A stretch of 47,634 bases of DNA, taken from contig DYPE01000007.1 in assembly GCA_020720085.1 (NCBI GenBank), positions 1-47,634 on the forward strand, given 5' to 3'. The position numbers and the translations under genes were made by a program. The notes beneath the pieces were generated by a model that saw only the letters and a program-made list of their open reading frames with translations, was not told the origin of the DNA and searched no databases. The number at the start of each line of letters is the position of its first letter. Position 1 is the first letter of the stretch. This DNA comes from Dichelobacter nodosus. GTDB lineage: Bacteria; Pseudomonadota; Gammaproteobacteria; Beggiatoales; Beggiatoaceae. Of the stretch, positions 1 to 47,634 are shown one piece after another.

Positions 1-39
1 TTTTATTCCAATAGATTCAAAATAAGAAAAGTCGAGTAA

Positions 40-231
40 GCGGCAGCGGAAAATGTGATTTTTAAGAATTATGGACGTGGTGTTGCAACCAGCCGTGATG
101 CGTGGGTTTATAATTTCAGCCGTGAAGAATTGGCGAATAATATGCGTACCACAATAGAGTTTTATAATGACCATGTTGCCAGATATTTGCGCATGAAGGA
201 TAAGCCATAAATTGATGATTTTGTGAGTTAT
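40..231 (+). pseudogene. C-terminal remnant of a type ISP restriction-modification/helicase protein
   Basis: The frame reads VIFKNYGRGVATSRDAW, then VYNFSREELANNM and FYNDHVARYL. This is the conserved C-terminal pattern of type ISP (single-polypeptide) restriction-modification enzymes, where a GRDAW-like core is followed by a YNF segment and a helix ending in FYN. In-frame stops lie at 37-39 and 208-210. Right after the second stop the same frame continues IDDFVSY, which fits the next conserved block of the family (a VDDF-like segment), so the stop looks like a nonsense mutation and not the true end. Homology fades after about 231. The methylase and nuclease/helicase parts would lie left of the window if they exist. 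I infer a decayed immunity gene. The family call is from memory of its motifs. Confidence 0.55.
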
Positions 232-240
232 TGGGTTGTA

Positions 241-261
241 AACCCTTGTAACATAAGGGTT
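241..261. terminator. Short hairpin after the restriction remnant
   Basis: A 7-bp perfect inverted repeat (AACCCTT / AAGGGTT) with a 7-nt loop follows the decayed gene. There is no clear T-tract on either side, so it is only a weak terminator candidate. Confidence 0.2.
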
Positions 262-476
262 GTAAATCGACGATTTTACGGCGCATTTAACCTGAATGGC
301 ATGGTCAGAGGCATCGCGCCATTCCCAGCGGGAATTGCTGAAATTATGCCGGGTATCATACAATTGCCAGCGCTGATGTGAATACTTTGTTGATTTGGTG
401 GAGCGCGTGCGCACTGCCATGGCATTGTACGAAGTGTTCTCCCAACCCAAGGAATACATTCCGGTGAATTTTGCAC
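262..476. other. Upstream region of mnmA, no gene recognised
   Basis: Only short open frames occur here, including a 44-codon plus-strand frame (377-508) that runs into mnmA in a different frame. None resembles a family I recognise. It presumably carries the mnmA promoter, but I see no convincing -35/-10 pair. Confidence 0.4.
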
Positions 477-1601
477 ATGCCTTTGACTGCCCTTCCCCTA
501 TCGTTTAACCGCACGCCACCTACTGTGGTGGTTGGCATGTCTGGTGGCGTGGACTCCTCGGTGGCTGCCTGTTTGCTGCAACAGCAAGGCTACCCGGTGC
601 TGGGCTTGTTTATGAAAAATTGGGAAGAAGACGACCACGACGGCCATTGCGCCGCTGCCGACGATTTGCGCGATGCCCAAGCGGTGTGCGCGCGGCTGGG
701 CATTCCCTTACATACGGTAAATTTCGCTGCCGAGTATTGGGATCGTGTGTTTGCTCATTTTCTTGCCGAATATCAAGCCGGGCGCACGCCCAATCCTGAT
801 GTGCTGTGCAACCGCGAAATTAAATTCAAGGTATTTTTGGAACATGCGCGCCGCTTGGGCGGTGCCAAGATTGCCACTGGCCATTATGCGCAAAACGCGG
901 TGGATAACCAGGGCTATTTTTTGCTGCGCAAGGGTGTGGATGCGGGTAAAGATCAAAGTTATTTTTTATATACTCTAGGTCAGGAACAACTGGCGGCCAG
1001 TTTGTTTCCACTCGGACATTTGCCCAAGACCGAAGTGCGCGTCTTGGCTCGCCAGCATGGTTTGGCCACGTTTGCCAAGAAAGACAGCACAGGCATTTGT
1101 TTTATTGGCGAACGCCGGTTCCGCGAATTCTTAAATCGCTACTTGCCTGCCCAGCCTGGTGAAATCGTTACGCCAGACGGCGAGGTGGTCGGCAGCCATC
1201 AAGGTTTGATGTACTACACCCTGGGCCAGCGCCAGGGCTTAAAAATAGGCGGGCGCCGCCACAGCAGTGGCGACGCTTGGTATGTGGCAGATAAAAATCT
1301 AGAAAATAATCAACTTATTGCTGTGCAAGGCCAAAATCATCCTCTGCTATTTAGCCAACGCTTGTTGGCCACAGAATTGTCCTGGGTCGCTGGGCAGCCG
1401 CCCGCCTTGCCGCTGGCGTGTAGCGCCAAAACGCGCTACCGTCAACCGGATCAAACCTGCGTGATTACAGCGCTGGCAGAGGGGGTTGCGCATGTGACGT
1501 TTGCGCAGGCGCAATGGGCAGTTACCCCTGGCCAATCGGTGGTATTTTATCAAGGCGATATTTGCCTCGGCGGCGGAATCATTCAAGCGCGGCTCCCTTG
1601 A
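477..1601 (+). CDS. mnmA: tRNA-specific 2-thiouridylase MnmA
   Basis: MnmA transfers sulfur to U34 of tRNA-Glu, -Gln and -Lys, using ATP to adenylate the uridine and a persulfide relay. The protein (374 aa, normal length) opens with the PP-loop SGGVDSS at about residues 22-28. The two catalytic cysteines are present: the nucleophile in [12 protein letters not shown] (Cys111) and the persulfide cysteine in STGICFIGE (Cys208). The GHYA and KDQSYFL blocks of the family are also intact. I chose the ATG at 477 over an in-frame TTG at 471; neither has a strong ribosome binding site. The gene converges on the CbbQ-type ATPase with only 6 bp between the stop codons. Usual neighbours such as hflD or purB are not seen. 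Confidence 0.95.
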
Positions 1602-1607
1602 TTCCCG

Positions 1608-2420
1608 CTAAAATAACGATGCGTTCAGTTCTGCCATGGCAGCCAACACTTCCGCATCATCGGTCAGCGCTTGCGCAATGCCAGCACGGCAGGCCGCAGC
1701 CGGCGCGATCCCGCTGGCAATGAGTTTGGCGGCGTGTACCAACAGGCGCGTGCTGGCCCCTTCGTCTAGCCCGTTGCCCTTCAGGTTGCGGGTCATGTGG
1801 GCGAATTTTACCAGCCGCTCCGCCAGTTCAAGCGCGACACCACCTTCGTTGGCCACAATCTGTCGCTCCACTTCTGGCGAGGGATAATCAAATTCTAGCG
1901 CCACAAAACGTTGTCGTGTGCTGGGTTTGAGTTCCTTAATCACGCTTTGATAGCCCGGGTTATACGACAGCGCCAGGCAAAATTGGGGCGGTGCAGCGAG
2001 CAATTCGCCTGTTTTTTCCATGGGCAACATGCGGCGGTTGTCCGCCAGCGGATGCAAAATCACTGTGGTGTCTTTGCGTGCCTCCACGATTTCATCCAAA
2101 TAGCAAATGCCGCCGTGGCGAACCGCGAGCGCCAATGGCCCATCCATCCAGGTGGTTTGACCGCCAGTGAGCAGAAAACGCCCCACCAAATCGGATGCGG
2201 TTAAGTCATCATGGCAGGAAACTGTAATCAGTGGGCGTTGCAGTCGCCAGGCCATGTGTTCCATAAAACGGGTTTTGCCGCAACCCGTTGGCCCTTTGAG
2301 CAACACGGGCAAGCCATTGCGGTAGGCGGCTTCAAATAAGACAATTTCATCGCCAACCGCATGATAATAAGGTTCTTGCTCAATTATATGCTGTTCGATT
2401 TTATATACTTTGGCCTGCAT
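1608..2420 (-). CDS. MoxR-type AAA+ ATPase of the CbbQ/NirQ/NorQ family
   Basis: This 270-aa AAA+ protein has Walker A GPTGCGKT (43-50), Walker B ICYLDE (105-110), the [13 protein letters not shown] segment (69-81) and a PSTRQRF sensor region. These are typical of CbbQ/NorQ/NirQ. Family members work with a von Willebrand-A partner (CbbO or NorD) as a chaperone-like activase that remodels Rubisco or inserts metal into NO reductase. No CbbO/NorD, Rubisco or NO reductase gene lies in this window, so the substrate cannot be assigned and I leave the symbol empty. It is divergent from the sensor kinase gene and faces mnmA. It could be a cbbQ, norQ or stray moxR paralogue. Confidence 0.85.
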
Positions 2421-2522
2421 TCATCTGTACCTTGGTAATGTTATACTTGCTATTCCTTGCGCCAGGCAGATGCCCAGCCGTTGCCGCGCGTTTCCATTTC
2501 AAAAGACATTAAAGAATCCGCC

Positions 2523-4814
2523 GTGATCGCCGCGTTTCGCCGCTTGTCCATTAAACGTAAACTGCGCCTGGTGATTATCGCCACCAGTGGTATGGCGTTA
2601 TTGCTTTCCGTTTTTTCATTCATGATTAATGACTTAATCGAATTTCGCCAAAGCATGGTGCGCGAGCTGTTTGTGTTGGCGGATTTTATCGGCATCAGCA
2701 GCTCACCTGGGCTGATGTTCAAGGACGTGGATACTGTACAGAGTAGTTTGAACTTATTGCAAGCGGAACAGCAAGTGTTGTTCAGCCATGTGTATGACGA
2801 CGAAGGCCGCCGCTTTGCCAGTTATTTCCGCCACGATGAGCCTGCTGAAAATCCAGCCGTTGCACCGCCCAGCACGGTCAACGCCCGGGTATACTCCACC
2901 ACCCCGCAGCGCTATTACTGGTTCACCAACCAATACGTGGACATTGTGGCAGACATTCGTTTTGAACGGGATCGCGTGGGTACGATTTACCTGCGTTCGG
3001 ATTTGACCGAATTCAAGCGTCATTTGCTGCGCGCAGGCAGCATTGCGCTGGGTATTTTTTTGTTGGCCATGCTGCTGGCCTATGCCTTATCGTCGCGCTT
3101 TGTGTTGTTTATCACCACCCCGGTGGAGAATTTGCTCGCCACCATCAGCGACATCCGCACGGTGCAGGACTATTCGCAACGCACGCCCAAAACCAGCGAA
3201 GATGAACTGGGGGATTTGGTGGAGGGATTCAATCAAATGCTGGCGCAAATCGAACGCCGTGATTCTCAATTAAAGGAGTATCAGGATCACTTGCAGTCCA
3301 TGGTAAAACAGCGCACCGCCGAATTGGAAGAATCGCGTGACCAGGCCGTTTCCGCCCATGCGGCTTTGCAAAAACGCACAGAAGAATTAGCGTGCGAGCG
3401 TGAAAAGGCAGAGGCTGCCAATCGCGCCAAAAGTTCATTTTTAGCCAGCATGAGCCATGAATTGCGCACGCCGCTCAATGGCATTTTGGGCTACGCGCAA
3501 ATTTTATCGCAAGACCGCGTCCTAACTGAAAAACAACTCAATGGCATGACCATCATCCAGCGTAGCGGCGAATATTTGTTGACGCTGATCAACGATATAC
3601 TCGATTTATCTAAAATTGAGGCCGGCAAGACTGAACTCATGCCAGCGAATTTCAATTTTCCTGAGTTTATCCAGAGTATTGCCGATTTGTTCCGTATGCG
3701 CGCGCGTCAGAAAAATATTGGGTTTATTTTGGATATGCCGCCCAATCCGCCGTTTGATCCCGCAGCGTGCGCAAGCGTGCCGACTGCGGTTTATGCCGAT
3801 GAAAAGCGCTTACGCCAAATATTGATTAATTTGTTGGGCAATGCCATTAAATTCACCCAACAAGGCGAAGTGCGCCTGCAAGTGGGGTACACCGGTGCAG
3901 GTAAATTGCAATTTACAGTAAAAGACACTGGCACGGGCATTGCGCCAGAAGAGCTGAGTACTATTTTTCAGCCTTTCCAACAAGCGGGCAATGTTTTGCA
4001 AAAAGCCAAAGGCACTGGACTTGGGCTTTCCATCAGCCAACGGCTGGTAGAAATGATGGGCGGGACGATTACCGTACATAGCGTGCCAGGCAAGGGCAGC
4101 GCGTTTTCCTTTGCACTCGACTTGCCCGAAGTGTGCCTGGCTCCAATCAGCCGCGCCGATACCAGCCAAGAAGTGATTGGCTATTACCGCTTGAATGGCG
4201 ATGGCCCATTCCGCCTCTTAATTTGCGACGATGCAGAAAGCCGCTTGGTACTGCGGAATCTATTAGAACCCATGGGATTTATCGTTCATGAAGCGCTGGA
4301 TCAAACAGAGTGTATAGCGCAAACGCAACTGGGACGGGTGGATTTAATTTTTATTGATTTGTTCACCTCCAATTTTCCTGGCATGGAAATTGTGGAGTCT
4401 CTACGTAGATTGCCGCAATTTCATGAAATTCCAGTTATTGCGGTGTCTGCCAGTGTATTTGCCAGCCACCGCCAAAAAAGTTTGGAAGCAGGTTGCGTTG
4501 ATTTTATTCCTAAACCTGTACAACGCGCTGAATTACACCGTTGTTTACAAAAGTATTTACCCCTGGTTTGGGAGCGCGCCGCTGAAGAACCGGCGCAAGA
4601 AAATGCGGAGGTGGAAGGTGCGGGGCCATCATTGGAACAGGCCAAAATTTTGTATGAATTGGCCATGCGCGGCAATATCCTTGGCATTCAGGCCAAATTG
4701 CGCGAATTAGAACAGCAAACGCCGGAATCCTCGGCCTTTTGTAAAAAAATGAATGAATTGGCCAAAGAATTCCGCGAGGAGGAAATATGCAACTTAATCG
4801 AACGGTATCTATAA
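2523..4814 (+). CDS. Membrane-bound hybrid sensor histidine kinase with receiver domain
   Basis: Domain order (numbered from this GTG): a first membrane helix (about 10-35), a periplasmic sensor of about 130 aa resembling CHASE8, a second helix (about 165-190), HAMP, a coiled coil, HisKA with SHELRTP (His312), HATPase_c with the N, G1 and G2 boxes, then a receiver domain whose phospho-acceptor Asp lies in FIDLF (about 612), and a helical C-terminal tail. It should autophosphorylate and pass phosphate to its own receiver; the signal is unknown. The start is uncertain. The frame extends to a TTG at 2457, but the GTG at 2523 puts the N-terminus just before the SIKRKL segment, as usual for such kinases. 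The next kinase begins 1 bp after the stop, so the two are an operon. Confidence 0.88.
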
Positions 4815-4815
4815 C

Positions 4816-5937
4816 ATGACCGCTGAAACAACGAAAAACCATCTGGGCACGTTGCTGGTGGTAGACGACATGCCCGCCAATCTTAGCGTGTTGTTTGATT
4901 TTCTCAGCACGCGCGGGTTCGAAGTGCTGGTGGCGCAGGATGGCCGCCGCGCGATTCAAAAGGCCGAATACGCCCAACCGGATTTGATTTTGCTGGATGT
5001 CATGATGCCCAACATGGACGGCTTTCAAGCTTGTCAGGCGCTTAAAGAAAACGAAGCCACACGCAACATTCCGGTAATTTTCATGACCGCGCTCACGGAT
5101 ACGGTGGACAAAGTACGCGGTTTCAGCCTGGGCGCGGCGGACTATATTACGAAACCCATCCAGCACGAGGAATTGTTGGCCAGAGTCAACGCCCACTTGG
5201 CGCTCTACCGGCTGCAACGCCAATTGTTGTTGCGCAATCAAGAATTGGATGCCTTTTCCCGCACTGTAGCGCATGATCTAAAAAATCCGCTCAACGTGGT
5301 GATCAACTACATTGATGAAGTGCTGGACAATTGCCCGCCTGGCACGCCCATGGATGAGCGTGCTGCTGGGTATCTGGGTAAAGCGGTGCAAAGCAGCCGA
5401 AAAATGGTAAGTATTATCCATGCTTTGCTCACTTTGGCTGGCTCTTCGCGCGGCGGTGAAGTGGAAATCACCGCGCTGGACATGCCGCGTATGATTGGTC
5501 AAATCTTTGATGAACGGCTAGGGTATATGCTAGAGCAAGCAGGCGGCACCTTGCATTTGCCAGAAACCTGGCCAATGGCGTATGGCTATGCGCCCTGGGT
5601 GGAAGAAGCGTGGACCAATTACTTGAGCAATGCCATCAAATACGGCGGCAGGCCGCCGCGCATCACCGTCAGTGGCCATACACTGGAAAACGGCCAAGCG
5701 CGGTTTGAAGTGCGCGACAACGGGCCGGGCTTGTCCGCTGAGGCGCGCCAACAACTGTTCACGCCCTTTACCCGTTTGGCTACGGAACGCGCCGAGGGCC
5801 ATGGTTTGGGCTTGTCAATTGTGCACCAAGTAATTGATAAATTGGGCGGTGAAGTCGGCGTAGACAGCGAGGAAGGCCAAGGTTGTACCTTCTTTTTCAC
5901 CTTGCCAGGCCAACCGTTTGAGCTGTCACATGGCTAA
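4816..5937 (+). CDS. Cytoplasmic receiver-histidine kinase protein
   Basis: An N-terminal receiver (phospho-acceptor Asp61 in LLDVMMPNMDGF, signature Lys in YITKPI) is followed by a HisKA region with HDLKNPL (His153) and a HATPase_c domain with DNGPGL and a GLGLSIV box. It has no membrane segment. Receiver-kinase proteins of this layout usually take phosphate from an upstream hybrid kinase, and the 785-codon frame immediately before it is the obvious donor. No DNA-binding or second-messenger output domain is encoded next to them, so the final output lies elsewhere. The stop codon overlaps the start of the methyltransferase gene by 8 bp. Confidence 0.88.
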   Translation: MTAETTKNHLGTLLVVDDMPANLSVLFDFLSTRGFEVLVAQDGRRAIQKAEYAQPDLILLDVMMPNMDGFQACQALKENEATRNIPVIFMTALTDTVDKVRGFSLGAADYITKPIQHEELLARVNAHLALYRLQRQLLLRNQELDAFSRTVAHDLKNPLNVVINYIDEVLDNCPPGTPMDERAAGYLGKAVQSSRKMVSIIHALLTLAGSSRGGEVEITALDMPRMIGQIFDERLGYMLEQAGGTLHLPETWPMAYGYAPWVEEAWTNYLSNAIKYGGRPPRITVSGHTLENGQARFEVRDNGPGLSAEARQQLFTPFTRLATERAEGHGLGLSIVHQVIDKLGGEVGVDSEEGQGCTFFFTLPGQPFELSHG

Positions 5938-7129
5938 TTTGCCCCAGCCCACGCCTGAGCAACAGGCACTCAGCCAACGTCTATGCACTGCCATTCAACA
6001 CGAAATTGCGCGCAACGGCCCCATTCCATTCGCGCAGTACATGGACATGGCGCTGTACGCGCCCGGGCTGGGGTATTATGCTGCTGGTCAGCGCAAATTC
6101 GGGCCAGACGGCGACTTCGTCACTGCGCCAGAAATTTCCAGTCTGTTTTCCCATTGCCTGGCGCGTCAATGCGCGGAAATTCTTGCAGTTACCCACGGCG
6201 GCATTCTGGAATTGGGCGCTGGCAGTGGCCGCATGGCAATGGACGTGCTCACCGCGCTGAGCCGCATGGGGCTTACGCCAGAATATTGGATTTTAGAACC
6301 CAGCGCAGAACTACAACAACGCCAGCAGCATACCCTTGCGCAGGCGCAAGCCAACGGCAGCCTGCCGCACGCTCACGTGCGCTGGCTAGACCGCTTGCCG
6401 CCCGCTGGCAGCTTTAACGGCGTGATGTTGGCCAATGAAGTGCTGGACGCCATGCCAGTACACCGTTTTTGTTGGGCCGCGCAACAGTGGCAAGAATGGC
6501 GGGTGGATTGGAGCGCAGAGGCATTGCGCTGGACACTGGCCACACCCAGTGCGGCCTTGGCGGCTGCTTGTGCCGAATTGGCCACGCAAACCGAAGCATG
6601 GCGCGATGGCTACAGCTCCGAAATTTGCCTGGCATTGCCGTCCTGGTTCGCGGACTTGTGGCAATGCAGCGACCAAGCCGTGATGCTGCTGCTCGATTAT
6701 GGCTTTCCGCGCCACGAATATTATCATCCCCAGCGCGAGCAAGGCACCTTGATGTGCCATTATCGCCATCATGCCCACGGCGATCCATTTTTTTGGCCCG
6801 GCGTACAAGACATCACCTGCCACGTGGATTTTAGCCACGCCGCCCAATCCGCCCAACAGGCAGGCTGGGAAGTGCTGGGCTATACTCGCCAGGCGGATTT
6901 CCTGCTCGCGTTGGGCTTACTCGAACAATTGGCAGCAGAGCATCCCGCCGTACCTACGCAAGAACAACCGGATGCCGCATACTGGCGTGCTGTGTCTGGT
7001 GTGAAAACCCTCTTGCTGCCCGAGGAAATGGGCGAGCTATTCAAAGTGCTGGCACTGGCCAAATTGTCCAGCGAATGCACACTGCCGCCGTTACGCGGTT
7101 TGGCGCTCACCCACGCCGGGCGGCTGTAA
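5930..7129 (+). CDS. SAM-dependent methyltransferase, MidA/NDUFAF7 (DUF185) family
   Basis: The sequence shows the family's N-terminal block (IPFAQYMDMALYAPGLGYY), the GDFVTAPEIS segment and the SAM-binding glycine loop ILELGAGSGRMA. The FNGVMLANEVLDAMPVH block matches the DUF185/Methyltransf_28 family. Mitochondrial members methylate an arginine of complex I subunit NDUFS2; the role of bacterial members is mostly unknown. Length (399 aa) is normal. I chose the ATG at 5930, which overlaps the kinase stop by 8 bp and suggests translational coupling, over a TTG at 5918. Whether it serves the kinases or is simply carried with them cannot be told from sequence. Confidence 0.88.
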   Translation: MANLPQPTPEQQALSQRLCTAIQHEIARNGPIPFAQYMDMALYAPGLGYYAAGQRKFGPDGDFVTAPEISSLFSHCLARQCAEILAVTHGGILELGAGSGRMAMDVLTALSRMGLTPEYWILEPSAELQQRQQHTLAQAQANGSLPHAHVRWLDRLPPAGSFNGVMLANEVLDAMPVHRFCWAAQQWQEWRVDWSAEALRWTLATPSAALAAACAELATQTEAWRDGYSSEICLALPSWFADLWQCSDQAVMLLLDYGFPRHEYYHPQREQGTLMCHYRHHAHGDPFFWPGVQDITCHVDFSHAAQSAQQAGWEVLGYTRQADFLLALGLLEQLAAEHPAVPTQEQPDAAYWRAVSGVKTLLLPEEMGELFKVLALAKLSSECTLPPLRGLALTHAGRL

Positions 7130-7199
7130 TTCGTAACCAACCTAAAATAAGCTATGAAAATACAAGCACTTGTAGATACCTTTGCCCGGGGAGAGGAAC

Positions 7200-7216
7200 T
7201 TTTACCAACAGCTTCT
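7200..7216. repeat. Single copy of an 18-bp repeat arm
   Basis: The 17 bases TTTTACCAACAGCTTCT match the right arm of the inverted-repeat element at 20921-21011. Here the copy ends a 21-codon frame (7154-7219, MKIQALVDTFARGEELL onward), which may be the truncated start of a lost gene. I cannot identify that peptide. Confidence 0.5.
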
Positions 7217-7243
7217 TAATCCTTCTTGCACAGGCAGCGACGC

Positions 7244-8563
7244 ATGAAATTATTACCCAAGTTTAATTTATCACTATCAGTAATATTTAATTATTTGATT
7301 AACTTTATATTTATTTCTGGAGTGGCGTATTTTGCCTTAACGCTGCTCTTGCTGTTGCCCGCTGCCTGGTTTCAAATCACCCCCACCCAACCCACCCCTA
7401 TCCTGCCTGCCGCTGTGCACGATGGGGTGTATATGCTGTCTGAACCGCGTAGGGTGATAGGCTTTATTTTTGCCATTGCCACCAGTGTACTCATTGCGCT
7501 TGGCTTTATAGCGCAACGTAAAATAAAAATAGAAAATGCCGATTTGTCAATTGATTATATAACCGGCCCCCACATGGGCTGGATTTTATTGCATGGCATG
7601 GCCATAGGCTGCGCATATATTTTTCAATCTTCTTCCATGTACACCGCGTTCCCTACAAGCCAACTTCCTTATGCCCTAGAAGTGATCTTCAGCGCATACC
7701 TTGGCGGTTACTCTTGTGTGTTTGGACTTCAACTTCTCAAAAAAATACCTTATGTTGCTGATCTAAAAGTTGGTATAGTTGTAATGACAATGAATAGTTT
7801 TTATTTTGCCAATAGCCTATTATTTATACTTTTTCCCACTGTCACGCCAGTGCTTAAGCAGGATTGGAATGAAACTACTATTTTATTGCAAAACATGCCA
7901 TTCTTCACACCTGCCCAGGCTTTTGTCGAAATTGCTCCACTATCTGTATTTGATCCAGCCGCTTTCTTATTGCAACATAGCGCATTTTTTACAGTAGCAT
8001 TGGTTCTTTTAATAACCGCTTTATTGCAACAGTCGCTTATACAACAACTTTCACGTTACGAACTTTTTTTGAAAAAAACAACGCGAGCAAAGGAACTCAA
8101 GAAAAAACTAATCAGCGCTGAGGAAGATGTAAAAACCATCCAAATTGAAGGTGTAACACCGAAAAGCAAGCCGCCCGAGGAAAAATTAGACCCAAAAGAG
8201 ATAGAGCGCAAAAAAGCCTATGACGAAGGATTAAAAAAAGGCATTGAAGAAGGAAAGCAAAAAGGCACCACTGAAGGCCATCGTGAAGGTTTAGTAAAAG
8301 GGCTGGAGGAGCGTTGGGATCAGGGCGTGCAACAAGGATTGCGTGAAGGATTGAGATTAGGGTTGGAAAAAGGATTCAAGCAGGGGCACGATTTGGCTAG
8401 AAAAGAAATTCTAGCGGAAATTGTAAAAAAAATGCTGGCCGAAAAAATTGATACCCGCGTCATCCACAAGATTACCGGTATTGATCCAAAGTCACAAATA
8501 AAAGAGGAAAAAACCAGCGAAGACTCCCCCACGTTACCAACAGAACGCAAGGCGGAATCTTGA
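7244..8563 (+). CDS. Multi-pass membrane protein with a long glycine-periodic, Rpn-like cytoplasmic tail
   Basis: I do not recognise the full protein. The N-terminal 265 residues contain about five to six hydrophobic segments (near 12-45, 66-90, 105-130, 165-195 and 235-262). A charged coiled coil follows (about 265-320). Then from about 320 to 385 glycine recurs every four residues in EG/KG steps. The last part (AEIVKKMLAEKIDTRVIH, then KITGI) matches the C-terminal tail of Rpn/PD-(D/E)XK transposase-like nucleases, as I remember them, but no nuclease core is present. The glycine pattern also resembles FliH. The ATG at 7244 is preferred to a TTG at 7226. Its coding bases are richer in A+T than its neighbours, which suggests transfer. 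It converges on the next gene with 12 bp between them. Confidence 0.55.
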   Translation: MKLLPKFNLSLSVIFNYLINFIFISGVAYFALTLLLLLPAAWFQITPTQPTPILPAAVHDGVYMLSEPRRVIGFIFAIATSVLIALGFIAQRKIKIENADLSIDYITGPHMGWILLHGMAIGCAYIFQSSSMYTAFPTSQLPYALEVIFSAYLGGYSCVFGLQLLKKIPYVADLKVGIVVMTMNSFYFANSLLFILFPTVTPVLKQDWNETTILLQNMPFFTPAQAFVEIAPLSVFDPAAFLLQHSAFFTVALVLLITALLQQSLIQQLSRYELFLKKTTRAKELKKKLISAEEDVKTIQIEGVTPKSKPPEEKLDPKEIERKKAYDEGLKKGIEEGKQKGTTEGHREGLVKGLEERWDQGVQQGLREGLRLGLEKGFKQGHDLARKEILAEIVKKMLAEKIDTRVIHKITGIDPKSQIKEEKTSEDSPTLPTERKAES

Positions 8564-8575
8564 TGTTATCGTTGA

Positions 8576-9949
8576 CTATTCCGGCGCAACCGCCACGCCC
8601 AGGCGGCGTAGCGCTTCGAGTGCAATGGGTTGCCAGCGCGCGGCATGGCGGATGGTGCTGGCGGGGGTTAGGTTGCGCAATTCGTTGAGGGAAAACAGGG
8701 TATTTTCATAGTTGGCCACCTGTGCCAGGCTGGGATACAAACGCAGTTGAAACGAGTGCGTGCCTTCCAGCAAGTGCGCTTCGTTGCCGTCCAGGGTGGC
8801 CAAGCGGATGTAAATGATAGAAATGTCGGTGTTGGCCAGGCTGGCGAATTCGGGCAGCGCTTCGGGCGCGAATTGGGCGCGCACAAAGCGTTCAGCCTGG
8901 CGGCTGAGCAATAGACGCGATTCTAAGATTAGCCCTTGTTGTTGTAAGCCTTCCAAAAAACGTTTGCGCGCTGGGAACATGCGTAGCAATTCCTGCTTAT
9001 TCAGGCCATGCGCCACGTCTTCAACAATGTTCAAAAATAAACGCAAATCCACTTGCGACAGCCAAGAGCGCATGGCCTGCGTGTAGTGCGGTGGCAGGCG
9101 CGCCCACCAGGTTTGGAAGCGCTTGGAAGCGCGCGGCACGCGCGGATCTTCGAGAATGGCCAAAATGGCATCGCGCCAGGTGGGTGGCGGCGGTTGGCGG
9201 GTGGCAAGAATTTTGTCCATCAACAGCCGCGCCACCGCATGGCCGAGCAAGCCACCGTCCAGCGGCAGGGTTTTGACGCTATCCCGCGCCACCATGGCCA
9301 GCAGCGGCGTTGCTTCTCCCACGGCCAGTTTGCCCAGCGGTGCCAGATAATACGCCTGCATCGTTAGGTGGAAAAATCGGCCATTTTCTGGCAACTTCAA
9401 TTCGCGCAAGTCCATGCCCTGTGCGCGTGCGGCATCCGCCGCGTGGGCCGGGCCGTGCGGATGCAACAGCCAATCATAGCGTTCGCGGTAAACCGCAGGC
9501 AGCAGCGGTGAAAGTCTAGCGGTTTGCGCCAACAGGCGGTGGAGCCAGGTTCCCAGTTCGCGCCAGGCCGGCAGCAGATCGTATTGGTCGAAATACAGGC
9601 GCAACCATTGCGCGAGCAGTAGCGCGGAAGGCGCGGGCCAGCGTTGTTGCAGGCTGCGTAGCGTGGTGGGCGTGAGCGGGGCGAGTTGTGCAAATTCGCC
9701 ACCTTCCAGCCACAGGGCGATGGCGAGGCGCACATCCGCTGGCGTGTGCAGCAATTCTGTCAGCGGTTGGCGGGCACGCAGATGCGCCAGCCAGACTTGC
9801 TTGCGCGCCAGCCCGCGCACGCCGCGCGCGCCGCGTCCGTGGCTGAATTTTGCCAATTCGCTGGCCAATTGCGCAAATACGCCCAAGTTGTCCAGCCCTG
9901 CCTGTGCGGGCAAGTTCAGGCGTAGCGGCTGTCGCAGTTCGCGCGCCAT
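8576..9949 (-). CDS. EH_signature (ZorC-like) domain protein, tentative
   Basis: This 457-aa soluble protein has an arginine- and leucine-rich helical N-terminal half. Its C-terminal half carries LEDPRVPRASKRFQTWW (about 266), WLSQVDLRLFLNIV (about 296), RKRFLEGLQQQGLI (about 328) and a final block with EAHLLEGTHSFQLRLY (about 388-403). This order recalls the EH_signature domain of ZorC in Zorya anti-phage systems, whose conserved Glu and His give the name. That match is from memory and uncertain. No ZorA/ZorB motor or ZorD helicase is nearby. The start codon lies 2 bp after the stop of the MacB-type permease, so the pair is likely translated together. Otherwise it is an uncharacterised protein. 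Confidence 0.45.
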   Translation of the reverse strand: MARELRQPLRLNLPAQAGLDNLGVFAQLASELAKFSHGRGARGVRGLARKQVWLAHLRARQPLTELLHTPADVRLAIALWLEGGEFAQLAPLTPTTLRSLQQRWPAPSALLLAQWLRLYFDQYDLLPAWRELGTWLHRLLAQTARLSPLLPAVYRERYDWLLHPHGPAHAADAARAQGMDLRELKLPENGRFFHLTMQAYYLAPLGKLAVGEATPLLAMVARDSVKTLPLDGGLLGHAVARLLMDKILATRQPPPPTWRDAILAILEDPRVPRASKRFQTWWARLPPHYTQAMRSWLSQVDLRLFLNIVEDVAHGLNKQELLRMFPARKRFLEGLQQQGLILESRLLLSRQAERFVRAQFAPEALPEFASLANTDISIIYIRLATLDGNEAHLLEGTHSFQLRLYPSLAQVANYENTLFSLNELRNLTPASTIRHAARWQPIALEALRRLGVAVAPE

Positions 9950-9951
9950 GG

Positions 9952-11160
9952 CTATTCGTGGCGCAAGGCATCAATGGGATCGAGTTGCGCCGCACGGCGC
10001 GCAGGAAAGTAGCCGAACACCACGCCCACAGCGGCGGAAAATAGGAATGCCTTGGCCACAATGGCGGGATCAAGCAAAAATGGCACGCCCATCCAGCCAG
10101 CGAACAGCAAGGACAGGCCCAGCGCGAGTAGAATGCCGAGCACGCCGCCAAACGACGACAGCACGATGGCTTCGACCAAAAATTGCAGCAATACCTCGCG
10201 TTCCAGCGCGCCGATGGCCAGCCGCGTGCCGATTTCGCGCGTGCGCTCGGTGACAGACACCAGCATGATGTTCATAATGCCTATGCCACCCACCAACAGG
10301 CTAACGGCTGCCACCGCGCTGAGCAAAGCGGTTAGCACCTTGGTGGTGCCGGTCAGGGTGTCGGCGATTTCCTTCATGTCGCGCACGGAAAAATCGTCCG
10401 CCTCGCCAGTTTTAGCGCGGCGGCGCTCGCGCATCAGGCGCTCAATGTTTTTCACAGCGTGTTCAGTGGACGCGCCGTCTTGCACGGAGACGTGAATCAG
10501 GCTAATGTCGAGATTGCCAGCAATGCGGCGCTGAAAGGCGCGCAACGGGATGAGCACCAAATCATCCTGATCTTGGCCCATGCTGTTTTGGCCTTTTATT
10601 TCAAGCAAGCCAATGACTTCACAGGATAATTTTTGCAGGCGTAATTTCGCGCCCACAACCTCTTGGCTACCGAATAACTCACGGCGCACGGTTTCACCCA
10701 GCAGGCACACGGCTTTGCCGGATCGCAATTCACTGTCAGTGAATGGCCGCCCTTGCGCCAGTTCGTGCCCGCGTGCGATCAAGTAGGCGTTGTCCGTGCC
10801 ATACACGGTGGTCGCCCAATTGGTATTGCCCACAATTGCGGTCAGATTGCGCGAGGCCGAAGGCGCGGCTGCGCGCAACTGTGGAATCTCGCGCGCAATG
10901 GCCTCGGCATCCGCCAATTCAAACGGCTTGGCCCCCGCCGATCCGCCGCCTGGCCCGCGCATTTGGCCTGGCCGCACGATGAGCAGGTTATTGCCCAACT
11001 TAGCGATGTCGGCAGTGACTTTGGCAGTGACGCCATTGCCCACGGTGACCATCACAATCACTGCTGCCACGCCAATTACCACGCCCAGCGTAGTCAAAAA
11101 CGAACGCAATACATTGCGCCGCATTTCGCGTACTGCGAGAATGAAAGCATTCCATAACAT
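9952..11160 (-). CDS. MacB/FtsX-type ABC transporter permease
   Basis: The protein has the MacB permease layout: an N-terminal helix (about 18-42, LTTLGVVIGVAAVIVMV), a large periplasmic MacB_PCD domain (about 45-270), and three C-terminal helices starting with the LLVGGIGIMNIMLVSVTERT segment and the TREIGTRLAIGA motif. Such permeases pair with a MacB-type ATPase and often a MacA-like adaptor to move peptides, antibiotics or lipoproteins across the envelope. Here neither partner is adjacent. The gene upstream is cheW, 110 bp away, so the ATPase must come from elsewhere or be lost. The protein is full length (402 aa) with no visible break. It precedes the EH_signature-like gene by 2 bp. Confidence 0.85.
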   Translation of the reverse strand: MLWNAFILAVREMRRNVLRSFLTTLGVVIGVAAVIVMVTVGNGVTAKVTADIAKLGNNLLIVRPGQMRGPGGGSAGAKPFELADAEAIAREIPQLRAAAPSASRNLTAIVGNTNWATTVYGTDNAYLIARGHELAQGRPFTDSELRSGKAVCLLGETVRRELFGSQEVVGAKLRLQKLSCEVIGLLEIKGQNSMGQDQDDLVLIPLRAFQRRIAGNLDISLIHVSVQDGASTEHAVKNIERLMRERRRAKTGEADDFSVRDMKEIADTLTGTTKVLTALLSAVAAVSLLVGGIGIMNIMLVSVTERTREIGTRLAIGALEREVLLQFLVEAIVLSSFGGVLGILLALGLSLLFAGWMGVPFLLDPAIVAKAFLFSAAVGVVFGYFPARRAAQLDPIDALRHE

Positions 11161-11185
11161 GGGTTTCTGGTGACCTCGTGGCCGT

Positions 11186-11204
11186 CAAGCCCTGCACGGG
11201 CTTG
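11186..11204 (-). terminator. Hairpin between cheW and the permease gene
   Basis: A perfect 7-bp inverted repeat (CAAGCCC / GGGCTTG) with a 5-nt loop sits 26 bp upstream of the permease start, after the chemotaxis operon. It has no T-run, so it may be a weak or Rho-assisted terminator, or only a structured leader. Confidence 0.3.
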
Positions 11205-11270
11205 ATAAAATGACTGATTACGGTTTATTTCGCCCGTTTGAGGCTAACAGACTTGTTAAGGCTGGCTTGC

Positions 11271-11837
11271 CTAGATTGGGCGAGACTCTGGGAGGGTATC
11301 TTGTGGGTTAGGCAGAAATTCTGCTGGCGCAGTGATGCGTTCCAGTGACTGTAATTGACTGAAGGATAAAATATAATTTGGGTTGAGCAGTACCACAAAA
11401 CGCTGGTCAGTCTTGGCTACGCCACGCATGAACCGGGTGCGCACGCCATTGCCCAGATCAGGGGCGGGTGCAATGTCTTTGCGTTGGAATTCAACCACGT
11501 TATTCACGGTGTCCACCACAATGCCAATGTCCAGCATTTCACCATTATCCTTCTCGACTTCCACAATAATGATGCATGTACGGCGGGTGGATTCGGTGGA
11601 TTTTTCGCCAAAACAAATCAATAAGTCCACAACCGGTATCACCGCGCCCAGTAGGTTGAGGATACCGCGTACATGGGCCGGTGCCATGGGTAGATGGGTG
11701 ACTTCGCTGTATTCAATCACTTTTTTAATCCGCAGCACTTCAATCGCGTACACTTCGGCAGCCAGATTAAAGGTGAGGTATTTTATTGCGGCATCTTCTT
11801 TGGTGGCCAACTGTTCGGTGCGGATAATGGTGCCCAT
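11271..11837 (-). CDS. cheW: Chemotaxis coupling protein CheW
   Basis: CheW links the CheA kinase to chemoreceptors at the membrane array. The 188-aa protein shows the CheW fold: KYLTFNLAAEVYAIEV at the start, HVRGILNLLGAVIPVVDL in the middle, IGIVVDTVNNVVEF later, and a final strand region with RFVVLLNP. The ATG at 11837 follows a strong GGAGG and lies 1 bp after the cheA stop, so the longer open frame upstream (to 11951) is not the real start. The C-terminal 25 residues after the fold (SLERITAPAEFLP onward) are a short extension. It is the last gene of the operon. Confidence 0.92.
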   Translation of the reverse strand: MGTIIRTEQLATKEDAAIKYLTFNLAAEVYAIEVLRIKKVIEYSEVTHLPMAPAHVRGILNLLGAVIPVVDLLICFGEKSTESTRRTCIIIVEVEKDNGEMLDIGIVVDTVNNVVEFQRKDIAPAPDLGNGVRTRFMRGVAKTDQRFVVLLNPNYILSFSQLQSLERITAPAEFLPNPQDTLPESRPI

Positions 11838-11838
11838 A

Positions 11839-14583
11839 TCATGCCTCCGTAGCGAGTAAAGGGAACGCAGCTTGGCGTTGGCTGGAATCCCGCGCGCTGG
11901 CGTGGGCTGTTTGGCGTTTGTTGGCGTAGCGTTTAACCAGTTCAGGCACATCTAAAATAAGCGCAACTTCGCCATTGCCTAAAATCGTGGCACCGCTAAT
12001 GCCTGATAATTTTTCAAATAGCTTACCGAGTGGCTTGATTACAGCCTGAAATTCACCTAGCAAGCCATCCACTACAAAGCCAGCTTGTTGGTTGCCATAA
12101 TGCACGACCACGACGTTTTGTCGTCGCCCTTCGTGTGCCCTAGGCGTTTCAGCGCCTTGTAGTGCGAACAATTGGCTTAGATATAACAATGGCAATACGT
12201 TGCCGCGCAAGTTGATGTAGCCTGTATCCTGGCGCGCGCTGATTTCTGTGGATAATTCTACGCATTCCACTACACGATCCAACGGCACGACAAACGCAGA
12301 ACCTTGCACGGACAGTAAAAAGCCGTCAATGATCGCCAAGGTGAGTGGCAGGAAAATTTGTATGGCTGTGCCCTTGCCTTGCCAACTGCGCACTTCCACC
12401 GTGCCATTGAGCGCGTTGATGTTGCGCTTGACTACATCCAGCCCCACGCCCCGGCCTGAAAGTTGAGTGATCGTTTTGGCGGTGGATAGGTTGGGTTCAA
12501 AAATCAGATTATCAATTTCTTGTCCGGTCAATTCCTGACTAGGTTTGATCAAGCCATTTTTGATGGCAGCCGCCAAAATCGCTTGGCGGTTTAGGCCGCG
12601 ACCGTCGTCGCCCACCTCAATGACAATGCTGCCGGAGTCGTGGTAGGCATTTAATTGCACGGTGCCCAACGCGGGTTTGCCTGCTGCCAAGCGCTCGGCT
12701 TCCGGCTCTATGCCGTGATCAATGGCATTGCGCACCAAGTGGGTGAGCGGGTCATTGATTTTTTCCACCATGCTTTTGTCTAGCTCGGTTTCCGCGCCAT
12801 TGATTACCAAGTCGATTTGTTTGCCCAAATCTTGGCTGATGTCGTGTACCAGGCGGCGGAAGCGATTGAATGTGTTGCCGATTTGCACCATGCGCATACT
12901 CAATGTGCTGTTGCGGATGTCTTCCACCAGGCGTGACATCATGAATGCAGCTTCTTTGAGCTTATTGTTGTTGCTGTCTTGTACGAGCAAGTTGATGCCT
13001 GCGTTGGCAATGACCAATTCGCCCACGGAGTTGATGAGTTGATCCAGTTTTTGCGCGTCAACATGCAAGGTTTTGCGGGCGGCCTGGCGTGGCGCAATCG
13101 TTTGCGGCTGGAGAAAGGTGGCTCCGCCAGGCATGTCCTCCGGCATTGGTTGCACGCTTTCCCCTGTGTGCGGACGCGGTGGTACGCGCACGACTTGGGC
13201 CAGCCCTTCGTCTAGCGCTTGGCGGGTGAGTTCGCCGCTTTCTAGTAGAATTTCGCCCACGCGCCGGGGGTCTTCGGGCAATTCGCGCAATAATTGCACA
13301 TATTGCGCAAGTTGACAGCGGGGCGGCAAAATACGCACTTCGCAATAATCGCGCACTAAATCGAATAAGCCCTCGATTTCTTCTTGCTCTTGATGTTCGC
13401 TTTTGAAAGTAATTTCAAATCCCAGATAACAGGCATCTGGGTTCATGTCCTCGGGTTGTGGCATAGCGTCGTATAATGTGGCAAGACTGGCGATTTTGCC
13501 GTGCTCGGCCAAATAACGCAGGCTAGCCAGCGGTTCGACACCATTAATCAGCGCGTCCTGGGCAAAACGCAGCGAAATATGCCAGTTGCCGTCTTCCATG
13601 ACCGGTTCATTTTCTTTAATCACGCGCACAGGGGTGGCTGGTTGCGCAACTGGCATAGCACCACTGCTTCCAATGGGCAGAGTAGATGGCGCGGCATCAA
13701 TAAATGCGCGCAGTTGTTGTACCAATAACTCGCCCGCAGATTGTAGGTGCGGCGGAATTACGCCAAATTGTTCGCCGCCAGGTGGATGTGGGGCAATGGC
13801 GTTGAGTTGTTCTGTTATATGCTGGTGGCAATCCCGCAGCAATTGTTGCGCATCTTCATTGAGGGGCAACACGGCAGTTATCCAGCGTTGCAGTTCCGTT
13901 TCCAACTGCTGGGCAAAGCGTGCAAATTGTTTTTCGCCTACCAAATTGGCCGCGCCTTTGAGCGTTTGTATGGGCGGCAATAGCGGTTCTAGCGATGGCG
14001 TAGTGGCCTGGCTCCATTCGTCCAATGCGCGCGCCATGCGCGCCAGCGCTTCGCGCGCTTCTTCCATAAACACATGGAACAATTTATCGGGCCGAATACC
14101 CGAGGTGGGCAATACTGGGGCCACCCGGGGCAGAGTGGGTGCTTCCACTGGTGCGGCGGACGGCGGCATGATTTTGATCGCGCTAATTACTTCGCCGCGT
14201 TGGCACATTTCCAATTGGCTGCGCAATACTTGCTCAGTGGTCGCCAAATCAGGGCTGTCGTCTAAACCATCGGACACGTTATCCAACAATTTTGCCAATA
14301 AATCACGGCAGCCTAGCAGTACGCGGATAAGGTCAGGCGAGACTTCGGTTTTGCCATTGCGCACTTTGTCGAGTAGGTTTTCCACCAGGTGGGTAAAGTT
14401 GGCAATGCGTTCCAGCCCCACCACACCCGCCGAGCCTTTGATGGTGTGAAAACCACGGAATAATACTTTAATCGCTTCAGCATCATGCGGGGTGGATTCT
14501 AGCAGCAAAAGAGAATCCTCGATTTGTTGCAAGGTGTCCTGGCTTTCTAACGCGAATAATTGACGCAGTTGTTCTATGCTCAT
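11839..14583 (-). CDS. cheA: Chemotaxis histidine kinase CheA with a degenerate second Hpt domain
   Basis: Domain order: Hpt1 with phospho-accepting His46 in FHTIKGSAG, an Hpt-like second domain (about 165-270) in which the matching site reads IQTLKGAA so Gln206 replaces His, a linker, the P3 dimerisation helices, HATPase_c (NAIDHGIE, GDDGRGLN, GRGVGLDVV) and a C-terminal CheW-like domain ending near residue 880. At 914 aa it is longer than E. coli CheA (654 aa) because of the extra N-terminal material. It lacks a fused receiver. It phosphorylates CheB here and presumably a CheY encoded elsewhere. The start overlaps the STAS gene stop in an ATGA. Confidence 0.92.
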   Translation of the reverse strand: MSIEQLRQLFALESQDTLQQIEDSLLLLESTPHDAEAIKVLFRGFHTIKGSAGVVGLERIANFTHLVENLLDKVRNGKTEVSPDLIRVLLGCRDLLAKLLDNVSDGLDDSPDLATTEQVLRSQLEMCQRGEVISAIKIMPPSAAPVEAPTLPRVAPVLPTSGIRPDKLFHVFMEEAREALARMARALDEWSQATTPSLEPLLPPIQTLKGAANLVGEKQFARFAQQLETELQRWITAVLPLNEDAQQLLRDCHQHITEQLNAIAPHPPGGEQFGVIPPHLQSAGELLVQQLRAFIDAAPSTLPIGSSGAMPVAQPATPVRVIKENEPVMEDGNWHISLRFAQDALINGVEPLASLRYLAEHGKIASLATLYDAMPQPEDMNPDACYLGFEITFKSEHQEQEEIEGLFDLVRDYCEVRILPPRCQLAQYVQLLRELPEDPRRVGEILLESGELTRQALDEGLAQVVRVPPRPHTGESVQPMPEDMPGGATFLQPQTIAPRQAARKTLHVDAQKLDQLINSVGELVIANAGINLLVQDSNNNKLKEAAFMMSRLVEDIRNSTLSMRMVQIGNTFNRFRRLVHDISQDLGKQIDLVINGAETELDKSMVEKINDPLTHLVRNAIDHGIEPEAERLAAGKPALGTVQLNAYHDSGSIVIEVGDDGRGLNRQAILAAAIKNGLIKPSQELTGQEIDNLIFEPNLSTAKTITQLSGRGVGLDVVKRNINALNGTVEVRSWQGKGTAIQIFLPLTLAIIDGFLLSVQGSAFVVPLDRVVECVELSTEISARQDTGYINLRGNVLPLLYLSQLFALQGAETPRAHEGRRQNVVVVHYGNQQAGFVVDGLLGEFQAVIKPLGKLFEKLSGISGATILGNGEVALILDVPELVKRYANKRQTAHASARDSSQRQAAFPLLATEA

Positions 14584-14909
14584 TTTAACGCTTCTCCTTC
14601 CGGCACCACCAATGGATCACCGAAAATCGCGGCCATGTGAAACGTGTCCAACACATCAATCACCACCGGGCTGTGCGCAGACAGGTGCAATTTTTTATGT
14701 TGCCGCCCAGCTTCTTGTTTGAGCAGCAGTAACAATTGAAATCCAGCCGTGTCCAATTCGCTTACTTCGGACAAATCTATTTCCAATTCCTGGCAGGTGT
14801 TCAAGGCATTGAGAAACTGACGTTTCGCCTCACGCGCGTTGTCTAACGTCAAGTCGCCAGCCATGTGTAAAGTACAACGGTTGGCACGGTTTTCGAGTTC
14901 AATGTGCAT
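14580..14909 (-). CDS. STAS-domain protein (anti-sigma factor antagonist type)
   Basis: A 109-aa single STAS domain with LHMAGDLTLDNAREA near the start, LEIDLSEVSELDTAGFQLL in the middle and an HMAAIFGD end. The site usually holding the phosphorylated serine is Thr54 (DTAG instead of DSSG). STAS proteins inside chemosensory operons are thought to act in partner switching or to tune CheA arrays. The longer open frame upstream is rejected because the ATG at 14909 follows a GGAG-type site and the extension reads through the end of cheB in another frame. The stop overlaps the cheA start. Confidence 0.85.
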   Translation of the reverse strand: MHIELENRANRCTLHMAGDLTLDNAREAKRQFLNALNTCQELEIDLSEVSELDTAGFQLLLLLKQEAGRQHKKLHLSAHSPVVIDVLDTFHMAAIFGDPLVVPEGEALK

Positions 14910-14931
14910 CCTGTTTCTCCTCCACACCCAT

Positions 14932-16122
14932 TCAAAATAATACAGTATTTTTATGCGCAAGCGTGTCCGCACGCCTCGGTGCACCTTGCAAAATGGCGTC
15001 CGCAATGTGCTCCAATGCCAACACACGATCCACCGCGCCGCGTTTAATCGCTTCTTTGGGCATTCCGTACACGATGCAGGTTTCTTCGTTTTGTGCGATA
15101 GTGTACGCACCCGCGCTATGCAGCTCGGCCATGCCGCGCGCGCCATCATCCCCCATGCCGGTGAGAAGTATACCCATGGCGTTTTTGCCAGCGATCTGCG
15201 CTGCGGAACGAAACAGCACATCCACCGATGGGCGGTGGCGGTTAATCACCGGGCCATCCTTCACTTCAATAAAATATTTCCCACCCAAGCGCTTAAGCAA
15301 AATATGTTCGTTACCTGGCGCAATCAGCGCGCGTCCTGGCATGATAGCATCGCCATTTTTTGCTTCTTTGATTTCAATCGCGCAAAGACCATTCAGCCGC
15401 TCTGCGAATGCGGCAGTAAAGCCGCTGGGCATATGTTGCACAATGGCGATACCTGGCGTTTCCAATGGCAACTTTCTTAGAATCAATTCCAATGCTTGCG
15501 TGCCGCCAGTGGATGCGCCCATCACCACCACCGTTTCCGTGGTTTGATTCATAGGCCGTGCGGTGGGCGGCAGCATGGCATCTGCCGATAGCTTAGGCGG
15601 AATTTCGCTGCCCAGTGCCGTCGCTGAGGGGATTTTTTGAAAGCGCGGTTCTGCCGCGACAGGCACGTCATTGTTCGTGGCAATCTCCTGATTACGCTTA
15701 AGTTTTTTCAAATTGGCACGAGCAGCAGCTTTTACTGTGTCAATAAACGACATGCGGACTTCATAAAGAAAGTCATGCACGCCAATTTTAGGCTTGGTAA
15801 TCACATCCACAGCACCCGCCGACAATACCTGCATGGTGGTTTGCGCGCCCTTCTCTGCCAACGTAGAGCAGACAATCACTGGCGTCGGACGCTCTGCCAT
15901 AATTTTGCGTAAAAACGTCAGCCCGTCCATTCTGGGCATTTCTAAATCCAGAATGATGACATCCGGCCAATTTTTCTCCATGTGCTGCATAGCGAAAATC
16001 GGATCCGAGGAGGCGGCAACCACTTCAATGCTGGGGTCGCTGCGCAAAATTTCGCCTAATGCTTGCCGCACCACAGCGGAATCGTCAATGATAATAGCCT
16101 TAATTTTGGGTGTCAGCGCCAT
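14932..16122 (-). CDS. cheB: Chemoreceptor glutamate methylesterase/deamidase CheB
   Basis: An N-terminal receiver (Asp13/Asp14 acidic pair, phospho-acceptor Asp59 in [11 protein letters not shown], Lys110 in ITKP) is joined by a linker of about 60 aa to the methylesterase domain. The catalytic triad is visible: Ser204 in GASTGGT, His230 in VQHMPSGF and Asp326 in TGMGDDGA. CheB removes methyl groups from receptors to reset adaptation. Its N-terminal end overlaps the 3' end of cheD by 23 bp. It is full length. Confidence 0.95.
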
Positions 16123-16657
16123 GCTGCTTGTTACCTATTGATTTTTTTTCTTGAACACTATGATAAACCCAGACATCGCCGTTGCCTATATCAAATAGGA
16201 TGCGTCGGTATCCCTCGCCGCCCAGATGACTGGACATAATACGAAAATTGTGTTGCCGCAATAAATCTTGCCCAATTTGCAAATTGCGCCCGCCAATGTT
16301 GGTAACTGAGGTGCGTACCGCTTCAGGGAACATATTACCACCACCAAAGACTTTCACTTGATATTCTTGCGGCGTAGTTTTGTGGCGTTTAATTTCTTTA
16401 AGGAACATATCAATGGCATCTTCGGCGTAACGACCATCCAAGTCTCCCGTGCGGTGGCGCTTGGGATTGGGCAGCATGTAATGGCACATCCCGCCAATGC
16501 GTTGACCAGGATGCCACACCGTAATCGCCACGCAAGAACCTAAAATTGTGCGCACTTGCACATTGCCGCTGCCAAAAAAAAACTCGCCAGGACGCAGAAA
16601 TATCTTCTCAGGCCGGTCGATAGGATTGGTGGTGGCGTGAGGTACATAAGGAATCAC
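16100..16657 (-). CDS. cheD: Chemoreceptor glutamine deamidase CheD
   Basis: CheD deamidates specific glutamines in chemoreceptors. The catalytic Cys42 lies in [12 protein letters not shown] and His59 in GGMCHYMLP, and the [10 protein letters not shown] block of the family follows. The protein (185 aa) has an N-terminal extension of about 15 residues. Start and stop overlap cheR (ATGA, 4 bp) and cheB (23 bp) respectively, so translation is tightly coupled. Confidence 0.93.
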
Positions 16658-17502
16658 AGCAAGCCACCTTGGCGTTTACGGTAAATCGTGGGGGCCATCA
16701 GTTCCACGGTGTCGCGGATGCCTGGGTCGGTCAATCCCATTAAACTCTCCGCGTGGCCAATAAAACAATGTCCACCAGGCCGCAATACGCTTAGAATACG
16801 CCGAACAATTTTTTGTTTAGTTTCCGTATTAAAATAAATCAAAATATTGCGCAAAAAAATAATGTCGAACTGGCCTACTCCGCGTAGTTCTTGATTCAAA
16901 TTAATTTGCTCAAACCGTACCCGGTTGCGCAATGGTTTGTCTACTAAAAAAGTGCCCGCTTGTGAACGCACGCCTTTGAGGCAATATTTGGCGAGGTATT
17001 CTTTGGGCATAATTTTAGCTGTGTCCATGGAATAATGACCGGTGCGAGCCATTGTCAACATGCGTGTGCTAATATCCGATCCTAACACTTCCCATTTTCT
17101 AAAATCACCCAGTTTTTCCATGCACACCATGGCAATACTATACGCCTCTTCGCCAGAAGAACACGCCGCGCTCCAAGCGCGGAACACAGTCCCCGCCGGT
17201 ACGGCGGGGAGCACCCGCTGTTCAAGGTAGGTAAAGTGATCTGGCTCGCGAAAAAAATGTGTTTCATTGGTGGTGAGCAAATCCACCATAATTTGCAACT
17301 CATCCTGGCGCGCACTGTCTGTGACAATGCGAAAATACTCATCAAAAGTGCGCAGGCCATAATGGCGCACGCGCTTATTTAACCGGCCCGCCACTAACAT
17401 TTTTTTGGTAGGCGGGAGATAAATACCCGCCACATCAAAAATGAGTTGTTTGAACCGGTTAAATTCGGCGTCGCTGATTTGGGTGAATGCAGAAAATTCC
17501 AA
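16654..17502 (-). CDS. cheR: Chemoreceptor methyltransferase CheR
   Basis: CheR methylates receptor glutamates with S-adenosylmethionine. The N-terminal helical domain (about 10-80, AGIYLPPTKKMLVAGRLNKR) is followed by the SAM-binding domain with RAWSAACSSGEEAYS, DISTRMLTMAR, and the IIFLRNILIYFN and GGHCFIGHAESL motifs. The start is a TTG 9 bp after the speD stop, preceded by AGGG; no better in-frame ATG exists before the conserved N-terminus. At 282 aa it is of usual length. It shares the transcript with speD, an enzyme that uses the same cofactor. Confidence 0.93.
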   Translation of the reverse strand: MEFSAFTQISDAEFNRFKQLIFDVAGIYLPPTKKMLVAGRLNKRVRHYGLRTFDEYFRIVTDSARQDELQIMVDLLTTNETHFFREPDHFTYLEQRVLPAVPAGTVFRAWSAACSSGEEAYSIAMVCMEKLGDFRKWEVLGSDISTRMLTMARTGHYSMDTAKIMPKEYLAKYCLKGVRSQAGTFLVDKPLRNRVRFEQINLNQELRGVGQFDIIFLRNILIYFNTETKQKIVRRILSVLRPGGHCFIGHAESLMGLTDPGIRDTVELMAPTIYRKRQGGLL

Positions 17503-17511
17503 CAGATTGCC

Positions 17512-18321
17512 CTAGTTTATATTTTGTCCGTAGAAAATTTCTACCATTTCTCGCCGTAAATTTTCCTCAATGGATTTTCTTTCTTGATCGGAAAGATCAC
17601 CCGTGTTTACACCAAATAAATAATTCGATAAATCGAATTCCTTAAGCATCATTTTGGTGTGGAATATTTTTTCTTGATACACATTAACATCGATCATTTG
17701 ATAACGGGCGCGGGTATCTTCCGTTAGGTAGTTTTGAATAGAATTGATACTATGATCAATATAGTGCTTGCGTCCGCCCACATCCCGTGTAAAGCCGCGC
17801 ACGCGGTAATCCATGATGACAATGTCAGAGTCAAAGGAGTGAATCAAATAATTTAATACTTTAAGCGGAGAAATCTGGCCACAGGTGGAAACATCAATGT
17901 CCGCACGGAAGGTGCTAATACCATAATTGTCTGGATGGCTTTCAGGGTACGTGTGTACTGTGATGTGGCTTTTGTCCAAATGCGCCACCACTGCGTCCGA
18001 TAACAACGGCCCAGGCGCTTCGGTGAAGTGCGATTGATTCTGCGTGACTTCACCTTCAGAAATAAGCATGGTGACGCTTGCGCCTTGCGGATCATAATCC
18101 TGACGGGCAATGTTAAGGATATTTGCGCCGATGATGTCGCTGACATTGGTCAATATAGCGGTCAAGCGTGCCGCATTGTACGCTTCATCAATATATGCAA
18201 TATACGCTTCCCGTTCATTGGGAGTTTTGGCGTAACAAATATCGTAGATATTGAAACTTAGGCTTTTGGTCAGATTATTAAAACCATGCAGTCTTAATTT
18301 ATGAAATTGATCACCCATCAT
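17512..18321 (-). CDS. speD: S-adenosylmethionine decarboxylase SpeD, E. coli type
   Basis: SpeD is a pyruvoyl enzyme that decarboxylates S-adenosylmethionine for spermidine synthesis. The sequence has the E. coli-type [21 protein letters not shown]-terminus, and the self-cleavage site is in [14 protein letters not shown], making Ser118 the pyruvoyl precursor. The ATG at 18321 follows AGGAG at proper spacing and gives 269 aa, close to the 264 aa of E. coli. An upstream extension in the same frame to 18519 is rejected: it reads through the leader and gives no SpeD-like sequence. No spermidine synthase (speE) is adjacent. It is instead the first gene of the chemotaxis operon. Confidence 0.95.
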
Positions 18322-18560
18322 TAAAGCGGCTCCTAGGTAGACGGGAGGAAAATAAAAATTGTGGCCATATTCCCAACAGGAAAACGGACAGCACCTGCAT
18401 TGCCAGGGATTCCTCCCGGCGGGTTTATCACAAGCCAACTGACTGGCAGCCAAGTGGATCATGCGCCATGCCTCCCCACCGGGAGTTGCGCGTTTTCCGT
18501 CCGCCTTGCTTAGGCGCATTTGGATAGAGTCCCGCGCAACTTGTCACAGAAAACAGACGT
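18322..18560 (-). promoter_or_regulatory. Structured leader upstream of speD
   Basis: On the minus strand, CUCCCGGUGGG (18485-18475) can pair with CCCGCCGGGAG (18423-18413) over 11 bp with one G-U pair. The 51-nt interior can form further small hairpins, for example around CATGGCGCATG and GCCAGTCAGTTGGC. The downstream end runs into the AGGAG of speD. A CATAAT box near 18561-18566 could be the -10 of the operon promoter, but its -35 is poor. I recognise no known riboswitch. This may be a regulatory RNA or chance GC-rich pairing. Confidence 0.35.
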
Positions 18561-18566
18561 ATTATG

Positions 18567-18851
18567 CTAGGAAATTGCCTTCACGGCTAGAGCGTGCGTG
18601 CCACGAAAAAAACAAAACAGAAAAAATAGGGCACTCGCACCCAAGATTGAAAAAATATCGCAACCTCGGACACGGTTAGCCGCATTTCTAAGAAGCAGTT
18701 GAAATCCGCTGAGCCATGCCAATCGCAGGGTTTCGCGTGCATGTGGCCTCGCCCCCCCCACGCTACCCTTGCTGTTGATTTGGGCAGCAGCGGCGGGGGC
18801 GGTAACGGCGCAAGTGAAGCGGGGCTTTCCTAAATCACCTGCGCCCCAATA
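18567..18851. other. Intergenic region downstream of the beta-helix gene, no gene recognised
   Basis: The stretch contains A-rich tracts, a G/C-rich tail (18750-18815) and, at 18691-18701, the sequence AGAAGCAGTTG, a one-mismatch partial copy of the repeat arm found at 20921 and 7200. Nothing coding is convincing. Confidence 0.4.
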
Positions 18852-20876
18852 TCAAGGCAGATGCGGTTCCACTGTGAGGGATATTGGATTTTGTCCATTA
18901 AATACAATGCGCTGATCTACCATATACCCAGCGAATAGCGTGAAAACACCAGGGAATAATGACCCGCGCCAAATGGCAGTGGACACTTCAGTGCCAAGCG
19001 TGATGGGCGCGCCAGTGAACTGGCCGGTAAATACCTGCCAATTGTGCTGCGCATCACGGATAAACCATACTTGGTTGACACGGGCGAGCAACAGACTCAC
19101 TGCGGGTTTGCCGCGATCCGTGACAGCGGGATATAGGGTAATCGCCAAATCTACGGTTTGGTTCGATTTAAGTGGCACAGTGCCGCCCGCAGGCGTGCCA
19201 TCTGCCAACACGTGGTGAATAAAGCAGCCCGTTTTTTCCGCCGCTAGGGTATTGTTGGTCAAAAGGTACACTAAGCCGCGATCTTGCTCACGACAAGCCG
19301 CAGGCGGGTCATCAATTACGCTGTCGCTTGCAGGAAATTCATACGCGCCGACCTCGCTGGCTGCCCCCTGCGGTCTTGCCACGCCGAAAAAATCCTCACT
19401 CGGCAGTGCGGCAAACTCTGCTGCCAAAGTTGTAGCGTAGCCCAATGCGGGCGAATCCTTTTTTAATTTGAAATCAAAATTCTCAATATCCACAAACTCC
19501 GGGTCTACGCACCAATTGCCAAGTGCATCCTTTACATTGCCTTTATCACAATTAAACCAGTGCCATTTGGAAGTGTTACCATTGTCGCCATCTAACCCAT
19601 GTCGCCAATAGGCAATATTATTACGGACTTGGGCGGCATTTGTGCTTTTCCAACCCGCATTATAAATGAGCACCGGCGCATGGTGTGCGTCATAAAAAAT
19701 ATTGTTATACACATATACCGTTTCAGGAAATTGGCTTTGAAGATGCACCAGACCTTGCGCCTCGCTGTCTTCGTTCCAGCCGGGATATTGGAGTGTGCGC
19801 CACGCTTCGGCGCGCATGGTCATGGTATTGTTATAAATATGCAGATTTTTTACATAATCCTTGCCGCCAATACCAAGCGCATAGGTAAAGTTATTATAAA
19901 AATAAATGTCTTCCGCATCTTCAAGAAACATCACGCCAGTGGTATCGCCAGCTTGCAAATTTTTGATGGAAAATGCGTCACAAAAATTGCCATGAATGCG
20001 CACATGATTGGTTTTATTATTGCGGTACTGACCGTTACTGGCAAACCAAGACATGGATGAGGTTTGAAAACAATCGGTGTGTGAATCTTTGAGAAATGGA
20101 TCCGCTTTGGCTGGATTGTAAAAACTATCATCCGTATAAAAAGAAAAATGTAGAAACCGGTTGTTGCGGATAACATGATCCTGGCCATAAAATTTCACGC
20201 CGTCCGCATCTAAATTTTTGATAAAATTACATCCTTCAGTTTTTTGGGTGCCATGCACCACCGTATTGCCTTCTACGGTATGTTGCTTGCCAATGATATA
20301 TATTGCGGTTGGAATTCTTTCAAAATAATTATTCCGCACCACAATCCGTTCATTTGGCGTATGCACACCATTGGTTTGCGACTCTACGCTGACACCACCG
20401 AGATGTGCGTTATAAAATTGATTGCTATCTATGACCACATCATGAATGCCCGAGCGTATGGTAATGGCGGCTTGGTTGCACACGCCAGCCAAATCAAAGG
20501 TAATGCCTTGAATAATAGTGCCGTGCGCACCTTTGCTGATAATCCAATGCTTGGTTACCTTGGGCGAATCGATGCCTTGCAGTGTAATGCCGCTTTTATC
20601 CACCAGTGTTACAGTCTCTGGATAAGTGCCTGCTTTAACTCGCACGGTGTCACCACTTTGCGCCGCTTTAATGCCTTTGGCGATGGTTTTGAATGGGGAT
20701 GCTTCAGTGCCAGAATTCGCATCATTTCCCGTGGATGCGACATAGTAGTGGGTAGCGGCCAGTGCGGGCATGGGCCATGCGGCAACCCATGCGTGGATGG
20801 ACAGGGCATAAACCCAACTGAGCACAGCCCGGCGATTTGTTTTAGGATGGACAATAAGGCATGTAAAAAATTTCAT
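18852..20876 (-). CDS. Secreted right-handed beta-helix (pectate-lyase-like) repeat protein
   Basis: A signal peptide of about 40 residues ending MPALA-A is followed by THYYVASTGNDANSGTEASP, the typical start of DUF1565/parallel beta-helix proteins, and then many short strands with NNYF, NNRF and NNIF asparagine ladders (about 60-520), as in polysaccharide lyases and surface adhesins. A last domain of about 150 aa is beta-rich and unlike the helix. I see no catalytic signature that allows a substrate to be named, so lyase activity is only possible. The ATG at 20876 follows AAAGGA; the longer frame to 20963 would run into the repeat element. About 674 aa, likely periplasmic or surface-exposed. 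Confidence 0.75.
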   Translation of the reverse strand: MKFFTCLIVHPKTNRRAVLSWVYALSIHAWVAAWPMPALAATHYYVASTGNDANSGTEASPFKTIAKGIKAAQSGDTVRVKAGTYPETVTLVDKSGITLQGIDSPKVTKHWIISKGAHGTIIQGITFDLAGVCNQAAITIRSGIHDVVIDSNQFYNAHLGGVSVESQTNGVHTPNERIVVRNNYFERIPTAIYIIGKQHTVEGNTVVHGTQKTEGCNFIKNLDADGVKFYGQDHVIRNNRFLHFSFYTDDSFYNPAKADPFLKDSHTDCFQTSSMSWFASNGQYRNNKTNHVRIHGNFCDAFSIKNLQAGDTTGVMFLEDAEDIYFYNNFTYALGIGGKDYVKNLHIYNNTMTMRAEAWRTLQYPGWNEDSEAQGLVHLQSQFPETVYVYNNIFYDAHHAPVLIYNAGWKSTNAAQVRNNIAYWRHGLDGDNGNTSKWHWFNCDKGNVKDALGNWCVDPEFVDIENFDFKLKKDSPALGYATTLAAEFAALPSEDFFGVARPQGAASEVGAYEFPASDSVIDDPPAACREQDRGLVYLLTNNTLAAEKTGCFIHHVLADGTPAGGTVPLKSNQTVDLAITLYPAVTDRGKPAVSLLLARVNQVWFIRDAQHNWQVFTGQFTGAPITLGTEVSTAIWRGSLFPGVFTLFAGYMVDQRIVFNGQNPISLTVEPHLP

Positions 20877-20920
20877 AACGTTTTCCTTTATGGGTGGTGA
20901 GAATCGTCCAGAACTGTCTA

Positions 20921-21011
20921 AGAAGCTGTTGGTAAAATTGCTTGCAATCGCCAAACAGCGCACTTCGACAGAGTTTCAGTGAGCGGCTTGGCGATTTTAC
21001 CAACAGCTTCT
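20921..21011. repeat. 91-bp inverted-repeat element (MITE-like)
   Basis: Perfect 18-bp arms (AGAAGCTGTTGGTAAAAT at 20921-20938 and its complement at 20994-21011) enclose 55 bp that contains a second nested repeat (ATCGCCAA 20947-20954 / TTGGCGAT 20988-20995). It encodes nothing. Related single arms occur at 7200-7216 (17 of 18 bases) and 18691-18701. This looks like a non-autonomous element or the ends of an IS family. Confidence 0.65.
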
Positions 21012-21043
21012 AAATTGGTAGTGTTACACGGATAGCGCGACAA

Positions 21044-21442
21044 TTAGGATTCTTTCTCGCCATACGGGTAGCGACAATGTCCGAAACGGACTATTAAAAT
21101 TGTAGATGCAATCAGAAGCATAGTCCCGCCGACGGCCAGCAGTTCCCCTGCGCTCATGGCTTTGGAATCCAGAATAATATACCGTGCCAAGGCAATCATA
21201 GCGATATACAGGGGAAAACGCACCGGAATGCGGTGCGATTCGTAATAAATCCCCACCATGGCCAGCACTTCCAAGTAAATAAACAACATCAATAAGTCAG
21301 CCAGTTGCACATGCATGGATTCAATCATGGACCACATTTCCTGCCCAATGGCGACAATGGTAGCCAGCAGAATCAGCAGCAGTCCGGCTTGTTCAATCAG
21401 GTATAAAACTTTTTTGATGGGGTTAATGGGCGTTGGGTTCAT
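21044..21442 (-). CDS. psiE: PsiE-like small inner-membrane protein
   Basis: The 132-aa protein has four hydrophobic helices (about 10-30, 43-65, 75-92 and 100-122) with the family blocks LLMLFIYLEVLAMVGIYYES and RFPLYIAMIALARYIIL. This fits the PsiE (phosphate-starvation-inducible) family, whose biochemical role is unknown. The short tail RFGHCRYPYGEKES is cytoplasmic or free. It lies upstream of the beta-helix gene, separated by the inverted-repeat element, so co-transcription is uncertain. Confidence 0.8.
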   Translation of the reverse strand: MNPTPINPIKKVLYLIEQAGLLLILLATIVAIGQEMWSMIESMHVQLADLLMLFIYLEVLAMVGIYYESHRIPVRFPLYIAMIALARYIILDSKAMSAGELLAVGGTMLLIASTILIVRFGHCRYPYGEKES

Positions 21443-21500
21443 CAGAATTTCCTACGAAGTGAAGAATAAACAGGTTGTATAGATTTCGCCCTTTGGTGGC

Positions 21501-22394
21501 TTAACGTGAGGGGGCATATATGTCTGCCATCCCGGGTGGTCGGGTTTTGAACCGTTTGTAAGTCCACAGGTATTGCGCAGGATCGCAAGCGATGCAATGG
21601 GCAATGCCTGCATTCATGGCCGCTGCGGATTCGACGGGGTCTTGGCTATAAATCCCTGGTGGTGCCGGAAAAAAATGTAGCGCAAAGCCTTGGCCGTTGG
21701 GCAGACGTTGCGCGTAGGTGAATACCGCCAGCGCGTTGGTTTTGTGCAACAAACGGTGTACCAGCAGCATGGTGTGGGCGGGCACGCCCAAAAACGGCGC
21801 AAATACGCCATTGCCGCGCCCAGGGTCTTGGTCAGGCAGAATACCGGCCATTTCGTGCGCACGCAGACGTTGCAACAGGGCCTTGACCCCAGCAGGCGTC
21901 ACGGGTACCAGCATTGCGCCGCTGTTTTCGCGACCACTACGCATGAGGTTGCTCAGTTGCGCGAGCTTGGGCGGGCGGTACAGGCTGGTCATGGGCGCGT
22001 AATCAGCGGCATGGTAACCCGCCAATTCCCACGCGCCAAAATGTGGCGTCATGATGAGCACACCTTTCTTTTGCGCCAGGGCATGGTGTAAATGTTCTTC
22101 TCCTGCCACGCGCGCGATCAGCGCTTGCACATGCGTGCGTGAACGCAGCCAAAAATGGCCTAATTCTGCGAAATTTTTGGCGTTTTCTGCCAGCGCACGG
22201 CGCAACAGCGCACGGTGTTGCGCAACAGAAAGTTCGGGGTAACACAGGGTTAAATTGGCTTCAGCGGTTTTGCGCGCACGCAAACCAGGCCAGTAAAAGG
22301 CCATGCGCGCGGCCACGCTCGCCAGCGCGTGCGTCCACGCCAACGGCATCCAGGCCAGGATGCGCAGCAAGAGGACGATGAGAAATATGCGCAT
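21501..22394 (-). CDS. Lipid A biosynthesis acyltransferase (LpxL/HtrB family)
   Basis: A single N-terminal membrane helix (about 2-25) precedes the lysophospholipid acyltransferase-like domain. The HX4E active site is HFGAWE (about 123-128), with LPDQDPG and FLGVPAHT following as in LpxL/LpxM proteins. It transfers a secondary acyl chain to lipid A at the inner membrane, so the host is Gram-negative. Which position it acylates (LpxL, LpxM or LpxP type) cannot be told. The ATG at 22394 gives 297 aa; the longer frame upstream to 22553 lacks family similarity and overlaps the 3' end of hdrB. Confidence 0.88.
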   Translation of the reverse strand: MRIFLIVLLLRILAWMPLAWTHALASVAARMAFYWPGLRARKTAEANLTLCYPELSVAQHRALLRRALAENAKNFAELGHFWLRSRTHVQALIARVAGEEHLHHALAQKKGVLIMTPHFGAWELAGYHAADYAPMTSLYRPPKLAQLSNLMRSGRENSGAMLVPVTPAGVKALLQRLRAHEMAGILPDQDPGRGNGVFAPFLGVPAHTMLLVHRLLHKTNALAVFTYAQRLPNGQGFALHFFPAPPGIYSQDPVESAAAMNAGIAHCIACDPAQYLWTYKRFKTRPPGMADIYAPSR

Positions 22395-22464
22395 GAGGGG
22401 AAAATACAGGAAAGCTCCCCGCGCCACGAATGGCAACCGGGGAGGAGAACACGAACAAAACGGA

Positions 22465-23361
22465 TTATTTAGCAGCGATGGCTTCCAATTTTTCCGCGCG
22501 GATGATTTGGCCATCCAATGCTGAATCTTTGGCATTGCGGCCAAATGCCACACTCATCAGCGAGGAGTAATACACCACCGGGATGTTAAACTTGGTGCCG
22601 TGATCAGCGTTGATTTGTTCCTGGTAAGCTTCCACGTTCATCTGACATACCGGGCAGGGCGTGACGATCATATTCGCGCCGCCGTCGTAGGCTGCGGCAA
22701 TGATGTCTTTGACCAGTGCTTGCGATTTTTCCGGCTCAGAGAACATCAGCGCGCCACCACAACAAGAAACTTTCTTGTCGTAATTTTTCACGGCTTCCGC
22801 GCCCAAAGTTTCGGTCAGTTTGTCCAAATACACAGGATTTTCAAACGATTCGCCAGCAATGCCGAACGGACGATTGGTCTGGCAGCCGACATAACCGGCG
22901 ATTTTCAGCCCTTCCAGCGGTTTTTTGACTTTGGCCGCAATGGCGTCGTAGCCGATGTCTTCGATCAACACTTCGACCATGTGGCGGATTTTTTTGTCAT
23001 TTTTCAACTTCAGCCCCGCCTCGGCCAGTGCCTGGTTGGCTTCGGCCAGCAATTGCGGATCATGTTCCAGACGTTCTTGTGCTTCTTTGGTGGCCAGCCA
23101 GCACGCCGCGCAAGTGGCAACAATGTCTTGTTGCGGATGGGCTTGTTCGGACAGGGCAATGTTGCGACCCGACAGCACCAGGCGGGGCAATTCGCCACCA
23201 CCGGCGTAGCCTATGGACGCGCCGCAGCAGTTCCAGTCCGGGATTTCATTCAATTGAATGTCCAGTTCTTCGCAAATCGTGCGCGTGGAGGTGAATTGGT
23301 TAGACGAGGATGCGCCTTTTTGCGAGGAACAGCCGGGATAAAACGAATATGCTTTTGCCAT
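22465..23361 (-). CDS. hdrB: Heterodisulfide reductase subunit B-like protein (HdrB)
   Basis: The 298-aa protein has two complete CCG cysteine domains that bind noncubane [4Fe-4S] clusters: PGCSSQKG, NCCGAS and CAACW in the first, and VGCQTNRP, SCCGGA and TPCPVCQ in the second. HdrB carries the disulfide or equivalent redox site of Hdr complexes. Here it follows HdrC by 11 bp at the end of a qmoAB-hdrCB group. In this setting HdrCB is thought to replace the membrane subunit QmoC in passing electrons between QmoAB and the adenylylsulfate reductase pathway. The direct partner is inferred from gene order. Confidence 0.9.
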   Translation of the reverse strand: MAKAYSFYPGCSSQKGASSSNQFTSTRTICEELDIQLNEIPDWNCCGASIGYAGGGELPRLVLSGRNIALSEQAHPQQDIVATCAACWLATKEAQERLEHDPQLLAEANQALAEAGLKLKNDKKIRHMVEVLIEDIGYDAIAAKVKKPLEGLKIAGYVGCQTNRPFGIAGESFENPVYLDKLTETLGAEAVKNYDKKVSCCGGALMFSEPEKSQALVKDIIAAAYDGGANMIVTPCPVCQMNVEAYQEQINADHGTKFNIPVVYYSSLMSVAFGRNAKDSALDGQIIRAEKLEAIAAK

Positions 23362-23372
23362 GTGTCAGCGCC

Positions 23373-24017
23373 TCAGGGTTGGTATTTTTGAATTTTGGCG
23401 GCTTCAATGGCCTGCGCTTTTTTGAGCATGGCCTGCACGCCGGATTTGTCCTTGCAGGTGTGGCCGAAGAAATACTCCAACGGATTAAGCCGCTTGCTTT
23501 TCATCATGCCCAAGCCCACATTTCTCATCTTCAGCGCCATTTTAACGCCTTCACCAAAGCCGTTCATGAAATACAGGCCCTGCGCCAGGCGCACTTCATT
23601 CACGCGGCCATTTTTGCTTAAATTGTCCCAAAACATTTGCGCGAACTTGGCAGTAGGCTGGGTGGCGGGTGCCAGTCCCAAGCGCTTGGCGTAATGCGCC
23701 AGGCCGTGCATGATGTGGGTGATGGGCAGCTCGCGCGGACAGCGCGCGATGCAGTTGTAGCATGAGGTGCACATCCACATGGCACTGGATTTCAGCACCG
23801 CGTCGCGCTTGCCCGCACGAATCAGCATGAAAATTTGCTGTGGCGGATGTTCCCAGTATGGCCCCATTGGGCAGGAACCGGAGCACACGCCGCATTGCAT
23901 ACACATTTTCACCCATTCGCCTTCTTCCACGTTGGCTTCTACTTCCCGCAAGAAATTGTTGCGGTATTTGTCAATCATCGCTACGCCCGAGTTCCGGGCT
24001 TGGTTGAGATTACTCAT
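23373..24017 (-). CDS. hdrC: Heterodisulfide reductase subunit C-like ferredoxin protein (HdrC)
   Basis: Two [4Fe-4S] motifs, CMQCGVCSGSCP (about 40-51) and CTSCYNCIARCP (about 83-94), mark the HdrC ferredoxin subunit that relays electrons to HdrB. The C-terminal half is helical (MFWDNLSKNG, MKSKRLNP) as in Hdr/Qmo-associated HdrC, with no membrane helices, so it is not a full QmoC. I chose the ATG at 24017 over a TTG at 24020; GGGAG precedes it. A T-rich hairpin just upstream (24034-24056) may separate it from the small cassette before it. Confidence 0.9.
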   Translation of the reverse strand: MSNLNQARNSGVAMIDKYRNNFLREVEANVEEGEWVKMCMQCGVCSGSCPMGPYWEHPPQQIFMLIRAGKRDAVLKSSAMWMCTSCYNCIARCPRELPITHIMHGLAHYAKRLGLAPATQPTAKFAQMFWDNLSKNGRVNEVRLAQGLYFMNGFGEGVKMALKMRNVGLGMMKSKRLNPLEYFFGHTCKDKSGVQAMLKKAQAIEAAKIQKYQP

Positions 24018-24033
24018 CAATGCGCTCCCGTAT

Positions 24034-24056
24034 AAAAAACTTGGTGAGTGACCAAG
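24034..24056 (-). terminator. Intrinsic terminator or attenuator just upstream of hdrC
   Basis: On the minus strand CTTGGT and ACCAAG pair around a 5-nt loop and are followed by TTTTTT, a classic intrinsic-terminator shape though the stem is only 6 bp. It lies 17 nt before the hdrC start codon, where it could end transcription from the cassette or act as an attenuator. Confidence 0.55.
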
Positions 24057-24082
24057 CTGTATTTAGATAAAAATATAATTTT

Positions 24083-24131
24083 CCCTGTAAACATTCTTTC
24101 CCGAAGTAAAGCCGGGGAAAACGTTTACGGG
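24083..24131 (-). terminator. Long imperfect hairpin after the DUF2442 gene
   Basis: Read on the minus strand, CCCGTAAAC plus TTTTCCC pairs imperfectly with GGGAAA plus GTTTACAGGG, followed by AAAATTATATTTTT. It lies 30 nt after the DUF2442 stop, the right place for a terminator. Confidence 0.45.
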
Positions 24132-24160
24132 CGATTTATTTGGCCAATGCATCAACCAAT

Positions 24161-24430
24161 TCACGCGGGTTCCGTTCCGCCATGCGCTTTTCCGGTAACT
24201 ATACGATAAAGCGACTCCGGCGCAATATCAAACCCGCATTTCCAGGCCAGCGTAGGCCATTCGTCGAAATAAAACCCTGAAAAAGTGCCGGGATCACGTA
24301 AAGGGGCTGCTTTTTCATATTGGTATACAAGTTCCTTGAGGTCGGCTTCGCCCGCCTCACCTGTGTTAAATTTCAAAAATATTTTGAAATCTCTAAGATA
24401 ACGGGCTTCCAGTAAATAAATACAATCCAT
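24161..24430 (-). CDS. DUF2442-family protein
   Basis: The 89-aa protein reads like DUF2442: an N-terminal strand pair with YLRDFKIFLKFNTGE, then ADLKELV, and later LAWKCGFDIAPESLY. DUF2442 genes very often sit next to DUF4160 genes and the pair has been proposed as a toxin-antitoxin-like unit, but no activity is established to my knowledge. It begins 13 bp after the DUF4160 stop and has a hairpin downstream. Confidence 0.75.
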   Translation of the reverse strand: MDCIYLLEARYLRDFKIFLKFNTGEAGEADLKELVYQYEKAAPLRDPGTFSGFYFDEWPTLAWKCGFDIAPESLYRIVTGKAHGGTEPA

Positions 24431-24443
24431 TATGCTACCCCGG

Positions 24444-24692
24444 TTAGACTAATGGCTCAATATGATGAAAATCTTTGGTCACCCATATGTCCAGCAATTC
24501 ATCCTGGTGAAGTTCGCCCCATTCTTGTACCAACCCACGTACTTTAGCCGGTAGAAAACCGACAATAATATTTAACTCTTTGATACTCATGGATGCGCGG
24601 TATTCATTATATCTCACGTGAAAATGCGGAGGATAATGTTCATCAAAATACATGCTAATAATAATTCCAAGAAATCGGCTTATCTCTGGCAT
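24444..24692 (-). CDS. DUF4160-family protein
   Basis: The 82-aa protein starts MPEISRFLGIIISMYFDEH and contains PPHFHVRYNEYRASM, the family hallmark, with LVQEWGELHQDELL after it. I chose the internal ATG at 24692 because DUF4160 proteins begin with MP-ISRF; the longer frame to 24707 would start 7 bp from a hairpin with no room for a ribosome binding site. It pairs with DUF2442 immediately downstream. The function is unknown. A toxin-antitoxin-like role is suggested only by gene pairing. Confidence 0.8.
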   Translation of the reverse strand: MPEISRFLGIIISMYFDEHYPPHFHVRYNEYRASMSIKELNIIVGFLPAKVRGLVQEWGELHQDELLDIWVTKDFHHIEPLV

Positions 24693-24714
24693 TGTTCTTA
24701 TAAACATGACAGGT

Positions 24715-24750
24715 CAAGGACGGCCAGTCCTTTGCGGACTGACCGTCTTG
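24715..24750 (-). terminator. Strong hairpin between qmoB and the DUF4160 gene
   Basis: CAAGGACGG-CAGTCC pairs with GGACTG-CCGTCTTG around TTTGC, with one mismatch and one bulge. It starts 3 bp after the qmoB stop and has no T-run, so it may be a terminator, an RNA-processing or stability hairpin, or part of the cassette junction. Confidence 0.4.
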
Positions 24751-24753
24751 AGT

Positions 24754-27000
24754 TTAGAACTTAAACGGACTCATGCCGATTCTGGCCACAGTATCCGCCA
24801 TTTCGTTGATTAATGCTGGCACTTTGTGAATGTCAGTAATGGCGATTTCATAGGTGCGTACCCGTTCTGGCTCCAGATTCAGTTGCTTGAGCGTGTCGTC
24901 AATTTTGCTCATGCGGTAGTGGGCCATTTCTGAGCCTTTCACGAAGTGGCATTGGTAACTTTCGCCCTTCTGGCAGCCCATGAGAATAATGCCATCGTAG
25001 CCGCTGTTGAGCGCGTCGGTAATCCACAGCGTGTTGACTGAGCCTAGGCAACGCACTGGCATGATACGTACAAACGCGCTGTATTCCACGCGGTTCATGC
25101 CCGCCATGTCCAGCGCTGGGTAGGCGTCATTTTCGCACGCCAGCACCAAAATGCGCGGCTTTTCCGAGAATTCGTCGGGCATATTGACCGATTTAATCGC
25201 GCCGCCCACGGTGTTGACGTTGTAGTTTTCAAACGAGATGACGCGCACCGGGCACGCGCCCATGCAGGTGCCGCAACGGCGGCAGCGCGATTCGTTGAAT
25301 TGTGGGTAGCGTTGCTCGTCTTCGTTGATCGCGCCAAATGGGCATTCCACGGTGCAGCGTTTGCATTGCGTGCAGCCTTCCTTGCGGAAGGTGGGGAAGC
25401 TCAAATCACCGGAGCGCGGATGCGCGGCACGGCCCAGTGCGGCGTTTTCCAGTGCTTGAATGGCTTTTAATGCCGCGCCAGTGGCGTCCTCGCGGGCTTG
25501 TTGGCTGTCCATCGGACGGCGCAGCGGGCCAGCAGCGTACATGCCGGTGCGGCGAGTTTCGTAGGGGAAGCAGATGAAATGCGAGTCCGCAAAGCCATTG
25601 ACCAAATGCGGCAAATCTGTGCCTTGGCGATAGGTCAAATTCAAAATCGACGGCGGTGCGCTGTCAATTTGTTGTTGTAACAACAGGACTTTTTCTTGGT
25701 TGCCCGTTTCCTTGGCTTGCTCCATTTCTTGGGGCAAATACGGGTTGGGGCCGGAATTGGGAATCATGCCCGTGGCAAGCACCACCAAATCCGCTTCCAA
25801 ATCTACCGTGTCATTGAGCAGTAAATCGTCGAATTGCACACTCAGCTTGTCGCCGTTGGCGGTCACTGCCTTGGCTTTGCCTTTGGCAAAAGTGACGCCA
25901 TGGTTCTGGCCATTGCGGTAAAAATCTTCGCCGTTCGCGCCCGGTGTGCGCAAATCGGTAAACAGCACCAGCGCATCGCTGTTGGGGTTGGCTTCTTTAA
26001 AATACATCGCCTGCTTGATGGAAGTGAGGCAGCAATGACCGGAGCAATAATTCAAGTGGCCCGGCGCTTCGCTGCGTTGACCGGCGCATTGAATGAACAC
26101 CACCCGTTGCACTTCCTTGCCATCCGCACGCTTAATCGGCCCGCCATTGGCGGCTTTGACCAAATCTTCCAAGCCCAGTTGATCCACCACATTGGCATTG
26201 CTGGGCAGAAATTCGGGTAACAAATTCATGTCATACGGCTTAAAACCAGTGGCTTGAATCAGTGCGCCAAATTTCACCGTAGCAGCATTGCCGCCCGCAG
26301 TAATGTCGGCCTCAAAGCGTCCGGGTGCGCCGCGTGTTTCAGTGATGGCGGCATTGAGCATAATCGTCACTTTGCCGCTGGCTTCGAGTTCTTGTGCCAA
26401 TTCAGCAATGCCCGGAGCGCGCAACGCGCCAAGCGGCGTTTGATGCGGCACGATTTTGTTCATGCGCGCCAGTGCGCCACCGAGTTGGCCGGTTTGTTCC
26501 ACAAGAGTGGCGCGGTAGCCTGCTTTGGCGATTTCGCGTGCAGCGGTCATGCCGGTGATGCCGCCGCCGACAATCAGCACTTCCTTGTTCAGCGGTTGTT
26601 CGCCGCTGGCAGCGGGAATTTTCATGTGTTTGAGTTCAGCGCAGCCCATGCGGATGTAATCTTCCGCCATTTCTTGCGTGGTTTCCTTGGCCTCGGCAGT
26701 GTCCGGGCGCACCCAGATGACACCTTCGCGCAGATTGGCACGGCTCATGGCAACATTGTCAAAGCTGAATGCCTCAGTCTTGGCGCGGCGCGAGCAGCCA
26801 GCAATCATAACGTGGGTAACGCCTTCGCCGATGTCGGCCTGAATAACGTTGACACCCTCCGTGCTGCATAAAAAGGCGTGGTTTTTAACCACTGCGGCCT
26901 TGCCTTCGCGCTTGGCCACGTTTTCCAGTTGGCCGATGTTCAGGCGCTCACCGATGCCGCAGCCGCTACAAATATAAGCGCCAATTTTTTGATCCGCCAT
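24754..27000 (-). CDS. qmoB: HdrA-like flavoprotein QmoB with ferredoxin and MvhD-like domains
   Basis: The 748-aa protein starts with an HdrA-type region (ICSGCGIGERLNIG), then an FAD-binding domain (VLIVGGGITGMTAAREI at about 140), two [4Fe-4S] motifs, CTQCKRCTVECP and CRRCGTCMGACP (about 560-605), and a C-terminal MvhD-like [2Fe-2S] domain (LACENDAYP, RCLGSV, GCQKGESYQCHF). This is the QmoB layout. QmoB bifurcates or relays electrons between the quinone pool and adenylylsulfate reductase; in sulfur oxidisers the flow runs in the oxidative direction. It starts 3 bp after the qmoA stop. It could also be called HdrA2-type. Confidence 0.9.
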   Translation of the reverse strand: MADQKIGAYICSGCGIGERLNIGQLENVAKREGKAAVVKNHAFLCSTEGVNVIQADIGEGVTHVMIAGCSRRAKTEAFSFDNVAMSRANLREGVIWVRPDTAEAKETTQEMAEDYIRMGCAELKHMKIPAASGEQPLNKEVLIVGGGITGMTAAREIAKAGYRATLVEQTGQLGGALARMNKIVPHQTPLGALRAPGIAELAQELEASGKVTIMLNAAITETRGAPGRFEADITAGGNAATVKFGALIQATGFKPYDMNLLPEFLPSNANVVDQLGLEDLVKAANGGPIKRADGKEVQRVVFIQCAGQRSEAPGHLNYCSGHCCLTSIKQAMYFKEANPNSDALVLFTDLRTPGANGEDFYRNGQNHGVTFAKGKAKAVTANGDKLSVQFDDLLLNDTVDLEADLVVLATGMIPNSGPNPYLPQEMEQAKETGNQEKVLLLQQQIDSAPPSILNLTYRQGTDLPHLVNGFADSHFICFPYETRRTGMYAAGPLRRPMDSQQAREDATGAALKAIQALENAALGRAAHPRSGDLSFPTFRKEGCTQCKRCTVECPFGAINEDEQRYPQFNESRCRRCGTCMGACPVRVISFENYNVNTVGGAIKSVNMPDEFSEKPRILVLACENDAYPALDMAGMNRVEYSAFVRIMPVRCLGSVNTLWITDALNSGYDGIILMGCQKGESYQCHFVKGSEMAHYRMSKIDDTLKQLNLEPERVRTYEIAITDIHKVPALINEMADTVARIGMSPFKF

Positions 27001-27003
27001 GAA

Positions 27004-28311
27004 TTAACCCTCCGTTCCGGCGACTTGGTTGATAACTTGGATGGCGCGCAGGGCGCTGGCCGTGGCGCTTTGCACCGCACGGTTGACATCCAGCGCGTCG
27101 GTCGCGCAGCCCGCGCCGAACATGCCGCCATTTTGTTCATCCCATGCAATAAAGCCATGTTCGTTTACTTGCAGATTCAAGCCCATGGCAGCAAAATCAA
27201 CGCTGGGTTGCATCCCTACTGCGAGCACCACCAAATCATGCTCGTTGGCATAGCGCATGTCTTTGCCCGTGCCTTCCAATTCTAGGTTATTGCCGTTCAG
27301 AATGGGGTTGCCATTGGCCGAGTTCACGGTAATGTTCGCCACCTTGGATTTGATAAATTTGATTTTTGGGTCTTTTTGCACTTTCAAATAAAAATCTTCA
27401 AAACGGTCAATGGCGCGGATGTCAATATAATATACCGTGCCGCGCGCATCGGAATCTGCGCCGTATTGTTCGCCAATGTAAGTGGTTTGCTTAAGCGTGG
27501 CCATACAGCAAATCCGCGAGCAATGCTTCAAATAATTGCGGTCGCGCGAACCCGCGCATTGAATAAACGCAATATTGCGCGCTGGCTGGTTGTCCGATGG
27601 CCGCAGAATCTTGCCACCCGTGGGGCCGAACGGGTCTAACATGCGCTCGAATTCGACGCTGGTGATGACATTGGCAATGCGATCATAGCCATACGGTTGG
27701 ATTTTGTTGGCATCATACGGCTGCCAGCCCGTGGCCCAGATGATAGCACCCGCTTTCAATTCCACGCGCTGCGCCTGCATATCCAGGTCAATGGCGTTAT
27801 ACTTGCATACCGACTTGGCCTGCTGTGCTTCGTCGCTGCCCACAATGCGGCTGTCCAACACATAGCGTTGTGGATAGGCCATGGGAAAGGGCAGGTACGC
27901 GCCCTTGCGCTTGCTCAGGCCATAATTAAATTCGTCAGCAAATTCGCTGGTTACGTTTTTGGCGCAGTCACCGCACGCGGTGCAATTTTCGTTGACGTGG
28001 CGTGGGGAGATATTCACCGTCACGGTATAATCGCCCTTGCCGCCATTGACAGCGGTTACCTCGGCCATGGTCAGCACACGCACATTTTTATTACCCTTAA
28101 TGCGGCGCAAATTAATTTCCATGCCGCAGGTGGGGTAACAGAGCTTAGGAAAATATTTGTATAATTGGGAAACGCGGCCTCCGAGGGAAGGGTTTTTCTC
28201 GATTAAAATCACGTCTTTGCCACATTCCGCAGCTTCCAGTGCTGCGGTCATGCCGCTGATACCCCCGCCCACGACCAAAATGGTCTGGTTGGTTGCGACG
28301 GCTTCTGTCAT
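27004..28311 (-). CDS. qmoA: HdrA-like flavoprotein QmoA
   Basis: The 435-aa protein opens with ILVVGGGISGMTAALEAA (FAD-binding) and contains SLGGRVSQLYKYFPKLCYPTCG in two conserved parts, a CTACGDC cluster segment (about 115) and a second dinucleotide region ending MFGAGCATDALDV. This is the QmoA subunit, an HdrA-like flavoprotein working with QmoB. A very strong GGAGGAG site precedes the ATG. It is the first gene of the operon, about 300 bp from the divergent giant-protein gene. No aprBA (adenylylsulfate reductase) is in the window, so the connection to sulfur metabolism is inferred from family. Confidence 0.9.
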   Translation of the reverse strand: MTEAVATNQTILVVGGGISGMTAALEAAECGKDVILIEKNPSLGGRVSQLYKYFPKLCYPTCGMEINLRRIKGNKNVRVLTMAEVTAVNGGKGDYTVTVNISPRHVNENCTACGDCAKNVTSEFADEFNYGLSKRKGAYLPFPMAYPQRYVLDSRIVGSDEAQQAKSVCKYNAIDLDMQAQRVELKAGAIIWATGWQPYDANKIQPYGYDRIANVITSVEFERMLDPFGPTGGKILRPSDNQPARNIAFIQCAGSRDRNYLKHCSRICCMATLKQTTYIGEQYGADSDARGTVYYIDIRAIDRFEDFYLKVQKDPKIKFIKSKVANITVNSANGNPILNGNNLELEGTGKDMRYANEHDLVVLAVGMQPSVDFAAMGLNLQVNEHGFIAWDEQNGGMFGAGCATDALDVNRAVQSATASALRAIQVINQVAGTEG

Positions 28312-28368
28312 TGGTTCTCCTCCACATATTGGGATGGGTTTATTGGGTGAACAAAAAAATTTTGCAAG

Positions 28369-28388
28369 CTTACGCCAATCCGCGTAAG
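28369..28388. promoter_or_regulatory. Inverted repeat in the qmoA leader
   Basis: A perfect CTTACGC / GCGTAAG pair with a 6-nt loop lies about 60 bp upstream of the qmoA start. It could be a regulator-binding site or an RNA hairpin. Confidence 0.3.
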
Positions 28389-28426
28389 GATACTACTATT
28401 TTTTGAAAAGCGGTGCATATAAATGT

Positions 28427-28432
28427 ATTATA
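28427..28432 (-). promoter_or_regulatory. Candidate -10 box for the qmo operon
   Basis: A perfect TATAAT on the minus strand in an AT-rich stretch, about 115 bp before the qmoA start. The matching -35 position (AGGTAA) is poor, so an activator may be needed. Confidence 0.3.
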
Positions 28433-28637
28433 AAATAAAAAACATAAAGTTACCTTTGCAAATCGTGAGTTTATAACCCGCCGAGCCGTGCGCGAAGCCT
28501 ACGTTTAACCTGCCAATCGCCACACCATTGCCGCACGTCTGGATTGTCTTGAGCGCCGCTCAAAAAGAGAATACCCTACTGCGCATAAAAGATTAGGATA
28601 ATCGTTCAACCGTATGAAGTTAAGGAGAAAAACCACC

Positions 28638-31600
28638 ATGTTGTTATCACGCGCCTTACGTTATGCCGCTTTGTGCGCAAGCACATTGGCGCTTGCTGGC
28701 TTATTTATGCACACAGTACAGGCCGCGCCAGCGGGTTTGGACAGCGGATTTGCCAGCAGTGGCACATTGTCCATTGATTTTGCTGACGAGGACATAGGCC
28801 ACGCCGTCGCCATTCAGCCGGATGGCAAAATCATGTTGGCTGGCAAAGCCGGCACGGTGCCAAATGGCGATGTCGCATTGGCGCGGTTGAACTATAACGG
28901 CACGCTGGACAATACGTTTGACACGGACGGCCTAGTCACTGTGGATTTGGGAGCCACAACAGAAGTGACCTATGCCATGGCGCTGCAACCGGATGGTAAA
29001 ATCGTGGTGGCAGGCTATCAAACCAATGCGGATCAAGACTTATTGCTGGCGCGCTTCCTGTCTAACGGCGGACTGGATACCAGCTTCAATGGTACTGGCA
29101 AGGTGGTTACTAACCTCACCGGCAGTAGCGAACGCATTCAGAAGGTGGCCATTGATAAAGACGGCAATATCGTGGTGGCCGGTTATAGCAATCGCACTGG
29201 CAATGACAATTTTATTGTGGCGCGTTACACCAGTGCGGGCGTGCTGGATGCCAGCTTCGGTACGGGTGGAGTAGCAGAAACGGACTTCAGCGGCAACCGC
29301 GCCGACCGCGCGAGTGCCCTGGCCATTCTTCCGGATGGCAAAATCCTGGTCGCTGGCTATCATGACAATAGCATAAATAAGGACTTGGCTATTGCCCGTT
29401 ACCACAATAACGGCACATTAGACGCAAGCTTTGGTAGCGGCAGCGGCAAATGGATTGCAGATTTGGGCGCAGAGGAACAGGCTCTGGATTTGGCGCTGTT
29501 GCCCGATGGTCGGATATTGCTGGCTGGATATAGCAGCGACAAGATGCTGGTGGCGCGCGTGACCGCTGATGGTAGTGCGATAGACAACACCTTTGCCACC
29601 CCCAATGGCTATAAGTTAATTGATTTGAGCGTAGGCACGGACGCGGCCAACGCCATTGCAATAGACAATGGCGGCAATATCGTCCTGGCTGGCTCAGCAA
29701 ATAATACCCAAGACCTCGCCATTGCCCGGCTGCTGCCCGATGGCGGCATAGACAACAGCTTTGGCGCGAGCGGCACACAACTCTACGACTATCCCGTCGG
29801 CATAAATAGCTACTTATTTGATGTAGCCATTCAGCCCGACGGCAAAATCGTGGCTGTGGGCACGGACGGTAGCGCTGACCAAAATTTTCAAATTATCCGC
29901 GCGCTGGGCAATCCTCCCTACAACCCTGGCCATGCGCTGGATTTCGATGGTGCGAATGATTACGTCAGCGTGCCGCACCACCCCAATTTCAACTTCCCCA
30001 ATGATTTTACCCTGGAAGCATGGATTTACCCAACGCACCATGAGGGCGTAATCTTTTCCAAAGAAACCGGCGGGGCCAACGGCTTTCTACTCTATATTTC
30101 AGGCAACACGCTGTATTTCAAAAATCCTGCGGACACTACGTTTGCCAGCGATTCTGGCATCATCAACACCAACCAGTGGCATCATGTTGCGCTGACCGTA
30201 AATAGCGCCAACGGCGTGCGCTTGTATGTGGATGGCGTAGTGCGCAATGCGTCGGCCACCACCACGCCGTTGGTTACCAACAGTGATAACTTGCTGCTAG
30301 GCAATACGCTCATCACGCCACTATCCCTATTCCAAGGCAAAATGGACGAAGCGCGGGTGTGGAATGTTTACCGCACCTCCGAGCAAATTCGTGCGTCCAT
30401 GGCCAGTACCATTCCCGCACCATTGGCAGAAATGAATCTGGTGGCGTATTACCGTTTCGACCAGGGCTGGCCAGGGCTGGATAACAATCAGATCAACCGG
30501 TTGTCTGATAGCAGCGGCAAAGCCAATGGCCAACTGGATGGAATTTTATCCGGCTTTGCGCTGAACGGCGTCAACTCCAATTGGGTCGATTCCAGTGCGT
30601 TTACGGTGTGGACCGGCACAGTGGACAGCACATGGAGCAATTCCGCCAACTGGAGCGACGGCGTGCCCGGGCTGGTGAGCGCGGCGTATGTGCTCAATGC
30701 CACTAACAAACCCGTGTTTACCGGGAATGGCGTGCGCCATTTGGTGTTGGCAGACAGCAGCGACCCCAGCGGCACTACGCTCAATGTCAGCGGCAACGCT
30801 TTTGCGGGTAACGTTGGCTATACCGGTAGCGGCGAAGTGGTGCTAAGCGGCGGCACAGCGCCGCATTATGTGGCTGGGCGCTTTACCAAACTGCAACTTA
30901 ATGACAACGTGGATACCAAGCTGGCTGGCACCACAGAAATCAAAACCAAACTGATCCGCGCTGGCGCGAGCAGCCTGCAAGCCAATGGGTATACGTTGCA
31001 ATATCTCGCTGGCGGGACGCTTACCTACGCTGGTTCGATTTCGCAAACCACGGGTGACGAGTGGCCGTCCGCTGCGAGCTATACGCCAACCAGCGTGGAA
31101 ATCGCCAACAATTTCGGCGTTGACCTGTCCGGGGATCGTAGCATTGCCGGCACGCTGACCCTGACCAACGGCGCGTTGAAATTACTCGCATACCACTTGA
31201 CGCTGGGCACCGCCGCGACCGTATCCCGCGCCACGGGCTATGTCAACGCGGCCAGCGGCATCGGCGCGTTTATCAAGCAATTTGCAGATGGCAGCTACAA
31301 TCCCCCGCTATTTATTTTTCCAGTGGGCAGCAGTGGGGGCTATTCACCGCTAACCATAGACCTGGCCACCGTCAATTTGTCTTCCGCCAGTCTTAGCGTA
31401 CAGGTCAATCCCAGTAAGCATATCGGCAACCTCAGCGCAGTAGATTTTCTTAACCGCTATTGGACGGTGAGTCAATTCGGCATCAGTCCGTTTGCTGTGG
31501 AAATGCTCAGTGGGAACTATCCGGCAGGAGACGTCGCTGGCACTGAAGCCAACTTATGGGGCGGCTATTCCAACGCGGGGGTGTGGAAACCGCTGGGGCT

Positions 31601-34600
31601 GGTGAATGCGCCGTTGCACGATATAGTGATTGCTTCCGGCTTTTACGCCAATCTGCCCGCAAACTTCGATCTCAGCGCGGGCGGAGCCATAGAAATGGGC
31701 GCGACTTTTGTCAGCCAAGTCACCTCCACCACCCCGGACGGCACTTACGGCATAGGCGCGGCAGTGGACATCAGTGTGCAATTCAGCAATCCGGTAAACT
31801 ATAACTTCAGCAGCGGCACGCCCGCGCAAATTTTCCTGGAAACCGGCACAGCGGATAACACCGCCAGCTATGCCAGTGGCAACGGCAGCAATATCTTGCA
31901 TTTCAACTACACAGTGGCTGCCAACGACAATACCCCGGATTTAGAATACATTTCTTCCACTGCGCTGCAAAAAAACAACAGCACCCTCACCGACGCCGAC
32001 GGCATTCCCGCGTTGCTGGATTTGCCGCCGCCAAGTAATCCGGGGTCATTGTCAATGAATCAAGCTTTGGTCATTGATGCGCCGCCGCTGGCACCAACGG
32101 TCACGGTCACGGCTGTGCCGCCGGATACTGCACAGATTTCCTGGACTGCAACCGGCAACACCTATACGGTCAAGCGCGATGGCACGGTGTTGTACAGCGG
32201 CCTGTCGGCGCTGACGGCCAATGACGTTGGCGTGAATTTGAGTTGTGGCAACAGCTATTTATACCAAGTGATTGCCACCAATGCCTCGGGCAGCAATTCT
32301 TTGCCCGGTGCCGCAACGCTGGGCACGGCCTGCGCGCAACCACCAGCCACGCCCACCGCCAGTGCCAGCGCATTGTCGCCTTCTGCCGCGCAAATCTCTT
32401 GGAACGGCGCGGGCGACAGCTATACCCTTAGCCGAGGCGGCGTGGTGTTGGCCAGCGGCCTGACTTCGACTTCCTTCACAGACAACAGCTTGGCGTGCGG
32501 CAGCACCTACAACTATCAAGTGGTGGCGGTCAACGCCCATGGCAGTTCCGCGCCAGCCAATGCCGATGTCACCATCACCTGCCAGACCTTGACCGTGGCA
32601 GTGACCGGCAATGGCAGCGTTACGCCCGCCGGACAAACCGTTTGCCGCACGAATTGTTCGTACACCGTGCTGGCTGGGCAAAGCATGCAACTTAGCGCGC
32701 AAGCGGACAATGGCTGGAATTTCGTGGCTTGGAGCGGCGATTGTTCGGGCACGGTTTCGCCGCTCAGCGTAACCATAAACTCGCCATTGGCGTGCACGGC
32801 GTTATTCCAGTCAGGCCCAGACATTGACCAAGACAGCAGCCCAAACAGCGTGGAAGACCAGGGGCCGAACGGTGGCGATGGCAATTACGACGGTATTCCT
32901 GACCGCGACCAAAACACCGTGGTGTCGCTCAACGGCTTGTTAGGACCAGTGGTACTCAGCGTGCAGTGCGCTACCTGCTCGGTTGCCAATGTCAACATGC
33001 GCGCAGAAAGCGAGTTTGCCACCACCGGTTCTGCTGCTGACCCGGCGTTTTATCTGCCGCATGGCGCGCTGGGATTCACGCTGCGCAATGCCGCGCAAGC
33101 CACGGTAGCTATCGCTTACCACAATATCGCCAATATTCAAGACTGGACTTGGCGCAAATGGGGCGCGCCGGATTTGACCCAGCCTGGCCAGCAACGCTGG
33201 TTCGATTTTCCCGCTACGCTCCACCATGACCCAACCACCGGCATTGCTACCGCAACCTTTACCTTGACGGACAATCAGGTTGGCGACAACAATCCAGCGA
33301 TAAATGAAATCACTGACCCAGGCGGGCCAGGCTTGTCTGCGGGCGTGATTGGCTTTGACCAGCCCGAATACAGCGTGAACGAAGGCGGGAACGCCGCCGT
33401 AGGCGGGAACGCCGCCGTAGGCGGGAACGCCGCCGTAAACGGGAACACATTGACCCTACGTCTGTTGCGCAACGGCGCGGCGCATGGGCCGTTGGCCGTG
33501 AATGTGGCCTTCAGCGCGGGCAGTGCGGGAATGGGCGTTGATTTTCAGCCGCTAACTGCGCCCATGCCGTTGACCTGGAGCGATGGCGACAGCAGCGCGC
33601 GTACCGTGCAAGTGCAAATCCTTGACGACACGTTGGCCGAAAACGCGGAGGACTTTTTCGTCACGCTCTCTGGCGATGCCAGCGGCGCTACGCGGGTGGT
33701 GATTGTGGATAACGAAGCTTCGTCCACAGTGCCCATTGCCGGGAGTGGCAGCGGTGGTTGCCAGAGTTTTGCCAGCAACAGCTCCTGCGTGGGCAACGAC
33801 AGTTTGTATGAAAATTTTTCGGTGCGTCCCGACGCCGTGGTCAGCCACGTGCGCATTGACGGCGAAGTCACCAATCAAGGCTGGGTGATGGACGCTGAAA
33901 TTCTGCCCTCTGGCACGCTACAAGGCGGCCATGTTGGCGGCACAGTCGTTAGCAACGGCGTATTGCGCGACATCACGTTTGGCGGGCCATTGTTGGACGG
34001 CGGCACGCTGGCGGGTGAAATCGTGGTCTCTTACGCCGACGCGCGGCTGCGCAATATCACGCTGGCTGGCGACAGCCATTTGCGCGGCGGCATACTGGAA
34101 GGCGACATTCATTTGGCTTCGAGCAGCACGGTGGAAGACCTGCGCCTGGAGTGGGGCACGCAGCTCACTGGCGGCGTGTTGCGCGGCCTGGTGTCTGGGA
34201 TGATAAAATATGACGGTGCTTGCCTGGAGCCGCTGCCGCTGGTGGACGGTTACGCGGTGGTAGAATCCGGCGCAGAACTGCGTTGTGTGCGCCTCAGCCC
34301 CACGGTGACGTTGCGCGACGGCGTGACATTGGGCGTGGGCGTGATTGTGCCACCCGCCACGACCACTCCGGCAAGTTATGGTCTGCATCCGGCAGCGCTG
34401 TCGGGGTTGGACGCAGATACCTTGGCGCACATTGACCCGCCCGCGTTTGCCCGCCTCAGCGGCGCGGAATTGGCCACCATTCCCGCCGATGCGCTGGTGG
34501 GTATGCGCTATGCGCAATTGGCTGAACTCAGCGCAGACGCGCTGCAAGCTCTCACACCCGCGCAATTTAATGCCCTGCCCTTGGCCACGTTGGCGGGTTT

Positions 34601-35900
34601 GCATCAATACAATCTGGCCGGGCTGAACCGCGAAGTGGTGGGCCGCCTGTCTGACGCGCAAATCCAGGCGCTTCCTGCCAGCGAGGTACGCCATTTAGAG
34701 GACACCGCGTTTACCGATTTATTGCTCTATTTGCCCACACAGGCACGCCCTGTGCAGGAATGGCTGCCGCCAGGAGTCAATTTAGAGGACAGCGGCACGC
34801 TCACACTGCCGCCTGGGCGCAAATTTAGCCTGCGTCGCGTGGACGGCGAATTACCGGCCAATGTCACCCAAAGCGAACGTTATGATTTGAACACGGCGTT
34901 GGTCGTGGCCGGTGGCGGCGCTGGCATGAGTTTTCTTGACGGTGTGCGTGCGCAATTCAGCGCGGCGGGCGCTGCGGTAGATGTCCAGCAGGACGACCTG
35001 GGCCGCATTACCGTGCGCGGCGGCGCTTTCAGCCTGACGCTGATGCCGGTGTCTGGCTCGTTTGTCCAGCGCGCTGCGCCTGCGCAAGGCCAGACCTATC
35101 CGCCGCTGGAAATTAGCGAAGGCGGGCGCTGGCGGGTGAATACGGCATTCCACCAGCAATGCGAGGTGGTGCCGCTCAGTAAAAACGACGCCGAATTGCT
35201 CAGCGTGCTTGCTGCCACCACCAGCAGCGAGGTCAGCCTGGATACCGGCGTGCTGGGCGATGCCTTGCTGACCTTCACACCTCGCCAGCGGCGCGGCAAC
35301 GCGCGCGCCGTGGTGTTGTTCGACGCCACCGTGGAAGCACCGCCCGAGGGGCTATGCGTGGAAATCCAGCCTGGCGCACCGTTGCAATGCGATTTTTCCC
35401 AGCCACTCAGCGCGCCTGGCGTGTATTTCCCCCAAACCGACCGCCGCAATGCCAATACCACTACCGGCCTCGCTGGCGTAATGATCTACCCCGATGGCGC
35501 GCGCCAGCGCTTTTATCCCACCGTGCGCGACCCGCAGACGTTCATTGGCTTATTGCGGCAAATCCCGGGCGTAGAAAACGCAGTGGCCGCACTGGATGGC
35601 TCGTTCTGGGTGCAGTTTAGGGGGCAAGCATTCCGCGTGCAGCCCGATTACACGGTGCAGGAAGTGGATTGGCCAGCCAACGGTGCGCCAGCCAGCCTGG
35701 CTTTACAAGACAATCAAGTGATATACACCCTGCCGCTGGTAGAGGATAGCACAGGCAGCCGTCGCCAAGGCCGCGCCCGCAGCGCGCTACGCTTTGCCCC
35801 CAGCATAGAAGCCATGCCCGATGCGGTGTGCGTGGAGCGCGACCCAGGCAACGCTGCTAGCAGCCAAGTTGTGTGCGATTTCCAGCATCCAGCCCATTGA
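28638..35900 (+). CDS. Giant secreted multidomain surface protein
   Basis: A signal peptide (about 1-32, LALAGLFMHTVQA-A) is followed by about seven delta-60 repeats (about 35-425, e.g. ALQPDGKIVVAGYQ), a LamG/concanavalin-like domain (about 430-600, LDFDGANDYVSV), beta-rich filler, two fibronectin-III-like domains (about 1150-1310), an InlB-type repeat (GNGSVTPAG), a choice-of-anchor-U-like stretch, Calx-beta (about 1567-1690), a beta-strand ladder (about 1710-1890), helical repeats of the LTPAQFNALP type (about 1912-2027) and a C-terminal tail. It is likely an adhesin or matrix protein; no enzyme core is visible. I chose the ATG at 28638, 10 bp after AAGGAG, over one at 28614. No classic autotransporter or LPXTG anchor is seen. 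Confidence 0.75.
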   Translation: MLLSRALRYAALCASTLALAGLFMHTVQAAPAGLDSGFASSGTLSIDFADEDIGHAVAIQPDGKIMLAGKAGTVPNGDVALARLNYNGTLDNTFDTDGLVTVDLGATTEVTYAMALQPDGKIVVAGYQTNADQDLLLARFLSNGGLDTSFNGTGKVVTNLTGSSERIQKVAIDKDGNIVVAGYSNRTGNDNFIVARYTSAGVLDASFGTGGVAETDFSGNRADRASALAILPDGKILVAGYHDNSINKDLAIARYHNNGTLDASFGSGSGKWIADLGAEEQALDLALLPDGRILLAGYSSDKMLVARVTADGSAIDNTFATPNGYKLIDLSVGTDAANAIAIDNGGNIVLAGSANNTQDLAIARLLPDGGIDNSFGASGTQLYDYPVGINSYLFDVAIQPDGKIVAVGTDGSADQNFQIIRALGNPPYNPGHALDFDGANDYVSVPHHPNFNFPNDFTLEAWIYPTHHEGVIFSKETGGANGFLLYISGNTLYFKNPADTTFASDSGIINTNQWHHVALTVNSANGVRLYVDGVVRNASATTTPLVTNSDNLLLGNTLITPLSLFQGKMDEARVWNVYRTSEQIRASMASTIPAPLAEMNLVAYYRFDQGWPGLDNNQINRLSDSSGKANGQLDGILSGFALNGVNSNWVDSSAFTVWTGTVDSTWSNSANWSDGVPGLVSAAYVLNATNKPVFTGNGVRHLVLADSSDPSGTTLNVSGNAFAGNVGYTGSGEVVLSGGTAPHYVAGRFTKLQLNDNVDTKLAGTTEIKTKLIRAGASSLQANGYTLQYLAGGTLTYAGSISQTTGDEWPSAASYTPTSVEIANNFGVDLSGDRSIAGTLTLTNGALKLLAYHLTLGTAATVSRATGYVNAASGIGAFIKQFADGSYNPPLFIFPVGSSGGYSPLTIDLATVNLSSASLSVQVNPSKHIGNLSAVDFLNRYWTVSQFGISPFAVEMLSGNYPAGDVAGTEANLWGGYSNAGVWKPLGLVNAPLHDIVIASGFYANLPANFDLSAGGAIEMGATFVSQVTSTTPDGTYGIGAAVDISVQFSNPVNYNFSSGTPAQIFLETGTADNTASYASGNGSNILHFNYTVAANDNTPDLEYISSTALQKNNSTLTDADGIPALLDLPPPSNPGSLSMNQALVIDAPPLAPTVTVTAVPPDTAQISWTATGNTYTVKRDGTVLYSGLSALTANDVGVNLSCGNSYLYQVIATNASGSNSLPGAATLGTACAQPPATPTASASALSPSAAQISWNGAGDSYTLSRGGVVLASGLTSTSFTDNSLACGSTYNYQVVAVNAHGSSAPANADVTITCQTLTVAVTGNGSVTPAGQTVCRTNCSYTVLAGQSMQLSAQADNGWNFVAWSGDCSGTVSPLSVTINSPLACTALFQSGPDIDQDSSPNSVEDQGPNGGDGNYDGIPDRDQNTVVSLNGLLGPVVLSVQCATCSVANVNMRAESEFATTGSAADPAFYLPHGALGFTLRNAAQATVAIAYHNIANIQDWTWRKWGAPDLTQPGQQRWFDFPATLHHDPTTGIATATFTLTDNQVGDNNPAINEITDPGGPGLSAGVIGFDQPEYSVNEGGNAAVGGNAAVGGNAAVNGNTLTLRLLRNGAAHGPLAVNVAFSAGSAGMGVDFQPLTAPMPLTWSDGDSSARTVQVQILDDTLAENAEDFFVTLSGDASGATRVVIVDNEASSTVPIAGSGSGGCQSFASNSSCVGNDSLYENFSVRPDAVVSHVRIDGEVTNQGWVMDAEILPSGTLQGGHVGGTVVSNGVLRDITFGGPLLDGGTLAGEIVVSYADARLRNITLAGDSHLRGGILEGDIHLASSSTVEDLRLEWGTQLTGGVLRGLVSGMIKYDGACLEPLPLVDGYAVVESGAELRCVRLSPTVTLRDGVTLGVGVIVPPATTTPASYGLHPAALSGLDADTLAHIDPPAFARLSGAELATIPADALVGMRYAQLAELSADALQALTPAQFNALPLATLAGLHQYNLAGLNREVVGRLSDAQIQALPASEVRHLEDTAFTDLLLYLPTQARPVQEWLPPGVNLEDSGTLTLPPGRKFSLRRVDGELPANVTQSERYDLNTALVVAGGGAGMSFLDGVRAQFSAAGAAVDVQQDDLGRITVRGGAFSLTLMPVSGSFVQRAAPAQGQTYPPLEISEGGRWRVNTAFHQQCEVVPLSKNDAELLSVLAATTSSEVSLDTGVLGDALLTFTPRQRRGNARAVVLFDATVEAPPEGLCVEIQPGAPLQCDFSQPLSAPGVYFPQTDRRNANTTTGLAGVMIYPDGARQRFYPTVRDPQTFIGLLRQIPGVENAVAALDGSFWVQFRGQAFRVQPDYTVQEVDWPANGAPASLALQDNQVIYTLPLVEDSTGSRRQGRARSALRFAPSIEAMPDAVCVERDPGNAASSQVVCDFQHPAH
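33384..33437 (+). repeat. Three tandem 18-bp repeats within the giant gene
   Basis: The unit GGCGGGAACGCCGCCGTA occurs three times exactly, encoding GGNAAV repeats inserted in the Calx-beta domain just after YSVNE. The frame is kept. Exact identity points to recent slippage, so copy number may vary between strains. Confidence 0.9.
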
Positions 35901-36149
35901 GCCGCGTGCGGTGGACAGTGCATTGTTCATTGCACATCAGGGCAACTGTACTAAAATCTAGCCAAAATAGATGAAATTTTCCGTATTCTCACTAACCGCC
36001 GTGAGTTGACGACATGTTGGGCGGGGGGGCGGGAGTTGCTGGCATCTCCGTTGCCTCTGGTTGCGGCGGATGGGGCCTAAATGGTTACAGTGCGGACTAT
36101 GGAGATTCCTGAAATTGAAGTTCTCTTAAATTTTTTTGATTTCTTTTTT
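35901..36149. other. Intergenic region, no gene recognised
   Basis: The stretch contains a G7 tract (36022-36028), a T7 run and a T8 run (36130-36151) and a 32-codon glycine-rich frame (36014-36112) that I do not support as a gene. No clear terminator for the giant gene is visible. Confidence 0.4.
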
Positions 36150-36275
36150 TTAGCATTTAGTCTCCCTCAAGACTGAAGAGAAAACAGGTAATAATTTTTC
36201 AAAGTCTTTTTTATTTACACCGAGCACTGCTGAAAATTGTCTGTCATTATTTAGGTTACTGATGTATTTGCTCAT
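36150..36275 (-). pseudogene. N-terminal remnant of an IS transposase
   Basis: The 41-codon frame reads MSKYISNLNNDRQFSAVLG, then VNKKDFEKLLPVF. This matches the start of IS5-like transposases, where a short N-terminal helix precedes a GL/GV-K-DF-LLP segment. The frame ends in TAA next to an A8 run on the minus strand, and nothing recognisable follows, so the rest of the gene has been lost or shifted. Some IS5 relatives use frameshifting at such runs, but here no second frame is visible. The remnant lies upstream of the poly-T tract and just downstream of the TIR gene stop. Confidence 0.5.
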
Positions 36276-36323
36276 ATTTAGTTAATCCGGTTAGTTTATT
36301 TTAGCAAGTCTAATAAACTATAT

Positions 36324-39300
36324 TTACGGTGTGGCATGGGTGACTCCAGGCGTTTGTGCTTCTAAAGACTCAGACAGGTCTGGGCAAATTTTGTGATAAT
36401 TGGCGTCGTTGCCAGCAAAAGTTTGCCATTCTTGTACAGTCAAGTTGCGGTTGGCCAGGCGGCAGGCGGTGCGAATCCAGAAGTCTGCGTCTAGGTTCCA
36501 TACCAGAATGCGGAATATCGTAGTCCCGCCTGCGCTGGCAAGATATTTTTGGTTTGCGCTAAACGATAAGGCGCGCACTGCGTCGCCATGGCCGCGTATG
36601 GGTTGGCTCATGGCAGAGAAGTCTGTGCCATTGATTTGCCAAAGGATAATGGTTTTATCGTCGCTGCCTGAAGCCAGCACCAGCGAGCCATCCGTGGTGG
36701 GCATGGCAGCGAGGCTGTACACCCAATCGGTATGCCCAAGCAGGGGTTCGCCAACCGGTTGCATGGTGTGCGTGTCCCACAGCACTATCGAGCGGTCATC
36801 CGCCGCGCTGATGACGTGGCGGCCATCGGGCGTAAAAATTAAGTCATTCACCCAGTCGCGGTGGCCGCTGAGGCGTTCGCCCTGGGTTTTACCTTGCGCG
36901 AGGTGCCATAAAAAAATGCCGCCATCGCGGTCGCAACTGGCGAGTTGTGCGCCGTCAGCGCCGTTACTGACTGGGCTGAATTTCACCCGCCGCACCCAGT
37001 GGCTATGGCCTTGCAATTCAGTCACCGGTTGTGATGGGTCAGTGGCATTCCATAAATATACTACCCCGGCGCGCCCACCAGCGGCAATCCACTGGCCGTC
37101 TGGGCTGATGTCTATGGTATTTAAGGCATCGCCACGTCCGCTAAATTGCGCTAACTCTTTGTTTTTTTGCCAGTCCCACATGCGTACATGGCCATCCTGA
37201 CCCGCGCCGAGTAGCCGTTGGCCATCGCGGCTGAACACCAGTTGCGCAATCGCTGTGCCGTGTTCTAACCGCGTTGGGGTAGGTTTGGCTGTATCCAACG
37301 GCCATAGCAATACTGCTGCGTCATCGCCCGCGCTGGCCAGCAGGTTGCGGTGCGGGTGAAATACTACGCTTTCTACTTCTTTGTTATGCCCTTCCAGCGC
37401 GAATGCGGTAGCCGGTGTAGATTGCAGACTCCATAACGCGGCATGGCCTTCTTCATCCAGGCTAATGAGGTGGTCTTGCGTGGGGGTGAACATGGTTTCC
37501 ACCACGGTGTGGGCATGGCCGCGCAAGGGGCCTGCCACACTGTATCCGCCAGCCACGTCCCATACCATCATGGTTTTGTCGGCAGAGGCGCTGAGCAGAT
37601 AACGGCTATCGCGGCTAAAGCTGAGTTTATTTACCCACTGTGTGTGGCCGCGCAAGACATGAATGGTTTGCAGGGTTGCCTTATCTAAGATAAAAATTTC
37701 CTGCACATCGCCTGCCATGGCCAGGCGAGTGCCGTCCGGGCTGGTTACCACTGCGTTTACGCCAGGCTGATAGGCGGTAGGTTTGGCCTGCAAAGATTGC
37801 AAAAGCACTTGCTGGGTTTGTCGCTGTTCGTGCAAATCCCAAATCCGCATCGAGCCATCTGCGCTGGCGCTTAAAACTTCAGCCGGATTGATTGGATTGG
37901 CATCCAGTTCATAAATTTCGCCACTGTGGCCGCTGAGCGTATGCTGTTTTTGTAGGGATTGGCGGTCGCGCAAATGAATTTCGCCGTCATATCCTGCTGT
38001 TATCAGCCATTGGCCATCCACACTAAATACCATGTCGCCAATGGTGCGTCTATGCGCCACAATGGGCGCGCCACTGGGCTGAAATGTGGCCATGTCCCAC
38101 GCCTGAATGGTGCCATTGATGTCGCCGCTTAACAAACGGCGGCCATCGGGCGTGAAGCATAGTGTGCTGATTTGCGCGGCATTGCGTAACCGGCGCGGCG
38201 ACAGTTGATATGCGGTATGCTCTGCGTTGGTGGGCATGAGAAAGCGAATTTCCTGGCCAGCCGTAATTGCCAGCAGGTTTTTGTCCGGGCTGTAATCCAT
38301 GTCATAGGCCATTTGATTGAGATGCGCTAAATAATGATGCAAATAGCGTTGTTCTGACAGCACATAGCCCAAATTGGCCGCTGCGTTGTGGTTGGCGGTG
38401 TTCATCTCAAATGCCAGGGCGGCAAGCAATAGCGCTTGGTCGCTGCCGCCATTGATGGGGCTGGGCGCTTGCGTGCCGAGTAAGGATTGGGTGGCCAAAT
38501 GTTGGGTATGAAAAGCGCGGGCGTTGTGCTCCGCACGCTGGCGGTTGTTTTGCGCATCAAAGAACAGGGCAATGGCAACGATTAGCGCAATCACTGAAAT
38601 CACCAGCAAGCTGTGCAGCAGCACGCGGATGCGCCATTCCATGCGCTTGCGCGCAGCGACCGCGTGTGCGCTTGCGGTGATAAATTTGCGATGCAGCTCT
38701 GCGGGCGCAGGTTGCTTGCGCTGTTGATCCGCTACGTCCAGCCAGGCGTGCGCCATGGCCAACTCATTGCCGCGCAATAATAAATCTACACTGTAGCCAT
38801 CGTCCGCCCATGCCTGGGCGCGCAAGCCCCAGCGCGTATGATGCTCAACATGCTCGCGGTCCGTGTCCAGCGTTCTGATCAGTTCACTAAATCCTTTATA
38901 AAAGTCGTCGCTTGTGCGGGTAAAATCAATCCATTGCGTGCCGCGCAACGGTGCCGGCACATCCTCCACTGGCGCACGCAATAGCGGAATTACGCGCTTA
39001 TTGCGTTGGATGGCATCCTCCATTACGGCGCGGCATTGCGTTGAAGCCAAAGATTGCGGGGAAACTACAAATAAAAAGTTATGGCTGGCAGCAATGCCGC
39101 GACGCATTTCTTCTGGCGTTTCCCGTACCAGCCAATCGGCGGATTCTTGGTCAAACCAGGCGGATTTTCCCTGCGTTTCCAACAAGCCATGCAAACGGCG
39201 GGCAAAGTCGCGGTCTGCGCTGGCATAGGCCAAAAAGATTTCTCTCGCAGCATCGCGCGGTTGCGCCAAGCTTTGCTCAATATATTCTATGTGCAAAGGC

Positions 39301-40472
39301 AAGGGCGGATGTTTTTGATGCATCGGTGCACCCTTGAGCCAGGCTTCCGCTGCCGTGAGTCGGCGGCCATGTAACAGCACGCTGGCATTGTGGTTTTGTG
39401 ACTGCCATTTCAGCGCGTTTACCAGCAATTCCTTGTGCTGGCGGTAGTACGAAGCTTCGCTGTACAGCGCGCGCAATAATTTGTCTAAACCGTCGGCGGC
39501 GTTAGTGTCCTCGACTGCTTCGCGCCAATCTAAAACCAGTGCGTTCTTTATGTCTGTCGCCTGTCCGCTGCCTAAATTCAACAGGATGATGCGCTTGGAT
39601 AAGCGCTGAGCATATTCCAATTCCGCACGGCACAATACCATCGCGCTGCTGGCAGGGGAAGCCAGAAAGATTACATTGTCAGCTTTCTCAATGCCGCGCT
39701 GAAGCTCTTCTCTGAGGGTGTCCGCGCTGGTGCGCGCCTGCAATTCCTCGTGCCAAACCGTAATGCCTTCGTGCTGTAGCCGTGCGCACAGGCGTTGCAA
39801 CCATTCGCCATCGCTTTTTGCGTAGCTGATAAAAGCCCATGACATATCATTAAATGCGCTTTTAGTGCTTTCACAAATAAACTCTGCGTGTAACGCTGTG
39901 ACCAGGCAAGGTGGCTGGCGTTGGCCATCGCTAAAGCGCGTTTGCAACCAGGCTTCCGCGTGCTCACGCGCATCGTCTGTAAGCAAATATTCCGCTTTTC
40001 GCTGGTTGTGTGCCCAGGCCAATGCTTGGTTTAAAATGAACGTGTGCAGCTCCACATATTCGGCTTCTTGTTGCAGCGTAGCCAACAACCGGGAAAACGC
40101 TTCTTCATACGGTTGGCTGCCATCAAAATAAAGCCAATTGAGCCGTTGAATCGTTGGATGAAGATGAACCTCACTTTCCCCTAATGCCACATGGTATAAA
40201 GGAATAATGCGTTTGCCATGCCGCACAGCATGTTCGATTTCCAGGCGGCAATAGGGGGAACGCGCCGAATGCGGCGCAATAATAAAAATAAAGTTGCGCG
40301 CCCGTTCAATGCCATCGTCAATCTGCTTTTGATAATCCACCGAGGGTGGAATATCTTTTTGATCAAACCAAATGCTTAACCCTTGCGCAAGCAATTGAGC
40401 ATGGAGTTCCATGGCGAATGCCCGGCTTTCCTTGCGTCCGTAGGAAATAAATAGGTCAAATAGGCTTTTCAT
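36324..40472 (-). CDS. Triple TIR, transmembrane, WD40-repeat protein
   Basis: The 1382-aa protein has three TIR domains (about 5-135, 211-340 and 410-540), each followed by a helical linker of the form H..L..A..W....LL.G..L..A.AWL. One transmembrane helix lies at about 615-638, and about 14 WD40 repeats fill about 710-1350, enough for two 7-blade propellers. TIR domains are often NAD-cleaving or scaffold modules in defence; the catalytic glutamate sits after a CR pair. It is present in TIR1 (CRLE, Glu78) and TIR2 (CRAE, Glu284), but TIR3 reads CRAV (Val483). The ATG at 40472 follows GGAAA; the longer frame to 40586 has no similarity. I infer a membrane-anchored sensor-effector. No NTPase switch domain is seen and no partner gene is adjacent. 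Confidence 0.88.
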   Translation of the reverse strand: MKSLFDLFISYGRKESRAFAMELHAQLLAQGLSIWFDQKDIPPSVDYQKQIDDGIERARNFIFIIAPHSARSPYCRLEIEHAVRHGKRIIPLYHVALGESEVHLHPTIQRLNWLYFDGSQPYEEAFSRLLATLQQEAEYVELHTFILNQALAWAHNQRKAEYLLTDDAREHAEAWLQTRFSDGQRQPPCLVTALHAEFICESTKSAFNDMSWAFISYAKSDGEWLQRLCARLQHEGITVWHEELQARTSADTLREELQRGIEKADNVIFLASPASSAMVLCRAELEYAQRLSKRIILLNLGSGQATDIKNALVLDWREAVEDTNAADGLDKLLRALYSEASYYRQHKELLVNALKWQSQNHNASVLLHGRRLTAAEAWLKGAPMHQKHPPLPLHIEYIEQSLAQPRDAAREIFLAYASADRDFARRLHGLLETQGKSAWFDQESADWLVRETPEEMRRGIAASHNFLFVVSPQSLASTQCRAVMEDAIQRNKRVIPLLRAPVEDVPAPLRGTQWIDFTRTSDDFYKGFSELIRTLDTDREHVEHHTRWGLRAQAWADDGYSVDLLLRGNELAMAHAWLDVADQQRKQPAPAELHRKFITASAHAVAARKRMEWRIRVLLHSLLVISVIALIVAIALFFDAQNNRQRAEHNARAFHTQHLATQSLLGTQAPSPINGGSDQALLLAALAFEMNTANHNAAANLGYVLSEQRYLHHYLAHLNQMAYDMDYSPDKNLLAITAGQEIRFLMPTNAEHTAYQLSPRRLRNAAQISTLCFTPDGRRLLSGDINGTIQAWDMATFQPSGAPIVAHRRTIGDMVFSVDGQWLITAGYDGEIHLRDRQSLQKQHTLSGHSGEIYELDANPINPAEVLSASADGSMRIWDLHEQRQTQQVLLQSLQAKPTAYQPGVNAVVTSPDGTRLAMAGDVQEIFILDKATLQTIHVLRGHTQWVNKLSFSRDSRYLLSASADKTMMVWDVAGGYSVAGPLRGHAHTVVETMFTPTQDHLISLDEEGHAALWSLQSTPATAFALEGHNKEVESVVFHPHRNLLASAGDDAAVLLWPLDTAKPTPTRLEHGTAIAQLVFSRDGQRLLGAGQDGHVRMWDWQKNKELAQFSGRGDALNTIDISPDGQWIAAGGRAGVVYLWNATDPSQPVTELQGHSHWVRRVKFSPVSNGADGAQLASCDRDGGIFLWHLAQGKTQGERLSGHRDWVNDLIFTPDGRHVISAADDRSIVLWDTHTMQPVGEPLLGHTDWVYSLAAMPTTDGSLVLASGSDDKTIILWQINGTDFSAMSQPIRGHGDAVRALSFSANQKYLASAGGTTIFRILVWNLDADFWIRTACRLANRNLTVQEWQTFAGNDANYHKICPDLSESLEAQTPGVTHATP

Positions 40473-40804
40473 CGTAGGTTTCCAACACGCTGTGTTCAGT
40501 GGCCAAGGCGTGGCACGCGGCTTGTGGTTCACAAACAACCACCCCTGTAAGCATTTACACGCGCGAACTGTGCATAAAAAATCCATCTGGGCAAGAGTAT
40601 ACCGGACGCAGCAGAATTACGTCCATAAAACCGCCTCTCCACGCACCAATGGGTTCATAGGGCAACAGCCACTGATTGGCACGCAGAAAATTTGACCGCA
40701 CGCACCAGCAACCTCTTTCTTTTTTGCCAAAAAGCGATTATTATAAAAAATAAGTTTTTCACAAAACCAAACCCAAACAAAACATAATCAGGAGAGTATA
40801 GATA
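40473..40804. other. Divergent intergenic region between the TIR-WD40 and H-NS-family genes
   Basis: It is AT-rich toward the H-NS-family gene (40720-40800), with an AGGAGA ribosome binding site at 40792-40797. No gene is seen. It presumably holds both promoters, but I could not pick convincing boxes. Confidence 0.4.
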
Positions 40805-41158
40805 ATGAATGCAAGTTTGCAGAAACAACTGGATAAGTCTGATCTACACGAGTTAAAGGAAATCGAGCAGTATGTCAATGCCCTCATGAAGCAGAAGAAG
40901 CGGGATGAACGTAATAACGTGATTTCACAGCTAAAAAATCTGGCTTCTGAGCGCGGCTTTACATTAGACGAATTAGTAGGCGCATCTGGCGGAAAAGGCG
41001 TGAAAATCGGCTTGAAAAAGAATTTCAAGGCCAAATACCAAAACCCAGAAAATCCTTCTCAGCGGTGGACTGGCCTGGGCCGCAAACCGATTTGGGTACG
41101 CGATCAATTGGCCATGGGCAAGGAACTGACTGATTTGCTGATTCCCAACGCTGCCTAA
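40805..41158 (+). CDS. H-NS histone-family nucleoid protein
   Basis: The 117-aa protein has an N-terminal coiled coil (about 1-60, lysine- and glutamate-rich) for oligomerisation and a C-terminal DNA-binding motif, KYQNPENPSQRWTGLGRKP at about 76-94. This is the H-NS family signature (NPENPS-W-G-GRKP), where the core GRKP loop enters the minor groove of AT-rich DNA. Such proteins silence horizontally acquired genes. Its position next to the transfer-prone accessory region is suggestive but does not prove regulation. A strong AGGAGA site precedes the ATG. Confidence 0.9.
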   Translation: MNASLQKQLDKSDLHELKEIEQYVNALMKQKKRDERNNVISQLKNLASERGFTLDELVGASGGKGVKIGLKKNFKAKYQNPENPSQRWTGLGRKPIWVRDQLAMGKELTDLLIPNAA

Positions 41159-41202
41159 TTGACCGTTTTAAAACTAATTATTGTAATTCCCTTGTATTGA
41201 TT

Positions 41203-41239
41203 TAGGCATTAGCGGTTCTTCAAGAACCGCTAATGCCTA
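41203..41239. repeat. 37-bp perfect palindrome after the H-NS-family gene
   Basis: TAGGCATTAGCGGTTCTT and its exact complement are separated by a single C, giving 18 bp in each arm. It lies 45 bp after the stop. No T-tract follows, so it may be a bidirectional hairpin terminator, a protein-binding site, or a mobile-element scar. Confidence 0.6.
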
Positions 41240-41660
41240 TCGCTACCAATCTACAACTAGCAAAATCCCCCTGCGTTTTACAGATTTTCCCTGCCTCTAC
41301 CGCCCTTTTCATCTAGGCCTAAGTGCTTCTATGAAAATCCATATCCCTGCCCCGGGTGGCGTTATAATTTCACTCCTTGATTACCTGGAATGCCCGTTTT
41401 TCGCAGGACATTGCGTAATCTGTGCACGCTTTCAAAATGCCTTGCTTGGTCGCAAACTATCTAACCTTTCCCAGTATAAATCGACTGGCAAACAAAACCA
41501 AAACTGGCCAGTTTTCTGAACTTTACTGCGCTGGACATATCCTCCCCAATAGGCGAGCTACACCAATTCGGTTGCGCACGCACAGTAACCGCGTCGTGCT
41601 GAATATGCTACGCTTAGCGTTTTAGTGGACTTTCACGCACTCAACCATAAGGAAAATAGA
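41240..41660. other. Region between the palindrome and serA, no gene recognised
   Basis: The stretch contains short non-coding-looking frames and a perfect 16-bp palindrome, AAAACTGGCCAGTTTT (41500-41515), about 145 bp upstream of the serA start, possibly an operator. No promoter is certain. Confidence 0.4.
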
Positions 41661-42827
41661 ATGTACAAGATTTTGACATTAAATAATATCTCACCGATTG
41701 GCCTGGATCGCCTGCCGCGCGACCGTTATGAAATTGCTTCTGAAATCCAACATCCAGACGCGGTGTTGGTGCGTTCGTTCAAAATGCACGAGTGGGAGGT
41801 ACCGCCCACATTGCAGGCCATAGGCCGCGCTGGTGCAGGCGTCAATAATATTCCTGTGGATAAAATGAGCAAACTCGGCATTCCGGTATTCAATGCGCCA
41901 GGCGCGAATTCTAATGCAGTGAAAGAGTTGGTACTGGCGGGCATGTTGATGGCTGCGCGCAATCTGATTCCCGCGCTGGAATTCGCCGCTACGCAGCAAG
42001 GCAGTGATGAAGAAATCAATAAACAAGTAGAAGCGGGCAAAAAACAATTTGTTGGTTTTGAATTGCCAAGCCGCACCTTGGGCGTGATTGGCCTGGGCGC
42101 GATTGGCGTAAAAATCGCCAATGCCGCGTTAGCTCTGGGGATGCGCGTGTTGGGTTATGACCCTATGATTACGGTGAAAAGCGCATGGCAATTGGATCGC
42201 CAAGTCGTACAAGCGGCCAGTGTAGACGATTTGCTTACACAGTCGGATTTCGTTACCTTCCATGTGCCGCTGGTGGATGCAACGCGCAACATGATTAACG
42301 CGGATCGCCTGCGCGGCATGAAACCGGGGGTGACGCTGATGAATTTTGCACGTGCGGGCATTGTGGAGGAAAACGCGGTGCTGGCCGCATTGCAAACGGG
42401 CAAAGTTCATGCGTATCTGTGCGATTTTCCAAGTAATGCGCTGAAAAATCAGCCGCGCGTGCTGGCATTCCCGCATCTGGGCGCATCCACGGTGGAAGCA
42501 GAGGAAAACTGTGCGGTGATGGTGGCGGATCAAGTGCGCGCATATTTGGAAAACGGCACGATTGAAAATTCGGTCAATTTTCCCGAAGTGCATTTGCCGC
42601 GCACAGAAAATGCCTACCGCCTGGCCGTGGCCAATTCTAATGTACCGAACATGGTGGGGCAAATTACCACCCTGCTGGCAGGCGCGAATTTGAATATTCT
42701 CGATATGTTGAATAAATCTAAGGGCGATCTGGCATTTACACTCATGGATGTGCATCAAGCCATCCCAGACAACGTGGCCGCTGCCATTGCCGCCATTCCT
42801 GGCGTACTCAAGCTGCGGCGGCTATAA
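41661..42827 (+). CDS. serA: D-3-phosphoglycerate dehydrogenase, short form with C-terminal ACT domain
   Basis: SerA oxidises 3-phosphoglycerate to start serine synthesis. The N-terminal substrate region contains RAGAGVNNIPVDK, the NAD-binding loop is GVIGLGAIGVKIA, the segment FARAGIVEE precedes the catalytic His in FPHLGAST, and a C-terminal ACT-like region (about 318-388) is the likely serine-sensing part. The 388-aa length is the short type. The ATG at 41661 follows AAGGAAAATAG; the longer frame upstream to 41625 is not family-like. A hairpin follows the stop, so it is probably monocistronic. serB and serC are not seen. Confidence 0.92.
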   Translation: MYKILTLNNISPIGLDRLPRDRYEIASEIQHPDAVLVRSFKMHEWEVPPTLQAIGRAGAGVNNIPVDKMSKLGIPVFNAPGANSNAVKELVLAGMLMAARNLIPALEFAATQQGSDEEINKQVEAGKKQFVGFELPSRTLGVIGLGAIGVKIANAALALGMRVLGYDPMITVKSAWQLDRQVVQAASVDDLLTQSDFVTFHVPLVDATRNMINADRLRGMKPGVTLMNFARAGIVEENAVLAALQTGKVHAYLCDFPSNALKNQPRVLAFPHLGASTVEAEENCAVMVADQVRAYLENGTIENSVNFPEVHLPRTENAYRLAVANSNVPNMVGQITTLLAGANLNILDMLNKSKGDLAFTLMDVHQAIPDNVAAAIAAIPGVLKLRRL

Positions 42828-42829
42828 CA

Positions 42830-42866
42830 CGGAGGATGCGGCAAGGCGTGTGTTTTGCCGCCTCCG
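42830..42866 (+). terminator. Hairpin after serA
   Basis: CGGAGG-GCGGCAA pairs with TTGCCGC-CTCCG around a loop of about 10 nt, directly after the serA stop. It lacks a U-run, so strength is uncertain. Confidence 0.45.
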
Positions 42867-42922
42867 GTATGTAGGTATTTACATATCTTTGATTTTTAGC
42901 CCAGAAGGGGCGAAATCCATAG

Positions 42923-42944
42923 CAGCCCAGGGCAACACCCTGGG
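42923..42944. repeat. Inverted repeat of the CCCAGGGC type, first copy
   Basis: GCCCAGGGCAACACCCTGGG forms a compact stem and resembles the copy at 43046-43066. These motifs are often seen as interspersed intergenic repeats. Confidence 0.6.
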
Positions 42945-43011
42945 AAAACGGTATGGTTAGATTCGAGCCACTGTAAGGGCGAAATAAACTACAACCCAAC
43001 TATTTTATTGT

Positions 43012-43091
43012 GCCCTTTCAGGGCGTAACGACCACTACCGGCCTACCCAGGGCGTTGCCCTGGGCTGTAAGTATTGCGCCCTTTCAGGGCT
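43012..43091. repeat. Cluster of CCCAGGGC and GCCCTTTCAGGGC repeats
   Basis: Two copies of GCCCTTTCAGGGC (43012-43024 and 43079-43091) flank a CCCAGGGCGTTGCCCTGGG stem (43046-43064). The three motifs, with the copy at 42923, make up most of the serA/glycosyltransferase gap and look like a REP-type intergenic element. No gene is present. Confidence 0.65.
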
Positions 43092-43144
43092 AGGAAAGGC
43101 ATTGCAGACTTGTTTAGAACCTCCGGTACGTACCTGACGGAGAT

Positions 43145-43155
43145 TGGTATATAAT
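43145..43155 (+). promoter_or_regulatory. Candidate extended -10 promoter of the glycosyltransferase gene
   Basis: TGGTATATAAT carries the TGn extension before a TATATA or TATAAT box, 34 bp before the start. The -35 region is poor, as expected for extended -10 promoters. Confidence 0.4.
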
Positions 43156-43188
43156 GCCACTGTCCTTGCCAACTAGGAATGAGCCTTT

Positions 43189-45244
<2,056 letters not shown>

Positions 45245-45258
45245 GCCAAGGATTCGCT

Positions 45259-45906
45259 ATGCACCCTACCCCCACACCCGATTGCAAACCCTCGTTACGC
45301 ACCGATTTGGCGCTGATTGCTGAATGGATACAGCCCAATACGCAAGTGCTGGATTTAGGGTGCGGCGATGGCGCATTGTTGGTGTATTTGCGCGAATGCC
45401 GCCGCGTCAACGGCTATGGCATTGAAATTGATGATGATAACATCGTGCGCTGCATACAGTCAGGGGTGAATGTGATTCACGGCGACCTAGATAAAGGCTT
45501 GTCTGATTTTGCTGATAACACGTTTGACTACGTGGTGATGACGCAAACGTTACAAGCCATGCGCCACCCCGAACGCATACTGCTGGAAATGCTGCGCGTG
45601 GGCCGCGAAAGCATTGTTACCTTCCCTAACTTCGGCCACTGGCGCGCGCGCCTGCATTACGCGATCCATGGACGTATGCCCATGACCCGCGCGCTGCCGC
45701 ATTCCTGGTACAACACGCCTAATATTCATTTATGCACCTTGCATGATTTTGAAGACTTATGCCATGAATTGGAGGTGAACGTGCTGGAGCGGCGTGCGGT
45801 TGACCCCTCGCACCGCACTTCACGAGGGATGCGCTTGTTGCCCAACTTGCTGGGCGAAGTGGCGCTGTATCGTTTGGGCAAGAAAAAAAACGTAATTCAG
45901 CCATGA
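45259..45906 (+). CDS. metW: MetW-family methyltransferase-like protein
   Basis: The SAM-binding loop LDLGCGDGALLVYL is followed by the MetW hallmarks YGIEIDDDNI, DLDKGL, VVMTQTLQAM and RVGRESIVTFPNFGHW. MetW partners the homoserine acyltransferase MetX in methionine synthesis. In many Proteobacteria metX lies directly upstream; here trxB does, so metX is elsewhere. The gene is 215 aa, normal length. Its stop overlaps the ybeY start (ATGA). Confidence 0.9.
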   Translation: MHPTPTPDCKPSLRTDLALIAEWIQPNTQVLDLGCGDGALLVYLRECRRVNGYGIEIDDDNIVRCIQSGVNVIHGDLDKGLSDFADNTFDYVVMTQTLQAMRHPERILLEMLRVGRESIVTFPNFGHWRARLHYAIHGRMPMTRALPHSWYNTPNIHLCTLHDFEDLCHELEVNVLERRAVDPSHRTSRGMRLLPNLLGEVALYRLGKKKNVIQP

Positions 45907-46376
45907 ACCTCACCGTGCAACGTGCCAGCCTTGCGCCAGATCAACCCGACGACGCAACGATCCATGCCTGGTTCGCCGCTGCCTGCCGTCACCCGGCAGT
46001 GTCTGGCCATGCCTTACTCACGCGGCCCTACCCGCCAGAACTCACGGTGCGCATCGTGGACGAAGCAGAAAGCGCACAACTCAACGCCACGTGGCGGCAT
46101 AAGGATGGCCCCACCAACGTGCTGTCTTTCCCCGCAGACTTGCCCGCAGAAATGCCATTGGCCGTATTGGGCGACTTGGCGGTGTGCGCGCCCGTGGTAG
46201 CGCGCGAAGCGCGCGAACAACACAAATCTGCGCAAGCGCACTGGGCGCACATCCTTATTCACGGTTTTTTGCATTTATTAGGCTACGATCACCTGACCAC
46301 AACACAAGCCCAACAGATGGAACCAATCGAAACCGAGATTTTGGCAGCCTTGCATTTTCCCGATCCCTACATGTGA
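45903..46376 (+). CDS. ybeY: rRNA endoribonuclease/maturation factor YbeY
   Basis: YbeY is a zinc-dependent RNase used in 16S rRNA 3'-end processing and ribosome quality control. The zinc motif HGFLHLLGYDH holds His120, His124 and His130, with NVLSFPAD and LGDLAV conserved upstream. The 157-aa length is normal. It overlaps metW by 4 bp and precedes corC by 6 bp. PhoH, which often precedes ybeY, is absent here. Confidence 0.95.
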   Translation: MNLTVQRASLAPDQPDDATIHAWFAAACRHPAVSGHALLTRPYPPELTVRIVDEAESAQLNATWRHKDGPTNVLSFPADLPAEMPLAVLGDLAVCAPVVAREAREQHKSAQAHWAHILIHGFLHLLGYDHLTTTQAQQMEPIETEILAALHFPDPYM

Positions 46377-46382
46377 CACACC

Positions 46383-47300
46383 ATGGACGACGACGACCCG
46401 CGACCGAACACTACCCAGCTTTCCTTTCAACAGCGCATGTGGCTAAAATTTTGTCCGCCACCCGAAGACATTGACCAATTCACCGTGATGTTCAATTGGC
46501 TGCAATCCAGCCATGTCCTGCCGCAGGATACAATAGAAACCGTCAACGGTGCCTTGGAAATTTGTAATTTGCAAGCGCGCGACATCATGGTGCCGCGTTC
46601 GCAAATGAAAGTCATCCCCTATGACGCGCCGCTGGCCAAAATCACCCAACTGACCATGTCCTCCGGCCATTCGCGTTTCCCGGTCATCGGCGAAAGTCGG
46701 GATGACATCATGGGCATTTTACTGGCTAAAGATGTATTGCCCTACTGTTGCCAGATACGCGAAACCGCTGCGTTTAACATCCGCGACGTACTGCGCAAAC
46801 CGATTTTTATCCCTGAAAGCAAACGGTTGAATGTATTGCTAAAGGAGTTCCGCAATACACGCAATCACATGGTCATTGTGGTGGATGAATACGGCGGCGT
46901 GGCAGGATTGGTGACCTTAGAAGACGTAATCGAACAAATTCTAGGCGACATTGACGACGAGCACGACCCAGAACCGCACGATGTGTTGTTTAAGCAAGTG
47001 GCGCACCGCACATTCGCAGTCAATGCGCGCATGACAATAGAGGAATTCAACGAAACATTTAACACTGATTTTTCCGACGAAGAATACGACACCATTGGCG
47101 GCTTGGTCATGCAAGCATTTGGACATGTGCCCAAACGCCGCGCGCGCGTGGTGCTTGACGGCTGGGAGTTCGTGATTACGTGGGTAAAAAAAGGCCAAAT
47201 CCGCGCGCTGAGAGTTACTTTACCGCAACTAAACCGGCCAGATGTGGCAGACAACCCCCGTGCGGACAGCAATTCTCAATTTAAGACCACAATGCTATAA
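46383..47300 (+). CDS. corC: CorC/YbeX-type CBS-domain protein
   Basis: Two CBS domains (about 67-125 and 135-190; RDIMVPRSQMKVI and HMVIVVDEYGGVAGLVTLED) and a C-terminal CorC_HlyC domain are present, but no DUF21 membrane domain, as in YbeX. CorC is linked to magnesium/cobalt efflux and ribosome-associated metal balance. ybeY-ybeX adjacency is conserved in Proteobacteria. Length (305 aa) is close to the 292 aa of E. coli. Confidence 0.92.
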   Translation: MDDDDPRPNTTQLSFQQRMWLKFCPPPEDIDQFTVMFNWLQSSHVLPQDTIETVNGALEICNLQARDIMVPRSQMKVIPYDAPLAKITQLTMSSGHSRFPVIGESRDDIMGILLAKDVLPYCCQIRETAAFNIRDVLRKPIFIPESKRLNVLLKEFRNTRNHMVIVVDEYGGVAGLVTLEDVIEQILGDIDDEHDPEPHDVLFKQVAHRTFAVNARMTIEEFNETFNTDFSDEEYDTIGGLVMQAFGHVPKRRARVVLDGWEFVITWVKKGQIRALRVTLPQLNRPDVADNPRADSNSQFKTTML

Positions 47301-47301
47301 T
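47296..47301 (+). promoter_or_regulatory. Candidate promoter of the transposase remnant
   Basis: A perfect TATAAT lies 17 bp after TTCTCA (47273-47278). It overlaps the end of corC and sits 30 bp before the transposase start. Confidence 0.35.
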
Positions 47302-47522
47302 GGGATTTTCAACTCACTGAAGAACAAGCCATGGCCGCACCATTTGAAGCATTGACAAAGCAAACCCCGTTTACCGCCAGCAGTCTGCTCAGCAAAACTC
47401 GCGCAGTGTTTAGTGAGTTGCCGGATGTTCGTAAAAAGGCGACTGCCAACCACCTAAAATATGCGATTGAAGACGCGGCATTGAGCGCGTTTTCAGTGTT
47501 TTTTACCCAGAGTCCTTCGTTC

Positions 47523-47545
47523 CCTTCGACAGGCTCAGGACAAGT
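47523..47545 (+). repeat. REP-like insertion, first copy
   Basis: CCTTCGACAGGCTCAGGACA with three further bases is inserted between the codons for SPSF and LDYQ of the transposase; 23 bp, not a multiple of three. The motif is a widespread intergenic repeat, and its minus-strand translation CPEPVEG is a common annotation artefact. Confidence 0.75.
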
Positions 47546-47602
47546 TTGGACTACCAAACGCGAATGCAGAAAAAGTTGTGGAAAAACAATGCGCAATCCA
47601 TC

Positions 47603-47634
47603 CCTTCGACAAGCTCAGGACACCGCCCTTCGGC
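47603..47634 (+). repeat. REP-like insertion, second copy (partial)
   Basis: CCTTCGACAAGCTCAGGACA, differing from the first copy by one base, follows the codons for QSI and runs to the window end. Confidence 0.7.

Follow-up and report, generated by a model that had tools for sequence, protein, structure and literature searches.

A predicted orphan membrane protein of Dichelobacter nodosus with a C-terminal tail akin to the RpnS domain of Rpn nucleases

Architecture of the protein

The forward-strand gene at 7244..8563 of a 47,634-nucleotide stretch of Dichelobacter nodosus DNA (contig DYPE01000007.1 of assembly GCA_020720085.1; the window) encodes a predicted membrane protein of 439 amino acids whose tail is akin to the C-terminal (RpnS) domain of Rpn nucleases. 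This architecture, and the relationship of the tail to the Rpn C-terminus, are shown by sequence comparison together with structural modeling. The explanation that we favor, with a probability of about 0.6, is that an orphan protein with about six helices in the inner membrane carries an RpnS-type dimerization domain at its cytoplasmic C-terminus, and that its likeliest role is to assemble the membrane protein into homodimers. The absence of the defining PD-(D/E)XK core means that the protein is not an Rpn nuclease.

The membrane part comprises residues 17-268 (7292..8047, + strand). Kyte-Doolittle hydropathy gives four membrane helices at a threshold of at least 1.6, five at 1.5, and seven at 1.2, and the AF2 model contains long helices at residues 9-42, 68-92, 104-129, 141-167, 171-196, and 238-299, with confidence low in parts. 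The full-length model has a pTM of 0.31, and confidence is mixed in the membrane part because no homolog could be aligned there. Inside loops 1 to 3 carry 2, 3, and 2 Lys plus Arg residues, and the outside loops carry 1, 0, and 1, counts that rest on helix borders of our choosing. The best reading of these data is a six-helix topology with the N- and C-terminus both in the cytoplasm. The last AF2 helix of the series runs on into a charged extension and linker (residues 269-316; 8048..8191, +), of which residues ∼300-316 form a poorly ordered end, with low pLDDT at 304-307.

No family could be assigned to the N-terminal region. Residues 1-285 found no match up to E 10 in Pfam, PHROGs, or PADLOC, and in NCBIfam just a CcmD-like fragment at E 2.1; a nuclease core was matched by none of these four collections, and positions 1-223 of the Rpn model TIGR01784 were left unmatched. 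The earlier note's reading that membrane helices stand in place of the nuclease is supported. A full-length fold search returned nothing usable (best E 1.2). There were no relatives of the N-terminal part among 42 genomes of the same bacterial family, which also made up the whole of the order sample, and among 369 genomes of the class and 398 of the phylum there were only two matches, in G363 (E 7.7e-4) and G540 (E 1.6e-3), which we took as chance because both cross stop codons. Exact-peptide scans of the genome contig collection (164 stretches) and of viral contigs (57 and 95 stretches), the reach of which is close relatives only, detected no relative. The membrane part was unmatched in the plasmid collection, and in the phage collection the repeat described below was matched alone. 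By these sequence searches the membrane part is an orphan.

The next gene in the window (8576-9949, − strand) encodes a ZorC-like protein (EH_Signature PF15611, E 8.6e-40; PADLOC ZorC, E 1.3e-85), and for this reason a ZorA identity was considered for the membrane protein. No MotA/ExbB membrane domain or PADLOC ZorA match was detected in it up to E 10, and no ZorA, ZorB, or ZorD was found in the subset of window proteins scanned with PADLOC (this gene, 4, and 10). The ZorC-like gene is present in 4 of the 42 family genomes, the source genome included, and its three relatives (L190-L192) appear to lie outside Zorya operons, beside apparent housekeeping genes as judged from flanks read by eye. 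With no ZorA, ZorB, or ZorD among the scanned proteins and no link seen between the ZorC-like gene and the membrane gene, a Zorya system was rejected. Elsewhere the window encodes a protein of 1420 residues in which three TIR_2 stretches precede WD40 propellers (36324-40586, −) and one of 2428 residues that contains the domains DUF5122, Laminin_G_3, and Calx-beta (28614-35900, +).

Sequence and fold of the tail

The tail starts with a long helix (residues 317-399; 8192..8440, +), followed in the AF2 model by two short ones at 404-411 and 415-426, all with pLDDT mostly near 90. Fourteen four-residue units (residues 329-384; 8228..8395, +) lie within the long helix, 13 of them beginning with Gly, at positions 329, 333 and onward to 353 and again from 361 to 381, all in a single phase of four, with Arg in slot 357. 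The repeat segment has 11 Gly-to-Gly steps of four, a number reached by none of 100,000 shuffles (maximum 8), and the whole protein has 13 such steps, against a maximum of 8 in 20,000 shuffles. This confirms the glycines at every fourth residue pointed out in the earlier note. A DNA-level search pattern for runs of GxxxG was not specific enough for its matches to be listed.

TIGR01784, the curated Rpn model, aligns its positions 224-266 (of 273) with residues 368-414, giving E 0.0064 and 16.3 bits on the whole protein and E 1.1e-4 and 22.1 bits on the tail alone, far below the curated cut-off of 52.1 bits. The length and composition of the tail make every single sequence score weak, and two Rpn-tail profiles were compared with shuffled tails. 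Profile 1, independent of this gene, was built from 32 Rpn tails that TIGR01784 had picked out in the family genomes and the source genome; it scores residues 383-425 at 16.2 bits versus a best of 15.4 in 20,000 tail shuffles, a small margin obtained with three rows (L054-L056) misplaced. Forty-three ORFs had been picked for it, of which 11 were removed on inspection as the wrong ORF or as having a DUF4351-type tail. Profile 2, consisting of 36 tails with GxxxG repeats and using only the columns past the repeat, scores residues 382-439 at 17.0 bits, which was reached by 0 of 50,000 shuffles (a score was returned for 43,297 of them, with a maximum of 12.3). When profile 2 was run over the 348 ORFs of the window, the gene ranked first with 12.7 bits and the next ORF scored 1.3. 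Both profiles indicate that the sequence motif that follows the repeat in Rpn tails is present here. A 37-row tail profile, A2, in which the query is 1 of the rows, finds the RpnA-S structure (PDB 7th0) at E 3.1e-7; the A2 and profile 2 results are not fully independent, since many rows were found with the query's own tail. In the plasmid collection, 44 of 72,556 records match the tail, with weak E values (0.01 to 8). Seventeen of these matches extend past the repeat, and they comprise 16 annotated Rpn proteins and one unannotated protein; the other 27 end at the repeat, with FliH genes among them. Residues 385-425 on their own have no match in Pfam or NCBIfam.

Residues 368-428 were modeled separately (mean pLDDT 77), and the model was compared with known structures. 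Foldseek ranks 7th0 first, with an rmsd of 0.6 over 35 columns and an E of 3.0 that by itself is not significant. VIA-align also places 7th0 first, at Z 5.7 and 1.8 Å over 46 of 46 residues (375-420; 8366..8503, +), ahead of a second entry at Z 3.6; the tool's own note describes a Z under 13 as middling for helices. The tail model thus has the three-helix fold of 7th0, at a modest Z that is 2.1 above the next entry and covers the whole chain, and the four-residue units fall in its first, long helix, which is a feature of RpnS. The AF2 tail models were built from alignments containing Rpn tails. Modest alone, the helical fold match becomes persuasive when combined with the sequence tests, and profiles and models agree with the earlier note that the tail resembles the end of Rpn proteins.

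The opposing explanation is that the tail is an independently reached FliH-like or Yae1-like GxxxG helix unrelated to Rpn. The earlier note had set a better alignment with FliH against Rpn kinship, and in raw scores FliH does align better: the NCBIfam FliH models reach E 1.5e-9 on the tail versus 1.1e-4 for TIGR01784, although the best FliH score is 31 versus a cut-off of 180. Yae1_N (PF09811) scores 20.6 on the whole protein and 29.7 on the tail alone, where it passes its cut-off of 27.5, by matching the GX3 run only. Long GxxxG runs of FliH have been proposed to pair helices (PMC2674601). However, of the 37 tails in the comparison set, which is otherwise Rpn-type, 36 are also matched by the FliH models; these models are therefore non-discriminating and carry no weight against Rpn. 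The repeat alone draws the FliH match, and no FliH C-terminal domain was found after it, whereas the post-repeat residues score with the Rpn profiles and draw no FliH match, and RpnA-S is the first structural match of both Foldseek and VIA-align. FliH kinship was rejected on these grounds, and we consider an origin of the tail unrelated to Rpn very improbable.

A fusion seen once and its origin

Is the fusion found elsewhere? A set of 158 loci gave 111 ORFs that contain five or more polar GxxxG units, of which 66 have short tails, 42 have DUF4351-like tails, and 3 are of other kinds; this gene is the only one of the 111 with at least two hydrophobic segments of ≥1.6. By eye, at least seven of the 66 short-tail ORFs are not Rpn-like (L006, L014 twice, L067, L082, L100, L131), and the membrane-fusion count is independent of them. 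One ORF, L095, has one hydrophobic segment, which on inspection lies ahead of the true Rpn start. A search of the 398-genome phylum sample gave 48 matches, four of them in the source genome, and the 44 further loci contained no second multi-helix fusion. Because the loci were gathered from several searches, this is a survey and not a census. The gene is absent from 29 other MidA loci within ∼1.5 kb per side, some of them cut by contig ends, and these loci revealed no clean empty site; a literature search did not find a membrane fusion of RpnS. The earlier note's suggestion of looking for the same fusion elsewhere thus yielded no further case, an outcome that the note had named as one half of what would refute its reading. 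The domain is known and its arrangement here is new; with a single example, the gene counts as a lead rather than a family. Among the loci collected, L002 (positions 952-2268), L033, and L036 encode putative secreted proteins that combine ∼20 to 30 copies of a four-residue SRGL or SRGV unit with a C-terminal region similar among them; such proteins occur in several of the family's genomes.

A recent accidental fusion or an assembly chimera, in which an Rpn end lies behind a membrane gene without selected function, would account for the failure of the searches to find either a second example or an ortholog. The ORF starts with an ATG at 7244, its stop codon ends at 8563, and an in-frame TTG at 7226 is an alternative start that would add six residues; upstream bases read by eye show no obvious Shine-Dalgarno sequence before either start, which suits an accident, and a scan for promoter and terminator around the gene gave results near chance level. 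The G+C content of the gene (0.413, compared with 0.529 for the window) is the lowest of 25 larger window genes, again as such an event might leave it. Against this, the two halves of the gene have similar G+C contents (0.401 and 0.434), the 439-codon frame is intact, and 13 of 14 glycines are kept while the 12-base units of the repeat differ in sequence, a pattern that suggests age and constraint over a fresh copy. The source genome is 87% complete, and the best relatives of its MnmA (58-67% identity in 80 loci) indicate that the bacterium is probably a gammaproteobacterium. The favored reading has against it that one instance without an ortholog offers no measure of selection or conservation. 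On balance we regard an accident as improbable. Under the favored reading of a dimerizing membrane protein, the gene probably arose by the joining of an unrelated membrane gene to a sequence coding for an RpnS end, of which the bacterial family has many. Rpn matches at E ≤ 0.001 occur in 42 of the 42 family genomes, above the cut-off in 39, and are very numerous in G006, G037, G005, and G030, with 48, 39, 34, and 34, respectively; in the source genome, seven Rpn genes exceed the cut-off.

Candidate roles and comparison with known systems

The name RpnS denotes the C-terminal domain of Rpn as produced separately from within the gene, and RpnA-S is a dimer of three-helix bundles that pair by the first helix, in which RpnS domains have four-residue insertions (PMC10327210). 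By analogy with RpnA-S, two copies of the membrane protein would pair along the GxxxG helix, this pairing would hold two membrane domains together, and compatibility between partners would depend on how many units each has. The earlier note had spoken of an oligomerization module reused at the membrane. The module itself is in keeping with the dimerization domain of RpnA-S (PMC10327210), and the reuse is represented by a single instance. As a natural fusion of an inhibitor-type domain to a membrane protein, the gene would mark the domain as a portable pairing module.

A release of the tail as a free product is unlikely because the usual internal start is absent. No in-frame ATG, GTG, or TTG occurs from residue 277 to 361, and two TTG codons inside the repeat, at residues 370 and 374, are accompanied by weak SD-like bases; an internal start with a ribosome site in the style of RpnS was not found in this gene.

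Alternatively, the tail could bind in trans to an Rpn with a matching tail and retain that Rpn, perhaps in an inhibited state, at the inner membrane until some disturbance releases it. RpnS is reported to inhibit full-length Rpn through direct binding and also to occur as separate genes (PMC10327210), and loop charges predict the tail to be on the cytoplasmic side. The seven Rpn genes above the cut-off in the source genome also speak for this reading. Yet for RpnC the block is reported to be abolished by one extra unit on one side (PMC10327210), and the eight resident Rpn tails examined, from a genome 87% complete, have 3 to 8 in-phase glycines versus 13 here; therefore none is an obvious partner. 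There is also no Rpn gene among the tested neighbors. We judge such a tether rather unlikely, though the most credible of the alternatives to homodimer assembly. A more elaborate version, which we offer as speculation and consider doubtful, is a membrane-anchored RpnS acting as an inner-membrane sensor that would pair with Rpn via matched repeats, silence it, and free it upon membrane disturbance, for example by phage. The paper that defined RpnS names the release of Rpn nucleases from their inhibitor as a key unresolved issue (PMC10327210). If the sensor reading were true, this would be a toxin-antitoxin pair whose antitoxin is a membrane protein, and the fusion suggests a possible link of membrane state to Rpn control.

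Among known systems, FliH shares the polar GxxxG run, which in our gene lacks a following FliH C-terminal domain. To our knowledge, FliH has no membrane part. Rpn-like proteins of the same bacterial family with longer tails also share the C-terminal GxxxG helix; these tails bear an FGxLP motif and are presumably DUF4351, whereas the present gene has a short TG-type tail. The domain name DUF4351 is that used in PMC10327210. Rpn nucleases (TIGR01784/COG5464) share model positions 224-266 at the C-terminus and differ by the PD-(D/E)XK core (positions 1-223), which is missing here, and the Rpn tails examined in the source genome have fewer four-residue units than this gene. The closest counterpart is RpnS, as seen in RpnA-S (7th0), with the same long first helix of four-residue units followed by two short helices; here, however, the domain lies behind a membrane part and is without a separate start codon of the RpnS kind.
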